A stretch of 64,000 nucleotides of DNA, from contig NZ_RKHO01000001.1 of the NCBI RefSeq assembly GCF_003752505.1, positions 3,968,001 through 4,032,000 of the forward strand. The letters run 5' to 3'. Of this stretch, positions 1 through 64,000 are shown in pieces. The position numbers and the translations under genes were made by a program. Position 1 is the first letter of the stretch. Each line of letters opens with the position of its first letter. A model generated the notes under the pieces. The model was given only the letters and a program-made list of their open reading frames with translations. It had not been told where the DNA came from and made no database searches. The DNA is from Nocardioides aurantiacus. Lineage in GTDB: Bacteria > Actinomycetota > Actinomycetes > Propionibacteriales > Nocardioidaceae.

Positions 1-117
1 GGACGACCGGGTCGAGGGCGTCGATCCGGTCGAGGTGGTCGGTCATCACCTCCACGCACGAGGCCTCCCGGCGCCCGACGGCGCCGGAGAGGTCGAGGGC
101 GGAGAGGTCGGCGAGGT

Positions 118-121
<4 letters not shown>
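1..121 (-). CDS. Amidase (amidase signature family), N-terminal fragment
   Basis: Only the first 40 codons are present; the gene runs off the left edge of the window. Read from a GTG at 121, the peptide contains [21 protein letters not shown], which resembles the N-terminal helix of GatA-like amidase signature enzymes, where a 'vs.vEv...hl.rI...np' pattern precedes the catalytic Ser-cisSer-Lys core. The core itself lies outside the window, so the substrate cannot be inferred. The GTG overlaps the TGA of the upstream GH13 gene by 4 bp (GTGA), so the two are probably co-transcribed and translationally coupled. The family assignment rests on this short stretch only. Confidence 0.55.
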
Positions 122-2388
<2,267 letters not shown>

Positions 2389-2437
2389 GCGGGTGATGTT
2401 TCCACGGGCGGTGGTTCTCAATCCCGCGGGCCGCCCA

Positions 2438-2511
2438 CATGTAAATCGGGGTTATGGACGCTCAACACGGGTCCTGCCGGGGCGGAACCGTCCACAACCC
2501 TCGCCAGGAGG
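2438..2511 (+). repeat. 74-nt palindromic repeat, unit A-left
   Basis: This unit begins CATGTAAATCGGGGTTATGG and faces rightwards. Its mate at 2582-2655 is in the opposite orientation, and the two share an almost perfect outer arm of about 23 nt (TGTAAATCGGGGTTATGGACGCT). Within the unit, GGGTTATGGACG near the start pairs with CGTCCACAACCC near the end, so it can fold as a hairpin with a loop of about 30 nt. It lies just upstream of the GH13 start codon. Confidence 0.75.
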
Positions 2512-2581
2512 CGGCGTACGGCGTCCCGGGCCCGCGGTCCGCTCGGGCACGGCGTCCCGCCCGACCCGTCGGGCGTGTCGT

Positions 2582-2655
2582 CATCTGGCGCGGGTTCGTG
2601 GACGGTCGAGGGGCGGAACAGCACGTGTGAAGCGTCCATAACCCCGATTTACAAG
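2582..2655 (-). repeat. 74-nt palindromic repeat, unit A-right
   Basis: This is the inverted mate of the unit at 2438-2511. Read on the minus strand it begins CTTGTAAATCGGGGTTATGG and ends CGCGCCAGATG, matching both ends of the unit at 17101-17174. About 70 bp of GC-rich sequence with no convincing gene separates the two units. The pair fills the gap between the regulator at 2720 and the GH13 gene. Confidence 0.75.
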
Positions 2656-2719
2656 CCGTCCGCGTGCCCCGCGTGCCCCGCCCGCCCCGCCGCCGCGTCC
2701 GCGGCCCGGCCGAAGCGGC

Positions 2720-3229
2720 TCAGGTGGGGGAGCGGTACGCCGGGGCGCGCGGCGACCGCTCGGCGGCCGTGGTCGCCAGCAGCGGCAGCACGCGGGGCTC
2801 GATCAGCGTCGAGAGCACCATCACGCTGGTCGACCGGACGACCGAGCCGCTGCGGTTGAGGTCGAGCAGCACGTCCTGGAGGCCCGCGTGGCTGGCGGCC
2901 GCGACGCGGCACAGCACGTCGGAGGTGCCGGTCGTCACGAACGCCTCGACCACCCCGGGGATGGCGAGCAGCTCCTCGCGGACGGAGTCGAGCGCGCCCT
3001 GGGCGATCTCCAGGGAGACGTACGCCGCGACGCCGAACCCCGCCGCCTCCAACGACACCTGCGGGCTCCACCCCCGCACCACGCCGGCCTCGGTCAGCCG
3101 GGCCAGCCGGCTCTGCACCGTGGCCCGGGCGACCGAGAGCAGCCGGGAGAGCTCGAGGTCGCCCGCGCGGGGGTGGTCGCGCAGCGCCTCGAGCAGGGCG
3201 AGGTCGAGGGCGTCGAGCGGGTGGGCCAT
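2720..3229 (-). CDS. Lrp/AsnC-family transcriptional regulator
   Basis: A 169-residue protein with an N-terminal winged helix-turn-helix (residues ~5-55: LDALDLALLEALRDHPRAG, then SRLLSVARATVQSRLARL) and a C-terminal RAM/ligand-binding domain (residues ~65-145, containing GVVEAFVTTGTSDVLCRVAA). Lrp/AsnC proteins form octameric or dimeric DNA-binding assemblies that sense amino acids or related acids. It is divergent from 4-hydroxyphenylpyruvate dioxygenase. The shared intergenic region holds a perfect palindrome and a repeated AACCTGACCAGT motif, so it very probably controls that gene, with tyrosine or 4-hydroxyphenylpyruvate as likely effector (inferred). The ATG start at 3229 leaves a normal-length N-terminus. 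Confidence 0.85.
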   Translation of the reverse strand: MAHPLDALDLALLEALRDHPRAGDLELSRLLSVARATVQSRLARLTEAGVVRGWSPQVSLEAAGFGVAAYVSLEIAQGALDSVREELLAIPGVVEAFVTTGTSDVLCRVAAASHAGLQDVLLDLNRSGSVVRSTSVMVLSTLIEPRVLPLLATTAAERSPRAPAYRSPT

Positions 3230-3252
3230 GCGACCAGCCTAGACGCGCCCGG

Positions 3253-4567
<1,315 letters not shown>

Positions 4568-4591
4568 GGCGGGTCGACGGCCGGGCCTTTG

Positions 4592-4597
4592 TAGGGT
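4592..4597 (+). promoter_or_regulatory. -10 box TAGGGT for a leaderless GTG start
   Basis: TAGGGT ends 7 nt before the GTG at 4605, which is where a transcript beginning at the start codon would be expected. It lies only 25 nt after the hppD stop, so the glucosidase probably has its own promoter. Confidence 0.5.
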
Positions 4598-4604
4598 CCT
4601 CGGC

Positions 4605-6371
4605 GTGAGCGAGACGAGCGCCGGACCGAGCGAGATCCCCTGGTGGCACGCGGGGGTGATCTACCAGGTCTACCCCCGCAGCTTCGCCGACAGCGACGGC
4701 GACGGCATCGGCGACCTGGGCGGGGTGATCGCGAAGCTCGACCACCTGGAGCGGCTGGGCGTGGACGCGGTCTGGCTGAGCCCGGTCTACGCCTCGCCCA
4801 TGGTCGACAACGGCTACGACATCAGCGACTACCAGGACGTCGCGCCGGAGCTCGGCACGCTGGCGCAGCTGGACGACCTCCTCGCGCAGGCGCACGCGCG
4901 CGGCATCCGGATCGTGATGGACCTCGTGGTCAACCACACCAGCGACCAGCACCCGTGGTTCCTCGACGCCCGGTCGTCGACGCAGAGCCCCTACCGCGAC
5001 TTCTACTGGTGGCGGCCGCCCCGCGAGGGCCACGTCGGCGGCGAGCCCGGGGCCGAGCCGACCAACTGGGGCTCGGTGTTCTCGGGCCCGGCGTGGGAGT
5101 GGGACGAGGCGACGGGGGAGTACTACCTGCACCTCTTCGCCCCCGAGCAGCCCGAGCTCAACTGGGAGCACCCGCCGCTGCGCGAGGCGGTCTACTCGAT
5201 GATGCGCTGGTGGCTCGACCGCGGCGTCGACGGCTTCCGGATGGACGTCGTCAACATGATCTCCAAGCGGGTGGTGCCGGGCAGCCCGGGCCTCGAGGAC
5301 ACCCCGCTCGGGGAGGCACCCGAGGACACCTCCGGCGGCACCGACCACACGGCGTACGGCGACCCGGCACCGCACGTCTTCAACGGCCCGCGCATCCACG
5401 AGCTCCTCGCCGAGATGCACCGCGAGGTCTTCGACGGGCGGCCGGCGGGGCTGGTGACCGTCGGTGAGATGCCGGTGACGACCGTCGAGCACGCCCGGCT
5501 CTACACCGACCCCGCCCGGCGCGAGGTCGACATGATCTTCACCTTCGAGCACGTCGACCTCGACTCCGGCCCCGGCGGGAAGTGGGACGTGGTGCCGCTG
5601 CCGCTCAGCGCGCTCAAGCGCAGCCTCGGCGCCTGGCAGACCGGGCTCGCGGACGTGGGCTGGAACAGCCTCTACTGGAGCAACCACGACCAGCCGCGGC
5701 CGGTCAGCCGCTTCGGCGACGACTCCCCGGAGCACCGCGTCCGGTCGGCGACGGCCCTGGGCACGGTGCTGCAGCTGCACCGCGGGACGGCGTACGTCTT
5801 CCAGGGCGAGGAGCTGGGCATGACCAACGCGCCGTTCGCCTCCATCGAGGACTTCGACGACGTCGAGTCGCTCGGCCACCACCGCGAGGCGCTCGCGCGC
5901 GGGGAGGACCCCGAGGCGGTGCTGGCGGCGCTGCGCACCAAGAGCCGCGACAACGCGCGTACGCCGGTGCAGTGGACGGCCGGCCGGCACGCCGGGTTCA
6001 CCACCGGCGAGCCGTGGCTGTTGGTCAACCCCAACCACGTCGAGATCAACGCCGAGAGCCAGTACGACGACGCCGACTCCGTCTACTCCTACTACCGTCG
6101 CCTGATCGCGCTGCGCCACGACGAGCCGGTGGTGGCCCGGGGCGACTTCACGATGCTGGTGCCCGAGCACGAGCAGCTCTACGCCTTCACCCGCGAGCAC
6201 GACGGCGTGAGGTTGACCGTCGTGGCCAACCTCTCCAGCGACGGCCCGCTCGACCCGGTGGCCGAGGGCGTGCCCGTGCCCGACGGTGCCGAGGTCGTGC
6301 TCACCAACGAGCCGGACAGCGGGGCGAGCGACGTGCTCGGCCCGTGGGGCGTGCGCGTGCTGCGCAGCTGA
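4605..6371 (+). CDS. GH13 alpha-glucosidase (oligo-1,6-glucosidase type)
   Basis: A 588-residue cytoplasmic GH13 enzyme that should release glucose from short alpha-1,4 or alpha-1,6 gluco-oligosaccharides or maltose. The N-terminus WWHAGVIYQVYPRSFADS and the motif DGDGIGDLGG are typical of alpha-glucosidases and oligo-1,6-glucosidases. The catalytic triad is visible: nucleophile Asp214 in DGFRMDVVNM, acid/base Glu288 in VTVGEMP, and Asp362 in WSNHDQPR. Residues after ~510 form the usual C-terminal beta domain. The start is the GTG at 4605 with TAGGGT 7 nt upstream. Preference between alpha-1,4 and alpha-1,6 linkages cannot be set from sequence alone; sucrose or trehalose hydrolysis is a possible alternative. 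Confidence 0.88.
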   Translation: MSETSAGPSEIPWWHAGVIYQVYPRSFADSDGDGIGDLGGVIAKLDHLERLGVDAVWLSPVYASPMVDNGYDISDYQDVAPELGTLAQLDDLLAQAHARGIRIVMDLVVNHTSDQHPWFLDARSSTQSPYRDFYWWRPPREGHVGGEPGAEPTNWGSVFSGPAWEWDEATGEYYLHLFAPEQPELNWEHPPLREAVYSMMRWWLDRGVDGFRMDVVNMISKRVVPGSPGLEDTPLGEAPEDTSGGTDHTAYGDPAPHVFNGPRIHELLAEMHREVFDGRPAGLVTVGEMPVTTVEHARLYTDPARREVDMIFTFEHVDLDSGPGGKWDVVPLPLSALKRSLGAWQTGLADVGWNSLYWSNHDQPRPVSRFGDDSPEHRVRSATALGTVLQLHRGTAYVFQGEELGMTNAPFASIEDFDDVESLGHHREALARGEDPEAVLAALRTKSRDNARTPVQWTAGRHAGFTTGEPWLLVNPNHVEINAESQYDDADSVYSYYRRLIALRHDEPVVARGDFTMLVPEHEQLYAFTREHDGVRLTVVANLSSDGPLDPVAEGVPVPDGAEVVLTNEPDSGASDVLGPWGVRVLRS

Positions 6372-6373
6372 GC

Positions 6374-6421
6374 AGTCGTGTGCCTGGCGACGCGCCACGG
6401 CGCGTCCTCGGGCACACGACT
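6374..6421. terminator. Bidirectional hairpin terminator between convergent genes
   Basis: AGTCGTGTGCC (6374-6384) pairs perfectly with GGCACACGACT (6411-6421), and an inner stem GACGCG/CGCGTC lies at 6389-6406. There is no T-run. It separates the glucosidase (stop at 6371) from the convergent small gene whose stop codon begins at its last base. The right arm GGCACACGACTC recurs at 63224-63235. Confidence 0.7.
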
Positions 6422-6582
6422 CAGGCGTCGGGGGAGGACCGCTGCTGGCGCAGCTCCTCGACGACCTGGCGCAGGCCCTCGTCGTTGACGCGGGTCAGCT
6501 CGGCGAGCACCTGGGCGAGGAGCTCGTTGGTGCGGACCAGCTGGTCCTGGAGGGCTCCGATGCCGGAGAGGGCGTTGAGCAT
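6421..6582 (-). CDS. 53-residue helical small protein
   Basis: A small gene reading MLNALSGIGALQDQLVRTNE and continuing with LLAQVLAELTRVNDEGLRQ. It has strong GC3 bias and a heptad-like pattern of Leu/Val with Gln/Glu, suggesting a helix or coiled coil. It has no membrane segment. Its ATG lies 1 nt after the TGA of the 61-residue gene, so the two are translationally linked, and it ends in the terminator. No family is recognised. The operon position suggests a partner of the large membrane protein upstream. Confidence 0.65.
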   Translation of the reverse strand: MLNALSGIGALQDQLVRTNELLAQVLAELTRVNDEGLRQVVEELRQQRSSPDA

Positions 6583-6583
6583 G

Positions 6584-6769
6584 TCAGCTTCCTTCGGTGG
6601 GGGTGCGGGGGGCGGTCAGGTGGTGCTGCTCCTCGAGCGCTGCCTCGCGCTCGTCGCGGCGGCGTACGACCACGACGGTGGCGGCGAGCGCGGCGACGGG
6701 CCCCAGCAGCAGCGCCAGGAACATCACCCACTCGACGGCGTGCAGCGCTCCGAGGTGGAGGAGGGTCAC
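6584..6769 (-). CDS. 61-residue single-pass membrane protein
   Basis: A small protein starting at a GTG that overlaps the TGA of the upstream membrane-protein gene by 4 bp. Residues ~10-35 (AVEWVMFLALLLGPVAALAA and following Val residues) form one transmembrane helix, followed by a basic RRRDER stretch and a short cytoplasmic tail. This is positive-inside, so the N-terminus is probably outside. No family is recognised. Coupling on both sides indicates an accessory subunit of the 612-residue protein. Confidence 0.7.
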   Translation of the reverse strand: MTLLHLGALHAVEWVMFLALLLGPVAALAATVVVVRRRDEREAALEEQHHLTAPRTPTEGS

Positions 6770-8604
6770 GCGGCGACCCCGGTGCGGGTCGCGGCGCGGT
6801 GGTGCGAGGACGCGAGCCGGTGGTAGCGCGAGACGCCCCAGCCGAGCGCCAGCACCAGCACCGTGGAGCAGAGCAGCACGACCAGGCCGGCGACGGTCCA
6901 CAGCCAGGCCGGGATGTCGTCGTCGAGCTCGCGCTGCAGGATCGACTTCTCGCCGGCGAAGGAGCGGGTGGCGTCGCGGGCGGCGACGACGTCCTCGCCC
7001 AGCGCCCGGTCCGAGGGCAGGAAGACCGGCAGCGCCGCGATGTCGCGTCCGTCCTGCAGCCGCACCATCGTCTTCCAGGTGCCGCCCACGGGCATCGGCT
7101 CGGTGGTCTCCCACACCGTGGGGGAGATCTCGCGCAGCGGCGCGACGTGGAGGCCCTGCGACCCGCCGCCCTGCCAGGCGGTGATCGTCAGCCACGCGGG
7201 CTCCTCGCCGACGACGGGGGGCCGGTCGAAGCGGACGGTCGCGTCGGTGGTGTCCGCCTCGCCGCGGGACTCGGTGGCGAGCTCGAGGCTGGCGGTGAGG
7301 TCGTCGGGCCGGGTGGTGCGCAGGCCGTCGACCACGCCGGCGGCGATGGCCAGTACGGCCGCCGCGAACAGCACCCGCACGAGCGCACGACGCGGCAGCG
7401 TGCCCTCCAGCCCCATCACCAGCAGCGCACCGAGCACCCCGCCGGCCACGCCGCCGACGACCGCCAGCAGCACGCCCTCGACGAGGACGTCGCTGGTCCA
7501 CGGCAGCGGGAAGACCGCCTGCGTCCAGGCGTGCTCGCCCGCGAACCCGACGGTGCCGATCAGCAGCCCGGAGACCACGCCCAGCCGCAGCGGGCGGCGG
7601 GCCACCACGAGGGCGGCGGCCTCGACGCACAGCGCCTCGACGACGTAGAGCGGGATCGCCGACCAGAGCTCGCCGATCACCCAGGGGCCGACGACCACGC
7701 TGACGCCGCCGCGCACCAGCACGTAGAAGCCGACCGCGGCGAGCGCACCGCCGCGACCCAGCCAGAGCCGGGCGGTCACCAGCGACAGGCCGGCGGCGAC
7801 CGCGATCAGCAGCGGGTGCAGCACCAGCCGGAACTGCGGGACGCCGAAGTCCCACTCGGCCTGGAAGACCGAGAGCCCGATGAGCATGCCGCCGGTGACG
7901 CCGACCCGCATCAGGTAGTGGCGGCGTCGCGTCGAGGCGTCCGGCGCGACCGAGCGGTCGGTGCCCTCCTCGAGCAGCACCGCCATGGCGACCAGCGAGA
8001 GCCCGGCGCCGCCGATGAGCATCAGGTGGGTCGGGCCCCAGAGCGTGACGTCCTGGCCGAAGAGCCGGTGCCAGACGTCGTCGAGCGGGAACCCGAGCAG
8101 GGCGTAGGCCCCGGCGCCGGTGAGCAGCACGCCGCCGACCGGCATCCGCCAGCGCCGCGAGACGCGCAGCGCGGCGGGTCCGGCCTGCTCGGCGGTGGGC
8201 AGGGTGCAGGCGATCGCGCCGGAGGCGCTGAGGCCGAACAGGCCCAGCAGGATCGGGTAGTGCGCCGGGTTGGCCAGCGGCCCCTCGTCGCGCCCGACCC
8301 CGATGTGCAGGGCGATGTCCCAGTACATCCCCAGCAGGGCCGTGATCAGCGAGACCATCGCCAGCATCAGCGGCAGGGTCGCCCAGCCGGCGACGCCGCG
8401 GAACGCGGGCAGGCGCTCGAACCACGCCACGAGTCGCGCGAAGAACCGGTTGCGGCCGGTGCGGTGACCGACCAGCGCCCAGCCCAGGAGGGCGCTCAGG
8501 ACCACGACGACGCCGGTGGCGAGCACCACCTGGTCGAGCGGGGCGGCGCCGGCGGGGCGCGTCTCGCCGGCAGCGAGGGGGAGGGCCGTGCTCAACCATG
8601 ACAT
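6766..8604 (-). CDS. Polytopic membrane protein of unknown function with C-terminal extracytoplasmic domain
   Basis: A 612-residue protein with about ten hydrophobic segments from residue ~25 to ~430. Conserved-looking polar motifs lie within or between helices (MYWDIALHIGVGRDEGPLAN and DVTLWGPTHLMLIGG, both with His). A soluble domain follows at residues ~445-555 (EPAWLTITAWQGGGSQGLHV to GGTWKTMVRLQDGRDIAALP), then a last transmembrane helix near residue 580. The soluble part looks beta-rich and vaguely like YtkA/FixH-type domains of metal-handling proteins; this is a weak inference. The ATG at 8604 was chosen over one 36 nt further out because that one lies in the promoter shared with the divergent MerR regulator. 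It leads a three-gene operon with two tiny proteins. Function is not known. Confidence 0.75.
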   Translation of the reverse strand: MSWLSTALPLAAGETRPAGAAPLDQVVLATGVVVVLSALLGWALVGHRTGRNRFFARLVAWFERLPAFRGVAGWATLPLMLAMVSLITALLGMYWDIALHIGVGRDEGPLANPAHYPILLGLFGLSASGAIACTLPTAEQAGPAALRVSRRWRMPVGGVLLTGAGAYALLGFPLDDVWHRLFGQDVTLWGPTHLMLIGGAGLSLVAMAVLLEEGTDRSVAPDASTRRRHYLMRVGVTGGMLIGLSVFQAEWDFGVPQFRLVLHPLLIAVAAGLSLVTARLWLGRGGALAAVGFYVLVRGGVSVVVGPWVIGELWSAIPLYVVEALCVEAAALVVARRPLRLGVVSGLLIGTVGFAGEHAWTQAVFPLPWTSDVLVEGVLLAVVGGVAGGVLGALLVMGLEGTLPRRALVRVLFAAAVLAIAAGVVDGLRTTRPDDLTASLELATESRGEADTTDATVRFDRPPVVGEEPAWLTITAWQGGGSQGLHVAPLREISPTVWETTEPMPVGGTWKTMVRLQDGRDIAALPVFLPSDRALGEDVVAARDATRSFAGEKSILQRELDDDIPAWLWTVAGLVVLLCSTVLVLALGWGVSRYHRLASSHHRAATRTGVAA

Positions 8605-8644
8605 ATTTCGATGTAACACCAACGGATGGCACATGCGCAAGGGC

Positions 8645-8650
8645 TAGGCT
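8645..8650 (+). promoter_or_regulatory. -10 box TAGGCT of the MerR gene
   Basis: TAGGCT ends 7 nt before the GTG at 8658, consistent with a leaderless transcript. The 53 bp between the divergent starts (8604 and 8658) must also hold the promoter of the membrane-protein operon, so the regulator probably controls both directions. Confidence 0.5.
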
Positions 8651-8657
8651 GCGCGCC

Positions 8658-9455
8658 GTGGGTGACACGGAGGACGACGGCGGGCCGAGGGAGAGCGACG
8701 ACGGCTTCGTCATCGAGGAGCTCTCGCGCCGCACCGGGCTCACGGTCCGCTCGCTGCGCAGCTACCAGACCCAGAAGCTGCTCCCGCCGCCCGCGGTGCG
8801 CGGTCGCACCGGCTACTACGGCGAGCAGCACGTCGCCCGGATCGAGCTGATCAAGGACCTGCAGAGCCAGGGCCTCAAGCTCAGCAGCATCGCCCGGATG
8901 GTCGACGGCCAGTCCGGCTCCGAGGCCGACCTGCTGCGCTTCACCCGCACCGTCACCAACCTGTTCGGCGAGCGGCGCGGCGCCTTCACCTCGGCCGAGG
9001 AGCTGATGGAGCGCTTCCGGGTCACCGAGGACGACGCGCCCACGGTCATCGTCAAGGCGATGGAGCTCGGGCTGGTCCAGGACGTCGGCGACGGCACCTT
9101 CGAGGAGCTCTCCCCGGAGCTGCTGAGCGCGGGCGAGCGGGCGGTACGGGTGCTGCGGCTCGACGCCGGCGGCGCGCTGCGGGTGCTGGAGTCGCTGCGC
9201 AAGCAGGCCGACGCGGTCGCGGACACCTACCTCGACCTGTTCATCGAGCGGGTCTGGTCGCCGTTCGTGGAGGCCGGTCGGCCGGCGGAGCAGTGGAGCG
9301 AGGTGGAGGCGGCGCTGCTCGACGTGCGCGCCCTGGCGACGGAGGCCCTGGTCAGCACCTTCGAGCTCGTGATGTCCGACCGGGTCGCCGAGGTCTTCGA
9401 CCGCGAGGTCGTGCGCGGCCAGGCCCGGCCGAAGCGACGCGGGCGGGGCCGCTGA
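8658..9455 (+). CDS. MerR-family transcriptional regulator
   Basis: A 265-residue regulator whose N-terminal MerR helix-turn-helix (residues ~15-85: FVIEELSRRTGLTVRSLRSY, then GYYGEQHVARIELIKDLQSQG) is clear. The remaining ~180 residues form a helical effector domain with no recognised ligand motif. It has no Cys cluster, so a metal-sensing CueR/ZntR type is unlikely. The GTG at 8658 is preferred over an upstream ATG at 8598 because the HTH then begins near the N-terminus and a -10 box sits just upstream. It is divergent from the membrane-protein operon and overlaps the next gene (TGATG), so it forms a two-gene unit with the dehydrogenase. Confidence 0.85.
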   Translation: MGDTEDDGGPRESDDGFVIEELSRRTGLTVRSLRSYQTQKLLPPPAVRGRTGYYGEQHVARIELIKDLQSQGLKLSSIARMVDGQSGSEADLLRFTRTVTNLFGERRGAFTSAEELMERFRVTEDDAPTVIVKAMELGLVQDVGDGTFEELSPELLSAGERAVRVLRLDAGGALRVLESLRKQADAVADTYLDLFIERVWSPFVEAGRPAEQWSEVEAALLDVRALATEALVSTFELVMSDRVAEVFDREVVRGQARPKRRGRGR

Positions 9456-10486
9456 TGCGCGCGGTGCGCTACGCGGCGTACGGCGCCACGCCCGAGCTGG
9501 TCGACCTGCCCGCCCCCGACTGTCCCTCCGACGGCGTCCTGGTGCGGGTCGAGGCGACCGGGGTGTGCCGCTCGGACTGGCACGCCTGGCGCGGCCACGA
9601 CCCGGTGCCGCTGCCGATGGTGCCCGGCCACGAGCTGGCCGGCGTCGTGGCCGAGGTGGGAGCAGGCGTGGCCGGCTGGTCGGTGGGCGACCGGGTGACG
9701 GTGCCGTTCGTCGTCGGCTGCGGCCGCTGCGCCTGGTGCCGCGCGGGCGAGCAGCAGGTCTGTCCCGACCAGCAGCAGCCGGGCTTCACCTACGCCGGCT
9801 CCTGGGCCGAGCTCGTCGCCGTGCCCGCCGCCGCGGCCAACCTGGTCCGGCTGCCCGACGGGGTCGACACCGTCACCGCGGCGACGCTCGGCTGCCGCTA
9901 CGCCACCGCGTTCCGGGCGCTGCGGGTGCACGGCCAGGTGGCGGCCGGCCAGTGGGTCGCGGTGCACGGCTGCGGCGGGGTGGGGCTCTCGGCGGTGCAG
10001 GTCGCGCGGGCGCTCGGCGCCCACGTGGTCGCGATCGACCCGTCGGCCGACGCGCGGCGGCTGGCCGTCGAGCTCGGCGCGCACGTGGTCGTCGACCCGG
10101 CGGAGACCGACGCCGCGGCGTACGTCCAGGACGTGGCGGGCGGCGCCGACGTCTCGCTCGACTGCGTCGGCGCGGCCGTCACCGCCCGTGCCTCCGTGGC
10201 CGGCCTCCGGCCCCGCGGCCGGCACGTCCAGGTCGGGCTGCTGCTCGGCGACGCCGCCCGCGACGCGATCCCGATGGACCTCGTCGTCGCACGCGAGCTG
10301 AGCGTCCACGGGTCCCACGGCATGCCCTCGGGCGGGTACGCCGAGCTGCTCGACCTCGTCGCCGACGGCACCCTCGACCCCCGCCGTCTCGTGACCCGCG
10401 TCGTCGACCTCGCCGAGGGCCCGGCCGCCCTCGCCGCCCTCGACGACCCCTCGGCGGCCGTCGGCATCACCGTCCTGCGGCCCTGA
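9455..10486 (+). CDS. Zinc-dependent alcohol dehydrogenase family protein
   Basis: A 343-residue medium-chain dehydrogenase/reductase that should oxidise an alcohol or reduce an aldehyde with NAD(P). Catalytic zinc ligands are visible in GVCRSDWHAW (Cys near residue 38) and PGHELAG. The structural-zinc loop GCGRCAWCRAGEQQVC contains four Cys. The Rossmann glycine motif is VHGCGGVGLSAVQ. The start ATG shares its A with the stop of the MerR gene, so translation is coupled and the regulator probably autoregulates this pair. The substrate is unknown. Confidence 0.85.
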   Translation: MRAVRYAAYGATPELVDLPAPDCPSDGVLVRVEATGVCRSDWHAWRGHDPVPLPMVPGHELAGVVAEVGAGVAGWSVGDRVTVPFVVGCGRCAWCRAGEQQVCPDQQQPGFTYAGSWAELVAVPAAAANLVRLPDGVDTVTAATLGCRYATAFRALRVHGQVAAGQWVAVHGCGGVGLSAVQVARALGAHVVAIDPSADARRLAVELGAHVVVDPAETDAAAYVQDVAGGADVSLDCVGAAVTARASVAGLRPRGRHVQVGLLLGDAARDAIPMDLVVARELSVHGSHGMPSGGYAELLDLVADGTLDPRRLVTRVVDLAEGPAALAALDDPSAAVGITVLRP

Positions 10487-10514
10487 GCCGCCTGCGTCCG
10501 GGCCCGGGCCGGAC

Positions 10515-11306
10515 CTAGCGGGGGGCGACGAGGAGGGGCTGGGCGACGGCGGCGACGAGGCCCTGCCGGTCGGCGAGGGTGGCCTGCGCCAGGCCACGGC
10601 CGTGGGGGCCGATGGTGCTGCGGGCGTCGAACCACAGCCACTCCTCGGCCGGCTCGCGGAGCACCGTGACCGACAGCGTGGGCGGGATGAAGAGCCACTC
10701 GGCGAGCGGGAGCTCCCCGGACAGCCCGTTGGCGGAGTCGGCGACGACGAGCAGCCGGCCCACCGGGGAGGTCTCGAGTCCCGCGACGAGCGGGATCCGG
10801 ACGCGGGCCCACAGCGCGGCGGGACCGGGAGCGGCGTACCCGCCCTCGACGAAGCGCCAGTCGACCGCCCGGCCGTAGCCCCACTCCGGCGAGGTGCCGG
10901 GGAAGAACTCCTGCGGCTGCTCGTCGGGCAACGGCGGCAGCTCCAGCGCCGGGGCGGCCTGCGCGCGGGTGGCGTCGGGCGAGGTGACGATGCGCCAGGC
11001 CGTCGCCGAGACCGCGACCCGGTCGCCGACGCTCAGGCTGGCCTCGACGAGCTCCACCCGCCGCCCCGGCCGTACGACGCGCGAAGTCGCCCGCATCCGG
11101 CCCTGGGGGATGCCGCCCAGCATGTCGACGGTGATCCGGGCGATGCCCCCGGGGCCGCCGCCGGGGGTCTGCTCGATGACGTGGGCGAGCAGCGCGGCAG
11201 GCGGGCCGCCGTGCTGCAGCGACTCGTCCCAGGGGCTCGAGGTGGCCGTCGTGGACTCGAACTCGTGCTCGTCGACCTGGGTGTAGAACGCGCTGGGCTG
11301 GTCCAC
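10515..11306 (-). CDS. Acyl-CoA thioesterase-like (double hotdog) protein
   Basis: A 263-residue protein with two hotdog-like halves. The first (residues ~15-115) contains SLQHGGPPAALLAHVIEQTP followed by ITVDMLGGIPQG, a pattern typical of TesB/TesC-like thioesterases in actinobacteria. The second (residues ~130-260) contains the conserved segment WLWFDARSTIGPHGRGLAQA. Such enzymes hydrolyse acyl-CoA esters; chain length and physiological role cannot be inferred. It starts at a GTG with AGGA about 5 nt upstream and is transcribed alone, convergent with the dehydrogenase gene. Confidence 0.75.
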   Translation of the reverse strand: MDQPSAFYTQVDEHEFESTTATSSPWDESLQHGGPPAALLAHVIEQTPGGGPGGIARITVDMLGGIPQGRMRATSRVVRPGRRVELVEASLSVGDRVAVSATAWRIVTSPDATRAQAAPALELPPLPDEQPQEFFPGTSPEWGYGRAVDWRFVEGGYAAPGPAALWARVRIPLVAGLETSPVGRLLVVADSANGLSGELPLAEWLFIPPTLSVTVLREPAEEWLWFDARSTIGPHGRGLAQATLADRQGLVAAVAQPLLVAPR

Positions 11307-11411
11307 GGATGTCCTCTTCGGGGTGAAGGTCCGGTTGTTGGGTACGTCACTTCATGGTCGTGGTGTCAACCACCGGCCGTGTTGGACGTTCTTCCTACCA
11401 GGAGGTGCTCC

Positions 11412-11450
11412 GTGAGCACTGGACCGTGTCGTCCCGTGACCCATCCGTGA
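11412..11450 (+). CDS. Possible 12-codon leader ORF
   Basis: A GTG preceded by GGAGG with 6-nt spacing (11401-11405) opens a 12-codon frame, VSTGPCRPVTHP, whose TGA overlaps a second GTG by 4 bp (11447). The strong ribosome-binding site argues that ribosomes load here. The same sequence also lies inside a longer alternative frame (11354-11575), so this remains tentative. Confidence 0.3.
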   Translation: MSTGPCRPVTHP

Positions 11451-11575
11451 ACGGCGTCGTGCTCCACGTCGACGCCGCCGGCCTCCTGGCCGTGGCCCGA
11501 CTGATCGGTGACGGCCTGCGCGACGTCGGCCGCGAGGTCGGTCGAGTCCCGGGCCTGCTGGTGCGTCGGCACTAG
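11447..11575 (+). CDS. 42-residue hypothetical protein (or C-terminal part of a 73-residue ORF)
   Basis: The frame has strong GC3 bias and encodes VNGVVLHVDAAGLLAVARLI followed by an Arg/Gly/Val-rich tail ending in RRH. It may start at the GTG at 11447, coupled to the 12-codon leader by a GTGA overlap, or be the end of a 73-residue frame from an ATG at 11354. The upstream part of the longer frame shows weaker codon bias, which favours the short version. No family is recognised. It lies between the thioesterase promoter and the histidine kinase. Confidence 0.4.
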   Translation: MNGVVLHVDAAGLLAVARLIGDGLRDVGREVGRVPGLLVRRH

Positions 11576-11609
11576 TCCCCGCCATCCCCTCGGGTGGTCT
11601 GATCCACAA

Positions 11610-11631
11610 TTCCGGACAAACTGGTCCGGAA
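11610..11631. promoter_or_regulatory. Palindromic operator upstream of the histidine kinase
   Basis: TTCCGGAC-AAACTG-GTCCGGAA is a perfect 8-bp inverted repeat with a 6-nt spacer. It lies 16 bp upstream of CATAAT (11648-11653), the likely -10 box, itself 6 nt before the GTG at 11660. It is well placed to bind a dimeric regulator at the -35 region. Confidence 0.55.
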
Positions 11632-11659
11632 AAGACGGGCCGGCCCACATAATCCTGGG

Positions 11660-13741
11660 GTGAGGAACCCGTCGCGCGCCGCGGTGCGCCTGTCGCTCTG
11701 GTGCGGTCTGTACGCCGTCGCGGGCGTGCTCGGACGGGTCACGATCATCGACGACCAGGCGCTGAGCCTGGTCTGGCCCGCGGCCGGCGTCGGTGCGCTG
11801 TGGATCGCCACCAGCACCCGGCAGCGGCTGCCGGTCGACCTGCTCGCGATGGCCGGCGTGGTCTACGTCGTCAACGCCGCCACTGGCGCCTCGCCGGCCC
11901 TGGGGGCGGTGTTCGTGGTGACCAACCTGCTCCAGGCGCTGGTCTTCGCCGTCCTGGTGGGACGGCTCCGGCCCGGCTTGTGCACCCCCGGCGGGGACCG
12001 TGCTCCGCGCAGCCTGGACGACCTCGGTGTCGTCGGGGGCAGCGCGGCCGCCGCCTGCCTGGTCGCGGCGGCCGTCGGTCACCTGGCCCTGACGCTGCTC
12101 GGCCTGGACCCGACCCCGCTGGGCTTCGCGCTGTGGTGGGGCCGCAACCTCACCGGCATCCTGACCGTCGGCGTCCTCGGCCTGCTCGTGATCGCGCGGT
12201 ACGCAACGCCGGTCGCCGGGCAGCCGGGTGCGCGCCTCTCGCGGCGCACGGCGTGCGAGGCCGTGGCCCTGAGCGCCCTCTCGCTCGGCCTGGTGCTGGC
12301 GATCTTCGGTCGTGCGGAGGCGCCTCCCGTGGGCTTCTTGCTGCTCTTCGCGACGGTGATCGCCGGGGTGCGGCTCGGTCCGCTCGGCGCGGGCCTCCAC
12401 GGCCTCGGCACCGGCGGCGCCGCGGTCGCGTTCACGCTGCTCGGGCGCGGGCCCTTCGCCGGGGTGGGGGACCTGACCGAGCGGGCGCTCTACGCCCAGG
12501 TGTTCGTCACGATGACCGTGCTGACCGGCCTCGTCCTGGCCTTCAACCGGGCCGAGCGCAACCGCGCCCTCCTCGGGCTGCAGGCGCTCCAGGCCGACAC
12601 CGCCGACCGGGCGCAGCTGTTCGAGGCCGTGCTGGAGCACATGCGCGAGGGCGTGGTGGTCACCGACGCCCAGGGCGAGTTCCTGCTGCGCAACACCGCC
12701 GGCCGCGCCCTCCTGGGTGAGCTGCCCGGTGACTCCAGCCGGGTGCAGGACCCGGCCTACTACGACATGCGGCACCTCGACGGCAGCACGGTGCTGGCCG
12801 AGGAACGACCGTTCCGCCTGGCGGTCCAGGGCCACGAGGTCCTCGCGGACTACCTGCTGCGCCCCCGCGACGGACGCGACCCCATCGTGCTCGAGGTGGC
12901 CGCGTCGCCGCTGCCGCCGTCGGACCCGTCCGACCCGCAGCCGCGCGCGATCATCACCTACCGCGACGTCACCGCGCTCCGCCACGACCGCGACGCGCTC
13001 GCCTCCTTCAGCGGCGTCGTCGCCCACGACCTGAAGCGGCCGCTGACGGTCATCAACGGCTGGTCCGAGGCGCTCGCCGAGCGCTTCGCCGACGGTGCCG
13101 TGGAGCCCGGTGACGGGTTGCGGATGCTCGACCGGGTCACCGGCGCGGCCGTGCAGATGGGGCGGTTCATCGACGACCTGCTCAGCTACACCGTCGTCCG
13201 CGACGCCCCGGTGCAGCGTGTCGACGTCGACCTCTCGGCCGCCGCCGACGACGCCGCGGCGGTGTTCCGGGAGCGCGAGAACCGGCCGCAGGTCTACGTC
13301 CAGACCGGGCTGCACGCGCTGGCCGACCCGGTGATGGTGCGCCAGGTCCTCGACAACCTGATCGGCAACGCGACCAAGTACGTCGCCCCGGGCGTCCGTC
13401 CCCGGGTGCAGGTGCGCGGCCGGGAGGACGCCGACTGGACGCTGCTGACGGTGACCGACAACGGCATCGGGATCCCGCCCGACCAGCGCGAGCAGGTCTT
13501 CGAGACCTTCCACCGCGCCCACGGCGAGGCCTACCGCGGCACCGGCCTGGGGCTGGCGATCGTGCGCCGGGCGGTCGAGCGGTGCGGCGGCTCGGTGGTG
13601 GTGCGCGACAACCCCGGGGGCGGCACGGTCTTCGAGGTCCGGCTGCCGGCCGCGCCGCTCACCGAGGTGGTCGAGGCGCCCACGCCCGACGGCCCGGTGG
13701 TCCGTCACCGTGCGGACGGGGTAGCGTCCCGGCACACGTGA
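11660..13741 (+). CDS. Sensor histidine kinase with MASE1-like membrane domain and PAS domain
   Basis: A 693-residue sensor kinase. Residues ~1-300 carry eight or so transmembrane helices resembling a MASE1 sensory domain (LSLVWPAAGVGALWIATSTR is a typical segment). A PAS-like domain follows (~315-440: LFEAVLEHMREGVVVTDAQG), then a HisKA domain with phospho-accepting His456 in VVAHDLKRPL. A HATPase domain has the N box DNLIGNATKYV, G1 box DNGIGIPPDQ and G2 box GTGLGLAIVRR. It autophosphorylates on His; no partner response regulator is adjacent. A CATAAT box 6 nt before the GTG suggests a leaderless transcript. The signal is unknown. Confidence 0.88.
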   Translation: MRNPSRAAVRLSLWCGLYAVAGVLGRVTIIDDQALSLVWPAAGVGALWIATSTRQRLPVDLLAMAGVVYVVNAATGASPALGAVFVVTNLLQALVFAVLVGRLRPGLCTPGGDRAPRSLDDLGVVGGSAAAACLVAAAVGHLALTLLGLDPTPLGFALWWGRNLTGILTVGVLGLLVIARYATPVAGQPGARLSRRTACEAVALSALSLGLVLAIFGRAEAPPVGFLLLFATVIAGVRLGPLGAGLHGLGTGGAAVAFTLLGRGPFAGVGDLTERALYAQVFVTMTVLTGLVLAFNRAERNRALLGLQALQADTADRAQLFEAVLEHMREGVVVTDAQGEFLLRNTAGRALLGELPGDSSRVQDPAYYDMRHLDGSTVLAEERPFRLAVQGHEVLADYLLRPRDGRDPIVLEVAASPLPPSDPSDPQPRAIITYRDVTALRHDRDALASFSGVVAHDLKRPLTVINGWSEALAERFADGAVEPGDGLRMLDRVTGAAVQMGRFIDDLLSYTVVRDAPVQRVDVDLSAAADDAAAVFRERENRPQVYVQTGLHALADPVMVRQVLDNLIGNATKYVAPGVRPRVQVRGREDADWTLLTVTDNGIGIPPDQREQVFETFHRAHGEAYRGTGLGLAIVRRAVERCGGSVVVRDNPGGGTVFEVRLPAAPLTEVVEAPTPDGPVVRHRADGVASRHT
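13722..13727 (+). promoter_or_regulatory. -10 box TAGCGT upstream of the PEP synthase regulator gene
   Basis: TAGCGT lies within the last codons of the histidine kinase gene, about 40 nt before the GTG at 13768. It predicts a short leader of about 30 nt and independent transcription of the ppsR-ppsA pair. Confidence 0.35.
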
Positions 13742-13767
13742 CGCACACGTGGTGAGGGGACGGTGAG

Positions 13768-14625
13768 GTGGCCACACCCGACCAGGTCGAGACCGTCGTG
13801 CCGGTCTTCTTCCTCTCCGACAGCACCGGCATCAGCGCCGAGACGATGGGCAACGCGCTGCTCATCCAGTTCCCGGACCTGCTCTTCGACCGGACGCTGA
13901 TCCCGTTCATCTCCTCGGTCGAGGACGCCCGCCGCGTCGTCGAGCAGCTCGACGAGGCCATGGACGGACCGGTCACCCCGCTGGTGTTCAGCACCGCCGC
14001 CGAGGACGCCGTGCGCCAGGAGCTGCAGCGCACCCGCGCGCCCCTCATCGACTTCTTCGAGCTGCACATGGGTCGCGTCGAGGAGGTGCTCGGCCAGCGC
14101 GGCGTACGCCAGCCCGCCCGGCTGCACGGCGTCGGCGACATCAAGCGCTACAACAACCGGATGGCGGCCATCGAGTTCACCATCGAGCACGACGACGGCC
14201 AGAGCGTGCGGATGCTGGAGAAGGCCGACGTGATCCTGCTGGCGCCCTCGCGGTGCGGCAAGACCCCCACGAGCATGTACCTCGCCCTCCAGCACGGCCT
14301 CTTCGTCGCCAACTACCCGCTCGTCGACGAGGACCTCGAGAGCAGCGAGCTGCCCGACCCCGTGCGCGAGCACGTCGAGCGCTGCTTCGGGCTGGTGACC
14401 AACGTCGACCGGCTCAGCCGGGTGCGCGGCGAGCGCCGCCCGGGGTCGCGCTACTCCTCGCCCGAGCAGTGCCGCTGGGAGCTGCGCCGCGCGCAGCAGC
14501 TCTTCGACGGCCACCGGGTCCCCACCATCGACTCCTCGGCCCGCTCGGTCGAGGAGATCTCCACCGTCATCATCCAGCAGCTGGTCCGCACGCGCGGCCG
14601 CACCCGTCCCGCGTCGAACCGCTGA
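13768..14625 (+). CDS. ppsR: Pyruvate,water dikinase regulatory protein (PSRP/DUF299)
   Basis: A 285-residue bifunctional kinase/pyrophosphorylase of the DUF299 family. It switches PEP synthase off by ADP-dependent phosphorylation of a Thr next to the catalytic His, and reverses this with Pi. Visible hallmarks are the N-terminal [20 protein letters not shown], the P-loop-like [16 protein letters not shown] (about residues 155-172) and the C-terminal [17 protein letters not shown]. It lies 23 nt upstream of PEP synthase, its expected target, which supports the assignment. The start is a GTG; length is normal for the family. Confidence 0.93.
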
Positions 14626-14648
14626 CGCCCCACCCGAGGAGCACCCCC

Positions 14649-17072
<2,424 letters not shown>

Positions 17073-17100
17073 GGGTCTGGCTGCACGTAGACGCGAGACG

Positions 17101-17174
17101 CATGTAACGCGGGGTTATGGCATGTGAACAAGGGCCGTCCGGCACACCCGAGCACCACAACACCGCACCAGATG
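17101..17174 (+). repeat. 74-nt palindromic repeat, unit B-left
   Basis: The unit begins CATGTAACGCGGGGTTATGG and ends CACCGCACCAGATG. GCGGGGTTATGG near the start pairs with CCACAACACCGC near the end (10 of 12 positions). It lies between the PEP synthase stop and the HAD phosphatase, facing rightwards. Its mate at 17923-17995 is inverted and roughly 85% identical by eye. Confidence 0.8.
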
Positions 17175-17243
17175 TACGCCGCCGGGATGCGCGGCCCCGG
17201 GTTGTCGGTCAGGGACGACCACCCGTCTGGGAGGCTCCTGCCC

Positions 17244-17888
17244 GTGAGCGGACGCGACGTGAGAGCCGTGCTGTGGGACATGGACGGGACGCTGATTGAC
17301 TCCTCGGCGATCGTGCCGGACGCGTTCGTCGAGACGGTGCTCTCGCTCGGCGGGCCGCGGCTGACCCGCGACGAGGTCGTCGCCTACTACGACGCCGGCG
17401 CGCCCCACGTGATGCTCGGGATGATGCTGGACCGCGAGCCCGACCCGGTGCTGGGCGAGCGCTACCACGCCACGCTGGCCGATGTCGGGAGCGGCGTACG
17501 CGTGCACGACGGGGTGGCCGAGGTGCTGGCCGAGCTCCACGGGCGCGGCGTGCCGATGGGCGTCTTCACCGGCAACAGCGCGCGGGCCGCGTCGATCCTG
17601 CTGGAGGCGGCCGGGCTGCGGGGCTGGTTCGACGCGGTGGTCGGCGGCGACGAGGTGGAGCGGCCCAAGCCCGCCCCCGACGGCGTGCTGCGGGTCGCGC
17701 AGGAGCTCGGGGTGGACCCGGCGCGCTGCGTCTACGTCGGTGACTCACCCCTCGACGTCGGCGCCGCCCGTGACGCCGGAGCGGTGCCGCTCGCGGCCGG
17801 CTGGGGGCACCTGTTCGACGCCGACCGGGCGGTCACCGTGCTGGCCACCCCGGCCGACCTGCTGGCACACCTGACGACAGTCGGCTGA
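17244..17888 (+). CDS. HAD-superfamily phosphatase bracketed by inverted repeats
   Basis: A 214-residue HAD hydrolase of the phosphoglycolate phosphatase/beta-phosphoglucomutase-like subfamily. All four motifs are present: nucleophile in WDMDGTLIDSS, motif II FTGNSAR, the Lys of motif III in ERPKPAPDG, and motif IV YVGDSPLDVGAA. The helical cap inserted after motif I fits subtype IA. It should dephosphorylate a small phosphate ester; the substrate is not predictable. The GTG at 17244 was chosen because GGAGG lies about 10 nt upstream and motif I then begins near residue 10; the longer frame upstream runs into the repeat. The gene stands alone between two inverted 74-nt repeats. Confidence 0.85.
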   Translation: MSGRDVRAVLWDMDGTLIDSSAIVPDAFVETVLSLGGPRLTRDEVVAYYDAGAPHVMLGMMLDREPDPVLGERYHATLADVGSGVRVHDGVAEVLAELHGRGVPMGVFTGNSARAASILLEAAGLRGWFDAVVGGDEVERPKPAPDGVLRVAQELGVDPARCVYVGDSPLDVGAARDAGAVPLAAGWGHLFDADRAVTVLATPADLLAHLTTVG

Positions 17889-17922
17889 CCAGCCGGGTCC
17901 CGCCCGGGCGGAGGGCGGCGGC

Positions 17923-17995
17923 CATGTGGTGCGGTGCTGTGGTGCTCAGCGCGCCATACAGGCCTTGTTCACATGCAATAACCCCGCGTTACATG
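17923..17995 (-). repeat. 74-nt palindromic repeat, unit B-right (73 nt)
   Basis: Read on the minus strand, the unit begins CATGTAACGCGGGGTTATTG and ends CACCGCACCACATG, so its own ends (CATGT and ACATG) are inverted repeats. It is the inverted partner of 17101-17174 and lies between the HAD phosphatase stop and the convergent flavoprotein gene. Confidence 0.8.
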
Positions 17996-18036
17996 GCCGG
18001 CCGGGTCCGGCCGGGTCCGTGCCGACCCCAGCCCGG

Positions 18037-19323
18037 TCACCCCAGCCCGAGCGCCTGCCGGACGTGGTCGTTGGTGAACTTGCCGGCGGGGTCGGTGCGG
18101 GCGAGGAGGTCGCGGAAGTCGGGCAGGCGCGGGTAGAGCCCCGGGTCGACGGCGCCGTGGACCTTGCCCCAGTGCGGCCGGGCGGCGTACGGCGCGAGGG
18201 CGTCCTCGATGCGCAGCGCCATCGACAGCACGGCCATCGGGTCGCGCTTCCAGGTGAAGTGCAGTGCCACGGTCTCCCGACCCTGTGCCGGGGAGAGCCA
18301 CAGGTCGTCGCCGCGGATCGCGCGGATCTCGGTGACGGCGAGCAGCGCCTCGAGCTCGCCACCGAGGGCGGCCGCCAGGTCGGTGACCGCCCGCAGCGCG
18401 GGGACGGCGTCGTCGGCGTCGACGAACCACTCGGTCTGGATCTCGTCGCCGAAGCTGGGCTGCCGGTCGCCGCGGAAGTGCGGCAACCGCTCGGCCCACG
18501 GGCCGGGCTCGCCGCGCAGCGTCAGGTGGTCCTCGCCGGGCAGCAGCCGGAACGCGGCGTCGGCGGCCATCGGCGGCACCCCGCCCGTCCAGTCCAGAGG
18601 CACCTCGTCGGGCTCGACGCGGTGCTTGACCAGCACCTCGGTCGGGTCGGTGTCGTTCCAGCGGCCGAACACGCTCACGCTGTACGCCGACCCCAGCAGC
18701 TCGGTGACCTGCTCGATCGACTCCGACCAGCGCAGGTGGTCGTAGAGGTCCTGGCGCACGAGGTAGGTCGGCTCGACCTCGAGGTCGAGCCGGGTGACCG
18801 CTCCCAGCGCCCCGAGCGCGACGACCGAGCCGTCGAAGTCGACGTGGTTGTCGGCGATGGTGCGCAGCTCACCGGAGGGGTCGATCAGCTCCAGGCGTCG
18901 TACGCCGGCGGCGAGGACGCGGTTGCCGGCCCCGGACCCGTGGGTGCCGGTGGCGCAGGCACCGCCGACGGAGATGTGCGGCAGCGACCCGAGGTTGGCG
19001 AGCGCGAGGCCGCGCTCCTGCAGGAACGACGCGACGACGCGGTACGGCGTGCCGCTGGTCACCCGGACGGTGCCCTCGGCCTCGTCGAGCTCCGGCTCGG
19101 CCGTGACGCCGGTCAGGTCGATTAGCGTCCCGGGGGTGTCGCAGAGGTCGTTGAAGGAGTGGCGGGTGCCCACCAGCCGGACGTGGTCGGCGTCGGCGAC
19201 CGCCTGCTGCGCCTCCTCGACGGACCCGGCCCGCAGGTAGCGGCCGGCGGAGTAGCGGTGGTTGCCGGCCCAGTTGACCAGCTCGTCGGGGGTGGGTGCG
19301 CTCACATCAGCAGAGCATGTCAC
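18037..19323 (-). CDS. FAD-linked oxidase of the alditol oxidase/D-arabinono-1,4-lactone oxidase family
   Basis: A 428-residue flavoprotein. The N-terminal FAD-binding domain (~10-190) contains VGTRHSFNDLCDTPGTLIDL, whose His is the covalent flavin attachment site in this family, and LPHISVGGACATGTHGSG. The C-terminal substrate domain ends with RPHWGKVHGAVDPGLYPRLP, the hallmark of alditol and aldonolactone oxidases, including the catalytic Lys. Such enzymes oxidise polyols (xylitol, sorbitol) with O2, giving H2O2. The GTG start at 19323 overlaps the stop of the upstream glycosyltransferase by 4 bp; a GTG at 19305 is an alternative. It is last in an operon with two glycosyltransferases, an unusual partnership. 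Confidence 0.85.
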   Translation of the reverse strand: MTCSADVSAPTPDELVNWAGNHRYSAGRYLRAGSVEEAQQAVADADHVRLVGTRHSFNDLCDTPGTLIDLTGVTAEPELDEAEGTVRVTSGTPYRVVASFLQERGLALANLGSLPHISVGGACATGTHGSGAGNRVLAAGVRRLELIDPSGELRTIADNHVDFDGSVVALGALGAVTRLDLEVEPTYLVRQDLYDHLRWSESIEQVTELLGSAYSVSVFGRWNDTDPTEVLVKHRVEPDEVPLDWTGGVPPMAADAAFRLLPGEDHLTLRGEPGPWAERLPHFRGDRQPSFGDEIQTEWFVDADDAVPALRAVTDLAAALGGELEALLAVTEIRAIRGDDLWLSPAQGRETVALHFTWKRDPMAVLSMALRIEDALAPYAARPHWGKVHGAVDPGLYPRLPDFRDLLARTDPAGKFTNDHVRQALGLG

Positions 19324-20633
19324 CAGTCGCCGAGCCACGCCTCCAGGGAGAGGTCGTCGGGCAGCGGGCGGCCCGGCGCGGGCGCCGTCGCGGGTGCGGG
19401 CGGGGTGGTGCCCCAGCGCTCGGCGCGGCGCACCAGCCGCAGCTCGGTGGTGGTCGCGACCGGTCCGGCGGCGTCGTGGAGCACCCCGGGGGAGGCGCCG
19501 GCCAGCAGCGTGCGCCAGGCGTCGTCGTCGAGCTGCCAGGGCCGGTGCAGCCCGACCAGCAGCCGCGCGGGGGAGGCCGCGGCCGCGGCGAGCGGGTCGC
19601 CGTCGTGCCGCAGCACGCGCGGCTCGCCGGCGAGCACCCCGGCCTGCCGTTCGTCGAGCAGCAGGTGCGCGGTCGGGTCGGCGCGCAGCGCGGCATCGCA
19701 CACCAGCAGCAGCGCGCGGTCGTCGAACGCGGCGTCGGTGGCGAGCAGCCGGTCGACCGGGGTGGGGCGGCCGGCCAGGCCGAGCAGGCCGCGCGGCGCG
19801 AGCCCGGGCACGCCGACCCGGGAGGCGATCGCGGCGGTCTCGGCGGTCTTCACGCCGCGCGGGCGCTCCCCGGCGTCGGGGCCGTCGTGCCAGGCGACCG
19901 CCGCCGGCTCGTGGGCGAGCAGGCCACCGGCGAGGCGGCTGCGGTGCGCGAGCTCCCAGTCCTCCCCGCCGTACGCCGTGAAGCCCTCGTCGAACCCGCC
20001 CAGCTCCTCGAACCACCAGCGCGAACAGGCCATCACGGCGCTGATGACGAACCGGCACGACAGGTCGTCGGCGTCCCGCAGGTCGCGCGAGGCGGCGTAC
20101 GCCGAGCGCAGCCACGGCGGCTCGGTGAGCTCGTGCGCCGGCCCTGCGACCTCGACCGGCGCGTCGACGGGGCGGGCGGCGAGGTCGGCGTGGCGGCGGC
20201 GGCCGACCACGAGGACGTCGGGCTGCAGCCGCGGCAGCCGGGTCAGCGCCTCGAGCAGCCCGGGCTCCGGCGTGGTGTCGGCGTCCAGCAGCACGACGAC
20301 GTCGGTGCCCAGCTGCGCGACGCCGTGGTTGCGGGCGGCGGCGGCGCGGAAGCCGCGGTCCTCCTGCGTCACGAGCCGTACGCCGCGCGGCACGCCCGGC
20401 GGCACGGCCGACCCGTCGTCGGAGACCACGACCTCGTCGGGTGGCAGCGTCTGGCGGGTCAGGGCGTGCAAGGTGCGCGCCAGCTCGGCCGGCTGCTCGA
20501 AGTGGGTGACCACGACGCCCACGGTGCGGCGGGGGGCGTCCTGCTGCTCGATCGCGTCGCGGTCGGCGTCGGAGCGGGGGCGTCCCCAGGGCGGGCGGGA
20601 CCAGGGCGGGCGGGACCCCGGGGCCGGGGTCAC
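19320..20633 (-). CDS. Family 2 glycosyltransferase
   Basis: A 437-residue GT-A fold enzyme. Residues ~37-160 form the nucleotide-sugar domain: VGVVVTHFEQPAELARTLHA, DEVVVSDDGS, and the metal-binding LLDADTTPEPG (a DxD motif). GGEDWELAHRSRLAG near residue 225 supplies the ED base motif of GT2 polymerases and GalNAc-transferase-like enzymes. The C-terminal ~180 residues are unassigned and Ala/Leu-rich. The donor and acceptor are unknown. Short SRPPW repeats precede the catalytic domain. The start GTG overlaps the upstream gene by 4 bp and the stop overlaps the flavoprotein by 4 bp, so all three are translationally linked. No membrane helix is seen, so it probably acts in the cytoplasm. Confidence 0.82.
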   Translation of the reverse strand: MTPAPGSRPPWSRPPWGRPRSDADRDAIEQQDAPRRTVGVVVTHFEQPAELARTLHALTRQTLPPDEVVVSDDGSAVPPGVPRGVRLVTQEDRGFRAAAARNHGVAQLGTDVVVLLDADTTPEPGLLEALTRLPRLQPDVLVVGRRRHADLAARPVDAPVEVAGPAHELTEPPWLRSAYAASRDLRDADDLSCRFVISAVMACSRWWFEELGGFDEGFTAYGGEDWELAHRSRLAGGLLAHEPAAVAWHDGPDAGERPRGVKTAETAAIASRVGVPGLAPRGLLGLAGRPTPVDRLLATDAAFDDRALLLVCDAALRADPTAHLLLDERQAGVLAGEPRVLRHDGDPLAAAAASPARLLVGLHRPWQLDDDAWRTLLAGASPGVLHDAAGPVATTTELRLVRRAERWGTTPPAPATAPAPGRPLPDDLSLEAWLGDW

Positions 20634-21694
20634 GCGACCCGGCCGGTGCCCTGGAGCAGCACCCGCTGCCAGAACCGCTCGTAGCCGCGCGCCGCGTCGG
20701 CCAGGTCGTGGGCGAGCCCGGCCCCCGGTCGCAGCCGCGTGCTGGAGGGGTCGGCGAGGGCGGCGGCGACGGCGTCGGGCAGGCCGGCGACGTCGACGAG
20801 GTGGAGGGTGCCGGGGCGGAGCCGGGCCATCTCCTCGAAGTAGGGGCCGCGGCGCACCAGCGGTCGCCTCCCGGCCGAGAGCCAGGAGTTGACCGAGCCG
20901 GAGGCCGAGACGTTGCGGTGCCCGGCGTACGGCACGTCGACGGCGGCCAGGGCGGCGTCGAGCTCGTGGTCGGCCAGCCAGCCGCTGATCCGCACCTCGA
21001 CGCCGATCCGGGCGCCGCGGCGCACGAGCTCCTCGGCGTCGGCGTCGTGGCCGCGGGCGACGGCGCCCAGCGCGAGCACGTCGACCACCAGGCCGCGGCG
21101 GGCGAGCGCGGCGGCGGCGCCGAGCGCCTGCAGGTGGCCCTTGCCGGGGTAGACCCAGCCCGCGACCCCCAGCGTGCTGCGCCCCGGGCGGTGCCAGCTC
21201 CCGCCGTCGGGGTGCCCGGGGTGATCGGGGTGCCCGGTGCGATCGGGGCGGGCCACCGCGGGCAGCGGCACCACCCCGACGGGGGTCCGGGGGCCCGGGT
21301 GGTCCTCGAGCACGCGGGCGAGCAGGCCGCGCTCGTGCCGGGAGGAGACCACGACGCCGGCCGCGGCGCGGGCCATGGCGGCGTAAGCCGCACGGCGGCG
21401 GGGGAACAGCGCGCGCCCGTCGTGGGGCTGCGGCACGTCGTGGAGGGTGAGCGTGGTCGGGCGGGACCGGCAGACGGCGACGACGGCGGTCGCGGCGGCC
21501 TCGGGCGTGGCGCCCCAGACCCGGTCGGTGACGTGGAGGTGCAGCGGTCGGGCGTCGCCCGGGGGCACCTCGGCCACCACCGTGGCGCCGACGGCGTCGG
21601 CGAGCTGGCGGGCGCACAGGTCGACCCCGTGGCCGCGGGGGCCGGGGACGACGTGGACGGGGACGTCTCCTGAGGTCTCACTCGGTGTCGGCAC
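20630..21694 (-). CDS. GT-B glycosyltransferase (GT4-like)
   Basis: A 354-residue protein with two Rossmann-like halves typical of GT-B transferases. The N-terminal half includes TLTLHDVPQPHDGRALFPRR and GVVVSSRHERGLLARVL. The C-terminal donor half starts at about residue 180 with LGVAGWVYPGKGHLQALGAA and includes VPYAGHRNVSASGSVNSWLS in place of the usual E(x)7E region. A Pro/His/Gly-rich linker (TGHPDHPGHPDGG) joins the halves. It is the first gene of the glycosyltransferase-oxidase operon, with a GTG start and a GGAGG site 10 nt upstream. The donor sugar is unknown; the context suggests a cell-surface or secondary-metabolite glycan. Confidence 0.72.
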   Translation of the reverse strand: MPTPSETSGDVPVHVVPGPRGHGVDLCARQLADAVGATVVAEVPPGDARPLHLHVTDRVWGATPEAAATAVVAVCRSRPTTLTLHDVPQPHDGRALFPRRRAAYAAMARAAAGVVVSSRHERGLLARVLEDHPGPRTPVGVVPLPAVARPDRTGHPDHPGHPDGGSWHRPGRSTLGVAGWVYPGKGHLQALGAAAALARRGLVVDVLALGAVARGHDADAEELVRRGARIGVEVRISGWLADHELDAALAAVDVPYAGHRNVSASGSVNSWLSAGRRPLVRRGPYFEEMARLRPGTLHLVDVAGLPDAVAAALADPSSTRLRPGAGLAHDLADAARGYERFWQRVLLQGTGRVA

Positions 21695-21801
21695 GGGCAG
21701 CTCACCTCCGGGGTCGTGGGGCGGGACGGGGGCCGTGTACCCGCTCGGCCCCCCCTGACCCCCCGGGGGGCCGTCGACCCGTTCCGCGCGATGATCGGGG
21801 G

Positions 21802-23073
21802 GTGAGCACCGACCCCGTCGCCCTCGTGAGCGCCGCCGACGTGGACGCCGCGGCCGACGTCCTGGCCGGCACCGTCCCGGTGACGCCGCTGGAGGACAGC
21901 CTCCGGCTCTCGGCCCGCCACGGCCTGCGGGTGGTGCTCAAGCGCGAGGACCTGCAGCCGGTGCGGTCCTACAAGTCGCGCGGCGGCTACCACTTCCTGG
22001 CCCGGCTGACGCCGGAGGAGCGCGAGCGCGGCGTGGTCTGCGCGAGCGCCGGCAACCACGCCCAGGGCGTCGCCTTCGCGTGCGCCGCGCTGGGGGTCTC
22101 GGCCCGGGTCTACCTGCCGCGCACCACCCCCCGGCAGAAGCGCGACCGGGTCGCCGGGCTCGGCGGCGAGCACGTCACCGTGGTCGTCGAGGGCGACTCC
22201 TTCGACGACGCCGCCCGGGCCGCCCGCCGCCACGCGGAGGCGACGCACCGGGTGCTGGTGCCGCCCTTCGACCACCCCGCCACGGTCGCGGGCCAGGGCA
22301 CCGTGGTCCGCGAGGCGGTCGCGCAGCTGGGCGCCGTCCCCGACGTGGTGGTCGTGCCCGTCGGCGGCGGCGGGCTGCTGGCCGGGACGGTCGCCTGGCT
22401 GGGCGAGCGGCACCCCGGCGTGCGCGTGGTGGGGGTGGAGCCCGCCGGCGCCGCCTCCCTCACCGCGGCGCTGGCGGCCGGCCACCCCGTCGAGCTGCCC
22501 GAGGTCGACCCCTTCGTCGACGGTGCCGCCGTACGCCGCGTCGGCGACGTCACGTATCGCCAGGTCAGCGCCTCCGGTGCGGCGGTCGTGTCCGTGCCCG
22601 AGGGTCAGGTCTGCACCGAGATGCTCGCGCTCTACCAGTCCGACGGGATCATCGCCGAGCCCGCCGGGGCGCTCGCCACGGCGGCGCTGCCGGCGCTGCT
22701 GCCGACCCTGTCGCTCGGGCCGGACGCCGTGGTGCTGTGCGTGCTCTCGGGCGGCAACAACGACGTCAGCCGCTACGCCGAGATCCTGGAGCGCTCGCTC
22801 GTCCACACCGGCCTGAAGCACTACTTCCTCGTCGACTTCCCCCAGGAGCCCGGTGCGCTGCGGGCCTTCCTCGACGAGACCCTCGGCCCGGACGACGACA
22901 TCACGCTCTTCGAGTACGTCAAGCGCAACAACCGCGAGACCGGCCCCGCCCTCGTCGGCGTCGAGCTCGGCGACGCCGCCGACCTCGCCGGGCTGCTGAC
23001 GCGGATGTCCGCCTCCCCCTCCCGCATCGAGCACCTCCCGCCCGACTCCCCGCTCACCCGCTGGCTGACCTAG
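21802..23073 (+). CDS. ilvA: Threonine dehydratase (threonine ammonia-lyase)
   Basis: A 423-residue fold-type II PLP enzyme that deaminates threonine to 2-oxobutyrate, the first committed step of isoleucine synthesis. The PLP Lys is Lys58 in PVRSYKSRGGYHF. ASAGNHAQGVAFAC is the substrate/phosphate loop and PVGGGGLLAGTVAW binds the PLP phosphate. The C-terminal ~90 residues (HYFLVDFPQEPGALRAFLDE onward) are a regulatory ACT-like domain, as in isoleucine-inhibited biosynthetic enzymes. The GTG at 21802 gives the usual N-terminus. It lies divergent from the glycosyltransferase operon and 24 nt upstream of a P450 gene. Confidence 0.92.
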   Translation: MSTDPVALVSAADVDAAADVLAGTVPVTPLEDSLRLSARHGLRVVLKREDLQPVRSYKSRGGYHFLARLTPEERERGVVCASAGNHAQGVAFACAALGVSARVYLPRTTPRQKRDRVAGLGGEHVTVVVEGDSFDDAARAARRHAEATHRVLVPPFDHPATVAGQGTVVREAVAQLGAVPDVVVVPVGGGGLLAGTVAWLGERHPGVRVVGVEPAGAASLTAALAAGHPVELPEVDPFVDGAAVRRVGDVTYRQVSASGAAVVSVPEGQVCTEMLALYQSDGIIAEPAGALATAALPALLPTLSLGPDAVVLCVLSGGNNDVSRYAEILERSLVHTGLKHYFLVDFPQEPGALRAFLDETLGPDDDITLFEYVKRNNRETGPALVGVELGDAADLAGLLTRMSASPSRIEHLPPDSPLTRWLT

Positions 23074-23096
23074 GTCCCGAGGCGCACCATGGAGGC

Positions 23097-24389
23097 ATGA
23101 GCCTGCTCGACACCGCGCGGGCCGACCTGCGGCTGGGCCGGCGGCTGGCGACGCTGCGCGCCGGGACGCTGGGGCTGGCCGCGCTGGGCGACCCGGTGGC
23201 ACGGCTGTTCCAGGCGCCCTGGAAGCACGACCCGTACGCCGTCCACGAGCGGCTGCGCTGCGAGCGCCGCCTGACCTGGAGCCGGTCGGGGATCTGGGTG
23301 GCGAGCACCTACGACGACGCCCACGCCGTGCTGCGCGACCGGCGGTTCGGCGTACGCCTCGCCAACGGGCAGCAGCCCTTCGACGTGACCGGCGGGCCGG
23401 TCCACGAGGGCACCGAGCCCGACGTGCTGGAGATGTCGCTGCTCGGGCTCGACCCGCCCGACCACGGCCGGCTCCGGAGGCTGGCGACGCCGGCGTTCTC
23501 GGCCCGGCGGATCGAGGCGGTGCGGCCCCAGGTCGAGGCCACCGCCACCCGGTTGCTGGACGCGCTGGACCCCGCGCGGGGTCCGGTCGACCTCGTCGCG
23601 TCGTACGCCAGCCCGCTGCCGGTCGCGGTGATCAGCGACCTGCTGGCGATCCCGCCCCAGCACGCGCGGCAGTTCGCTGCGTGGGGCAGCACGCTGGGCG
23701 CCTCGCTCGACGGGGTCACGTCGGTGCCGCACCACAAGCGGCTGCTGCGGGCGCAGGCCGACCTGCGGGCGCTGTTCGAGCGGCTGGTCGCCGAGCGCCG
23801 CGCCGACCCCGGCGAGGACCTGCTGAGCCGGCTCGCCACGGCCGCCGACGGGCCCGACGCGGTCACCGCCGACGAGGTGGTCGCGCTCGCGCAGCTGCTG
23901 CTGCTCGCCGGGTTCGAGACCACCACCAACCTGGTCGGCAACGCCGTCCACGCGCTGCTGCAGCACCCCGACCAGCTGGCGATGGCGACCGAGGACCCGT
24001 CGCTGGCCGGCCGCGTCATCACCGAGACGCTGCGCTGGGACCCGCCGGTGCAGCTGACCGCGCGGGTGGCGCACGAGCCGGTGCGGGTCGGGCCGGTCGA
24101 CGTGCGCCGCGACCAGGTCGTGCTCGTGCTGCTCGGCTCGACGGGGCGCGACGAGGCCGTCCACGGGGACGCCGACGTCTTCGACCTCACCCGCCCCGAG
24201 GGTCGCGACACCCTGGCCTTCTCCGGAGGTGCGCACTACTGCGTCGGCGCCCCGCTCGCGCGGCTCGAGGGCGAGGTGGCGCTGCGGCTGCTGCTCGAGC
24301 GCTGGCCCGGCGTACGACGCGCCGCCCGGCCGCGACCGCGGGGCACCACGGTCATCCGCGGTTGGCGCACCCTGCCCGTGCGCGCCTGA
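23097..24389 (+). CDS. Cytochrome P450
   Basis: A 430-residue soluble class I bacterial P450. The I-helix oxygen-activation motif is LLLLAGFETTTNLVGNA; the K-helix ExxR is in ETLRWDPPVQLTARV; the haem-binding Cys loop is AFSGGAHYCVGAPLARLEGE. A helix C-like LDPPDHGRLRRLATPAFS is also present. Length and motifs are complete. Redox partners (ferredoxin, reductase) are not encoded nearby, and the substrate is unknown. The ATG at 23097 sits directly behind GGAGGC. It follows ilvA by 24 nt and could share its transcript. Confidence 0.92.
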   Translation: MSLLDTARADLRLGRRLATLRAGTLGLAALGDPVARLFQAPWKHDPYAVHERLRCERRLTWSRSGIWVASTYDDAHAVLRDRRFGVRLANGQQPFDVTGGPVHEGTEPDVLEMSLLGLDPPDHGRLRRLATPAFSARRIEAVRPQVEATATRLLDALDPARGPVDLVASYASPLPVAVISDLLAIPPQHARQFAAWGSTLGASLDGVTSVPHHKRLLRAQADLRALFERLVAERRADPGEDLLSRLATAADGPDAVTADEVVALAQLLLLAGFETTTNLVGNAVHALLQHPDQLAMATEDPSLAGRVITETLRWDPPVQLTARVAHEPVRVGPVDVRRDQVVLVLLGSTGRDEAVHGDADVFDLTRPEGRDTLAFSGGAHYCVGAPLARLEGEVALRLLLERWPGVRRAARPRPRGTTVIRGWRTLPVRA

Positions 24390-24439
24390 GCGGCGTCCCA
24401 CCCCACGACCTCCAGATGCGAGGGAACCCTCCGATCCAC

Positions 24440-24445
24440 TAGGTT
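24440..24445 (+). promoter_or_regulatory. Candidate -10 box TAGGTT for the PEP carboxylase gene
   Basis: TAGGTT lies 75 nt upstream of the ATG at 24521, just after a short palindrome GAGGG-AA-CCCTC (24420-24431). It would give a leader of about 70 nt. No clear -35 hexamer is seen. Confidence 0.35.
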
Positions 24446-24520
24446 CGTGCTGCCCTGCGGGTGCCGCCGACGTCGCCGGCCCTCCTGACCGGACCGATCT
24501 CCACACCACCGGGAGCACCC

Positions 24521-27208
24521 ATGTCCGAGCACCTGCCCCACGCCCCCGAGGCGCCGCTGCGCCACGACATCCGGCTCGTCACCTCGATGCTCGGCGAGAC
24601 GCTGACCCGCACGCACGGCCAGGAGCTGCTCGACCTGGTCGAGAGCGTCCGCCTCGCCGCCAAGGACGACTCGCTCGACCTGCCCGAGCTCGACCTGCCC
24701 ACCGCGATGACGCTGGCGCGAGCGTTCACGGCGTACTTCCACCTCGCCAACGTCACCGAGCAGGAGCACCGTGGCCGGTCGCTGCTGGAGCAGCGCGGCG
24801 AGCACGGCGGGCCGCTGGCCGGCGCGATGCGTCGGGTCCGCGAGGCCGGCACCGAGGCCGAGGACGTCGCCGCCACGGTCGCGCAGGTCGCGGTGCGCTC
24901 GGTCTTCACCGCCCACCCCACCGAGGTCGCGCGGCGCACGACGCTCGACAAGCTGCGCTCGGTCGCCGCCCTGCTCGAGGAGCCCGACACCCCCCGCCGC
25001 ACCCGCCAGCTCGAGGGCGCCGTCGACCTGCTGTGGCAGACCGACGAGCTGCGCATCGACCGGCCCGAGGTCGTCGACGAGGCGCGCAACGGCATCTACT
25101 ACCTCGAGGGCCTCACCTCGGCGGCGGTGCTCGACGTGCTCGAGGAGCTCGAGGAGCAGCTGGCCGACTGGGGCGTCGAGCTGCCGTTGGAGACCACCCC
25201 GCTGCGGTTCGGCACCTGGATGGGCGGCGACCGCGACGGCAACCCCAACGTCACGCCCGACACCACCCGTCAGGTGCTGCGGCTCCAGGCCACCCACGGC
25301 ATCGCGGTGATCCGCCGCAAGGTCAACGAGCTGCGGCGCACCCTCTCGGTCTCGGTGCGGCTCTCCACGGTCTCCGAGGACCTGCTGGCCCGCACCGAGG
25401 AGATGCTCGACGGGCTGCCCGAGGTCGAGCCGCGCTACCGCCGCCTCAACGTCGAGGAGCCCTACCGGCTCTTCCTGACCTGCGTCGACCTGCGGCTCCA
25501 GGTCACCGAGCAGCGGATCCGCACGGGCGCGCCCCACCAGCCGGGCCGCGACTACCGCGACGACGCCGAGCTGCTGGCCGACCTCGTGCTGCTGCACGCC
25601 TCGGTGCTGGAGCACCAGGGCCCGCTGCTGGCCGGCGGCGACCTGCAGCGCCTGGTCCGCACCGTCGCCGCGTCCGGCCTGACGCTGGCCACCCTCGACG
25701 TCCGCGAGCACGCCGAGAAGCACCACCACGCCCTGGGCCAGCTGCTCGACCGCCTCGGCACCCTGGACACGCCCTACGCCGACCTCACCCAGGCCGAGCG
25801 CACGGAGGTCCTCGCCCGCGAGCTGGCCGTGCACCGTCCGCTCTCGCAGCAGCCGCCGCCCATCGACGACGACGGCCGCCGGACCGCCGAGGTCTTCGGC
25901 GTGATCCGCGAGGCGCTCGACAGCCTGGGCGGCCGCGCCGTCGAGAGCTACATCATCTCGATGACCCGCGACGTCGACGACGTCCTCGCCGCCGCGCTGC
26001 TCGCCCGCGAGGCCGGCCTGGTCGACCTCGCCGGCGGCGTCGCGCGGATCGGCTTCGTGCCGCTGCTGGAGACCGTCGAGGAGCTCGAGCGCGTCGAGCC
26101 GATCCTCGAGGGCCTGCTCGCCGAGCCGTCCTACCGCGAGCTGCTGCGGCTGCGCGGCGACGTGCAGGAGGTCATGCTCGGCTACTCCGACTCCAACAAG
26201 TCCGGCGGCATCGCCACCTCGCAGTGGCAGATCCAGCGGGCCCAGCGGCTGGCCCGCGACGTCGCGCGTCGCCACGGCGTGCGGCTGCGGTTCTTCCACG
26301 GCCGCGGCGGCTCCGTCGGTCGCGGCGGCGGTCCGACGTACGACGCGATCATGGCGCTGCCCTTCGGCACCGTCGACGGCGAGGTCAAGCTGACGGAGCA
26401 GGGCGAGGTGATCAGCGACAAGTACGCCCTCCCCGTGCTGGCGCGGGAGAACCTCGAGCTGCTCGTCGCGGCCACGCTCGAGGCCTCGCTGCTGCACCGC
26501 CGGGACCGTCGTACGCCGGAGCAGGCGAAGCGCTGGGACGACCTGATGGACCAGGTCTCCGCCCACGCGCACCGCCGCTACTGCGACCTCGTGGAGCGCG
26601 ACGACCTCGCGGAGTACTTCCTGGCCTGCACCCCGGTCGACCTGCTCGGCTCGATGCACATCGGCTCGCGGCCCTCCAAGCGTCCGCAGCAGGACGCCGG
26701 CCTCGACGGACTCCGCGCGATCCCGTGGGTGTTCGGCTGGACCCAGTCGCGGCAGATCGTGCCGGGCTGGTTCGGCGTCGGCTCCGGCCTGGCCGCGGTC
26801 GACGGGAGCGAGGACGACCTGCGGGAGATGTACGCCGCCTGGCCGTTCTTCCGCACCTTCCTCGACAACGTCGCGATGACGCTCTTCAAGGCCGACCTCG
26901 AGGTCGCCGAGCGCTACGTCACGACGCTGGCCCCGGAGCACACCCACGGCATCCTGGCCGTGATCCGCGAGGAGTACGACCTCACCTGCGCCCGGGTCCT
27001 GGCCGTCACCGGCGACGAGCGGCTGCTGGAGCGGGAGCCGGTGCTGCGGCAGACGCTGGAGGTGCGCGAGAACTACCTCGAGCCGCTCCACCTGCTCCAG
27101 GTGCAGCTGCTCTCGCGGCTGCGCGCCGGCGAGGAGAGCCCCGACCTCGAGCGGGCGCTGCTGCTGACGATCAACGGCATCGCGGCGGGGATGCGCAACA
27201 CCGGATGA
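24521..27208 (+). CDS. ppc: Phosphoenolpyruvate carboxylase
   Basis: An 895-residue anaplerotic enzyme that makes oxaloacetate from PEP and bicarbonate (EC 4.1.1.31). The diagnostic motifs are all intact. These include the catalytic His in VFTAHPTEVARRTTL (near residue 135), GGDRDGNPNVT, VMLGYSDSNKSGGIATSQW, the glycine-rich loop FFHGRGGSVGRGGGPTYDA, and the C-terminal MRNTG that closes the active site. Length matches bacterial homologues. The ATG at 24521 follows GGGAGCACCC. It overlaps the next gene by 4 bp. With the PEP synthase pair 7 kb upstream, the region manages the PEP/pyruvate/oxaloacetate node. Confidence 0.97.
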   Translation: MSEHLPHAPEAPLRHDIRLVTSMLGETLTRTHGQELLDLVESVRLAAKDDSLDLPELDLPTAMTLARAFTAYFHLANVTEQEHRGRSLLEQRGEHGGPLAGAMRRVREAGTEAEDVAATVAQVAVRSVFTAHPTEVARRTTLDKLRSVAALLEEPDTPRRTRQLEGAVDLLWQTDELRIDRPEVVDEARNGIYYLEGLTSAAVLDVLEELEEQLADWGVELPLETTPLRFGTWMGGDRDGNPNVTPDTTRQVLRLQATHGIAVIRRKVNELRRTLSVSVRLSTVSEDLLARTEEMLDGLPEVEPRYRRLNVEEPYRLFLTCVDLRLQVTEQRIRTGAPHQPGRDYRDDAELLADLVLLHASVLEHQGPLLAGGDLQRLVRTVAASGLTLATLDVREHAEKHHHALGQLLDRLGTLDTPYADLTQAERTEVLARELAVHRPLSQQPPPIDDDGRRTAEVFGVIREALDSLGGRAVESYIISMTRDVDDVLAAALLAREAGLVDLAGGVARIGFVPLLETVEELERVEPILEGLLAEPSYRELLRLRGDVQEVMLGYSDSNKSGGIATSQWQIQRAQRLARDVARRHGVRLRFFHGRGGSVGRGGGPTYDAIMALPFGTVDGEVKLTEQGEVISDKYALPVLARENLELLVAATLEASLLHRRDRRTPEQAKRWDDLMDQVSAHAHRRYCDLVERDDLAEYFLACTPVDLLGSMHIGSRPSKRPQQDAGLDGLRAIPWVFGWTQSRQIVPGWFGVGSGLAAVDGSEDDLREMYAAWPFFRTFLDNVAMTLFKADLEVAERYVTTLAPEHTHGILAVIREEYDLTCARVLAVTGDERLLEREPVLRQTLEVRENYLEPLHLLQVQLLSRLRAGEESPDLERALLLTINGIAAGMRNTG

Positions 27209-28425
27209 CCCCTCCCCGTCCGCGCACTGCCGCGCGTCCGGGGGCGCTGCCGTGGGTCTTCGTGGCCGTCCTCGTGCTGGTCGCGCTCAACCTGCGCTCG
27301 CCGTTCGTCGCGGTGGCGCCGATCACCGGCCAGCTGCGCACCGACCTCGGCGTCGGCAGCGCGGCGGTCGGGCTGCTGACCAGCCTGCCCGTGCTCTGCT
27401 TCGGTCTGCTCGCTCCCGTCGCGCTCGCGGTGATCCGGCGCTCGGGCATCGCGCAGGCGGTCTCGATCTGCCTGGGCCTGGTGGTGGTCGGCTCGGTGGT
27501 CCGCAGCCTCGGCGGCTACCCGCTCGCGGTCCTCGGCACCCTCGTGGTCGGCGCCGCGATCACCGTCGGCAACGTCGTCGTGCCCGTGGTGATCCGCCGC
27601 GAGACGCCGCTGCCGCAGGCGGGCGTGGTGACCGGGGTCTACGTCACCGCGATGAACCTCGGCTCGATGGTCGTCACGCTGGCCACCGCCCCCGTCGCGC
27701 AGGCCCTCGGCTGGCGCGTCGCCCTGGCCGTCTGGGCGCTGCCCGCGGTGCTCGCCCTGGCCGCGTGGCGGTGGTGGCGCGGGCGGTCGGGGTCCCGGCG
27801 GGCGGTCCCGACGGGCGGGGCCGAGCCGGCACCGTCCCCGTCGGACGTCAGGATCGTCTGGCGCACCCCGATCGCCTGGCTGCTCGGCCTGGCCTTCGCC
27901 GGGCAGGCCAGCTCCTACTACGCCCTGACCGCCTGGCTGCCCTCCCTGCTGGCCGACGAGATCGGCCTCGGGGCGACCGGGGCGGGCACCGCGTCGTCGG
28001 TGTTCCAGGTGTGCGCGATCGTCGGGGCGTTCGGCGTGCCCCTGCTCGCGACGCGGCTCTCGCCCGCCGTCACCATCGCGGTCGTGGGGCTGCTGTGGGT
28101 GTGCTTCCCGGTGCAGCTGCTGCTCGCCCCGGAACTCTACCTGCTCGGCAGCGTCCTCGGCGGCGTCGCGCAGGGCGGCGGCTTCGCCGCGATCTTCACC
28201 ATCGTCGTGCAGGTCTCGCGCACCGACCGCGAGAGCGCTCAGCTCTCGGCGTTCGTCCAGGGCGTGGGGTACGTCGTGGCGGCGACCGGCCCCGCGGTGC
28301 TCGGCCTGGCCCACGACGCGACCGACGCCTGGACCGCCCCGGTGCTGATCGTGCTGGGCACCACGGCCACCTTCGCCGTCATGGGCACCCTGGCCGGCGC
28401 CTCCCAGCGCCGTTCCCACACCTAG
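27205..28425 (+). CDS. MFS transporter, CynX/NimT-like
   Basis: A 406-residue protein with twelve predicted transmembrane helices. The motif VALNLRSPFVAVAPITGQLR at the first helix is characteristic of the CynX/NimT (cyanate or nitroimidazole transport-like) branch of the major facilitator superfamily. A cytoplasmic loop with WRWWRGRSGSRRA separates the halves near residue 195. The physiological substrate is unknown. The ATG overlaps the ppc stop (ATGA), so the transporter is translationally coupled to PEP carboxylase; cyanate or an anion linked to CO2 metabolism is one speculative idea. The transcript ends at the hairpin at 28433. Confidence 0.82.
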   Translation: MTPPRPRTAARPGALPWVFVAVLVLVALNLRSPFVAVAPITGQLRTDLGVGSAAVGLLTSLPVLCFGLLAPVALAVIRRSGIAQAVSICLGLVVVGSVVRSLGGYPLAVLGTLVVGAAITVGNVVVPVVIRRETPLPQAGVVTGVYVTAMNLGSMVVTLATAPVAQALGWRVALAVWALPAVLALAAWRWWRGRSGSRRAVPTGGAEPAPSPSDVRIVWRTPIAWLLGLAFAGQASSYYALTAWLPSLLADEIGLGATGAGTASSVFQVCAIVGAFGVPLLATRLSPAVTIAVVGLLWVCFPVQLLLAPELYLLGSVLGGVAQGGGFAAIFTIVVQVSRTDRESAQLSAFVQGVGYVVAATGPAVLGLAHDATDAWTAPVLIVLGTTATFAVMGTLAGASQRRSHT

Positions 28426-28432
28426 GCGAGGA

Positions 28433-28468
28433 CTACGGAGACGGTGGCAGGTGCCACCCTCTCCGTAG
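28433..28468. terminator. Strong hairpin terminator after the ppc-transporter operon
   Basis: CTACGGAG (28433-28440) pairs with CTCCGTAG (28461-28468), and inside it GGTGGCA pairs with TGCCACC around a 2-nt loop. No T-run follows. From here to 28717 there is no convincing gene; smaller hairpins (CCACGG-AGGTG-CCGTGG, CACCTCGG/CCGAGGTG) occur before the end of the convergent GH65 gene. Confidence 0.7.
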
Positions 28469-28717
28469 CGCGTCCGGAGCGGTCGGCGCGCCCCGGTGGG
28501 CTGGGCCCCGGGGTGGGGTGGCCCACCGGTCGGGCGGGGGCCGAGGGTCAGACCACGCGCGCTGGGTACGTGAGGGGTGGATGCCACCTCGGGTGCGCAG
28601 CCCAGGCCCGAGGTGATCGTCCGCGGCATCCCACGTTGGTCAAGCAGCGAGCCACGGAGGTGCCGTGGGTGGTGCCCCGCCACGTCGTCCGCGACGGCGG
28701 CGGGGTGCCACCCGTCC

Positions 28718-31285
28718 TCAGCCCCGGCCGAAGGCGTTGTCGCCCTCGCCGACGACCATCTCGAGGGGCGCGTCCATCTCGGGGGCGACGTCCTCGACGA
28801 ACATCATCGGCTCGGGCACGCCCGCGGTGATCTTGGTGCCGTCGGCGCGGGTGCCACCGACCTGGGGCTTGTCGCCGAGCAGGCCGTCGATGCGCGGGCC
28901 CTGGTCGGCCAGGGCGACCACGAGCGGCTCCTCGACGCAGACCTTGTGCAGCTGGCCGCCGACGCGGACGTGCACCTTCTCCTCGCCCATCGACAGGCAG
29001 GTGACCGCGAGCGAGTCCTGGGTGATCTCCACGCGCAGCTGCGAGCCGCGCCACGCGAGCGGGAAGCGCAGCGCGTCCCAGCCCGCGGGCAGGCGGGGGT
29101 CGAAGCTGAGCCGGCCCTCGCGGTCGCCCATGCCGGCGAAGCCGAAGACGATGGCGCTCCACACACCGCCGGCGGACGCGACGTGGATGCCGTCGACGGT
29201 GTTCTCGTGGAGGTCGCCGAGGTCGACGTAGACCGCCTGGCGGAAGTAGTCCATCGCGACCTCGTGGTAGCCAACCTCGGCCGCCATGATCGACTGCACG
29301 ACCGCCGACAGGGTGGAGTCGCCGGTGGTGATCGGGTCGTAGTACTCGAAGTTGGCGCGCTTCTGCTCGTCGGTGAAGCGGTCGCCGTGCAGGAACATCG
29401 CCAGCACCACGTCGGCCTGCTTGAGCACCTGGAACCGGTAGATCACCAGCGGGTGGTAGTGCAGCATCAGCGGCCGGTTCTCCATCGGCGTCCGCGAGAG
29501 GTCCCACACCTCGCGGTCGAGGAAGAAGTCGTCCTGCGGGTGGATGCCCAGGCCCTCGTCGAAGGGGATGGCCATCCCCTCGGCGCAGCGCTTCCAGGTC
29601 TCGACCTCGTCCGCGCCCAGCCCGAGCCGGTGCACCAGCTTCTGGTGGTCGACCGGGTAGTGCTCGCGGATCCGCTCGACGACCAGCGCGGCCTTCTCGA
29701 GGTTGTAGCGGGCCATCACGTTGGTGAACAGGTTGTTGTTCACCACGGTGGTGTACTCGTCCGGCCCGGTGACGCCGTGGATGTGGAAGCTGGGCTTGCC
29801 GTTGGTGCGCCAGAACCCCAGCTCGGACCACATCCGGGCGGTCTCGACGAGCAGGTCGACGCCGTCACGGACCAGGAAGCCGACGTCGTTGGTGGCGCCG
29901 ACGTACTGCATCAGGGCGTAGGCGATGTCGGCGTCGATGTGCATCTGGGCGCTGCCGGCCGCGTAGTACGCCGAGGCCTCCTCGCCGTTGATCGTGCGCC
30001 ACGGGAACAACGCCCCGCTCTGCGCCATCTCGCGGGCCCGCTGCCGCGCCGCCGGGAGCATCCGGTTGCGGAAGTGCAGCAGGTTGCGCGCCACGTGGGG
30101 CTGGGTGAAGGACAGGAACGGGACGACGTAGATCTCGGTGTCCCAGAAGTAGTGGCCCTCGTAGCCCGAGCCGGTGACGCCCTTGGCCGGGACGCCCTGG
30201 CGGTCGGCGCGGGCGCTGGCCTGGGCGAGGGTGAACAGGTTGAACCGCACGCCCTGCTGCAGCTCGGCGTCGCCGTCGAGCTCGACGTCGCTGGTGGCCC
30301 AGAACCGGTCGTACCAGCCGCGCTGCTCCTCCTCGTAGTGCGTCACCGAGTGGCGCAGCGCGCGGTCCAGGGTGCGGTCGCAGCGGTCGGAGAGCTCGCG
30401 CACGGGCACGCCGCGCGAGGTGTGGTAGCTGACGACCTTCTCCAGCCGGATCGACCGGCCCTCGCGGGCCTCGACCCGGAAGACCGTCTTGCCGAGGTCC
30501 TCGCTGCCGCGGACCAGCACCTCGTGCTCGTTCTCGGTCTCGAGCCGGTGGTCGGCGGCGACGGCGATGGTCATCTGCGACCGGGCGCACTGGTAGCCCA
30601 GCATCATCCGGTCCTCGGTGGCGTAGTGCATCCGCGGCAGCAGCACCCGCTGGTCGAACGCGGCGGCCTTGCGGGGGTCGGTGCCCTCGCCCATCGCCTC
30701 GTACGGCGTGTGGTACTCGTCCTGCCCGTCCTGGCGGTTGAGCAGCTGCGAGGAGATGACGATCGGCGCGTCTCCGGTGAGCATCGTGACCTCGAGGGTC
30801 ATCACAGCGAGGTGGCGCTGGGTCATCGAGACCATCCGGGTCGACTCGACCAGGACGCGCTTGCCCGAGGGGGTGCGCCAGACCAGGCTGCGCCGGAGGA
30901 TGCCGTCGCGGAAGTCGAGGCTGCGCTCGTAGTGCTCGAGGTCGGCGGTGCCGAGGATGAGCGGCTCGTCGTCGACGTAGAGCTTCATCAGCTTGGAGTC
31001 GGGGACGTTGACGATGGTCTGGCCGGTGCGCGCGAAGCCGAAGGCGGCCTCGGCGTGACGGATCGGCCAGGTCTCGTGGAAGCCGTTGACGAACGTGCCG
31101 TGGGCGACGGCGTCGCGGCCCTCCTCGGGGTTGCCGCGCATGCCGAGGTAGCCGTTGCCGACGGCGAACAGGGTCTCGGTGGTGCCGAGGTCCTCGTAGC
31201 GGTGGGTGGTCTCCACCAACCGCCACGGGTCGGCGGGGAAGCGGCCGCGGTCCATCGGGTGCGCGATCTTCTGGCGGCGGTTCAC
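28718..31285 (-). CDS. Glycoside hydrolase family 65 phosphorylase (maltose/trehalose/kojibiose type)
   Basis: An 855-residue inverting phosphorylase that should split an alpha-glucosyl disaccharide with phosphate into glucose and beta-glucose 1-phosphate. The N-terminal beta-sandwich includes ETLFAVGNGYLGMRGNPEEG, a GH65 hallmark. The (alpha/alpha)6 catalytic barrel contains GYEGHYFWDTEIYVVPFLSF and the catalytic acid Glu in HIHGVTGPDEYTTVVNNN. The C-terminal beta domain begins near residue 720. Maltose, trehalose, kojibiose and nigerose phosphorylases share this fold, so the disaccharide is not fixed by sequence here. The start GTG overlaps the beta-phosphoglucomutase stop by 4 bp; that enzyme consumes the product, which firmly supports phosphorolysis. 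Confidence 0.92.
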   Translation of the reverse strand: MNRRQKIAHPMDRGRFPADPWRLVETTHRYEDLGTTETLFAVGNGYLGMRGNPEEGRDAVAHGTFVNGFHETWPIRHAEAAFGFARTGQTIVNVPDSKLMKLYVDDEPLILGTADLEHYERSLDFRDGILRRSLVWRTPSGKRVLVESTRMVSMTQRHLAVMTLEVTMLTGDAPIVISSQLLNRQDGQDEYHTPYEAMGEGTDPRKAAAFDQRVLLPRMHYATEDRMMLGYQCARSQMTIAVAADHRLETENEHEVLVRGSEDLGKTVFRVEAREGRSIRLEKVVSYHTSRGVPVRELSDRCDRTLDRALRHSVTHYEEEQRGWYDRFWATSDVELDGDAELQQGVRFNLFTLAQASARADRQGVPAKGVTGSGYEGHYFWDTEIYVVPFLSFTQPHVARNLLHFRNRMLPAARQRAREMAQSGALFPWRTINGEEASAYYAAGSAQMHIDADIAYALMQYVGATNDVGFLVRDGVDLLVETARMWSELGFWRTNGKPSFHIHGVTGPDEYTTVVNNNLFTNVMARYNLEKAALVVERIREHYPVDHQKLVHRLGLGADEVETWKRCAEGMAIPFDEGLGIHPQDDFFLDREVWDLSRTPMENRPLMLHYHPLVIYRFQVLKQADVVLAMFLHGDRFTDEQKRANFEYYDPITTGDSTLSAVVQSIMAAEVGYHEVAMDYFRQAVYVDLGDLHENTVDGIHVASAGGVWSAIVFGFAGMGDREGRLSFDPRLPAGWDALRFPLAWRGSQLRVEITQDSLAVTCLSMGEEKVHVRVGGQLHKVCVEEPLVVALADQGPRIDGLLGDKPQVGGTRADGTKITAGVPEPMMFVEDVAPEMDAPLEMVVGEGDNAFGRG

Positions 31286-32049
31286 GGCGCGTCCTGGGTG
31301 GGCGGCACCAGCTCGTCGAGGTCGGCGACGACGAGGTGGGCCCCGGCGTCGGTGAGGGTCTGGACGCCGGCGCCGCGGTCGACGCCGATCACGAGCGCGA
31401 AGTCGCCGGCCGCACCCGCACGGACGCCGGAGACGGCGTCCTCCAGCACGACGGCGCGGTCGGGGGTGGTGCCGAGGACCTCGGCGGCGCGGACGAAGGT
31501 GTCGGGCGCCGGCTTGCCGGGCAGGCCCTCGGCCTTGGCCACGGCGCCGTCGACGACGGTGGCGAAGCGGTCGGAGAGCCCGGCGGTCTCGAGCACGGCC
31601 GGGGCGTTGGCCGAGGAGGAGACCACGGCCAGCGGCAGGCCGAGCGAGCGCAGGTGGTCGAGCAGGCGCACCGAGCCGGGGTAGCCCTCGACGCCGTCGC
31701 GCTCGAGCACCGCGTTGAAGGCGTCGTTCTTGCGGTTGCCCAGGCCCTTGACCGTCTCGCGGTCGGCCGGGTCGTCGTCCTCGCCCTCGGGCAGCTCGAT
31801 GCCGCGCGAGGACAGGAAGTCACGGACCCCGTCGAAGCGGGGCTTGCCGTCGACGTGGGCGAAGTAGTCCGCGTCGGTGTACGCCGCGCGGTCACCGCCG
31901 CCGGCGTCGCCCCCGGAGAGGAAGGCGTTGAACATCTCGGCCCAGGCGCGCATGTGCACCTCGGCGGTCGGGGTGACCACGCCGTCGAGGTCGAACAGCA
32001 CGGCGGCGTAGTCGGACCAGTCGACCGGGGTAGTTGAGTCATGCAGCAC
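31282..32049 (-). CDS. pgmB: Beta-phosphoglucomutase (HAD superfamily)
   Basis: A 255-residue HAD phosphomutase that isomerises beta-glucose 1-phosphate to glucose 6-phosphate. Motif I is AAVLFDLDGVVTPTAEVHMR, motif II VVSSSANAP, motif III Lys in LPGKPAPDTFVRA, and motif IV VVLEDAVSGVRAG; the ED and cap residues fit beta-PGM. The GTG at 32049 was chosen because TACGCT lies exactly 6 nt upstream, the leaderless pattern seen repeatedly here; the upstream frame lacks coding character. It is the first gene of a two-gene operon with the GH65 phosphorylase and feeds glycolysis. Confidence 0.92.
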   Translation of the reverse strand: MLHDSTTPVDWSDYAAVLFDLDGVVTPTAEVHMRAWAEMFNAFLSGGDAGGGDRAAYTDADYFAHVDGKPRFDGVRDFLSSRGIELPEGEDDDPADRETVKGLGNRKNDAFNAVLERDGVEGYPGSVRLLDHLRSLGLPLAVVSSSANAPAVLETAGLSDRFATVVDGAVAKAEGLPGKPAPDTFVRAAEVLGTTPDRAVVLEDAVSGVRAGAAGDFALVIGVDRGAGVQTLTDAGAHLVVADLDELVPPTQDAP

Positions 32050-32177
32050 CCGAGAAGCGTAGGGGCGATGCGGGTCGGTCGTGACATCGATGTGGACACG
32101 GTCACCGCTGGGAGTAGACCACCGGTGCCTCCGCACCGTGCCGCCGCGCCGTCCTCGGGGGCGGCCTCCGGCCTGGC

Positions 32178-32183
32178 TAGGGT
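32178..32183 (+). promoter_or_regulatory. -10 box TAGGGT for a leaderless Fur-family gene
   Basis: TAGGGT is followed by 6 nt (GACGGC) and then the GTG start at 32190. The divergent pgmB start at 32049 has the same arrangement (TACGCT, 6 nt, GTG). Confidence 0.55.
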
Positions 32184-32189
32184 GACGGC

Positions 32190-32588
32190 GTGACCGACCC
32201 GACGCCCACGCCGCGCGGCCGCACCTCCGCCAAGCGCGCGGCGATCGCCGAGACGCTCGCGGGGTTCGAGGACTTCCGCAGTGCGCAGGACGTCCACGAG
32301 GAGATGCGCCGCGCCGACCGGCGGGTCGGCCTGGCCACGGTCTACCGCACCCTCCAGGCCATGGTGGAGGGCGGCGAGCTCGACTCGCTGCGCTCGGAGA
32401 CCGGCGAGGTCACCTACCGGCTGTGCTCGGGGAGCCACCACCACCACCTGGTCTGCCGCGTGTGCGGCAAGGCCCTGGAGGTCGAGGGCCCCGCGGTGGA
32501 GACCTGGGCCGCCGCGACGGCCGAGGCGCACGGCTTCCGCGACATCAGCCACACCGTCGAGCTCGTGGGGACCTGCTCGGACCACTGA
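32190..32588 (+). CDS. Fur-family metalloregulator (Zur/FurB-like)
   Basis: A 132-residue Fur-family repressor. The winged helix at residues ~12-80 contains the recognition segment VGLATVYRTLQAMVEGGELD. The metal-binding region has SGSHHHHLVCRVCGKALEVEG, with the sensory His cluster and a CxxC structural zinc pair. The second half of the usual zinc site is only TCSDH at the extreme C-terminus, slightly atypical. The His-rich motif and lack of a long tail favour a zinc-type (Zur/FurB) over an iron-type regulator, but this is not certain. It is leaderless by promoter layout. Its targets are not in view. Confidence 0.85.
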   Translation: MTDPTPTPRGRTSAKRAAIAETLAGFEDFRSAQDVHEEMRRADRRVGLATVYRTLQAMVEGGELDSLRSETGEVTYRLCSGSHHHHLVCRVCGKALEVEGPAVETWAAATAEAHGFRDISHTVELVGTCSDH

Positions 32589-32591
32589 GGG

Positions 32592-33563
32592 TCAGGCGCC
32601 CAGCCGGACCGCCCGCTGGAGGGTGGCGGCGAGGGCGCGGTCGGCGGCACGGCGTACGACGCCCGGGGGACGGCCCGGCGTCAGGGAGACCTCGTCGCCC
32701 TCGTGGACCGGACCCTCGGCCGCCACCTCGGCGTACGCCCCGGCGAAGCGGTCGGCCCGTCGCGCCACCGCCCGCATCACCTCGCGGTCACGGTCGAGGC
32801 CGGCCTGGGGCCGCGTGGGCACGACGCACCGCACCGTCGGCGTCACCACGTCGAGCCGGGCGCCGCCGAGCCGGAGGGTGCCGCCGGACCAGCCGTGCTC
32901 GGGCAGCCCGGGGTCGGGCGCCCGGTCCGGGTCGGTCAGCTCGAGCACCACGTTGGGCCGGAACCGGCGTACGTCGAACCGGGACCCCGGCGCCTCGGCC
33001 GCGAGCGTCGCCAGGGTGGTCGTGGAGAGGAGGTGGACCGGGAAGACGTCGACGTGGCTGCCCGGCGGGGTGGCGTAGCGCGCCAGCCGCAGCAGCGTGG
33101 CCAGCGGGATGGCCGGCCGGGAGGGGAGCCGGTCGTCGCGGTCGAGGCCGAGGTCGCGGCGTACGGACGCGGGGGTCTGCACGCCCGCCCGGTGCGCCCG
33201 GCGGTCACCGAGCGGCGGCAGCGGCGCGAGCCGCACCCGCCGCCCGAGCAGCTCGGAGAGCCGCTGGTGGACGCGCGGGTCGTCGCTGCCCAGCTCCTCG
33301 CCGCCGGGGAGGGTCACCACCACCGGCCACGGCCGGCCCGGCCCGACGTCGGCCGGCGGCTCGCCGTCGAAGCGCGCCTCGCAGGCCAGCAGCCCGGGGA
33401 GCCGGCGGGCGGTCGCCAGGACGTCGGTCTCGAGGTCGCGGACGGCCCAGAGCCGGTCGGTGCGTACGCCGCGCCGCCCCACCGTCGCCGCGGGCACCCG
33501 GTGGCCGCCCATCGACTTCACCGGGTAGCGCCACAGCTGCGCGACCCGACCCACCGGCTCCAC
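32592..33563 (-). CDS. MOSC-domain protein
   Basis: A 323-residue protein with an N-terminal MOSC beta-barrel (residues ~5-110: VAQLWRYPVKSMGGHRVPAA then GVRTDRLWAVRD) and a C-terminal MOSC domain (~180-300: FRPNVVLELTDPDRA and TPTVRCVVPTRPQAGLDRDR). The conserved Cys in TPTVRCVVPT is the expected ligand for molybdenum cofactor or sulfur transfer. Homologues include YcbX/YiiM-type proteins that reduce N-hydroxylated compounds or carry Moco sulfur. The GTG start at 33563 lies 8 nt after the stop of a small upstream gene. No molybdenum genes are adjacent. Confidence 0.85.
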   Translation of the reverse strand: MEPVGRVAQLWRYPVKSMGGHRVPAATVGRRGVRTDRLWAVRDLETDVLATARRLPGLLACEARFDGEPPADVGPGRPWPVVVTLPGGEELGSDDPRVHQRLSELLGRRVRLAPLPPLGDRRAHRAGVQTPASVRRDLGLDRDDRLPSRPAIPLATLLRLARYATPPGSHVDVFPVHLLSTTTLATLAAEAPGSRFDVRRFRPNVVLELTDPDRAPDPGLPEHGWSGGTLRLGGARLDVVTPTVRCVVPTRPQAGLDRDREVMRAVARRADRFAGAYAEVAAEGPVHEGDEVSLTPGRPPGVVRRAADRALAATLQRAVRLGA

Positions 33564-33571
33564 GGCGGCGC

Positions 33572-33883
33572 TCAGCCGGTGCCGCGGTCGTCGTCCGCGC
33601 GGGTCGGCAGGGGTGGGCTGACGAACCGCTCGGTCGAGGCCAGGGCCGCGTCGACCCGGGTGACGCGCACCCGGGTGACCCCGGGCTGGCCGGGGGCGTC
33701 GACCACCTCGGCCTGCAGCTCGACCAGGTCGAGCCGGGCGTCGAGCACCCGCCAGGTCACCAGGCTGCCGAAGCCGCCCACCCCCGACAGCGAGCCGCCG
33801 TGGACCTGCACGGCCGCCACCAGGGCGGCCGCGACGGCACACGGGCGGCCTACGACGAGGGCCTCGACCACGGGTGCTGGCAC
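33572..33883 (-). CDS. 103-residue hypothetical protein
   Basis: A small gene with very strong GC3 bias upstream of the MOSC gene. It encodes a soluble protein containing VQVHGGSLSGVGGFGSLVTW and, near the end, VDAAALASTERFV-like sequence (VDAALASTERFVSPP). No family is recognised; the alternating hydrophobic pattern in the middle suggests beta strands. The GTG at 33883 is chosen because AGGAG lies 9 nt upstream and codon bias drops before it, although the frame stays open to an ATG at 33976. It is probably co-transcribed with the MOSC gene. Confidence 0.6.
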   Translation of the reverse strand: MPAPVVEALVVGRPCAVAAALVAAVQVHGGSLSGVGGFGSLVTWRVLDARLDLVELQAEVVDAPGQPGVTRVRVTRVDAALASTERFVSPPLPTRADDDRGTG

Positions 33884-34020
33884 TTCGAGGAGCTCCTGGG
33901 ATCTGCGGGGGAGTGCTGGGGACAGTGAACACCTGTGCTGGTCGTCGCGGCGGAGAATCGGCGAACCGGCGGGCACCCGCCCGGTGCGGCGCCGCGCCGT
34001 GGGCCACCTAGGCTCGTGCG

Positions 34021-35226
34021 GTGTCCGGACCGACCGCCAGCATGCCCTCCCCGACCAGCCGGAGCAGCGCGAGCACGCTCGCGGCGCGCAACGCGGTGGC
34101 GCTGACGTTCTTCCTCAACGGGCTGCTGTTCGCGACCTGGGTGTCCCGGATCCCGGAGGCGCGGCGGTCGCTGGGGCTCGACAACGGCCAGCTCGGCCTG
34201 CTGCTGCTGGCGATCGCGGCCGGGTCGCTGCTGTCGATGCCGACCTCGGGGGCGCTGATCTCGCGGCTGGGCACCACCCTCGTCGTGCGCGTGGCCGGGC
34301 TGAGCGCGCTCGTCGGTCTCGCCCTCGCCGCCGTGGCGATCGGGGTGTCCTCGGTGCCGGTCGCGGCGGTGGGGCTGTTCCTCTACGGCGTCGGCACCGG
34401 CGTGTGGGACGTCGCGATGAACGTCGAGGGCGCAGCCGTCGAGCAGCACCTGGGCCGGACCGTGATGCCGCGCTTCCACGCCGCGTTCAGCTTCGGCACC
34501 GTGCTCGGCTCGGCCGTGGGCGCGGCCGCCGTCGGGCTCGGGGTGCCCACCGCGGGCCACCTGCCCGTGCTGGCGGTCCTCGCCGTGGCCGTGCTGCTGT
34601 CCTGCACCCGGATGTTCCTGCCCGACGAGGACGCGGCCCACGACGGCGACGAGGGGCCGACCCCGTCGTCGTGGTCGGCGTGGACCGAGCCGCGCACGCT
34701 GCTGATCGGCCTGATGGTGCTGGCCCTGGCGCTGACCGAGGGCACCGCCAACGACTGGCTGGCCCTGGCGCTGGTCGACGGGTACGACGTGGCCGACTGG
34801 GTCGGCGTCGCCGGCTTCGCCGTCTTCGTGACCGCGATGACGGTCGGCCGGCTGGGCGGGCCGGTGCTGCTCGACCGGTTCGGCCGGGTGCCGGTGCTGT
34901 GGGCCACGATGGCGGCCGCGGGCGGCGGCGTGCTGCTGATCGTGCTCGGCCAGAGCCTCGCGCTCGTGGTCGTCGGGGTCGTGCTGTGGGGCCTCGGGGC
35001 GTCGCTGGGCTTCCCGGTCGGGATGAGCGCCGCGGCCGACGACCCGAAGCGGGCGGCAGCACGGGTCAGCGTCGTCTCGACCATCGGGTACGCCGCGTTC
35101 CTCTCGGGCCCGCCGCTGATCGGCTTCGTCGCCGACCACGTCGGCACCCTCGACGCGCTGCTGGTGGTGGCGATCGTGCTGGTGCCGTCGGCGCTGGTCG
35201 TGCCGGCCGCGCGGTCCCGCCGCTAG
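34021..35226 (+). CDS. MFS transporter (YbjJ-like)
   Basis: A 401-residue protein with twelve transmembrane helices. The N-terminal NAVALTFFLNGLLFATWVSR and RIPEARRSLGLDNGQLGLLL segments and the GVGTGVWDVAMNVEGAAVEQ motif in helix 4 are characteristic of the YbjJ/FucP-like branch of the major facilitator superfamily. Transport substrate is unknown; sugars or small metabolites are known for relatives. The GTG start has TAGGCT (34009-34014) followed by 6 nt, a leaderless layout. The next gene begins 21 nt after its stop. Confidence 0.82.
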   Translation: MSGPTASMPSPTSRSSASTLAARNAVALTFFLNGLLFATWVSRIPEARRSLGLDNGQLGLLLLAIAAGSLLSMPTSGALISRLGTTLVVRVAGLSALVGLALAAVAIGVSSVPVAAVGLFLYGVGTGVWDVAMNVEGAAVEQHLGRTVMPRFHAAFSFGTVLGSAVGAAAVGLGVPTAGHLPVLAVLAVAVLLSCTRMFLPDEDAAHDGDEGPTPSSWSAWTEPRTLLIGLMVLALALTEGTANDWLALALVDGYDVADWVGVAGFAVFVTAMTVGRLGGPVLLDRFGRVPVLWATMAAAGGGVLLIVLGQSLALVVVGVVLWGLGASLGFPVGMSAAADDPKRAAARVSVVSTIGYAAFLSGPPLIGFVADHVGTLDALLVVAIVLVPSALVVPAARSRR

Positions 35227-35247
35227 TGCCGGCGACCGGCGGCTGAG

Positions 35248-36162
35248 GTGGCCCTGCTCAACGGCTTCGTCACCCTCGCGCTCGTCATCGGGCTGGGGGC
35301 GCTGCTGGCCCACCTGCGGGTGGTCACCGAGGTCACGCAGCGCGAGCTCAGCCGGCTGGCGTTCTGGGTGGCCTCGCCCGCGCTGATCCTCACCACGATG
35401 GCCCGCACCGACCTCGACGCGGCGCTGGTCGGCGGCACGGTCGCGGCGCTGGCCTCGGTCGTGGTCGCCGGCGGCGCCTACGCGGCGTACGCCCGGTGGT
35501 GGCTGCGGCGCGACCTCGACGGCCTGCTCGTGGGGGTGCTGTGCTCGACGTACGTCAACGCGGGCAACCTGGGACTCGCGATCGCGGGCTACGTGCTCGG
35601 CAACGCCGCGGCGGTCGTGCCGGCGCTGCTGGTGCAGCTGCTGCTCCTGCAGCCGCTCTCGCTCGCCGTGCTCGAGAGCCGGACCCGCGGCCGCACCGGC
35701 CTGCTCCAGGTGGCCGGCCAGCCGCTGCGCACCCCGCTCACCCTCGCCTCGGTGGCGGGCCTGGTGCTCGCCGCGACCGGGTGGCGCCTGCCCACCGCGG
35801 TGCAGGCGCCGGTCGAGCTCGTCGGGGCGATGGCGATCCCGATGATGCTGCTGGCCTACGGCATCGCCCTGCGGCTCGGTCCCGGCCTGGCCGAGGCGGG
35901 CGCCCGTGCCGAGCTGGGCGTCATCGTGGCCTGCAAGCTGGCCGTCCAGCCGCTCACGGCGTACGTCGTGGCGGTGCTCCTCGGCATCGAGGGGCCGGCG
36001 CTCGTGGCGGTCGTGGTGACCGCGGCGCTGCCGACGGCGCAGAACATCTTCATCATCGCCAGCCGCTACCGCCGGGCCGAGACCCTGGCCCGCGACTCGG
36101 TGCTGCTCACCACGCTCGCCTCGGTGCCGGTGATCGTGGGTGTCGTGCTGGTGCTCGGCTGA
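35248..36162 (+). CDS. AEC (auxin efflux carrier) family transporter
   Basis: A 304-residue protein with ten hydrophobic helices arranged as two five-helix repeats, as in the auxin efflux carrier/malonate transporter family. Recognisable segments are LSRLAFWVASPALILTTMAR in the first repeat and CSTYVNAGNLGLAIAGYVLG with its Asn-Gly break in helix 4. In the second repeat, AALPTAQNIFIIASRYRRAE is the matching crossover. Bacterial members move dicarboxylates or other organic acids. A GTG start lies 21 nt after the upstream MFS gene, so both may be one transcript. Confidence 0.85.
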   Translation: MALLNGFVTLALVIGLGALLAHLRVVTEVTQRELSRLAFWVASPALILTTMARTDLDAALVGGTVAALASVVVAGGAYAAYARWWLRRDLDGLLVGVLCSTYVNAGNLGLAIAGYVLGNAAAVVPALLVQLLLLQPLSLAVLESRTRGRTGLLQVAGQPLRTPLTLASVAGLVLAATGWRLPTAVQAPVELVGAMAIPMMLLAYGIALRLGPGLAEAGARAELGVIVACKLAVQPLTAYVVAVLLGIEGPALVAVVVTAALPTAQNIFIIASRYRRAETLARDSVLLTTLASVPVIVGVVLVLG

Positions 36163-36168
36163 GCCCCG

Positions 36169-36174
36169 TAGCGT
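36169..36174 (+). promoter_or_regulatory. -10 box TAGCGT for a leaderless HAD phosphatase gene
   Basis: TAGCGT starts 6 nt after the AEC stop codon and ends 7 nt before the GTG at 36182. Confidence 0.5.
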
Positions 36175-36181
36175 CCACCCC

Positions 36182-36826
36182 GTGACCCACCTCGACGTCG
36201 CCGGACTCCTCTTCGACAACGACGGGGTCCTCGTGGACTCGGTCGCCAGCGGCAACGAGGCGTGGACGCAGTGGGCCGGGGAGCACGACCTCGACCCCGA
36301 CCACGTGCTCGCGCTGATCCACGGCCGCCGCGCGGCGGACACCGTCGCCGGCCTGCTGCCCGCCGAACAGGTCTCCCGGGCCACCGAGCGGATCGACGAG
36401 CTCGAGCTCTCCACCGCGGGCGCGACCGTCGCGCTGCCGGGCGCGCTCGCCCTGCTCACCTCGCTCACCGGGGCCGGGCTGCCCTGGGCCGTCGCGACCT
36501 CGGCCACCCGCCGGCTCGCGCTGGCCAGGCTGGAGGCGGCCGGGCTGCCCGTGCCCGAGGTGCTGGTCACCGCCGACGACGTGGCACACGGCAAGCCGGC
36601 ACCCGACCCCTACGTCGAGGCGGCCACCCGGCTCGGGCTCGACCCGGCCGACTGCGTCGTGCTCGAGGACAGCCCGGCGGGCGTCGAGGCGGGGGTCGCC
36701 GCCGGCGCCCGCGTCGTCGGGGTGTCGCTGCCCGAGGGTGCCCCCGGCACCGACCTGGTCGTCGCCGACCTGGCCGGGCTGACGGCGTCGCGCGCGGGGT
36801 CCGGCGTCCGGCTGGTGCGGGGCTAG
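36182..36826 (+). CDS. HAD-superfamily sugar-phosphate phosphatase
   Basis: A 214-residue subtype IA HAD phosphatase. Motif I is GLLFDNDGVLVDSVASGNEA, in which the second Asp is present and the middle residue is Asn; motif II is VATSATRR, motif III Lys in HGKPAPDPYVEA, and motif IV VVLEDSPAGVEAG. The sequence resembles yeast GPP/DOG1-like and bacterial YfbT-like phosphatases that act on glycerol phosphate or hexitol/sugar phosphates; the precise substrate is unknown. The GTG at 36182 is supported by the TAGCGT box just upstream. Confidence 0.85.
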   Translation: MTHLDVAGLLFDNDGVLVDSVASGNEAWTQWAGEHDLDPDHVLALIHGRRAADTVAGLLPAEQVSRATERIDELELSTAGATVALPGALALLTSLTGAGLPWAVATSATRRLALARLEAAGLPVPEVLVTADDVAHGKPAPDPYVEAATRLGLDPADCVVLEDSPAGVEAGVAAGARVVGVSLPEGAPGTDLVVADLAGLTASRAGSGVRLVRG

Positions 36827-36834
36827 TCCCCGGC

Positions 36835-37506
36835 CTACGGCCGCAGGTCGACCAGCACCGCGGCGAGGTCCTCGCACCCGACGCCGGCGCGGCGGGCCGC
36901 GGCCTCGAGCCGGTCGTAGGCCGTGATCGGGTCGGCGCCGAGCCGCACCGAGAGCTGCCCGATGACCCGGTGCACGACGCCGTCGTCGCGCAGCGAGCGC
37001 GGTGCGGCCTCGGGCGGGCTGTCCTGCGTCGGCGGCGCCGCGCTGAGGCGGGTGCAGAGACCGGCCCCGTCGAGCAGGGCGTCGAGGTCGTCGGCGACCC
37101 CGGCGAACGGGTCGTCGCCGGCGGCGTACAGGTGGACCTCGCCGACGACCACCTCGCCCTCGCAGACCGAGGCGGCGCGGGTGCTGCCCACCCCGGCCGC
37201 GGTCGCGCCGCGGGCCAGGTGGGGCCAGCGGGTGCGGCTGATCGTGACGTCGCGGTCGCGGGTCGGGGCGGGTCCGCCGTCGAGGTGCTGCAGCGCGTCG
37301 AGCAGCCGCACCCGGCGGGTCGTCGCCTCGAGCGTCACCGGCCCGTCGGGGCCGTTGCGGCACAGGCTCAGCCCGACGAGGTCGGGCACGAGCGCGCGGA
37401 CGTCGCGCTCGAGCTGCTCGAGATCAGCGGTGCGGGCGTGGGGCCCGTCGGTCCCGGTGGTGTCGGGGACGGTGCCCCCGGTGGTCGTGCCGTTCGTGGT
37501 CCTCAT
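36835..37506 (-). CDS. Putative ANTAR-domain (RNA-binding antiterminator) protein
   Basis: A 223-residue protein. Residues ~20-150 look like a degenerate GAF-type sensory domain (TADLEQLERDVRALVPDLVG, then GEVVVGEVHLYAAGDDPFAG). Residues ~165-220 (DDGVVHRVIGQLSVRLGADP, followed by ITAYDRLEAAARRAGV) form three helices with the spacing of an ANTAR domain, which binds paired RNA hairpins to prevent termination. The match is weaker than for the gene at 40969. It starts at an ATG (37506), stands alone and converges on the HAD gene with an 8-nt gap. Confidence 0.55.
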   Translation of the reverse strand: MRTTNGTTTGGTVPDTTGTDGPHARTADLEQLERDVRALVPDLVGLSLCRNGPDGPVTLEATTRRVRLLDALQHLDGGPAPTRDRDVTISRTRWPHLARGATAAGVGSTRAASVCEGEVVVGEVHLYAAGDDPFAGVADDLDALLDGAGLCTRLSAAPPTQDSPPEAAPRSLRDDGVVHRVIGQLSVRLGADPITAYDRLEAAARRAGVGCEDLAAVLVDLRP

Positions 37507-37604
37507 GATGTGGGCGCGCGCCGGAGCACGCGCTGGCCTCCCTTCCAGCTCCCCCTGCCAGAGCTGTACCCACCTCCGACGGGGGTGATGCACGCCACAG
37601 TCAC

Positions 37605-37631
37605 GCGGGTCGCGCGGGTCGCCCGGGTCGC
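37605..37631. repeat. Short tandem repeat, three 9-nt units
   Basis: GCGGGTCGC-GCGGGTCGC-CCGGGTCGC lies immediately downstream of the siderophore-interacting protein stop codon. Three nearly identical 9-mers could vary in number between strains. No further role is visible. Confidence 0.5.
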
Positions 37632-37639
37632 GCCGCGAG

Positions 37640-38428
37640 CTAGGGGGCGTCGGCCTCCATCGCCGCGACGAAGTCCTTCTTCACGCGGCGCCAGGCCTCG
37701 TCGTCCATGTCGTGGCGCCAGTAGGGCGAGCACGACATCTGCTGCCGGGTCAGGCCGCGCTCGCCGAGCAGGTGGGCCCGGACCGCGCGGATCTCGTCGG
37801 CCTCGCCGTGCACGAAGGCGTGCACCCGACCCTCCGGCCAGTCGACCGAGCGGACGGCGTCGAGCAGCGCGTCGGGCCGGTCGCGGTGCACCCAGAGCAG
37901 GTCGAGGTCGGCGTCGGTGGCCAGCGGCAGTTGGTGCGCCACCGAGTCGCAGACCAGCCGCACCACGGCCCGGGCGCCCCGGGGCAGCACCTCCAGCGAC
38001 GCCGCGATCGCCGGCAGCGCCGACTCGTCCCCGACCAGCAGGTGCCAGTCGGCCTCGGGGTCGGGCCGGTAGCCCGCCCCCGGTCCCTCGAGCACGAGCA
38101 CGTCGCCCGGCTGCGCCCGCGCGGCCCACGGCCCGGCGGCCCCGCGGTCGCCGTGCACGACGAAGTCGAGCGTCAGCAGCCCGCGCGCGGCGTCCCAGGC
38201 GCGGACGGTGTAGCGGCGCCGCAGCGGCCAGACGTCCTTCGGGTGCTCGTCACGGACCACCCGGGGGTCGAACACCTCGTCGTACGGCGCCCCGTCGGGC
38301 CGTAGCGCCAGGTTGACGTAGGCGTCGGTCGAGTCGGGCATCGTGAACCCCGCGAGCCCCTCCCCGCCGAGGACGATCCGGACCATCCCGGGGGTGAGCC
38401 GGGTCGTGGAGACCACCTGCGCGTGCAT
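37640..38428 (-). CDS. Siderophore-interacting protein (ferric-siderophore reductase, ViuB/SIP family)
   Basis: A 262-residue NAD(P)H:flavin-type reductase that releases iron from imported ferric siderophores in the cytoplasm. The FAD-binding beta-barrel (residues ~5-130) contains RRYTVRAWDAARGLLTLDFV followed by VHGDRGAAGPWAARA, typical of the SIP family. The C-terminal domain has DWHLLVGDESALPAIAASLE and the family-closing YWRHDMDDEAWRRVKKDF. The ATG at 38428 was chosen over one 21 nt upstream because it gives the usual start (MHAQVVSTTRLTPGM) and sits 8 nt below an IdeR-like box. No uptake genes are adjacent. Confidence 0.9.
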   Translation of the reverse strand: MHAQVVSTTRLTPGMVRIVLGGEGLAGFTMPDSTDAYVNLALRPDGAPYDEVFDPRVVRDEHPKDVWPLRRRYTVRAWDAARGLLTLDFVVHGDRGAAGPWAARAQPGDVLVLEGPGAGYRPDPEADWHLLVGDESALPAIAASLEVLPRGARAVVRLVCDSVAHQLPLATDADLDLLWVHRDRPDALLDAVRSVDWPEGRVHAFVHGEADEIRAVRAHLLGERGLTRQQMSCSPYWRHDMDDEAWRRVKKDFVAAMEADAP

Positions 38429-38436
38429 GACGACGA

Positions 38437-38451
38437 AGGTAACCCTCACCT
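38437..38451. promoter_or_regulatory. IdeR/DtxR-like iron box upstream of the siderophore-interacting protein gene
   Basis: Read on the minus strand, AGGTGAGGGTTACCT matches the core of the actinobacterial IdeR/DtxR consensus (AGGTTAGGCTAACCT) at 12 of 15 positions. It lies directly upstream of the start codon at 38428, so iron-bound IdeR would block transcription there. Confidence 0.65.
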
Positions 38452-38464
38452 GGGTGCGGCTCGC

Positions 38465-38484
38465 CGTCGGTCGGGCTCGTCGAG
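38465..38484. repeat. REP-like 20-mer, intergenic copy
   Basis: CGTCGGTCGGGCTCGTCGAG differs at only two positions from CGTCGGTCGAGCCCGTCGAG at 45901-45920. This copy sits in the 61-bp gap between the siderophore-interacting protein start and the next gene's stop. Confidence 0.5.
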
Positions 38485-38489
38485 ACTCC

Positions 38490-39572
38490 TCAGCCGAGCA
38501 GCCCCAGGTGGCGCAGGACGCGGTCGGTGGCGTGGCCGTCCTCGTGGGGGGTGAAGCGCTCGCGGAAGGCGGCGTAGCGCTCGGCGTACTCCTGCTCGAG
38601 GCCCGGGAGGTCGCGCAGCGCGTCGAGCAGCTCCTCGGTGGAGCGCAGCACCGGGCCGGGAGCGTCGGGCCACAGGTCGAGGTAGAAGCCGCGGGTGACC
38701 GAGCCGTACTGCTCGAGGTCGGAGGCGAGGTAGAGCAGCGGCCGGCCGGTGACGGCCCAGTCGAACATCGTCGAGGAGTAGTCGGTGACCATCACGTCGG
38801 CGGCGCAGTAGAGGTCGGCGACGTCGGGCGGGGTGAGCGAGACGTCGCGCAGCCAGTCGTGGTCGTCGACGTGCCAGCGCCCGGCCACCATGTTGTGGGC
38901 GCGGAGCAGCAGCACGTGGTCCTCGCCGAGCGCCTCGCCGAACCGGTCCAGCTCGAGCCGCACCGGCACGTCGAGGGAGGTGTCGTAGCCCTCGGCGTCG
39001 CGCCAGGTCGGGGCGTAGAGCACGACCGTGGTGCCCGGGTCGATGCCCAGCGCGTCGCGGACCTCGGCGCGGCGGGCGTCGTGGCGGGGCGCGGAGAGCA
39101 CGTCGTTGCGGGGGTAGCCCGACTCCAGCAGCTCGCCCTCCCACCGGAAGGCCTGGGTCAGGAAGCGGGTGGCGTGCGGGTTGGGGGAGAGCAGCAGGTC
39201 CCAGCGCTGCACGTCGCGGTCGAGCTGCTCGAGCTTGCCCTCGGGCGCCCACAGCACGTCCCAGTGCACGGTCTTCAACGGCGTGCCGTGCCAGGTCTGG
39301 ACGTACGTCGCCCCGGGCTTCTTCTCCCACTCGACCTCGATGTGGCTGCTGGCGAAGACGAGGTCGGCCGACTCCAGCGCCCGCGCCGCCTCGGGGGTCC
39401 GGCTCGTGACCAGGGTGACGTCGGTGGGGAAGGTGTGGCGCAGCTCGTCGCGGACCAGCCAGACGTGGTGGAGGTCGTCGCGCTCGGCGCGGAGGCGCTC
39501 GTAGAGCGCGCGGGGGCTGTCGCTGAAGCGGCCGTCGAAGCTGCTCCACACGATGGTCGTGGGCGAGTTCAC
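38490..39572 (-). CDS. CDP-glycerol glycerophosphotransferase-family (TagF-like) enzyme
   Basis: A 360-residue GT-B-like transferase of the TagF/TagB family, which adds polyol-phosphate units to wall teichoic acids or related polymers. The typical motifs are present: YVQTWHGTPLKTVHWDVLWA near residue 92 (the WHGT signature), LLSPNPHATRFLTQAFRWEG, YAPTWRDAEGYDTS and ADVMVTDYSSTMFDWAVTGR near residue 260 (the TDYSS loop). It is shorter than full TagF polymerases, so it may be a primase or single-step enzyme. The GTG start and isolated position give no further clue. It acts at the cytoplasmic membrane face in known relatives. Confidence 0.85.
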   Translation of the reverse strand: MNSPTTIVWSSFDGRFSDSPRALYERLRAERDDLHHVWLVRDELRHTFPTDVTLVTSRTPEAARALESADLVFASSHIEVEWEKKPGATYVQTWHGTPLKTVHWDVLWAPEGKLEQLDRDVQRWDLLLSPNPHATRFLTQAFRWEGELLESGYPRNDVLSAPRHDARRAEVRDALGIDPGTTVVLYAPTWRDAEGYDTSLDVPVRLELDRFGEALGEDHVLLLRAHNMVAGRWHVDDHDWLRDVSLTPPDVADLYCAADVMVTDYSSTMFDWAVTGRPLLYLASDLEQYGSVTRGFYLDLWPDAPGPVLRSTEELLDALRDLPGLEQEYAERYAAFRERFTPHEDGHATDRVLRHLGLLG

Positions 39573-39635
39573 GTGCGGACCGTAGCGGGTCGAGGTGGCC
39601 CCGACCCGCCACGGTCCTGCGCGACCGCGGTGCGA

Positions 39636-40817
39636 TCAGGGTGCGAAGACGACCTTGACCACGCCGTCCTGCTTCTTCTGGAACTTCTCGTACGCCGCGG
39701 GGGCGTCGGCCAGCGCCACCCGGTGGGTCGCGAAGTCCTCGGTGCCGAGCGGGTCCGCGTCGTCGGTCAGCAGCGGCATGATGTCGTCGCTCCACCGGCG
39801 CACGTTGGCCTGGCCCATCCGGAACTGCAGCTGCTTGTCGAACATCGTCAGCAGCGGCATCGGGTCGCTCTGGCCGCCGTACACCCCGATCAGGGAGACG
39901 GTGCCGCCGCGACGGACGCTGTCGATGGCGCTGTAGATCGCCGCCATCCGGTCGAGCCCGGCCTTGGACATGATGCTGGCGCTGAGCCGCTTGGGCAGGG
40001 CGTTGAACAGCTTCTGGCCCATCTCGGCGACCGGCGACCCGTGGGCCTCCATGCCCACCGCGTCGATGACGGCGTCGGCGCCGCGACCGGCGGTGCGGGA
40101 GCGGACCTCCTCGCCCAGGTCGTCGACCTCGCGCAGGTCGAGCACCTCGGCGCCGCGCAGGCGGACGCGCTCGATGCGCTCGGTGACACGGTCGACGCCG
40201 ATCACGCGCAGCCCGCGGTGCAGCGCAATCCGGCAGGCCATGTCGCCGATCGGGCCGAGGCCCAGCACGAGCAGGGTGCCGCCCTCGGGGGTGTCGGCGT
40301 ACTCCACGGACTGCCAGGCGGTGGGCAGCACGTCGGAGAGGAAGAGGAACCGCTCGTCCGGCGGGCCCTGGGGCACCTTGATCGGCATGAACTGCGCCTC
40401 GGGGACGCGCAGCAGCTCGGCCTGGCCGCCGGGGACCTCGCCGTAGAGCTTGCTGAAGCCGAACAGCGCCGCGCCCATGCCCTGGTCGCGGACCTGGGTG
40501 GTCTCGCACTGCGTGAACAGGCCGCGCTGGCACATCCAGCAGTGGCCGCAGCAGATCTGGAACGGCATCACCACCCGGTCGCCGACGGCGAGGTCGCCGG
40601 CCTCGGGGCCGACCTCCTCCACGATCCCCATCGGCTCGTGACCGAGGACGTCGCCCTGGCCCATGAACGGGCCGAGCGTCTCGTAGAGGTGCAGGTCGGA
40701 GCCGCACAGGCCGCTGGAGGTGACCCGCACGATCGCGTCGTTGGGCTTCTCGATCCGGGGGTCGGGGACCTCCTCGACGCGGACGTCGCGCTTGCCGTGC
40801 CAGGTGACTGCCTTCAT
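39636..40817 (-). CDS. Zinc-dependent alcohol dehydrogenase, glutathione-independent formaldehyde dehydrogenase-like
   Basis: A 393-residue medium-chain dehydrogenase. The catalytic zinc motif is GLCGSDLHLYE and the adjacent GHEPMGIVEEVG; structural zinc Cys residues are in CCGHCWMCQRGLFTQCE. The NAD-binding motif is VLGLGPIGDMACRIA. The long insert around residues 110-140 (DQGMGAALFGFSKLYGEVPG) and overall length fit the FdhA-like/threonine-dehydrogenase-like subgroup that oxidises formaldehyde or other small aldehydes and alcohols. The substrate is not certain. The ATG is preceded by AGAGGAGCACCCG. It is a single gene. Confidence 0.85.
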   Translation of the reverse strand: MKAVTWHGKRDVRVEEVPDPRIEKPNDAIVRVTSSGLCGSDLHLYETLGPFMGQGDVLGHEPMGIVEEVGPEAGDLAVGDRVVMPFQICCGHCWMCQRGLFTQCETTQVRDQGMGAALFGFSKLYGEVPGGQAELLRVPEAQFMPIKVPQGPPDERFLFLSDVLPTAWQSVEYADTPEGGTLLVLGLGPIGDMACRIALHRGLRVIGVDRVTERIERVRLRGAEVLDLREVDDLGEEVRSRTAGRGADAVIDAVGMEAHGSPVAEMGQKLFNALPKRLSASIMSKAGLDRMAAIYSAIDSVRRGGTVSLIGVYGGQSDPMPLLTMFDKQLQFRMGQANVRRWSDDIMPLLTDDADPLGTEDFATHRVALADAPAAYEKFQKKQDGVVKVVFAP

Positions 40818-40968
40818 CGGGTGCTCCTCTCGTGGGCGACCGCCGAGCCGGTGGCCGCAGGGCTACCGGTACCCGTGGGCGCGGCTCGGACTCCCACCCC
40901 CGCGGGTGGGCGTGCGCCGCGCGCGAACGGGCACCGGGCGTGGCTCCCGGACGGGTCCCGGACGGGTC

Positions 40969-41682
40969 CTAGGCGGGGTCGGTCGCGTCGGTCGACGGCA
41001 GGTCGCCCCGCTCGACCACGGTGCGGGCGAGGTCGCGCAGCTTGAGGTTCTGGTGGCTGGAGTAGCGGCGCAGCACCTCGAAGGCCTGCTCCAGCCCGAG
41101 GTCGTAGCGGTGCATCAGGATGCCCTGGGCGACGCCGATCAGGTGCCGGCTGGCCATCGCGGTGGTGAGGCCCTCGACGGCGTCGGCGGAGCTGATCGCG
41201 TTGGCGGCGTGCACGGCGAAGAGCAGCGCCACGTCGCGGTCCTGGTCGTCGAAGGCGTGGGTCGGCTCGGCGTACAGGTTGAGCGCGCCGATGGTGCGGG
41301 TCTCGGTGGCCAGGCGTACGGCGAGCACCGACCCGACGCCCGACTCGGCCACCCGGGCGCACCACCGGGGCCAGCGCTCGTCCCGGCGCAGGTCGTCGCT
41401 GACGTAGACCTCGTCGTCCCAGGTCGCCTCGAGGCACGGCCCCTCCCGCAGGGCGTACTGGAACCCGTCGCAGGTCTCGGCCAGGTCCGAGGTCGACGCC
41501 ACCGTCTCGACGCGGTCACCACGGCGACGCAGCGTGATGCTGCAGTGCTCGGCCGCGGGCACGACGTCGAGGGCCCGGCGCGCGGCCCGGGACGCGGTGG
41601 CCTCGCCCTCGGGGCCCTCCATCAGCTCGCGGCTGACGCGGGCCAGCAGGCGGGCCAGGTCGGGCCCCGGCTCGGCTCCCAT
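40969..41682 (-). CDS. GAF and ANTAR domain-containing regulator
   Basis: A 237-residue protein with an N-terminal GAF sensor domain (residues ~20-165, including EHCSITLRRRGDRVETVAST, CDGFQYALREGPCLEATWDD and GALNLYAEPTHAFDDQDRDV). A C-terminal ANTAR RNA-binding domain follows (~170-230: AMASRHLIGVAQGILMHRYD then AFEVLRRYSSHQNLKLRDLA). Such actinobacterial proteins act as antiterminators that bind nascent RNA hairpins in response to a signal sensed by GAF. It lies 53 nt downstream of the sigma factor gene on the same strand, so the two may be expressed together in a stress response. Confidence 0.92.
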   Translation of the reverse strand: MGAEPGPDLARLLARVSRELMEGPEGEATASRAARRALDVVPAAEHCSITLRRRGDRVETVASTSDLAETCDGFQYALREGPCLEATWDDEVYVSDDLRRDERWPRWCARVAESGVGSVLAVRLATETRTIGALNLYAEPTHAFDDQDRDVALLFAVHAANAISSADAVEGLTTAMASRHLIGVAQGILMHRYDLGLEQAFEVLRRYSSHQNLKLRDLARTVVERGDLPSTDATDPA

Positions 41683-41735
41683 GTCGCTCCTCGGTGGTGG
41701 GGCGGGCGTGCGCCCCGCACGTCGTCCCGCTGACG

Positions 41736-42605
41736 CTAGCGGGCGTCGACCAGGGTGTCAGCAGGGGCTCGTTCGAGTCCACGACGCAGGTCGCGCAGGA
41801 TCCGGCTGAGCAGCCGGGAGACCTGCATCTGGGTCACGCCGATGTCGTCGGCGATCTCGCGCTGGGTGAGCCCGGAGAAGAAGCGCAGCTCGATGACGCG
41901 GCGGTCGCGCTCGGAGAGCCGGCTCACCAGCGGCCCGAGGACGGCGCGCGCCTCGGCGGCGCCCTGGGCCGGGTCGACGTCGCCCAGCAGGTCGGCCAGC
42001 GGCATCTCGCCGGTCTCGCCGACCGGCCGGTCCAACGACGCCGGGACGAAGCAGCCGCGGGCGGCCAGGGCCTCCTCGACATCGCTGAGGTCGACCTCGA
42101 GGGCTGCGGCCAGCTCGCTGGGACGGGGGGAGGTGCCGAGCCGGGCGCCGAGCTCGCTCTCGACCGCGGCGATGCCGGCCTGGATCTCCTGGATCCGGCG
42201 CGGCGGCCGGATCATCCAGCCGGAGTCGCGGAAGTAGCGCTTGATCTCGCCGCGGATGGTCGGCACCGCGAAGGAGAGGAAGTCGTGGCCCGAGTCGGTG
42301 TCGTAGCGGCGTACGGCCTTGACGAGCGCGAGCCGGGCGACGCCCTCCAGGTCGTCGTCACCGACGCCGCGGCCGCGGTAGCGCGAGGCGATCGACTCCG
42401 CGACCGGGATGTTGAGCAGGAGGACCTCCTCGAGGATCCGGGTGCGCTCGGCCTCGTCCTGGGTGTCCGCCAGCTCGGCGAACAGCTCGGAGGTGCGCAG
42501 CGAGCGGCGGTTCCGCGGGGGTGCGACCGGGGCGTCGGAGCCGGGCTCCGGCGCGGCGGCCGTGAGGTCCGGCGAGGTGGAGGGCTGGGGGAGGAGCGAG
42601 GTCAT
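41736..42605 (-). CDS. RNA polymerase sigma factor, SigB/SigF/SigG subfamily
   Basis: A 289-residue group 3 sigma factor of the general-stress/sporulation type. Region 2 (residues ~60-135) has PVAESIASRYRGRGVGDDDL, then ARLALVKAVRRYD and FLSFAVPTIRGEIKRYFRDS for core and -10 binding. Region 3 follows (~140-200), and region 4 (~225-280) ends with the helix-turn-helix LTQREIADDIGVTQMQVSRL. SigB/F family members are normally held by anti-sigma factors, none of which is adjacent. The ATG at 42605 was preferred because upstream sequence lacks coding character. It is followed by the GAF-ANTAR gene and lies just beyond the sunscreen-type cluster. Confidence 0.92.
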   Translation of the reverse strand: MTSLLPQPSTSPDLTAAAPEPGSDAPVAPPRNRRSLRTSELFAELADTQDEAERTRILEEVLLLNIPVAESIASRYRGRGVGDDDLEGVARLALVKAVRRYDTDSGHDFLSFAVPTIRGEIKRYFRDSGWMIRPPRRIQEIQAGIAAVESELGARLGTSPRPSELAAALEVDLSDVEEALAARGCFVPASLDRPVGETGEMPLADLLGDVDPAQGAAEARAVLGPLVSRLSERDRRVIELRFFSGLTQREIADDIGVTQMQVSRLLSRILRDLRRGLERAPADTLVDAR

Positions 42606-42772
42606 GAGCTCACCACTAACGGGTGTCGATCTCAGACGTCGCCGGTGTCTACAGCGATTCCTGTGGTTCCAGGCGACTGCCTGACTTACAACGTAACCCT
42701 TCGAGGGGGGCACGGCGCAAACCTCCGGCGCAGAACCACCTGTTGGGGTGAGCGCCTCCCGGTCGGCCGCGC

Positions 42773-43579
42773 TCACCAGCCCGGGTGGTCCTCGCCGGAG
42801 CCGGCCTCCGCCTCGTGTCCCGCGACCATGCCGCGGTGCATCACGCGGTCGCCGACGACGCCGGAGTGGTCGGCCCGGTGCATCACCACGGCGTTGTCCC
42901 ACATCACCACGTCGCCCGACGACCAGGCGTGGCGCAGCGTGTTCTCCGGGCGGGTGGAGTGCTCCAGCAGCCGCGCGACCACCGCCTGCGTCTCCGCCTC
43001 GTCCATCCCGCTGATCGAGGCGCAGCGGGCGGCGGTGGAGAGGTAGAGCGCCGGGCGCCCGGTCACCGGGTGCGGCCGGAACACCGGGTGCTGGGCCTGG
43101 GTCTCCTCGTCGTCGTCGAGGTCGAGCCCGGTGACGACGTGGGTGATGCGCCGGCCCTCGAGGTGCTCGCGCAGGTCGGCGGGCAGGGTGTCGTGGGCGA
43201 GGTACTGGTTGGTGAAGAGGGTCTCGCCGCCCTCGTCGGGGATGGTGACGGTGCGCAGCGCGGTGTACGCCGGAGGGACCCGCAGATAGCTGGAGTCGAC
43301 GTGGAACTGGCTCCGCGGCGGGGTGGTGCGCCCGACGTTGCTGATCAGGTTGAGCTCGGGGCAGCCCTCGACCGGGGTCTCGCCGACCGTGAAGGCGAGG
43401 TCGCCGAACCGGCGCAGGAACGCCACGAACGCCTCGTCGTCGACGTCCTGGCCGGGGAAGACCGCGACCCCGCGCTCGGCCAGCAGCAGCCGCAGCTGCT
43501 CGACCTCGGCGTCGCTGACCTCGCGCAGGTCGAGGTCGGTGACCTCGACGCCGACGGGCTCGGTGGTGGTGGTCCTCAT
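42773..43579 (-). CDS. TauD/TfdA-family Fe(II)/2-oxoglutarate dioxygenase, last gene of the mycosporine-type operon
   Basis: A 268-residue non-haem iron oxygenase. The metal triad is His93 and Asp95 in SQFHVDSSYLR and His234 in NAVVMHRADHSG; Arg249 in DRVMHRGMVAG is the likely 2-oxoglutarate anchor. The length fits the TauD/TfdA family, which hydroxylates or demethylates small carboxylated substrates. It starts 10 nt after the D-Ala-D-Ala ligase homologue, with GAGGAGCACCCC before its ATG, so it belongs to the operon. In cyanobacteria a different 2-oxoglutarate oxygenase (MysH) converts shinorine-type compounds to palythines. A comparable tailoring role here is inferred, not shown. Confidence 0.85.
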   Translation of the reverse strand: MRTTTTEPVGVEVTDLDLREVSDAEVEQLRLLLAERGVAVFPGQDVDDEAFVAFLRRFGDLAFTVGETPVEGCPELNLISNVGRTTPPRSQFHVDSSYLRVPPAYTALRTVTIPDEGGETLFTNQYLAHDTLPADLREHLEGRRITHVVTGLDLDDDEETQAQHPVFRPHPVTGRPALYLSTAARCASISGMDEAETQAVVARLLEHSTRPENTLRHAWSSGDVVMWDNAVVMHRADHSGVVGDRVMHRGMVAGHEAEAGSGEDHPGW

Positions 43580-43589
43580 GGGGTGCTCC

Positions 43590-44687
43590 TCATCGGTGGA
43601 CGGCCCGCGCCAGGGCCTGGTCGAGGCCGGCGCGGAACAGGTCGGGCAGGCAGGTGCCGGCGGCGTCGGCCATCACGGCGACGACGCTGGTGGCGGCGTA
43701 GGAGCAGTAGAGGCCGGCCTCGAGGAACCACGGCTCCCCGTCGGCGTCCACCCGGAAGTCGAACAGGCTGTAGTCGCGGCAGCCCAGGGCACGGTGCGCG
43801 GCGTACGCCGCCTCGTGGACACGGGCGGTGAGCGGGTCGGCGGGGTCGAGGATCCAGGCGTACTCGTCGGTCTTGGCCACCAGGGCCAGGCTGCCCGCGC
43901 CCTCTCCCGGGCCCTCGCCCGCACCGTCCTCGGCCGGGTCGCGGCGCAGCTTGTCGGCCTCGCCGCGGACCGGCTTGGTCTCGCGGTCCACGGCGTACTC
44001 CTCCAGGGGGAGGCCGACGAGCCTGCCGTCGACCTCGAGGACGCCGCAGCGGACCTCGCGGCCGAGGTCGACGTACTCCTCGACCAGCACGTCGTCGCCG
44101 TGCTCGCGGGCGGCGGCGAGCGCCGCGTCCCACTCGGTGTCGTCACGCACCAGCGAGACGCCCGAGGAGTTGTCGGCGTCGACCGGCTTCACGACGGCCG
44201 GGAGGCCGAGCGTGGGTCGCTCGCCGGGCGCCAGCACCTCCCCGGCCGGCACCCGCACGCCAGCGGCCGCGACGACCGCCTTGGCGCGGGCCTTGTGGGC
44301 GGTCAGGGCCATCACGTCGGGTGCGTTGCCGACGAAGGGGATCCCGAGCAGGTCGAGCAGCGAGCGGTAGGTCGTCATGCCGGCCAGGCAGAACATCTGC
44401 GGCACCGCGACGTCGGGTGCCTCCGCGCGAAGCCGGGCCAGCGCCTCGTCGAGGCCGACGGCCGGTGCGGCGGCCACGGTGGCCCGCGCCAGGTCGGCCG
44501 GGAAGCGCCAGGAGCCGTCGGGCGAGACGTGGGCGACGAGGACGTCGTGCCGCTCGGGGTCGTGGGTGGCGACCAGGCAGTCGGCGGCGTACAGCACGGA
44601 CAGCTCGGCCATGAGGTCGGACGTGGGCGAGCCGACGAGGTGGAGCACGCGCAGCCGCCGGCCCGTCGTGGTCACCGGGTCAGTCAC
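43590..44687 (-). CDS. D-Ala-D-Ala ligase-like ATP-grasp enzyme, MysD-like
   Basis: A 365-residue ATP-grasp ligase of the D-alanine-D-alanine ligase family. The N-terminal domain contains VPQMFCLAGMTTYRSLLDLL and the central domain FVGNAPDVMALTAHKARAKA. The ATP-grasp core has LPAVVKPVDADNSSGVSLVR and DVLVEEYVDLGREVRCGVLE, and the metal-binding end is LFDFRVDADGEPWFLEAGLY. Asp and Glu metal ligands are visible, but the usual final Asn of N-P-G-type motifs reads EAG. Next to a MysC-like gene, such homologues attach a second amino acid to mycosporine-glycine to give shinorine-type iminomycosporines. The GTG start overlaps the upstream gene by 8 nt. A peptidoglycan role is unlikely in this context. 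Confidence 0.85.
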   Translation of the reverse strand: MTDPVTTTGRRLRVLHLVGSPTSDLMAELSVLYAADCLVATHDPERHDVLVAHVSPDGSWRFPADLARATVAAAPAVGLDEALARLRAEAPDVAVPQMFCLAGMTTYRSLLDLLGIPFVGNAPDVMALTAHKARAKAVVAAAGVRVPAGEVLAPGERPTLGLPAVVKPVDADNSSGVSLVRDDTEWDAALAAAREHGDDVLVEEYVDLGREVRCGVLEVDGRLVGLPLEEYAVDRETKPVRGEADKLRRDPAEDGAGEGPGEGAGSLALVAKTDEYAWILDPADPLTARVHEAAYAAHRALGCRDYSLFDFRVDADGEPWFLEAGLYCSYAATSVVAVMADAAGTCLPDLFRAGLDQALARAVHR

Positions 44688-46029
44688 CGCCGGCCTCCAC
44701 GAGCTTGCCGATGTTGAAGTCCACGCGCAGCCACGGCCGGCCCTCGATGAGGCTGCGCAGCAGCAGCCACGGCACCTGCACGTGGTGGGTGACGAAGAAC
44801 GGCAGCGGGTCGTCCCAGGCGAAGATCGCGTCGGTGCCCTCGCGCAGCACGCGCAGCCGCTCGCGACGACCGCGCTCGGCGAGCAGCCGCCAGGCCTCGT
44901 GGTAGGTCCAGTACGTCGGCCGGCTGGCCGCCGTCGGCACCACGACCTCGGCGTCCGGGTCGTCCTCGAGGTAGGCCGCGGCGACGCCCGGGTGGTCGTG
45001 GAGCAGCGTGATCGCGGAGTGGGTGCGCGGGTTGCACTCGATGGCGAGCACCTCGTCGTGCCCGTCGACGATGAAGTCCAGCGAGACCTGGCCCGTCAGG
45101 CCCGCCTCGCCGACGAAGGTGTCGACCCACGCGCGGATGCCGGGGTGCTCGACGTGGTCGTAGTTGACCTGGAAGGCCGAGGACTCGCAGCAGCAGTAGA
45201 CGGTGAGCCGGCCGTCGCGGACGGTGGAGTGGGTGCAGTACTCCGTGCCCTCGACGAACTCCTGGAGGATCCAGGGGTTGGCCTCGCTGATCGGCAGCGA
45301 GCGCACGAAGGACTCCATGCCGGGGAACGGCAGCCGGGTCAGGTCGAGCCGGTGCACGGGGTCGTAGGCGATGGACTTGAGGATGTAGGGCCGGGTGGCG
45401 CCGGAGAAGTCGTGGTCGAGGACCTGCTGGGCGTCGGTGACCAGGTGGGTGTCGGGCACGCCCAGCCCGGCCTCGGCGGCGGCGCGGGCGAAGCGGAACT
45501 TGTCGTCGACCAGCTCCAGCCGGTCGGCGTCGAGGTGGACCACCTCGCAGACCTGCTCCAGCTGCTTCTTGGCCCGGGCGTCGGCGACCGACGACGCGGG
45601 ACTGCAGACCGGCACGTAGACGTCGACGCCCTCCGTGCGCGCGATCGCCTCCAGGGCGTCGGCGTAGTCGGGAGACCCGGCGTCGGGGATCGTGTGGAAC
45701 GCGTCGACCGAGCGGGAGAAGCGGTGGCCGGTGAACCGGTAGCGCGCCGACTCCACCAGCACGACCCGGTGACCGGCGGCGTGGAAGGCCCGGCACAGCG
45801 CCAGCGCCTTGGTCATCTTGCCGCCGCTGACCATCACCGTCCTGGGTCGCGACGGGCTCGACCGCCGGGCACCCTCGAGCGTCGGTCGAGGACCGAGTCC
45901 CGTCGGTCGAGCCCGTCGAGGCCACGAGGCCACCAGCGCCGTCGTGGTCAACGCCGCGTTGGCGGGCAGCACCAGGCCGAGCAGGCCCAGCGCACCGAGC
46001 GTGCGGGCGGAGTGGGTGAGGCGGGTCAT
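44680..46029 (-). CDS. ATP-grasp enzyme, MysC-like (mycosporine-glycine synthase type)
   Basis: A 449-residue ATP-grasp protein. An N-terminal hydrophobic helix (residues ~10-33) and a Pro/Arg-rich linker precede the catalytic part, as in cyanobacterial MysC. The catalytic region begins VMVSGGKMTKALALCRAFHA, continues with DAFHTIPDAGSPDYADALEA and ATRPYILKSIAYDPVHRLDL, and ends with VLAIECNPRTHSAITLLHDH, which holds the metal-binding Glu and Asn. The predicted reaction joins glycine to 4-deoxygadusol. Start ATG overlaps the methyltransferase stop (ATGA). A palindromic REP-like sequence lies inside the linker (45851-45917), so that segment is probably not functionally constrained. Confidence 0.87.
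   Translation of the reverse strand: MTRLTHSARTLGALGLLGLVLPANAALTTTALVASWPRRARPTGLGPRPTLEGARRSSPSRPRTVMVSGGKMTKALALCRAFHAAGHRVVLVESARYRFTGHRFSRSVDAFHTIPDAGSPDYADALEAIARTEGVDVYVPVCSPASSVADARAKKQLEQVCEVVHLDADRLELVDDKFRFARAAAEAGLGVPDTHLVTDAQQVLDHDFSGATRPYILKSIAYDPVHRLDLTRLPFPGMESFVRSLPISEANPWILQEFVEGTEYCTHSTVRDGRLTVYCCCESSAFQVNYDHVEHPGIRAWVDTFVGEAGLTGQVSLDFIVDGHDEVLAIECNPRTHSAITLLHDHPGVAAAYLEDDPDAEVVVPTAASRPTYWTYHEAWRLLAERGRRERLRVLREGTDAIFAWDDPLPFFVTHHVQVPWLLLRSLIEGRPWLRVDFNIGKLVEAGGD
45851..45917. repeat. REP-like palindrome inside the mysC-like gene
   Basis: GACGGGCTCGACCG (45851-45864) is perfectly complementary to CGGTCGAGCCCGTC (45904-45917), 39 bp apart, and CGTCGGTCGAG occurs twice in direct orientation (45880-45890 and 45901-45911). 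It falls within the linker between the membrane helix and the ATP-grasp domain and keeps the reading frame. A related 20-mer lies at 38465-38484. From general knowledge, short palindromes of the GGTCGAGC..GTCGAG kind are abundant in Nocardioides-like genomes. Confidence 0.65.
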
Positions 46030-46868
46030 CCGGCGGTGCGGCGCACGAGCGTGACGCCGTCGCGGACCGGCAGCACCACCTGCTCGACGCGGGGGTCGTC
46101 GGCGAGCACCTGGTTGAAGGCGGCGATCGCCTCGCCGTTCGCGGACGAGGTGCCCCCGGTCCACGGCTCGCCCTGCATCAGGGTGTTGTCGACCACGAGC
46201 AGCCCGCGGCGGGCGAGCAGCCCGGTGTCGAGCAGGGCGCGGAGGTAGTCGACGTAGCCCGCCTTGTCGGCGTCGAGGAAGACCAGGTCGAACCGCGCGC
46301 CGGCGTCGGCCAAGGCGTGGAGCGTGTCCAGCGCCGGTCCGACGTGGACGTCGATGCGATCGCCGGCCGGGGAGGCCTCGAAGCACTCCTGCGCCAGCGC
46401 CGCGACGCGCTCGTCGATCTCGCAGGCGACGACCACGCCCTCCTCGCCCGCGACCTCCTGGACCGCCTCGGCCATGGCCAGTGCGGAGTAGCCGGTGAAC
46501 ATCCCGATCTCCAGCACCTTCCGCGCCCGGGTGGCGTGCACCAGCGTCTTGAGCAGCTGGCCCTCGAGGTGGCCGGAGAGCATCTCCTGCTCGAGCCCGG
46601 CGCCGTCGCCCGCCCAGTCCTCGGCCGCGGTGCGCTCCGACAATGCGCGGAGGGCGGGCGACTCGGGAGTGGACAGGGCGGCGGTGTAGGGGTCGAGCCC
46701 CGCCGCCAGGGCGGCGGCGCGCCGGATCTCCGAGCCCAGGGCGGGATCCAGCGCGACGCCGTCGGGACGGGCCTCGGCCTCGTCGAGGCGGCGTACGACG
46801 TCCTCCAGGCTGGCCGCGAGGAGGGCCACCGGCGTGACCGGCCGCGGGGTGGTGCGGGTCGAGGTCAT
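46026..46868 (-). CDS. SAM-dependent O-methyltransferase, MysB-like
   Basis: A 280-residue class I methyltransferase of the catechol/caffeoyl-CoA O-methyltransferase type. The SAM site is [20 protein letters not shown] (near residue 118), followed by acidic residue motif [18 protein letters not shown]; the divalent metal site is [20 protein letters not shown] and [12 protein letters not shown]. In mycosporine pathways this enzyme methylates demethyl-4-deoxygadusol to 4-deoxygadusol. It overlaps both neighbours by 4 bp (ATGA), between the cyclase and the ATP-grasp genes, which is the usual order. On its own it could methylate many catechol-like compounds; the context decides the call. Confidence 0.88.
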
Positions 46869-48076
46869 GCCGCCGGCGAGGTGAACATGTCCTGGCCCTC
46901 GCCCTGGCGCGGGTAGCCCCGGACCAGCTCCTTGTGACGCGTCAGCATGCCGTCGAGCTGGTCGGCGTCGAGGTCGTTGGCGAACACGCAGGTGCCGATC
47001 GGCTGCGGCAGCGCGGCACGCAGCAGGCCGTCACGGGTCTGCATGATCGACTCGGTGCCCTGGCGCAGCAGCTCCGGCGTCAGGTGCGGGCTGTCCAGGG
47101 CGAGGCCGATGCTGCTCATCACGCCGAGGATGCGGTCGCGCTCGATCTCCGAGACGTAGCCCAGCTCGTGGGCGACCGAGGCCGAGAACGCCATGTCGAC
47201 GTTGATGGCGTGGCCGTGGAAGTAGGGCACCTCGGGGGTGAGCTCCAGCGTCGGGCTCCAGGTGTGGCCGTAGGCGATCACCCGGTCGAGGTCGAGCTCG
47301 TGCAGGTTGGGCACCTCCAGGGTGAGCATCGTCCTGATCGCCTCGTAGGTGATCGTGTCGGCGACCTCGCGCAGCTGGTCGTTGCCGTCGAGGTGGCCGA
47401 AGCGGGTGCGCAGCAGCTCCTCGCCGTACTTCTCCAGCAGGTCGAAGATCTCGGCGTTGGCGACCACCGCGATCTTGATGAGCTCCGCCATCCCGTTGCG
47501 GACCTGGTCCTCGGGGAGCGTCTCCAGCAGGGAGAAGTCCAGGAGCACCTTCTGCGACGCGTGGTAGGCGCCGAGCCGGTTCTTGTGCTTGCCGTGGTTG
47601 ACCGCGACCTTGATCGAGACGCTGGCGTCGATCAGCCCGATCAGGGTGGTGGGGATGCGGATGTAGTTGGTGCTCCGGCGGTACGACGCGCAGGCGAACC
47701 CGGCGACGTCGGTGGTCAGCCCGCCGCCGACGACCAGCACCGGCTCCTTGCGCAGCAGGCCGAAGTCGGCGAAGGCGTCGACGATCTTCTCCACCGTGGC
47801 GAGGGTCTTGCGCTGCTCGCCGATCTTGATCGCGAACACCGTCAGGTCGATGCCGTGGTGGGCGAAGTAGGCCCGCAGCCGCTCGCCGTGGAGCGCGTCG
47901 ACCTGCTCGTCGACGACGGCCAGGCAACGGCCGTAGTCGCGGTAGGTGTCGGCCAGCTCGGGGTTGTCGAGGTCGAAGACGCCGCGGCTGTAGACCAGGC
48001 TGAAGTCGATCGACTCCCGGCCGGAGACGTGGAAGGCCGAGTCGGTGGCCTCGAGGGTCGCGTGCACGCTGGACAT
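46865..48076 (-). CDS. Sedoheptulose-7-phosphate cyclase, demethyl-4-deoxygadusol synthase-like (MysA-like)
   Basis: A 403-residue member of the dehydroquinate synthase-like sugar phosphate cyclases. NAD-binding and phosphate motifs are clear: [40 protein letters not shown] with [13 protein letters not shown], and the zinc ligands in [13 protein letters not shown] and [20 protein letters not shown] followed by [21 protein letters not shown] and [17 protein letters not shown] resemble demethyl-4-deoxygadusol synthases of mycosporine clusters more than 2-epi-5-epi-valiolone synthases, which also use sedoheptulose 7-phosphate. Neighbouring MysB-, MysC- and MysD-like genes support that choice. 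The ATG is preceded by AGAGGA. It overlaps the methyltransferase by 4 bp. Confidence 0.9.
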
Positions 48077-48117
48077 GGGGTTCCTCTTCTCGGGTCTGGG
48101 ATCGAGGTCCGGGTGGG

Positions 48118-48786
48118 TCAGGCGCTCTGCGCCAGGCCGACGAGGGCGGCGGCGTCGAGCTTGTCCACCCGGGAGTGCGCGCCGGCGAAGTCGTGGCCGG
48201 CGGTGTTGGCGTTGGGGAAGGCGATGACGGTCACGCCGGCCGCGGTGGCCGCCTCGACGCCGCCGAGGTTGTCCTCGATCGCGACGCAGGCGCCGGCCTG
48301 CTCGTCGAGGCGGTCCAGGGCGAAGGCGTAGGCGTCGCGGTCGGGCTTGGGCTGCTCGACCTGGGTGACGTCGACGACCACGTCGAAGCCGCGCAGGTCG
48401 ACGTGGGGCCGCAGCGCGGTGACCAGGGCGTCGATGTTGTCGGGGCTGGTGGTGGTGACCAGGCCGACCTTGAGGCCCTCGCGGTGCGCGGCCTCGATGG
48501 TCTCCACGACGCCGGGGCGGGGCTCCACGCCCTCGCTGATCAGCTTGTCCTGGAAGATCGAGGACTTGGTGGCGTGCACGGCCCGGGCGTCGACCTCCTG
48601 GCCACGCTCCTCGGCGTACGCCGCGACGCGGTCGGCACCGCCGCTGGACTCGAGCATCGCGACGTAGTCGTCGTGCTCCCAGCGCCAGTCGAGCCCGTGC
48701 TGGGCGAACGCCTCGTTGAAGGACTCGCGCTGCAGCTCGGAGGTGTCGGCGACGCTGCTGATCGAACCGAACAGGATGGCGGCCAT
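48118..48786 (-). CDS. HAD-fold protein lacking the nucleophilic Asp, first gene of the mycosporine-type operon
   Basis: A 222-residue HAD subtype IA-like protein. Motif I, normally FDxDGT, reads [20 protein letters not shown]: both catalytic Asp residues are replaced (Gly and Ser). Motif II is present as VTTTSPDN, motif III Lys in [12 protein letters not shown], and motif IV as [16 protein letters not shown]. It therefore cannot use the usual phospho-Asp mechanism and may be a binding or regulatory protein, or use other chemistry. The ATG at 48786 is behind GAGGAGCACCCCC. It lies 41 nt upstream of the cyclase gene on the same strand. A role in handling sedoheptulose phosphate is only a guess. 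Confidence 0.8.
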
Positions 48787-48863
48787 GGGGGTGCTCCTCG
48801 TGTGGGTGCCGACCGCCCGTGCGACCAGCTTGTTCAAGTAATCAGTGTTTACCCAGAACATAC

Positions 48864-48880
48864 TTCAACATGCTGTTGAA
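48864..48880. promoter_or_regulatory. Palindromic operator in the promoter region of the mycosporine-type operon
   Basis: TTCAACA-TGC-TGTTGAA is a perfect 7-bp inverted repeat. It sits in a noticeably AT-richer stretch (48830-48890), 78 bp upstream of the first start codon at 48786. Nearby on the minus strand are TTGAAG (overlapping the palindrome), GTAAACACTGATTAC and CTTGAACAAG. Exact -35 and -10 boxes could not be assigned. Confidence 0.5.
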
Positions 48881-48915
48881 CTTCCACCACCACCGAAAGG
48901 GTGAGGTGGCGCCGA

Positions 48916-48950
48916 GCCACCAGCCACCCCAGCCACCCCAGCCACCCAGC
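48916..48950. repeat. Short tandem repeat CAGCCACCC(C)
   Basis: Three imperfect copies of CAGCCACCCC lie between the operon promoter region and the 74-nt repeat. No gene is seen from 48787 to 49030. Confidence 0.45.
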
Positions 48951-48963
48951 CGCCCCCGTCTCC

Positions 48964-49037
48964 CATGTAACGCGGGGTTAGTGCATCTGAGGACCCCTGG
49001 GAACGCCTGTACGCGTGGTGTAACACCGCGTTACATG
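48964..49037. repeat. 74-nt palindromic repeat, single unit C
   Basis: The unit starts CATGTAACGCGGGGTTA and ends TAACACCGCGTTACATG; the ends are inverted repeats matching at 16 of 17 positions. Its length of 74 nt equals that of units A and B. The last 7 nt overlap the 3' end of the EVE-like gene and supply its final codon and stop (ATG TAA on the minus strand). The inner TGTAAC-ACCGC-GTTACA is itself a perfect small palindrome. Confidence 0.8.
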
Positions 49038-49501
49038 GGGTGGGTCCGCACCTGTGGCCACCCCGCCTGCAGCGCGGCGAGCTGATCGAGGGTGACGTAC
49101 GACGGGTTGCTGCCGGCCGGCATCCGGAGCACCTCGAGGTCGGCCAGCAGCGGGTGGGCGAGCAGGTCGGCCCGCAGGACCGGTGGCGTCACGGGCCCGA
49201 GGGCGAGCGGGACGACCGGACCGAGGTCGGGGTCCTCGCGCACCGGGCCGGTGACCGTCCCCCGGCCGTGCAGGCCGGCGGGGAAGCGTGGGTCCCGCCC
49301 GCTGACCCAGTACAGGAGCGGCTGGCCGGCGGCCACCAGCGCCGTGCGGTACGACGGGCGCACGCACCGGGTCCCCAGGTCGGCGAACCCGGTGCTCAGC
49401 AACGTTGCGACCTCGTCGTGCCGCGGGTCGCCCTTGAGCAACCAGGCGCCGAGCGAGTCGGCGGTGACGCGGCGGGCCGGGGCGAGGCTCAGGCCGGCCA
49501 C
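49031..49501 (-). CDS. EVE/PUA-like domain protein
   Basis: A 156-residue protein resembling EVE-domain proteins, which bind modified bases in DNA or RNA. AWLLKGDPRHDE opens the domain, PLLYWVSGRDPRFPAGLHGR with GTVTGPV matches the central 'hSG...aivGiG.V' strands, and PVTPPVLRADLLAHPLLADL with EVLRMPAGSNPSYVT matches the C-terminal helix and strand. The fit is by pattern and moderate. The GTG start overlaps the end of the dehydrogenase gene by 13 nt. The stop codon lies inside the 74-nt repeat at 48964-49037, so the natural C-terminus may have been altered by that element. Confidence 0.6.
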   Translation of the reverse strand: MAGLSLAPARRVTADSLGAWLLKGDPRHDEVATLLSTGFADLGTRCVRPSYRTALVAAGQPLLYWVSGRDPRFPAGLHGRGTVTGPVREDPDLGPVVPLALGPVTPPVLRADLLAHPLLADLEVLRMPAGSNPSYVTLDQLAALQAGWPQVRTHPM

Positions 49502-50505
49502 CCCGCGAGGACGACCTTGCCGACAGCACGGCCGGACTCGATGAACTCGTGGGCCTCGCGCAGGGTGGCCGCGCTGATCACGCCCGGGTCGGTGACCGAG
49601 GTGGTCGTGCGGAGCACGCCCTCGTCGACCAGCCGGGCCACCTCGCCGAGCAGGGCGCCCTGCTCGGCCATGTCGTCGGTCCGGAAGGTCGAGCGGGTGA
49701 ACATCAGCTCCCACGCCAGCGAACCCGACTTGCCCTTGAGCGGCATCACGTCGAGCCCGCCGACCGGGTCGTCGATGACGCCGATCCGGCCCTGCGGGGC
49801 GAGCGCCTCGACGAGCTGGTCCCAGTGCTGGTCGGTGTGGGTCAGCGCCGCGACCAGCTCGACCCCGTCGACGCCGATCGCGCGCAGCTCCTCGACCAGC
49901 GAGCTGCTGTGGTCGACGACGTCGTGGGCGCCGAGCGAGCGCACCCACTCCTGGGTCTCGGGGCGCGAGGCCGTGCCGACCACCCGCAGCCGGGTCTGCG
50001 TCGCCGCGAGCTGGACGAGCACCGACCCGACGCCGCCGGCGGCCCCGACGACGAGCAGGGTGCGGCCCTCGCCGCCGCCGCGCTCGACGCCGAGCCGGTC
50101 GAAGAGCAGCTCCCAGGCAGTGATCGCGGTCAGCGGCAGCGCGGCCGCCTCGGCGACCGACAGGCTGCTCGGGCGGCGCGAGACGATCCGCTCGTCGACG
50201 AGGTGGAGCTCGCTGTTGGCGCCGGGCCGCACGATCGAGCCGGCGTACCAGACCTCGTCGCCGACCGAGAACGCCGTGACGTCCGCCCCGACCTCGCGCA
50301 CGACGCCGGCGACGTCGTAGCCCAGCACCTTGACCTCCTCGCCCTCGTCGGGGCCCTGGCGCCGCCGCACCTTGGTGTCGACCGGGTTGACCGAGGTCGC
50401 CTGCACCTCGACGAGGAGGTCGCGCCCCGACGGGCTGGGGTCGGGCAGCTCGACGTCCTCGAGCTGGCTGGCGTCTCCGACGGACCGGTAACCGATGGCG
50501 CGCAC
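49489..50505 (-). CDS. Zinc-binding alcohol dehydrogenase/quinone oxidoreductase-family protein (MDR)
   Basis: A 338-residue medium-chain reductase of the quinone oxidoreductase/zinc-binding type. The N-terminal GroES-like fold (residues ~25-130) has ATSVNPVDTKVRR and KVLGYDVAGVVREVGADVTA; the Rossmann domain has TLLVVGAAGGVGSVLVQLAA and the cofactor-specific VVGTASRPET. There are no Cys-type zinc ligands, so it is most likely an NADPH-dependent enal, enone or quinone reductase. The GTG at 50505 is preceded by AGGAG 5 nt upstream. It is divergent from the sugar operon and partly overlaps the EVE-like gene. Confidence 0.85.
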   Translation of the reverse strand: MRAIGYRSVGDASQLEDVELPDPSPSGRDLLVEVQATSVNPVDTKVRRRQGPDEGEEVKVLGYDVAGVVREVGADVTAFSVGDEVWYAGSIVRPGANSELHLVDERIVSRRPSSLSVAEAAALPLTAITAWELLFDRLGVERGGGEGRTLLVVGAAGGVGSVLVQLAATQTRLRVVGTASRPETQEWVRSLGAHDVVDHSSSLVEELRAIGVDGVELVAALTHTDQHWDQLVEALAPQGRIGVIDDPVGGLDVMPLKGKSGSLAWELMFTRSTFRTDDMAEQGALLGEVARLVDEGVLRTTTSVTDPGVISAATLREAHEFIESGRAVGKVVLAGWPA

Positions 50506-50671
50506 GGGGTCTCCTCTGCTGGTGGGTGTCTCGGGGGGTGCGTACCCAGGACACCACGCGACGTGCGGCCCGACCTGCGCGCGGTCGGCCGGCGTACGCC
50601 TGCCCCTCGCCGGCCTCCTGGCGCGGCCTCCCACCCGGTCCCTCGGGCCCACCCGTCCGGACCGCGTCGCG

Positions 50672-50708
50672 TGTGACCGTTGACACAGGGACCGTCAGCG
50701 CGCACGAT
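50672..50708 (+). promoter_or_regulatory. Promoter and candidate operator of the sugar operon
   Basis: TTGACA (50680-50685) is a perfect -35 hexamer, followed by a 17-nt spacer and a weak -10 CACGAT (50703-50708) that ends 6 nt before the ATG at 50715. TGTGAC-CGT-TGACACA overlaps the -35 as an imperfect palindrome, a plausible site for the SorC-type regulator encoded at the end of the operon. Confidence 0.5.
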
Positions 50709-50714
50709 GCATGC

Positions 50715-51740
50715 ATGACCGATCAGCAACGAATAAACATGCGAGAGCCGCGCTACGGCGCCGGGATCTGGCACTTCGCGAGCTACGTCGACCGCTACGC
50801 CACCGAGGGGTACGCCGATCCGGTGTCGACGCTCGAGGCCATCGAGCTGGCCGGCCAGGTGGGCTCGCTGTCGGTCGTCGACCTCAACTGGCCCTTCGCG
50901 CCCACCGACGTCGACACGGGAGACCTCAAGGCGGCGCTGGCGAAGGCCGGGCTCGGTGCCGTGGCCGTCACGCCCGAGATCTACAACCGTGAGTTCGTCA
51001 AGGGCGGCTTCACCAACCCCGACGCCGCGACCCGCCGCAGCGCGATCGACCTGGTCTCGAGGGCCGCGGAGCTGGCCACCGACCTGGGCTGCGACTACGT
51101 CAAGCTCTGGCCCGGCCAGGACGGCGTCGACTACCCCTTCCAGGCCGACCACGGCCAGCTGTGGCGCTACTCGGTCGAGGCGGTCCGCGAGCTCGCGACG
51201 AACTTCCCCGACATGAGGTTCTGCATCGAGTACAAGCCCCGCGAGCCGCGCAACCGGATGGTCTTCTCCTCCTGCGCCCGCACCCTGCTCGCCATCGAGG
51301 AGACCGGCTGCGACAACGTCGGCATCCTGCTCGACTTCGGCCACTCGCTCTACGGCGGCGAGTCGCCGGCCGAGGCGGCCGGGCTGGCGCTCTCCCGCGA
51401 CCGGCTGTTCGCGATCGACGTCAACGACAACTTCCGTGGCTGGGACGACGACATGGTCGTCGGCTCGGTGCACCTGCTGGAGACCTTCGAGTTCTTCCAC
51501 ACCCTGCACGCCGCCGGGTGGGAGGGCGTCTGGCAGCTCGACCAGTTCCCGTTCCGCGAGGACTCGGTGCAGGCGGCCCGCGACGGCATCGAGACGATGC
51601 GCGGCTTCCACCGGGCGCTGCAGACCCTCGACCACGAGGCGCTGCGCGCGGCCCAGGACGCCCAGGACGCGCTGCTCGCGCAGCGCATCGTCAAGCGCTC
51701 GCTGTACGCCGCGATGGCCGACGTGGCGGCCGGGTCATGA
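50715..51740 (+). CDS. Sugar isomerase/epimerase, TIM-barrel (xylose isomerase-like), first gene of the sugar operon
   Basis: A 341-residue protein of the xylose isomerase-like TIM-barrel (AP endonuclease 2) superfamily, whose members isomerise or epimerise sugars using a divalent metal. The metal-binding carboxylates and His are seen in YVKLWPGQDG, MRFCIEYKPREPRNR, VGILLDFGHSLYGGES, RLFAIDVNDNFRGWDDDM and VWQLDQFPFRED. The ATG at 50715 sits 6 nt after the promoter's -10; a second ATG at 50739 is possible. It overlaps the transketolase gene by 4 bp. With split transketolase and FGGY kinase it matches the D-apiose isomerase position in the transketolase-type apiose pathway; rhamnose- or tagatose-like isomerisation is an alternative. 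Confidence 0.82.
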   Translation: MTDQQRINMREPRYGAGIWHFASYVDRYATEGYADPVSTLEAIELAGQVGSLSVVDLNWPFAPTDVDTGDLKAALAKAGLGAVAVTPEIYNREFVKGGFTNPDAATRRSAIDLVSRAAELATDLGCDYVKLWPGQDGVDYPFQADHGQLWRYSVEAVRELATNFPDMRFCIEYKPREPRNRMVFSSCARTLLAIEETGCDNVGILLDFGHSLYGGESPAEAAGLALSRDRLFAIDVNDNFRGWDDDMVVGSVHLLETFEFFHTLHAAGWEGVWQLDQFPFREDSVQAARDGIETMRGFHRALQTLDHEALRAAQDAQDALLAQRIVKRSLYAAMADVAAGS

Positions 51741-52669
51741 GCAGCCTCACGGCCCCGCTGACCGAGGACGTCTCGGCCGAGCCGCGCGCCCTGGCCGCCG
51801 ACGCCGGCGCCGCCGCGGCGTACCTCGAGGCCGTGGCGCGCCACCGCACCCTCGGCGGCGAGGAGCTCGCCCGGGCCCTGGGCAGGGTGGCCACCGGCGT
51901 ACGACGCGACGTCATCACCACCATCCAGGGCGCCGGCCTCGGCCACGTCGGGGGCGACCTGTCGGTCACCGACATCCTGGTCACGGCCTACTGGCACACG
52001 CTCACGCTCGACCCGACCCGGCCCGACCTCCCCGGGCGCGACCGGTTCGTGCTGAGCAAGGGTCACTGCGCCGCCGCGCTCTACTCCACCCTCGCCTCGG
52101 CCGGGTTCTTCCCGCGGGCCGAGCTGGCGACCTTCGCGCAGCCGATGTCGCCGCTCAACGGCCACCCCAACCGGGTCAAGGTGCCCGGGGTGGAGACCAA
52201 CACCGGGCCGCTGGGCCACGGCTTCCCGGTCGCCACCGGCTGCGCGCTCGGCGCCAAGCTCCTGGGCGAGGACTACCGCACCATCGTGGTCCTGGGCGAC
52301 GGCGAGATGCAGGAGGGCAGCAACTGGGAGGCCGCGATGACCGCCGCCCACTACGAGCTGCACGACCTGACCGCCGTCGTGGACCGCAACCGGCTGCAGC
52401 AGGGCGCCCGCACCGAGGACACCAAGACCCTCGAGCCGCTGCACGACAAGTGGACCAGCTTCGGCTGGGAGACGCGCCGCATCGACGGCCACGACCACCT
52501 CGCGCTCGTCGAGGCGATGGGTCCCTCCACCACGGGCAAGCCGGTCGCGATCGTCGCCGACACGGTCAAGGGCAAGGGCGTGTCCTTCATGGAGGACCGC
52601 GTCGAGTGGCACCACAAGGTCCCCACCGACGAGCAGGTCGTCGCCGCACTCGAGGAGCTCTCCGCATGA
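51737..52669 (+). CDS. Transketolase, N-terminal (TPP pyrophosphate-binding) subunit
   Basis: A 310-residue half-transketolase. It carries the thiamine diphosphate site GDGEMQEGSNWEAAMTAAHY followed by VVDRNRLQQGARTE, the substrate His residues in GLGHVGGDLSVTDIL and LSKGHCAAALY, and GPLGHGFPVATGCALGAKLL. It must pair with the C-terminal subunit encoded immediately downstream; both overlaps are 4 bp. Split transketolases occur in special sugar pathways rather than the housekeeping pentose phosphate pathway; in D-apiose catabolism such a pair (AptA/AptB) acts on apulose 4-phosphate. A 30-residue N-terminal extension precedes the core. Confidence 0.9.
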   Translation: MSSLTAPLTEDVSAEPRALAADAGAAAAYLEAVARHRTLGGEELARALGRVATGVRRDVITTIQGAGLGHVGGDLSVTDILVTAYWHTLTLDPTRPDLPGRDRFVLSKGHCAAALYSTLASAGFFPRAELATFAQPMSPLNGHPNRVKVPGVETNTGPLGHGFPVATGCALGAKLLGEDYRTIVVLGDGEMQEGSNWEAAMTAAHYELHDLTAVVDRNRLQQGARTEDTKTLEPLHDKWTSFGWETRRIDGHDHLALVEAMGPSTTGKPVAIVADTVKGKGVSFMEDRVEWHHKVPTDEQVVAALEELSA

Positions 52670-53652
52670 CCGTCACCGACACCCCCGTCCAGGTCGGCAG
52701 CCCCGACCCGGCCGCCACCTTCGACTGCCGCCAGGACTTCGCCCAGGAGCTGGCCGCGCTGGCCCGCGAGGACGACCGCGTCGTGGCGGTCTGCAACGAC
52801 TCGGTCGGGTCCAGCAACCTGACCGCGTTCCGCGAGGAGTTCCCCGACCGGCTCGTCAACGTCGGCATCGCCGAGCAGGACCTCGTCGGCGTCGGTGCGG
52901 GCCTGGCCAACGCCGGGCTGATCCCCTTCGTCTGCGCCGCCGCGCCGTTCCTCACCGGGCGGGCGACCGAGCAGATCAAGGCCGACGTGGCCTACAGCCA
53001 GCGGCACGTGGTGCTGTGCGGCCAGAGCCCGGGCATGGCCTACGGCGAGCTCGGCCCTACCCACCACTCGATCGAGGACCTGTCCTGGATGCGTGCGGTC
53101 GCCGGCCTGCCCGTCGTCGTGCCCGCCGACCCGCAGCAGACGCGGGCCGCGGTGCGCTGGGCGGCGCAGCTGGGCCGCGGGTCCTACCTGAGGATCCCGC
53201 GCTTCAAGGTGCCGGTGGTCTCCCAGGAGTCCGACGTCTTCGCGCCCGGCCGCGCCGTGGTGGTCCGCGAGGGCCACGACGTCACCCTCGTGGCCGTGGG
53301 CTCGATGGTCTCGCGGGCGGTGTGGGCCGCCGACGCGCTGGCCGCCGACGGGATCTCCGCACGCGTGCTCAACATGGCCTTCGTCGAGCCGCTCGACCGC
53401 GACGCCGTGCTGGCCGCGGCCCGCGAGACCGCGGGCATCGTGACCGTCGAGGAGGCCACCGTGAGCGGCGGGCTCGGCGCGGCCGTGGCCTCGGTCGTGG
53501 CGCAGGAGCACCCCTGCCCGATGCGGATCCTCGGCGTCGAGAACGCCTTCGCCCCCACCGGCAGCGCGAGCTTCCTGCTCGACCACTTCGGGCTCACCAC
53601 CGAGGGCGTCGTCGCGGCGGCCCAGGACGTGGTCGGCCGTGCCCGCTCCTGA
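52666..53652 (+). CDS. Transketolase, C-terminal (pyrimidine-binding) subunit
   Basis: A 328-residue partner of the preceding gene. The pyrimidine-binding domain (residues ~15-180) contains the catalytic Glu in FPDRLVNVGIAEQDLVGVGA and GPTHHSIEDLSWMRAVAGLP, which lines the substrate channel. The C-terminal transketolase domain (~190-320) has DVTLVAVGSMVSRAVWAADA and VTVEEATVSGGLGAAVASVV. Together the two subunits equal one full-length transketolase. ATG overlaps the upstream TGA and the gene overlaps the kinase start by 14 nt, so all are co-translated. Confidence 0.9.
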   Translation: MTVTDTPVQVGSPDPAATFDCRQDFAQELAALAREDDRVVAVCNDSVGSSNLTAFREEFPDRLVNVGIAEQDLVGVGAGLANAGLIPFVCAAAPFLTGRATEQIKADVAYSQRHVVLCGQSPGMAYGELGPTHHSIEDLSWMRAVAGLPVVVPADPQQTRAAVRWAAQLGRGSYLRIPRFKVPVVSQESDVFAPGRAVVVREGHDVTLVAVGSMVSRAVWAADALAADGISARVLNMAFVEPLDRDAVLAAARETAGIVTVEEATVSGGLGAAVASVVAQEHPCPMRILGVENAFAPTGSASFLLDHFGLTTEGVVAAAQDVVGRARS

Positions 53653-55150
53653 CCTCCTCCTGGCCGTCGACCAGGGCACCGGCTCGACCAAGGCGATGCT
53701 GGTCGACCCGACCGGCGCCGTGGTCGCCGAGGCCTCGGTCGCGGTCGGCCAGGCCCACCCCCGCCCGGGGTGGGTCGAGCAGGACGGCGAGGAGATCTGG
53801 GCCAGCGTGCGCGGCAGCGTCGCCGCCTGCGTCGCCCCCGAGCACGCCGGCCGCGTGGCCGGGGTGGCGCTGAGCGTGCAGCGCGAGACGGTGCTGCTGT
53901 GGGACCGGGTCACCGGCACCCCCGTGGCCCCGGCGCTGAGCTGGCAGGACCAGCGCACCGGCGACCGGGCCGACCAGCTCGAGCGAGCCGGCCACGCCGA
54001 CGTCGTACGCGCCCGCACCGGTCTGCCGCTCGACCCGATGTTCTCCGCCCTGAAGGCACAGTGGCTGCTCGACGCGCACGACGCCGACCGGGCGCGGACC
54101 GGGTCGGGGCAGTGGTGCGTGGGCACGCTCGACGCCTGGCTGCTCGCCCGGCTGGCCGGCCCCGCCTCGGCGGAGGTCGTCACCGAGGTCGGCTGCGCCT
54201 CGCGCACCCAGCTGCTCGACATCGGCACCACCGCCTGGGACCCCCAGCTGCTCGACCTGTTCGGCGTCCCCGCCGCCGCGCTGCCGCGCGTGGTCGGCTC
54301 GACCGGGCCGTTCGCGCCCGTCGCCGACCTCGCCCCGCTGCCCGACGGCACCCCGGTGCTGGCCGTGATGGCCGACTCCCACGCCGCGCTGTTCGCCCAC
54401 GCGGGCTGGCGGCCCGGACTCGTCAAGGCGACCTACGGCACCGGCTCCTCGGTGATGGCTCTCGGCCCGCGCGCCTCCTCGGCCTCGGGGGTCTGCGCCA
54501 CCGTCGCCTGGCGCTGCGGCGACGAGACCGCCCTCGCCCTGGAGGCCAACATCCGCTCCACCGGCCGCACCCTGACCTGGCTGGCCGACCTGCTCGACGT
54601 CGACGTCGACGTGCTGTTCACCGAGGCCGCGGCGACCCCGGACAGCGACGGCGTCACCCTGGTCCCGGCGTTCGGCGGCCTCGGCGCCCCGTGGTGGGAC
54701 CGCGACGCCGTCCCCGTGCTGAGCGGCCTCTCGCTCGGCACCCGTCGACCCCAGCTCGCCCGTGCCGCGCTGGAGTCCATCGCGCTCCAGGTCGACGACG
54801 CCGTCACCGCCTTCGCCGAGGTCACCGGACCCCTGGCCGAGCTCGCCGGCGACGGCGGCATGACCCGCTCGACCGCCCTGATGCAGCTCCAGGCCGACGT
54901 CACCGGCCTGCCCGTCCGGGTCGGCCGCACCGCCAACCTCTCCGCGCTCGGGGTGGCCCACCTCGCCGGGCTCGGCCTCGGCTGGTGGACGTGGTCCGAG
55001 CTCGAGGACGGCCTCGGCGCACCCGAGCCCGCGGCCTACCTCCCCGGCGCGGACGACCAGCGCTCGTCCCGGCGTACGACGTGGGCGCGCGAGGTCGCGC
55101 GATCCCGCTTCCGCAGCCCCCGCCACCTCACCTCGAAGGCGACCCCATGA
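53639..55150 (+). CDS. FGGY-family carbohydrate kinase
   Basis: A 503-residue sugar kinase of the xylulokinase/glycerol kinase family, with two actin-like domains. The N-terminal phosphate motif is LLLAVDQGTGSTKAMLVDPT, the sugar-binding segment includes LSWQDQRTGDRADQL, and the second domain has the adenosine motif AELAGDGGMTRSTALMQLQA near residue 400. It phosphorylates a ketose or polyol; in context apulose (D-apiose pathway) is the favoured guess, xylulose the main alternative. The GTG start overlaps the transketolase subunit by 14 nt. Its ATGA overlap links it to the DUF2291 gene. Confidence 0.88.
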   Translation: MPAPDLLLAVDQGTGSTKAMLVDPTGAVVAEASVAVGQAHPRPGWVEQDGEEIWASVRGSVAACVAPEHAGRVAGVALSVQRETVLLWDRVTGTPVAPALSWQDQRTGDRADQLERAGHADVVRARTGLPLDPMFSALKAQWLLDAHDADRARTGSGQWCVGTLDAWLLARLAGPASAEVVTEVGCASRTQLLDIGTTAWDPQLLDLFGVPAAALPRVVGSTGPFAPVADLAPLPDGTPVLAVMADSHAALFAHAGWRPGLVKATYGTGSSVMALGPRASSASGVCATVAWRCGDETALALEANIRSTGRTLTWLADLLDVDVDVLFTEAAATPDSDGVTLVPAFGGLGAPWWDRDAVPVLSGLSLGTRRPQLARAALESIALQVDDAVTAFAEVTGPLAELAGDGGMTRSTALMQLQADVTGLPVRVGRTANLSALGVAHLAGLGLGWWTWSELEDGLGAPEPAAYLPGADDQRSSRRTTWAREVARSRFRSPRHLTSKATP

Positions 55151-55862
55151 CCGACACCCAGGCCGACACCCAGGCCGGCACCCGGAACGACTCCCGGAAC
55201 GACACCCGGGCCGGCACCCGCCCCGGCACCGGGCGCCGCGCGCCCCGTCCCCGCCACGTCGTCCTCGCGCTGCTCGTGCTGCTGGTGGTGGCGATGGTGC
55301 TCTCCACCGACTTCCGCTCCGCCTCGGCGCCGGTGCCCGGCGCGGCCGAGGAGTTCGACGCCGCGGCCTTCGGCGGCGAGCAGTACGCCGACCAGATCAA
55401 GCCCGCGATCGAGGAGGACCCGGTCGAGCTCACCACGCTGGTGCCGATGCTGCTCGACGACCCGGAGGCGGCCGGCGTGGAGTACGGCAACCGCGAGGGC
55501 AGCTCCTCGCCCTACACCTACGCCGTCACCTTCACCGGCACCGCCGCGAAGGCCGAGGGCGGCCTGATGGACGTGGAGGTCGACGGGCTGCCGGGCGACG
55601 TCCGCGTCTCGGTGCAGGTCGGCCCCGCCATCAACGGCACCACCCTGCGCGACGTGACCGGCACGGTGAAGTTCAACGACTTCGTCAACCAGGTCGAGTA
55701 CGCCGACGCGGCGACCGCGCTCAACCAGGAGATGAAGGCCGACCTGCTCGACGGCCTCGACGTCGCCGCCCTGGCCGGCCAGGAGGTCACCGTCGTCGGC
55801 GCCATCGGGCCGCTGAACCCCGAGGTGCTGATCGTGACCCCGGTGTCGCTGGAGCCCGCGTC

Positions 55863-55866
<4 letters not shown>
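55147..55866 (+). CDS. DUF2291-family exported protein
   Basis: A 239-residue protein anchored by one N-terminal helix (residues ~37-53, VVLALLVLLVVAMVLST) with an extracytoplasmic domain. The latter contains EEFDAAAFGGEQYADQIKPA and later VQVGPAINGTTLRDVTGTVK and FNDFVNQVEYADAATALNQE, typical of DUF2291. Members are found next to ribose-type ABC transporters in actinobacteria and proteobacteria; their molecular role is not known. The first 35 residues are a low-complexity run of Asp/Thr/Arg/Asn repeats (DTQADTQAGTRNDSRND), encoded by short tandem DNA repeats. It is coupled to the kinase and ATPase genes by 4-bp overlaps. Confidence 0.8.
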
Positions 55867-59643
<3,777 letters not shown>

Positions 59644-59649
59644 CCCCGA

Positions 59650-59688
59650 GGTGCGGGCGGGACCCGGTTGCCCGGTCCCGCCCGCACC
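59650..59688. terminator. 15-bp hairpin after the binding-protein gene
   Basis: GGTGCGGGCGGGACC (59650-59664) pairs perfectly with GGTCCCGCCCGCACC (59674-59688) around a 9-nt loop. No T-run follows. It lies between the transport genes and the regulator, so it may end or reduce readthrough, or protect the upstream mRNA. Confidence 0.75.
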
Positions 59689-59756
59689 GCCCGTCCGTCC
59701 TGTCCCCGGTCGGTCCGACCGCGCCGGTGGCGCCCCGGACGCGAGAGGATCCCCCC

Positions 59757-60725
59757 ATGACCGCCGCCCGGACCACCGCCGACCGCGACCGGCTCCGGCT
59801 GCTGACGCGGGTCGCGCGGCTCTACCACGAGAAGGGCGTGCGGCAGCCCGAGATCGCGGCCCAGCTCAACCTCTCCCAGCCGCGGGTCTCGCGGCTGCTC
59901 AAGGAGGCCGTCGAGCGCGGCATCGTCCGCACTGTCGTGATCCCCCCGGCCGGTGTCCACGCCGACGTCGAGCAGGCCCTGGCGGAGAAGTACGCGCTGC
60001 GCGACGTCGTGGTGGTCGACGTGGAGAGCGGCAGCGGCGACGTCACCAACGCGTTGGGGTCCGGCGCCGCGGCGTACCTCGACACCACGCTGATCGGCGG
60101 CGACGTCATCGGCGTCTCCTCCTGGAGCGCCACCCTGCTCGCCGCCGTGCAGGTGATGCGGCCCAAGCGCACCCAGGTCGCCGACACCGTCGTGCAGGTC
60201 GTCGGCGGCGTCGGCAGCCCCGAGGTCCAGATGCAGGCCACCCGGCTGACCGGACGGCTGGCCGAGCTGACCGGCGCCGACCCCGTCTTCATCCCCTCGC
60301 CCGGACTGGTCGGCTCGCCCGCCCTGCAGCAGGCGCTGATGGAGGACCCCGGCGTACGCGCCGTCCACGACCTCTGGTCGCAGCTGACCGTGCTGCTCGT
60401 CGGCATCGGCACCCTCGAGCCCTCGCCCCTGCTGCGCCGCAGCGGCAACAGCCTCGGTGCCGACGAGCAGGAGGACCTGCGTCGCGCCGGCGCCGTCGGC
60501 GACGTGTGCCTGCGCTACTTCGACGGCGAGGGCGCGGCCGTGGAGTCCGGCTTCGACCAGCGCATCGTCGGCATCGACCGCGCCGACCTGCTCCGCGTCC
60601 CCCGCCGCATCGGCGTCGCCGGCGGCCGGGACAAGGCCGAGGCCATCCGCGCCGCCGCCCTCGGAGGGTGGGTCAACATCCTCATCACCGACCTCGGCGT
60701 CGCCACCCAGCTCGTCCGCGACTGA
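59757..60725 (+). CDS. SorC-family sugar-responsive transcriptional regulator
   Basis: A 322-residue regulator with an N-terminal helix-turn-helix (residues ~10-55: VARLYHEKGVRQPEIAAQLN followed by LSQPRVSRLLKEAVERG) and a C-terminal SorC/DeoR-type sugar-binding domain (~60-320). The latter contains VIGVSSWSATLLAAVQVMRP, VVQVVGGVGSPEVQMQATRL and RIGVAGGRDKAEAIRAAALG. SorC proteins bind phosphorylated sugars from the pathway they control, often acting as repressors. Last in the sugar cluster and same strand, it very probably regulates the promoter at 50680. ATG preceded by AGAGGA. Confidence 0.9.
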   Translation: MTAARTTADRDRLRLLTRVARLYHEKGVRQPEIAAQLNLSQPRVSRLLKEAVERGIVRTVVIPPAGVHADVEQALAEKYALRDVVVVDVESGSGDVTNALGSGAAAYLDTTLIGGDVIGVSSWSATLLAAVQVMRPKRTQVADTVVQVVGGVGSPEVQMQATRLTGRLAELTGADPVFIPSPGLVGSPALQQALMEDPGVRAVHDLWSQLTVLLVGIGTLEPSPLLRRSGNSLGADEQEDLRRAGAVGDVCLRYFDGEGAAVESGFDQRIVGIDRADLLRVPRRIGVAGGRDKAEAIRAAALGGWVNILITDLGVATQLVRD

Positions 60726-60779
60726 ACGGCCGGGTGCCCCACCGCCCCGTCCCCCGTACGTCGGGCCGGGAACAAATCG

Positions 60780-60815
60780 TCGAAGGTTGACCTTGTGCAA
60801 CTGTCGCAACGCCGC
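60780..60815 (+). promoter_or_regulatory. Promoter/operator region of the DHA2 transporter
   Basis: GTTGACC (a -35-like TTGACC) is followed by TTGTGCAACTGTCGCAAC, in which two GTTGC half-sites are visible on the minus strand. The layout resembles operators of MarR- or TetR-type efflux regulators, but no such gene is adjacent. No clear -10 was found. Confidence 0.3.
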
Positions 60816-60859
60816 GGCCGCCTCAGCACGACCAGACGACCCGACGGAAGAGCACCCCC

Positions 60860-62350
60860 TTGTTCATGGCACGCACCGCCCGACGCCCGGCCCCTCGCAA
60901 CGGCCGACGCACCGACTACCGCGTCACCTTCGTGGTGCTGTGCGCGGGCGTCAGCTCCTTCTCGCTGCTGCAGTCGATGGTCACGCCCGTCCTGCCGACC
61001 ATCGAGGCCGCGCTCGACACCGACCAGGCGACGGTGACGTGGGTGCTGACGGCGTACCTGCTCTCCGCCTCGGTCTTCACCCCGATCATCGGCCGCGTCG
61101 GCGACAAGGTCGGCAAGGAGCGGATGCTCGTCGTGGCGCTGCTCGCGCTGGCCGTGGGCTCGCTGCTCGCGGCGGTCGCCCCCAGCGTCGGCGTGCTGAT
61201 CGCCGCCCGCGCCATCCAGGGCGTCGGCGGCGGCGTGCTGCCGCTGACCTTCGGCATCATCAGGGACGAGTTCCCGCGCGACAAGGTCGCCGGGGCCGTC
61301 GGCACGTCGGCCGCGCTGCTCGCCGTCGGCGGCGGGTTCGGCCTCGTGCTGGCCGGGCCGATCGTGGAGGCGCTGAGCTACCACTGGCTGTTCTGGCTGC
61401 CGATGATCATGACCCTGCTGGCCGCCGCGGCCGCGCACCTGTTCGTGCCCGAGTCGCCCGAGCGCCAGCCCGGCCGGATCAACGTCACCAGCGCGCTGCT
61501 GATGTCGACCTGGCTGGTCACGCTGCTCCTCGCCGTGAGCCAGGGCAGCTCGTGGGGCTGGGGCTCGCCGATCACGGTGGGCCTGTTCGTCGCCACCGTC
61601 GTCGTCCTCCCGACCTGGGTGTACGCCGAGGCGCACAGCGACTCGCCCCTGGTCGACATGACCATGATGCGGATCCCGACGGTGTGGACGGTCAACCTCG
61701 TCGCGCTGCTGTTCGGGATGGGGATGTACAGCATGTTCGCCTTCGTCCCGCAGTTCCTGCAGACCCCGGGCGAGCTCACCGGCTACGGCTTCGGCGCGAG
61801 CGTCACCCAGTCGGGCCTGATGCTGCTGCCGCAGACGATGGCGACCTTCCTGGTCGGCCTCTGGTCGGGCCGCCTCGCCGCCCGGTTCGGCTCCAAGGCC
61901 GTGCTGGTCGCCGGCGCCACCCTGACCTCGATGGGCATGCTCGGCATCGTGCTGTTCCACGACCACGTCTGGCAGCTCGTCGCCGAGTCGACCGTCCTCG
62001 GCCTCGGCTTCGGCCTGGCCTTCGCGGCGCTGTCCAACCTGATCGTCGACGCCGTCCCGCAGTCGCAGACCGGCGTCGCCAGCGGCATGAACGCCAACAT
62101 CCGCACCGTCGGCGGCGCCCTCGGCAGCGCCGTCCTGGCCAGCGTCGTCACCGCCGGCGCCCGGCCCGACGGCCTCCCGGTCGAGGCCGGCTACGCCCAC
62201 GGCTTCTCGGTCCTGGTCGTCACCTCGGCCCTCGCGGCGCTCGTCGCGGTGTTCGTGCCGGTGGTCCGGGTCGCCACCCGGTCGACCGCCGACGCCGACC
62301 TCGACGAGGCCGTCCCCGCCGCCGACCCCGTGCCGGTCGCCGCGCGCTGA
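60860..62350 (+). CDS. DHA2-family (EmrB/QacA-like) MFS drug-efflux transporter
   Basis: A 496-residue protein with fourteen predicted transmembrane helices, as in the DHA2 family of proton-driven multidrug exporters. Motif A is IIGRVGDKVGKERMLVVALL, motif B IAARAIQGVGGGVLPLTFGI (its Arg essential for coupling) and motif C AVGGGFGLVLAGPIVEALSY. Substrates are unknown. The start is uncertain: a TTG at 60860 has GGAAGAG 7 nt upstream, while an ATG two codons later has poorer spacing. The gene follows the SorC gene by 134 nt and probably has its own promoter. Confidence 0.88.
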   Translation: MFMARTARRPAPRNGRRTDYRVTFVVLCAGVSSFSLLQSMVTPVLPTIEAALDTDQATVTWVLTAYLLSASVFTPIIGRVGDKVGKERMLVVALLALAVGSLLAAVAPSVGVLIAARAIQGVGGGVLPLTFGIIRDEFPRDKVAGAVGTSAALLAVGGGFGLVLAGPIVEALSYHWLFWLPMIMTLLAAAAAHLFVPESPERQPGRINVTSALLMSTWLVTLLLAVSQGSSWGWGSPITVGLFVATVVVLPTWVYAEAHSDSPLVDMTMMRIPTVWTVNLVALLFGMGMYSMFAFVPQFLQTPGELTGYGFGASVTQSGLMLLPQTMATFLVGLWSGRLAARFGSKAVLVAGATLTSMGMLGIVLFHDHVWQLVAESTVLGLGFGLAFAALSNLIVDAVPQSQTGVASGMNANIRTVGGALGSAVLASVVTAGARPDGLPVEAGYAHGFSVLVVTSALAALVAVFVPVVRVATRSTADADLDEAVPAADPVPVAAR

Positions 62351-62360
62351 GCGGCGTACG

Positions 62361-62591
62361 TCAGACGAAGGCGCCGACCACCAGCAGCGCCAGGAGCAGC
62401 AGCGGCAGGGTGAGCGCCGAGGCGACGAGGCCGGTGCCGAGGTGGCGCGCCGTCCCGGGGAGGAACAGCAGCAGGCCCAGTGCCGGACCGGCCACCCACG
62501 CCACCCAGGCGGCGGTGTCGGAGAGCCCCAGGGCGTACGGCACCACCCAGGTCGCGAGCGCCCACGAGACGCGAGGGGAGTCCCCCACCAC
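62361..62591 (-). CDS. 76-residue membrane protein of unknown function
   Basis: A small protein with three hydrophobic stretches: VSWALATWVVPYALGLSDTA, AAWVAWVAGPALGLLLFLP and LTLPLLLLALLVVGAFV. It has strong GC3 bias and ends 10 nt from the convergent transporter stop. Two adjacent GTG codons (62589-62591 and 62586-62588) are possible starts, and no clear ribosome-binding site decides between them. No family is recognised. It is divergent from the isochorismatase-family gene. Confidence 0.55.
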   Translation of the reverse strand: MVGDSPRVSWALATWVVPYALGLSDTAAWVAWVAGPALGLLLFLPGTARHLGTGLVASALTLPLLLLALLVVGAFV

Positions 62592-62621
62592 GAGCGGACC
62601 CGTCCTGTCCGCAGCCCGTCC

Positions 62622-62627
62622 TACCGT
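62622..62627 (+). promoter_or_regulatory. -10 box TACCGT for a leaderless ATG start
   Basis: TACCGT ends exactly 6 nt before the ATG at 62634, repeating the leaderless layout seen elsewhere in the window. Confidence 0.5.
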
Positions 62628-62633
62628 GGGGCC

Positions 62634-63194
62634 ATGACCACGCTGACCGACCGCCCCGCCACCGCCCTGCTCGTGATCGACGTCCAGCAGGACGTCATGG
62701 AGGGGGCGCAGGACCGCGACTCCGTCATCGGCAACATCGCGGGCCTCGTCGACCGCGCCCGCGCCGAGGACGTGCCGGTCGTGTTCGTCGCCCACGCCGA
62801 CGAGGGGATGCCGCGCGACAGCGACGCGTGGCAGTACGTCCCCGAGCTCCAGCGCGCCGACGCCGAGCCGCTCGTGCACAAGGGCTACGGCGACTCCTTC
62901 GAGGACACCGACCTCGAGGACGTCCTCGCCGCCCGCGGGGTGGGCCGCCTCGTCGTCACCGGCGCCGCGAGCGACGCCTGCATCCGCTCGACCCTCCACG
63001 GCGCCCTGGCCCGGGGGTACGACGTGACGCTGGTCGCCGACGCGCACACCACCCAGGACACCACCGAGTGGGGCAACATCGCGCCGGCCGACATCATCCG
63101 GTTCACCAACCTCTACTGGGGCTTCACCGGGGCGCCGGGCCGCACCACCGCCGTGGTGCCGACCGCCGAGGTCGCCTTCGCGCCGCAGTCGTGA
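62634..63194 (+). CDS. Isochorismatase-family cysteine hydrolase
   Basis: A 186-residue hydrolase of the isochorismatase/nicotinamidase-like fold. The catalytic triad is visible: Asp in LLVIDVQQDVMEGA, Lys in LVHKGYGDSFEDTDLEDVL and nucleophilic Cys in VTGAASDACIRSTLHGALAR. Family members hydrolyse amides, ureas or enol ethers; the substrate cannot be read from sequence. The usual cis-peptide region is VTGAAS. The ATG at 62634 is supported by TACCGT 6 nt upstream. It is a single gene. Confidence 0.88.
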   Translation: MTTLTDRPATALLVIDVQQDVMEGAQDRDSVIGNIAGLVDRARAEDVPVVFVAHADEGMPRDSDAWQYVPELQRADAEPLVHKGYGDSFEDTDLEDVLAARGVGRLVVTGAASDACIRSTLHGALARGYDVTLVADAHTTQDTTEWGNIAPADIIRFTNLYWGFTGAPGRTTAVVPTAEVAFAPQS

Positions 63195-63204
63195 GGCTGA
63201 GGGG

Positions 63205-63235
63205 GCGCCAGGGCGCCCGCTGAGGCACACGACTC
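63205..63235. terminator. Hairpin and shared 3' motif between convergent genes
   Basis: GGGCGCC and GGGCGCCC form a short strong stem after the isochorismatase-family stop, followed by GGCACACGACTC (63224-63235), the same 12-mer that forms one arm of the terminator at 6411-6422. Here the opposite arm is missing. Confidence 0.4.
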
Positions 63236-63247
63236 GGGCGGGTGGGC

Positions 63248-63991
63248 CTAGTCGTCGTGCGGCTCCCGCGGGTGGCGGCGGTCCCGGAGCCGGCGCGCGG
63301 GCCGGGCGCGGTCGGCCAGCCGCCGGTAGCGGGTCCGCGCCGCCACCGTGCGCGACCAGGCGTCGGCGTCGGGCAGCATCCAGCCGCGCCGGCGGGCGAG
63401 CAGCACCAGTCCGGCGCCCACGGCGAGGGCGACCAGCGAGCCCGCCACGGGGTAGCCGACCGCCGTGGCGGTGACCTGCGTCCCGGCCGCGGCGATCGCG
63501 GAGGTGGCGTACAGCGTGCCGCCGCCCAGGATCCCCGGCACGCGTCGCAGGACCACGTCGCGCACCAGCCCGCCGCCCGTCGCGGTGATGGTGCCGAGCA
63601 GGATCGCGGGCAGCCAGCCGAGGCCGACGTCGAGCGTCCGCTGCGCGCCCACCGAGGCCCAGCAGCCGAGCGCGACGGCGTCGACGACCGGCCAGGTGCC
63701 GTCCCAGGCGCGGCCCTCGACGCGGACGACGTAGGCGATGGCGGCGCCGGCGAGCGCCGTGAGGAGGTACGTCGGGTCGGTCAGCGCCACCGGTGGGCCG
63801 GCCTGCAGCAGGGTGTCGCGGATCAGCCCGCCGCCCAGGCCGGTCAGCGTCGCCAGCACCACGAACCCGATCGGGTCGAGCCGCTCGCGCCGGGCGATCA
63901 CCCCGCCGAGGACGGCGTTGGCCAGGACGCCGGTGAGGTCGAGGACGCGGAAGATCTCGCTGACCGCCTGGTCGTCCACCGCCACGTCCAT
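63248..63991 (-). CDS. TRIC/UPF0126-family membrane protein
   Basis: A 247-residue membrane protein with seven predicted helices, built from two three-helix UPF0126 repeats plus a seventh. Each repeat carries the glycine-rich kink and Arg-Asp motif: LTGLGGGLIRDTLLQAGPP near residue 50 and ATGGGLVRDVVLRRVPGI near residue 137. Prokaryotic relatives of this fold form trimeric intracellular-type cation (K+) channels. The last ~50 residues are Arg-rich and cytoplasmic. It starts at an ATG (63991) near the right edge, so its upstream region is not visible. Confidence 0.88.
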   Translation of the reverse strand: MDVAVDDQAVSEIFRVLDLTGVLANAVLGGVIARRERLDPIGFVVLATLTGLGGGLIRDTLLQAGPPVALTDPTYLLTALAGAAIAYVVRVEGRAWDGTWPVVDAVALGCWASVGAQRTLDVGLGWLPAILLGTITATGGGLVRDVVLRRVPGILGGGTLYATSAIAAAGTQVTATAVGYPVAGSLVALAVGAGLVLLARRRGWMLPDADAWSRTVAARTRYRRLADRARPARRLRDRRHPREPHDD

Positions 63992-64000
63992 GCCCCGTGC

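Follow-up and report, generated by a model that had tools for sequence, protein, structure and literature searches.

The stretch of DNA analysed here (the window; 64,000 nt from Nocardioides aurantiacus) contains a run of six genes on one strand, in the order HAD-mysA-mysB-mysC-mysD-tauD, that ends in a gene for an Fe(II)/2-oxoglutarate (2OG) dioxygenase. The features of the locus are as follows.

48118-48861, minus strand: HAD-family hydrolase (PF13419), first of the six genes and a frequent member of actinobacterial mys clusters
46865-48076, minus strand: mysA, dehydroquinate-synthase-like cyclase (PF01761/PF24621; 66% identity to Nostoc HK-01 MysA)
46026-46868, minus strand: mysB, O-methyltransferase (PF01596; 52% identity to Nostoc HK-01 MysB)
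44680-46029, minus strand: mysC, ATP-grasp enzyme (NF005315 above cut-off; 55% identity to Nostoc HK-01 MysC)
43590-44687, minus strand: mysD, D-Ala-D-Ala-ligase-like ATP-grasp enzyme (PF07478; 51% identity to Nostoc HK-01 MysD)
43580-43589, minus strand: 10-nt spacer with a ribosome-binding site, GAGGAG, that reaches into the mysD stop codon
42773-43579, minus strand: tauD, TauD/TfdA-family Fe(II)/2OG dioxygenase, last gene of the mys operon (PF02668, 199.9 bits; catalytic residues; clade)
41736-42605, minus strand: SigF/SigB-type sigma factor, next gene on the strand, 167 nt after tauD

MysA to MysD of the window are 51 to 66% identical to the mysABCD proteins encoded on a plasmid of Nostoc sp. 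HK-01; mysA we take to belong to the 4-deoxygadusol pathway and mysC to be responsible for the mycosporine-glycine step. With the chosen starts, the overlaps among the mys genes are 4 to 8 nt; the GTG start of mysD was taken from the list of open reading frames (relatives align from about residue 12), the start of mysC was set at 46029, and the true start of the HAD gene may sit some 20 codons further in, where the alignment with relatives begins. The tauD reading frame is intact, starts with ATG and encodes 268 amino acids. The mysD stop codon is a TGA at 43590, and exactly 10 nt (ggagcacccc) lie between mysD and the tauD ATG, as the initial annotation had described; the ribosome-binding site that it had assigned to tauD was also found, as a GAGGAG 6 nt before the ATG that overlaps the mysD stop. 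Because of the short gap and a GAGGAG reaching back into the stop codon, translation of tauD is likely coupled to that of mysD. Of the loci fetched, only that of a near relative, Marmoricola sp. Leaf446 (L004/L013), has the SigF/SigB-type gene in the same position; a stress sigma factor beside a UV-screen operon is suggestive, and it is probably a chance neighbour.

The association of tauD with mys genes was followed in samples of 294 genomes of the family, 394 of the class, 296 of the phylum and 180 from the family to which Pseudonocardia sp. KRD291 belongs. A gene was scored as absent from a cluster if the window's proteins gave no tblastn match at E 1e-8, absence of TauD from the rest of a genome was judged by profile search, and matches to the MysB profile below 203 bits were dropped before counting; the stretches examined around eight such matches (L040-L047), several of them on short contigs, contained no other mys gene. 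In the family sample, 18 genomes have 19 TauD orthologs, all above 350 bits, and each of the 19 lies inside a mys cluster. MysB above 260 bits is found in 22 genomes at 23 places, and all 18 genomes with a TauD ortholog are among these 22 (naive hypergeometric p of 3e-25, a value that ignores relatedness). At the 23 places, 19 TauD genes are intact, one is interrupted by a run of N, and three clusters of one genus have no TauD; the profile search revealed no ortholog-level TauD elsewhere in these three genomes either, and one of the clusters (L034) begins at a contig end. The interrupted copy (G028) appears split in the tblastn table, but only the run of N interrupts it, so the copy was counted as not scorable and not as a frame break or loss. 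The class sample added five clusters beyond those of the family, all five with TauD, and all five strong TauD matches of the phylum sample lie in mys clusters; the stretches fetched around the next four matches (140 to 175 bits) contained no mys gene. A scan of named genomes with the TauD protein gave nine loci, and all nine carry mysA, mysB, mysC, mysD and the HAD gene. Hence, every TauD ortholog found above 350 bits sits in a mys cluster. The converse does not hold: 14 genomes of the Pseudonocardia family have MysB, and four of their clusters contain an intact TauD, one a remnant and nine none. In total, the 42 MysB-led clusters (window included) comprise 28 with an intact TauD, one with the N-interrupted copy, one with the remnant and 12 without the gene, and since 12 of the 42 lack it, TauD is an optional tailoring gene. 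The initial annotation had asked whether the neighbour recurs in actinobacterial mys clusters, and named as a refutation its absence there together with an association with unrelated genes. This refutation did not come about: the neighbour recurs in the family, phylum and named-genome samples, without being universal.

Beyond the actinobacterial samples, 437 of 72,556 plasmid records matched TauD, all below 60% identity and with 34.7% as the highest value among the best 40 of the 437. A contig of a metagenome-assembled genome (MAG) assigned to Flammeovirgaceae (Bacteroidota) carries mysA to mysD, the HAD gene and a TauD 44% identical to that of the window (L012, 4372-11250), and in 247 genomes of its phylum only this MAG matched TauD. 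The contig is short, and the locus reflects either transfer or misbinning. The phyla that the available text of the GATOR-GC preprint (PMC11888242) names do not include Bacteroidota.

The position of tauD within the clusters varies. We tabulated gene order in 52 clusters, with the Nostoc HK-01 cluster included, the window not counted and L013 dropped as lying on the same contig as L004. TauD follows mysD in 19 clusters and in two more with the HAD gene between mysA and mysB; it lies between mysB and mysC in 12 with HAD and mysA in view (one the N-interrupted copy, one the remnant) and in one more at a contig end, before the HAD gene in two, on the opposite strand past mysD in two, and next to the HAD gene in one, the Flammeovirgaceae MAG. 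TauD was kept despite changing places around mysA-D, with at least four placements relative to the mys genes, and little other than a common function would account for this. One genome (G005) has two mys clusters (L015, L018) that differ in the position of TauD: it is terminal in one, whereas mysB and mysC flank it in the other. MysA is much more divergent (38 to 39% identity) in L049 and L050, a pair of clusters from other families of the phylum that have the HAD gene between mysA and mysB. The HAD gene itself is present in most tabulated clusters, including seven without TauD.

In a tree with seven outside sequences and MysI left out, the 38 intact cluster TauDs fall on one side of a branch with support of 100/98. 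With the long-branched MysI added, the single clade was not recovered; two changes are then needed, and only 29% of the bootstrap trees have a branch that sets the cluster TauDs apart. The place of TfdA beside the cluster clade is weak (59/18) and its branch is long, so the tree does not show a descent of the cluster TauDs from TfdA-like enzymes. A second TauD-family gene elsewhere on the chromosome of the window's genome (L055, G000:C1:908177-908971) is about 30% identical to the window's TauD; the tree without MysI places it in a group (98/96) with E. coli TauD and two further outside sequences.

The clusters without an intact TauD belong in part to the Pseudonocardia family. In one of them (L058, genome G1060), mysB and mysC flank a TauD remnant at 8656-9183 that no longer has the HxD region or the C-terminal arginines; the HAD gene and mysA to mysD are present, and the remnant is a natural loss. 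Five clusters of this family consist of the HAD gene and mysA to mysD without TauD, two (L063, L065) are without both HAD and TauD, and two (L069, L070) gave no match to MysD, HAD or TauD. We take L063 to be the cluster of Actinosynnema mirum DSM 43827. A four-gene cluster of A. mirum is listed in the accessible part of PMC10384724 as giving shinorine in yeast, and the same text reports that A. mirum itself yielded no visible mycosporine-like amino acid (MAA) when cultured (PMC10384724); the TauD-minus comparison therefore rests on yeast expression. Since mysA-D clusters without TauD exist, one of them with a remnant that has lost the HxD motif, TauD is no core step of the pathway, and the pattern of presence and loss suggests to us a tailoring step that is late and optional.

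The protein matches the Pfam TauD family (PF02668) over residues 6 to 250 with 199.9 bits (cut-off of 27), and PF02668 was the only domain found in the Pfam scan, with no PF05721. Alignment with E. coli TauD and TfdA places H93, D95 and H234 at the metal ligands (H99, D101 and H255 in E. coli TauD), T120 and R245 at the 2OG residues (T126 and R266), and R249 at TauD R270 and TfdA R278; the roles of these six residues in E. coli TauD are presumed, as are those of TfdA R278 and K95 in substrate binding. All six are invariant in the 38 aligned TauDs from mys clusters (L023 and L058 were left out of this alignment). By sequence, the enzyme is thus intact, as the initial annotation had maintained for the metal and 2OG residues. 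Further residues, among them E67, N77, N81, R84, R185, D237 and H238, are invariant in the 38 proteins and differ from E. coli TauD. E67 stands in place of TauD Y73, R185 in place of TauD F206 and TfdA H214, and R84 in place of TfdA K95, N81 is common to the window's TauD and TfdA, and 35 of the 38 have R or K at the position of TauD N95. These clade-specific residues point to a specialized pocket and leave the reaction unspecified. Among the solved relatives, RdpA scores highest by sequence (134 bits), against 130.6 bits for PlaO1 and 106.7 for E. coli TauD, and the hit lists include TauD-fold enzymes named as N-carboxymethyl oxidizers (ScoE/Rv0097 type). An AlphaFold2 model built from 10 sequences has a middling pLDDT of 72.6, and its weakest parts include residues 83 to 93 at the metal motif. 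It shows the double-stranded beta-helix fold and matches AAD-1, TauD, RdpA and PlaO1 about equally well (Z of 24 to 26); AAD-1/RdpA and taurine dioxygenase are tied (Z of 25.9 and 25.7), and the fold favours neither over the other.

Taken together, the data make it likely that TauD is a mycosporine-tailoring Fe(II)/2OG oxygenase that probably acts after MysD on a shinorine-type compound and removes one amino-acid arm to give a palythine. In this model, the substrate would be the two-amino-acid (iminomycosporine) product of MysD, such as shinorine. In one arm, the enzyme would hydroxylate the carbon that joins the carboxylate to the ring-bound nitrogen, and the resulting hemiaminal would collapse with release of a keto acid, that is, glyoxylate from glycine or hydroxypyruvate from serine. 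The bare nitrogen would stay on the ring, which would yield a palythine-type sunscreen absorbing near 320 nm and not at 334 nm. TfdA and RdpA hydroxylate an aryloxy-carboxylate next to the oxygen, which gives a phenol and a keto acid, and the nearest solved relatives in general hydroxylate a carbon between a heteroatom and a carboxylate. Overall, the proposed reaction would be an N-dealkylation, the nitrogen version of the TfdA/RdpA reaction. The cluster without TauD and HAD that we take to be A. mirum's goes with shinorine in yeast, whereas palythines are reported, second-hand, for a Rhodococcus operon with both genes. For that operon, an unpublished meeting abstract quoted in PMC11888242 names shinorine, palythine and palythine-serine as the products. 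The palythine reading is favoured because these quoted products, the pattern of presence and absence, the parallel with MysH and the chemistry of the relatives point the same way. As the quoted mixture holds both palythine and palythine-serine, it suggests that either amino-acid arm can be removed. Palythines are natural UV filters of interest, and a compact bacterial shinorine-to-palythine enzyme would, if the model is true, widen the toolbox beyond the cyanobacterial MysH; the natural losses of TauD would ease genotype-product tests.

TauD-fold enzymes catalyze varied chemistry, and the protein may tailor MAAs by another reaction, for example by oxidizing the ring or by a side-chain change (stable hydroxylation, desaturation or decarboxylation) that gives usujirene- or palythene-like products. 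The linkage to mys clusters is equally good evidence for such a reaction, PlaO1 and ScoE types are in the hit list, and the invariant residues of the clade indicate a specialized pocket without telling its reaction. However, the products reported second-hand for Rhodococcus (PMC11888242) are palythines, and the accessible text of PMC11378024 describes palythine variants upon heterologous expression with MysH, the PhyH-type enzyme found in Nostoc mys clusters; we therefore regard another tailoring reaction as unlikely. An action before MysD, on mycosporine-glycine or 4-deoxygadusol, would make the operon's product mono-substituted. In 11 clusters an intact TauD does sit between mysB and mysC (as do the N-interrupted copy and the remnant), but the step cannot be read from gene order. 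MysD accompanies the intact TauD in each of 38 clusters (window included), and both clusters without a match to MysD are also without TauD. These are weak arguments, and MysD co-occurrence says little on the order of the steps because MysD is present in 50 of the 52 tabulated clusters, with or without TauD; still, we consider an action before MysD very improbable. A role in sulfur supply, with the gene encoding a dioxygenase of taurine or alkylsulfonates and standing behind mysD by chance, can practically be dismissed: the fold, the PF02668 match, the metal and 2OG sites, the R270 equivalent R249 and a match to NF007104, the model for taurine dioxygenase, would fit, but that match stays below the equivalog cut-off (138.3 bits against 313), what we take to be the taurine pocket positions Y73 and F206 are replaced in all 38 proteins and N95 by R or K in 35, the seven genes scanned at the locus include no taurine gene, the orthologs found above 350 bits sit in mys clusters, and the genome has a separate TauD-family gene.

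We return to the proposed palythine-forming tailoring enzyme and compare it with known systems. The initial annotation had presented the gene as a candidate new tailoring enzyme for MAAs. It was right in kind, in that a TauD-type protein is tied to mys clusters; its claim of novelty is overtaken by a 2025 preprint. GATOR-GC, in its passages on actinobacterial MAA clusters, describes TauD/TfdA and HAD as conserved there and proposes a role in palythine formation, and its authors state that, to their knowledge, no earlier MAA cluster had contained HAD or TauD/TfdA (PMC11888242). Hence, the association is already described, and the window's gene is a new example, not a new kind of thing. Like the GATOR-GC TauDs, it is of the same type and lies in a mysA-D cluster with the HAD gene, so that, judged by gene type and context, the two very likely belong to the same enzyme family. 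Unlike them, it comes from another genome, whose nearest named relative is Marmoricola sp. Leaf446 (97% TauD identity). Our analysis adds data on residues, clade, position and loss as well as one Bacteroidota MAG.

A cyanobacterial TauD-family enzyme, MysI of Nostoc sp. UHCC 0926, was named in 2023 and thus precedes the GATOR-GC preprint; the excerpted text of PMC10510106 proposes that it makes a palythine from a glycine-bearing MAA. MysI is also a PF02668 protein (70.1 bits), but it has 387 amino acids, and BLASTP aligns it with the window's TauD with 22.7 bits over 44 residues. It reads HxE and has no R270 equivalent, on an unsure alignment, whereas the window's TauD has both HxD and R249. 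Furthermore, MysI is accompanied by mysF and mysE outside mysA-D, whereas the window's gene lies within the mysA-D run, and the seven genes scanned at the window's locus include neither an NRPS nor a second methyltransferase. On a plasmid of Nostoc sp. UHCC 0926, a PF02668 gene is flanked by a methyltransferase gene and a long NRPS-like open reading frame, which fits mysF-mysI-mysE.

MysH, like the window's TauD, is an Fe/2OG oxygenase encoded beside mysC and mysD, and the two likely share the outcome, palythine formation. The initial annotation had placed MysH in a different, PhyH-type branch, and the families bear this out, with PF05721 for MysH and PF02668 for the window's TauD. On the plasmid of Nostoc sp. 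HK-01, a gene for a PhyH-family (MysH-like) protein, annotated as hypothetical, lies between mysC and mysD (L057, 11268-12071), and BLASTP of the window's TauD against this HK-01 protein, a comparator other than the characterized NIES-25 enzyme, gave 13.9 bits and no significant similarity. Orthology to MysI or MysH was not found.

RdpA, AAD-1 and TfdA are the nearest solved relatives by sequence and among the best by fold, and the proposed chemistry would be their reaction on N in place of O. They differ from the window's TauD in gene context, share about 26 to 35% identity with it in structural alignments, and TfdA has H214 at the place of R185. Since the protein shows no significant similarity to a MysH-type protein and little to MysI, the actinobacterial TauD may represent a third recruitment. 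In its fuller form, this idea is one we put forward tentatively, with slightly more doubt than confidence: the TauDs of mys clusters would be the third independent palythine-forming recruitment after MysH (PhyH) and MysI (a remote TauD), would be related to TfdA/RdpA and split a C-N bond as these split a C-O bond, and would grip the carboxylates of shinorine with Arg84, Arg185 and Arg249. If the palythine reading is true, 2OG oxygenases were recruited convergently for one modification, and if the third recruitment is true as well, this change to the sunscreen has at least three separate origins in different branches of the 2OG oxygenases.
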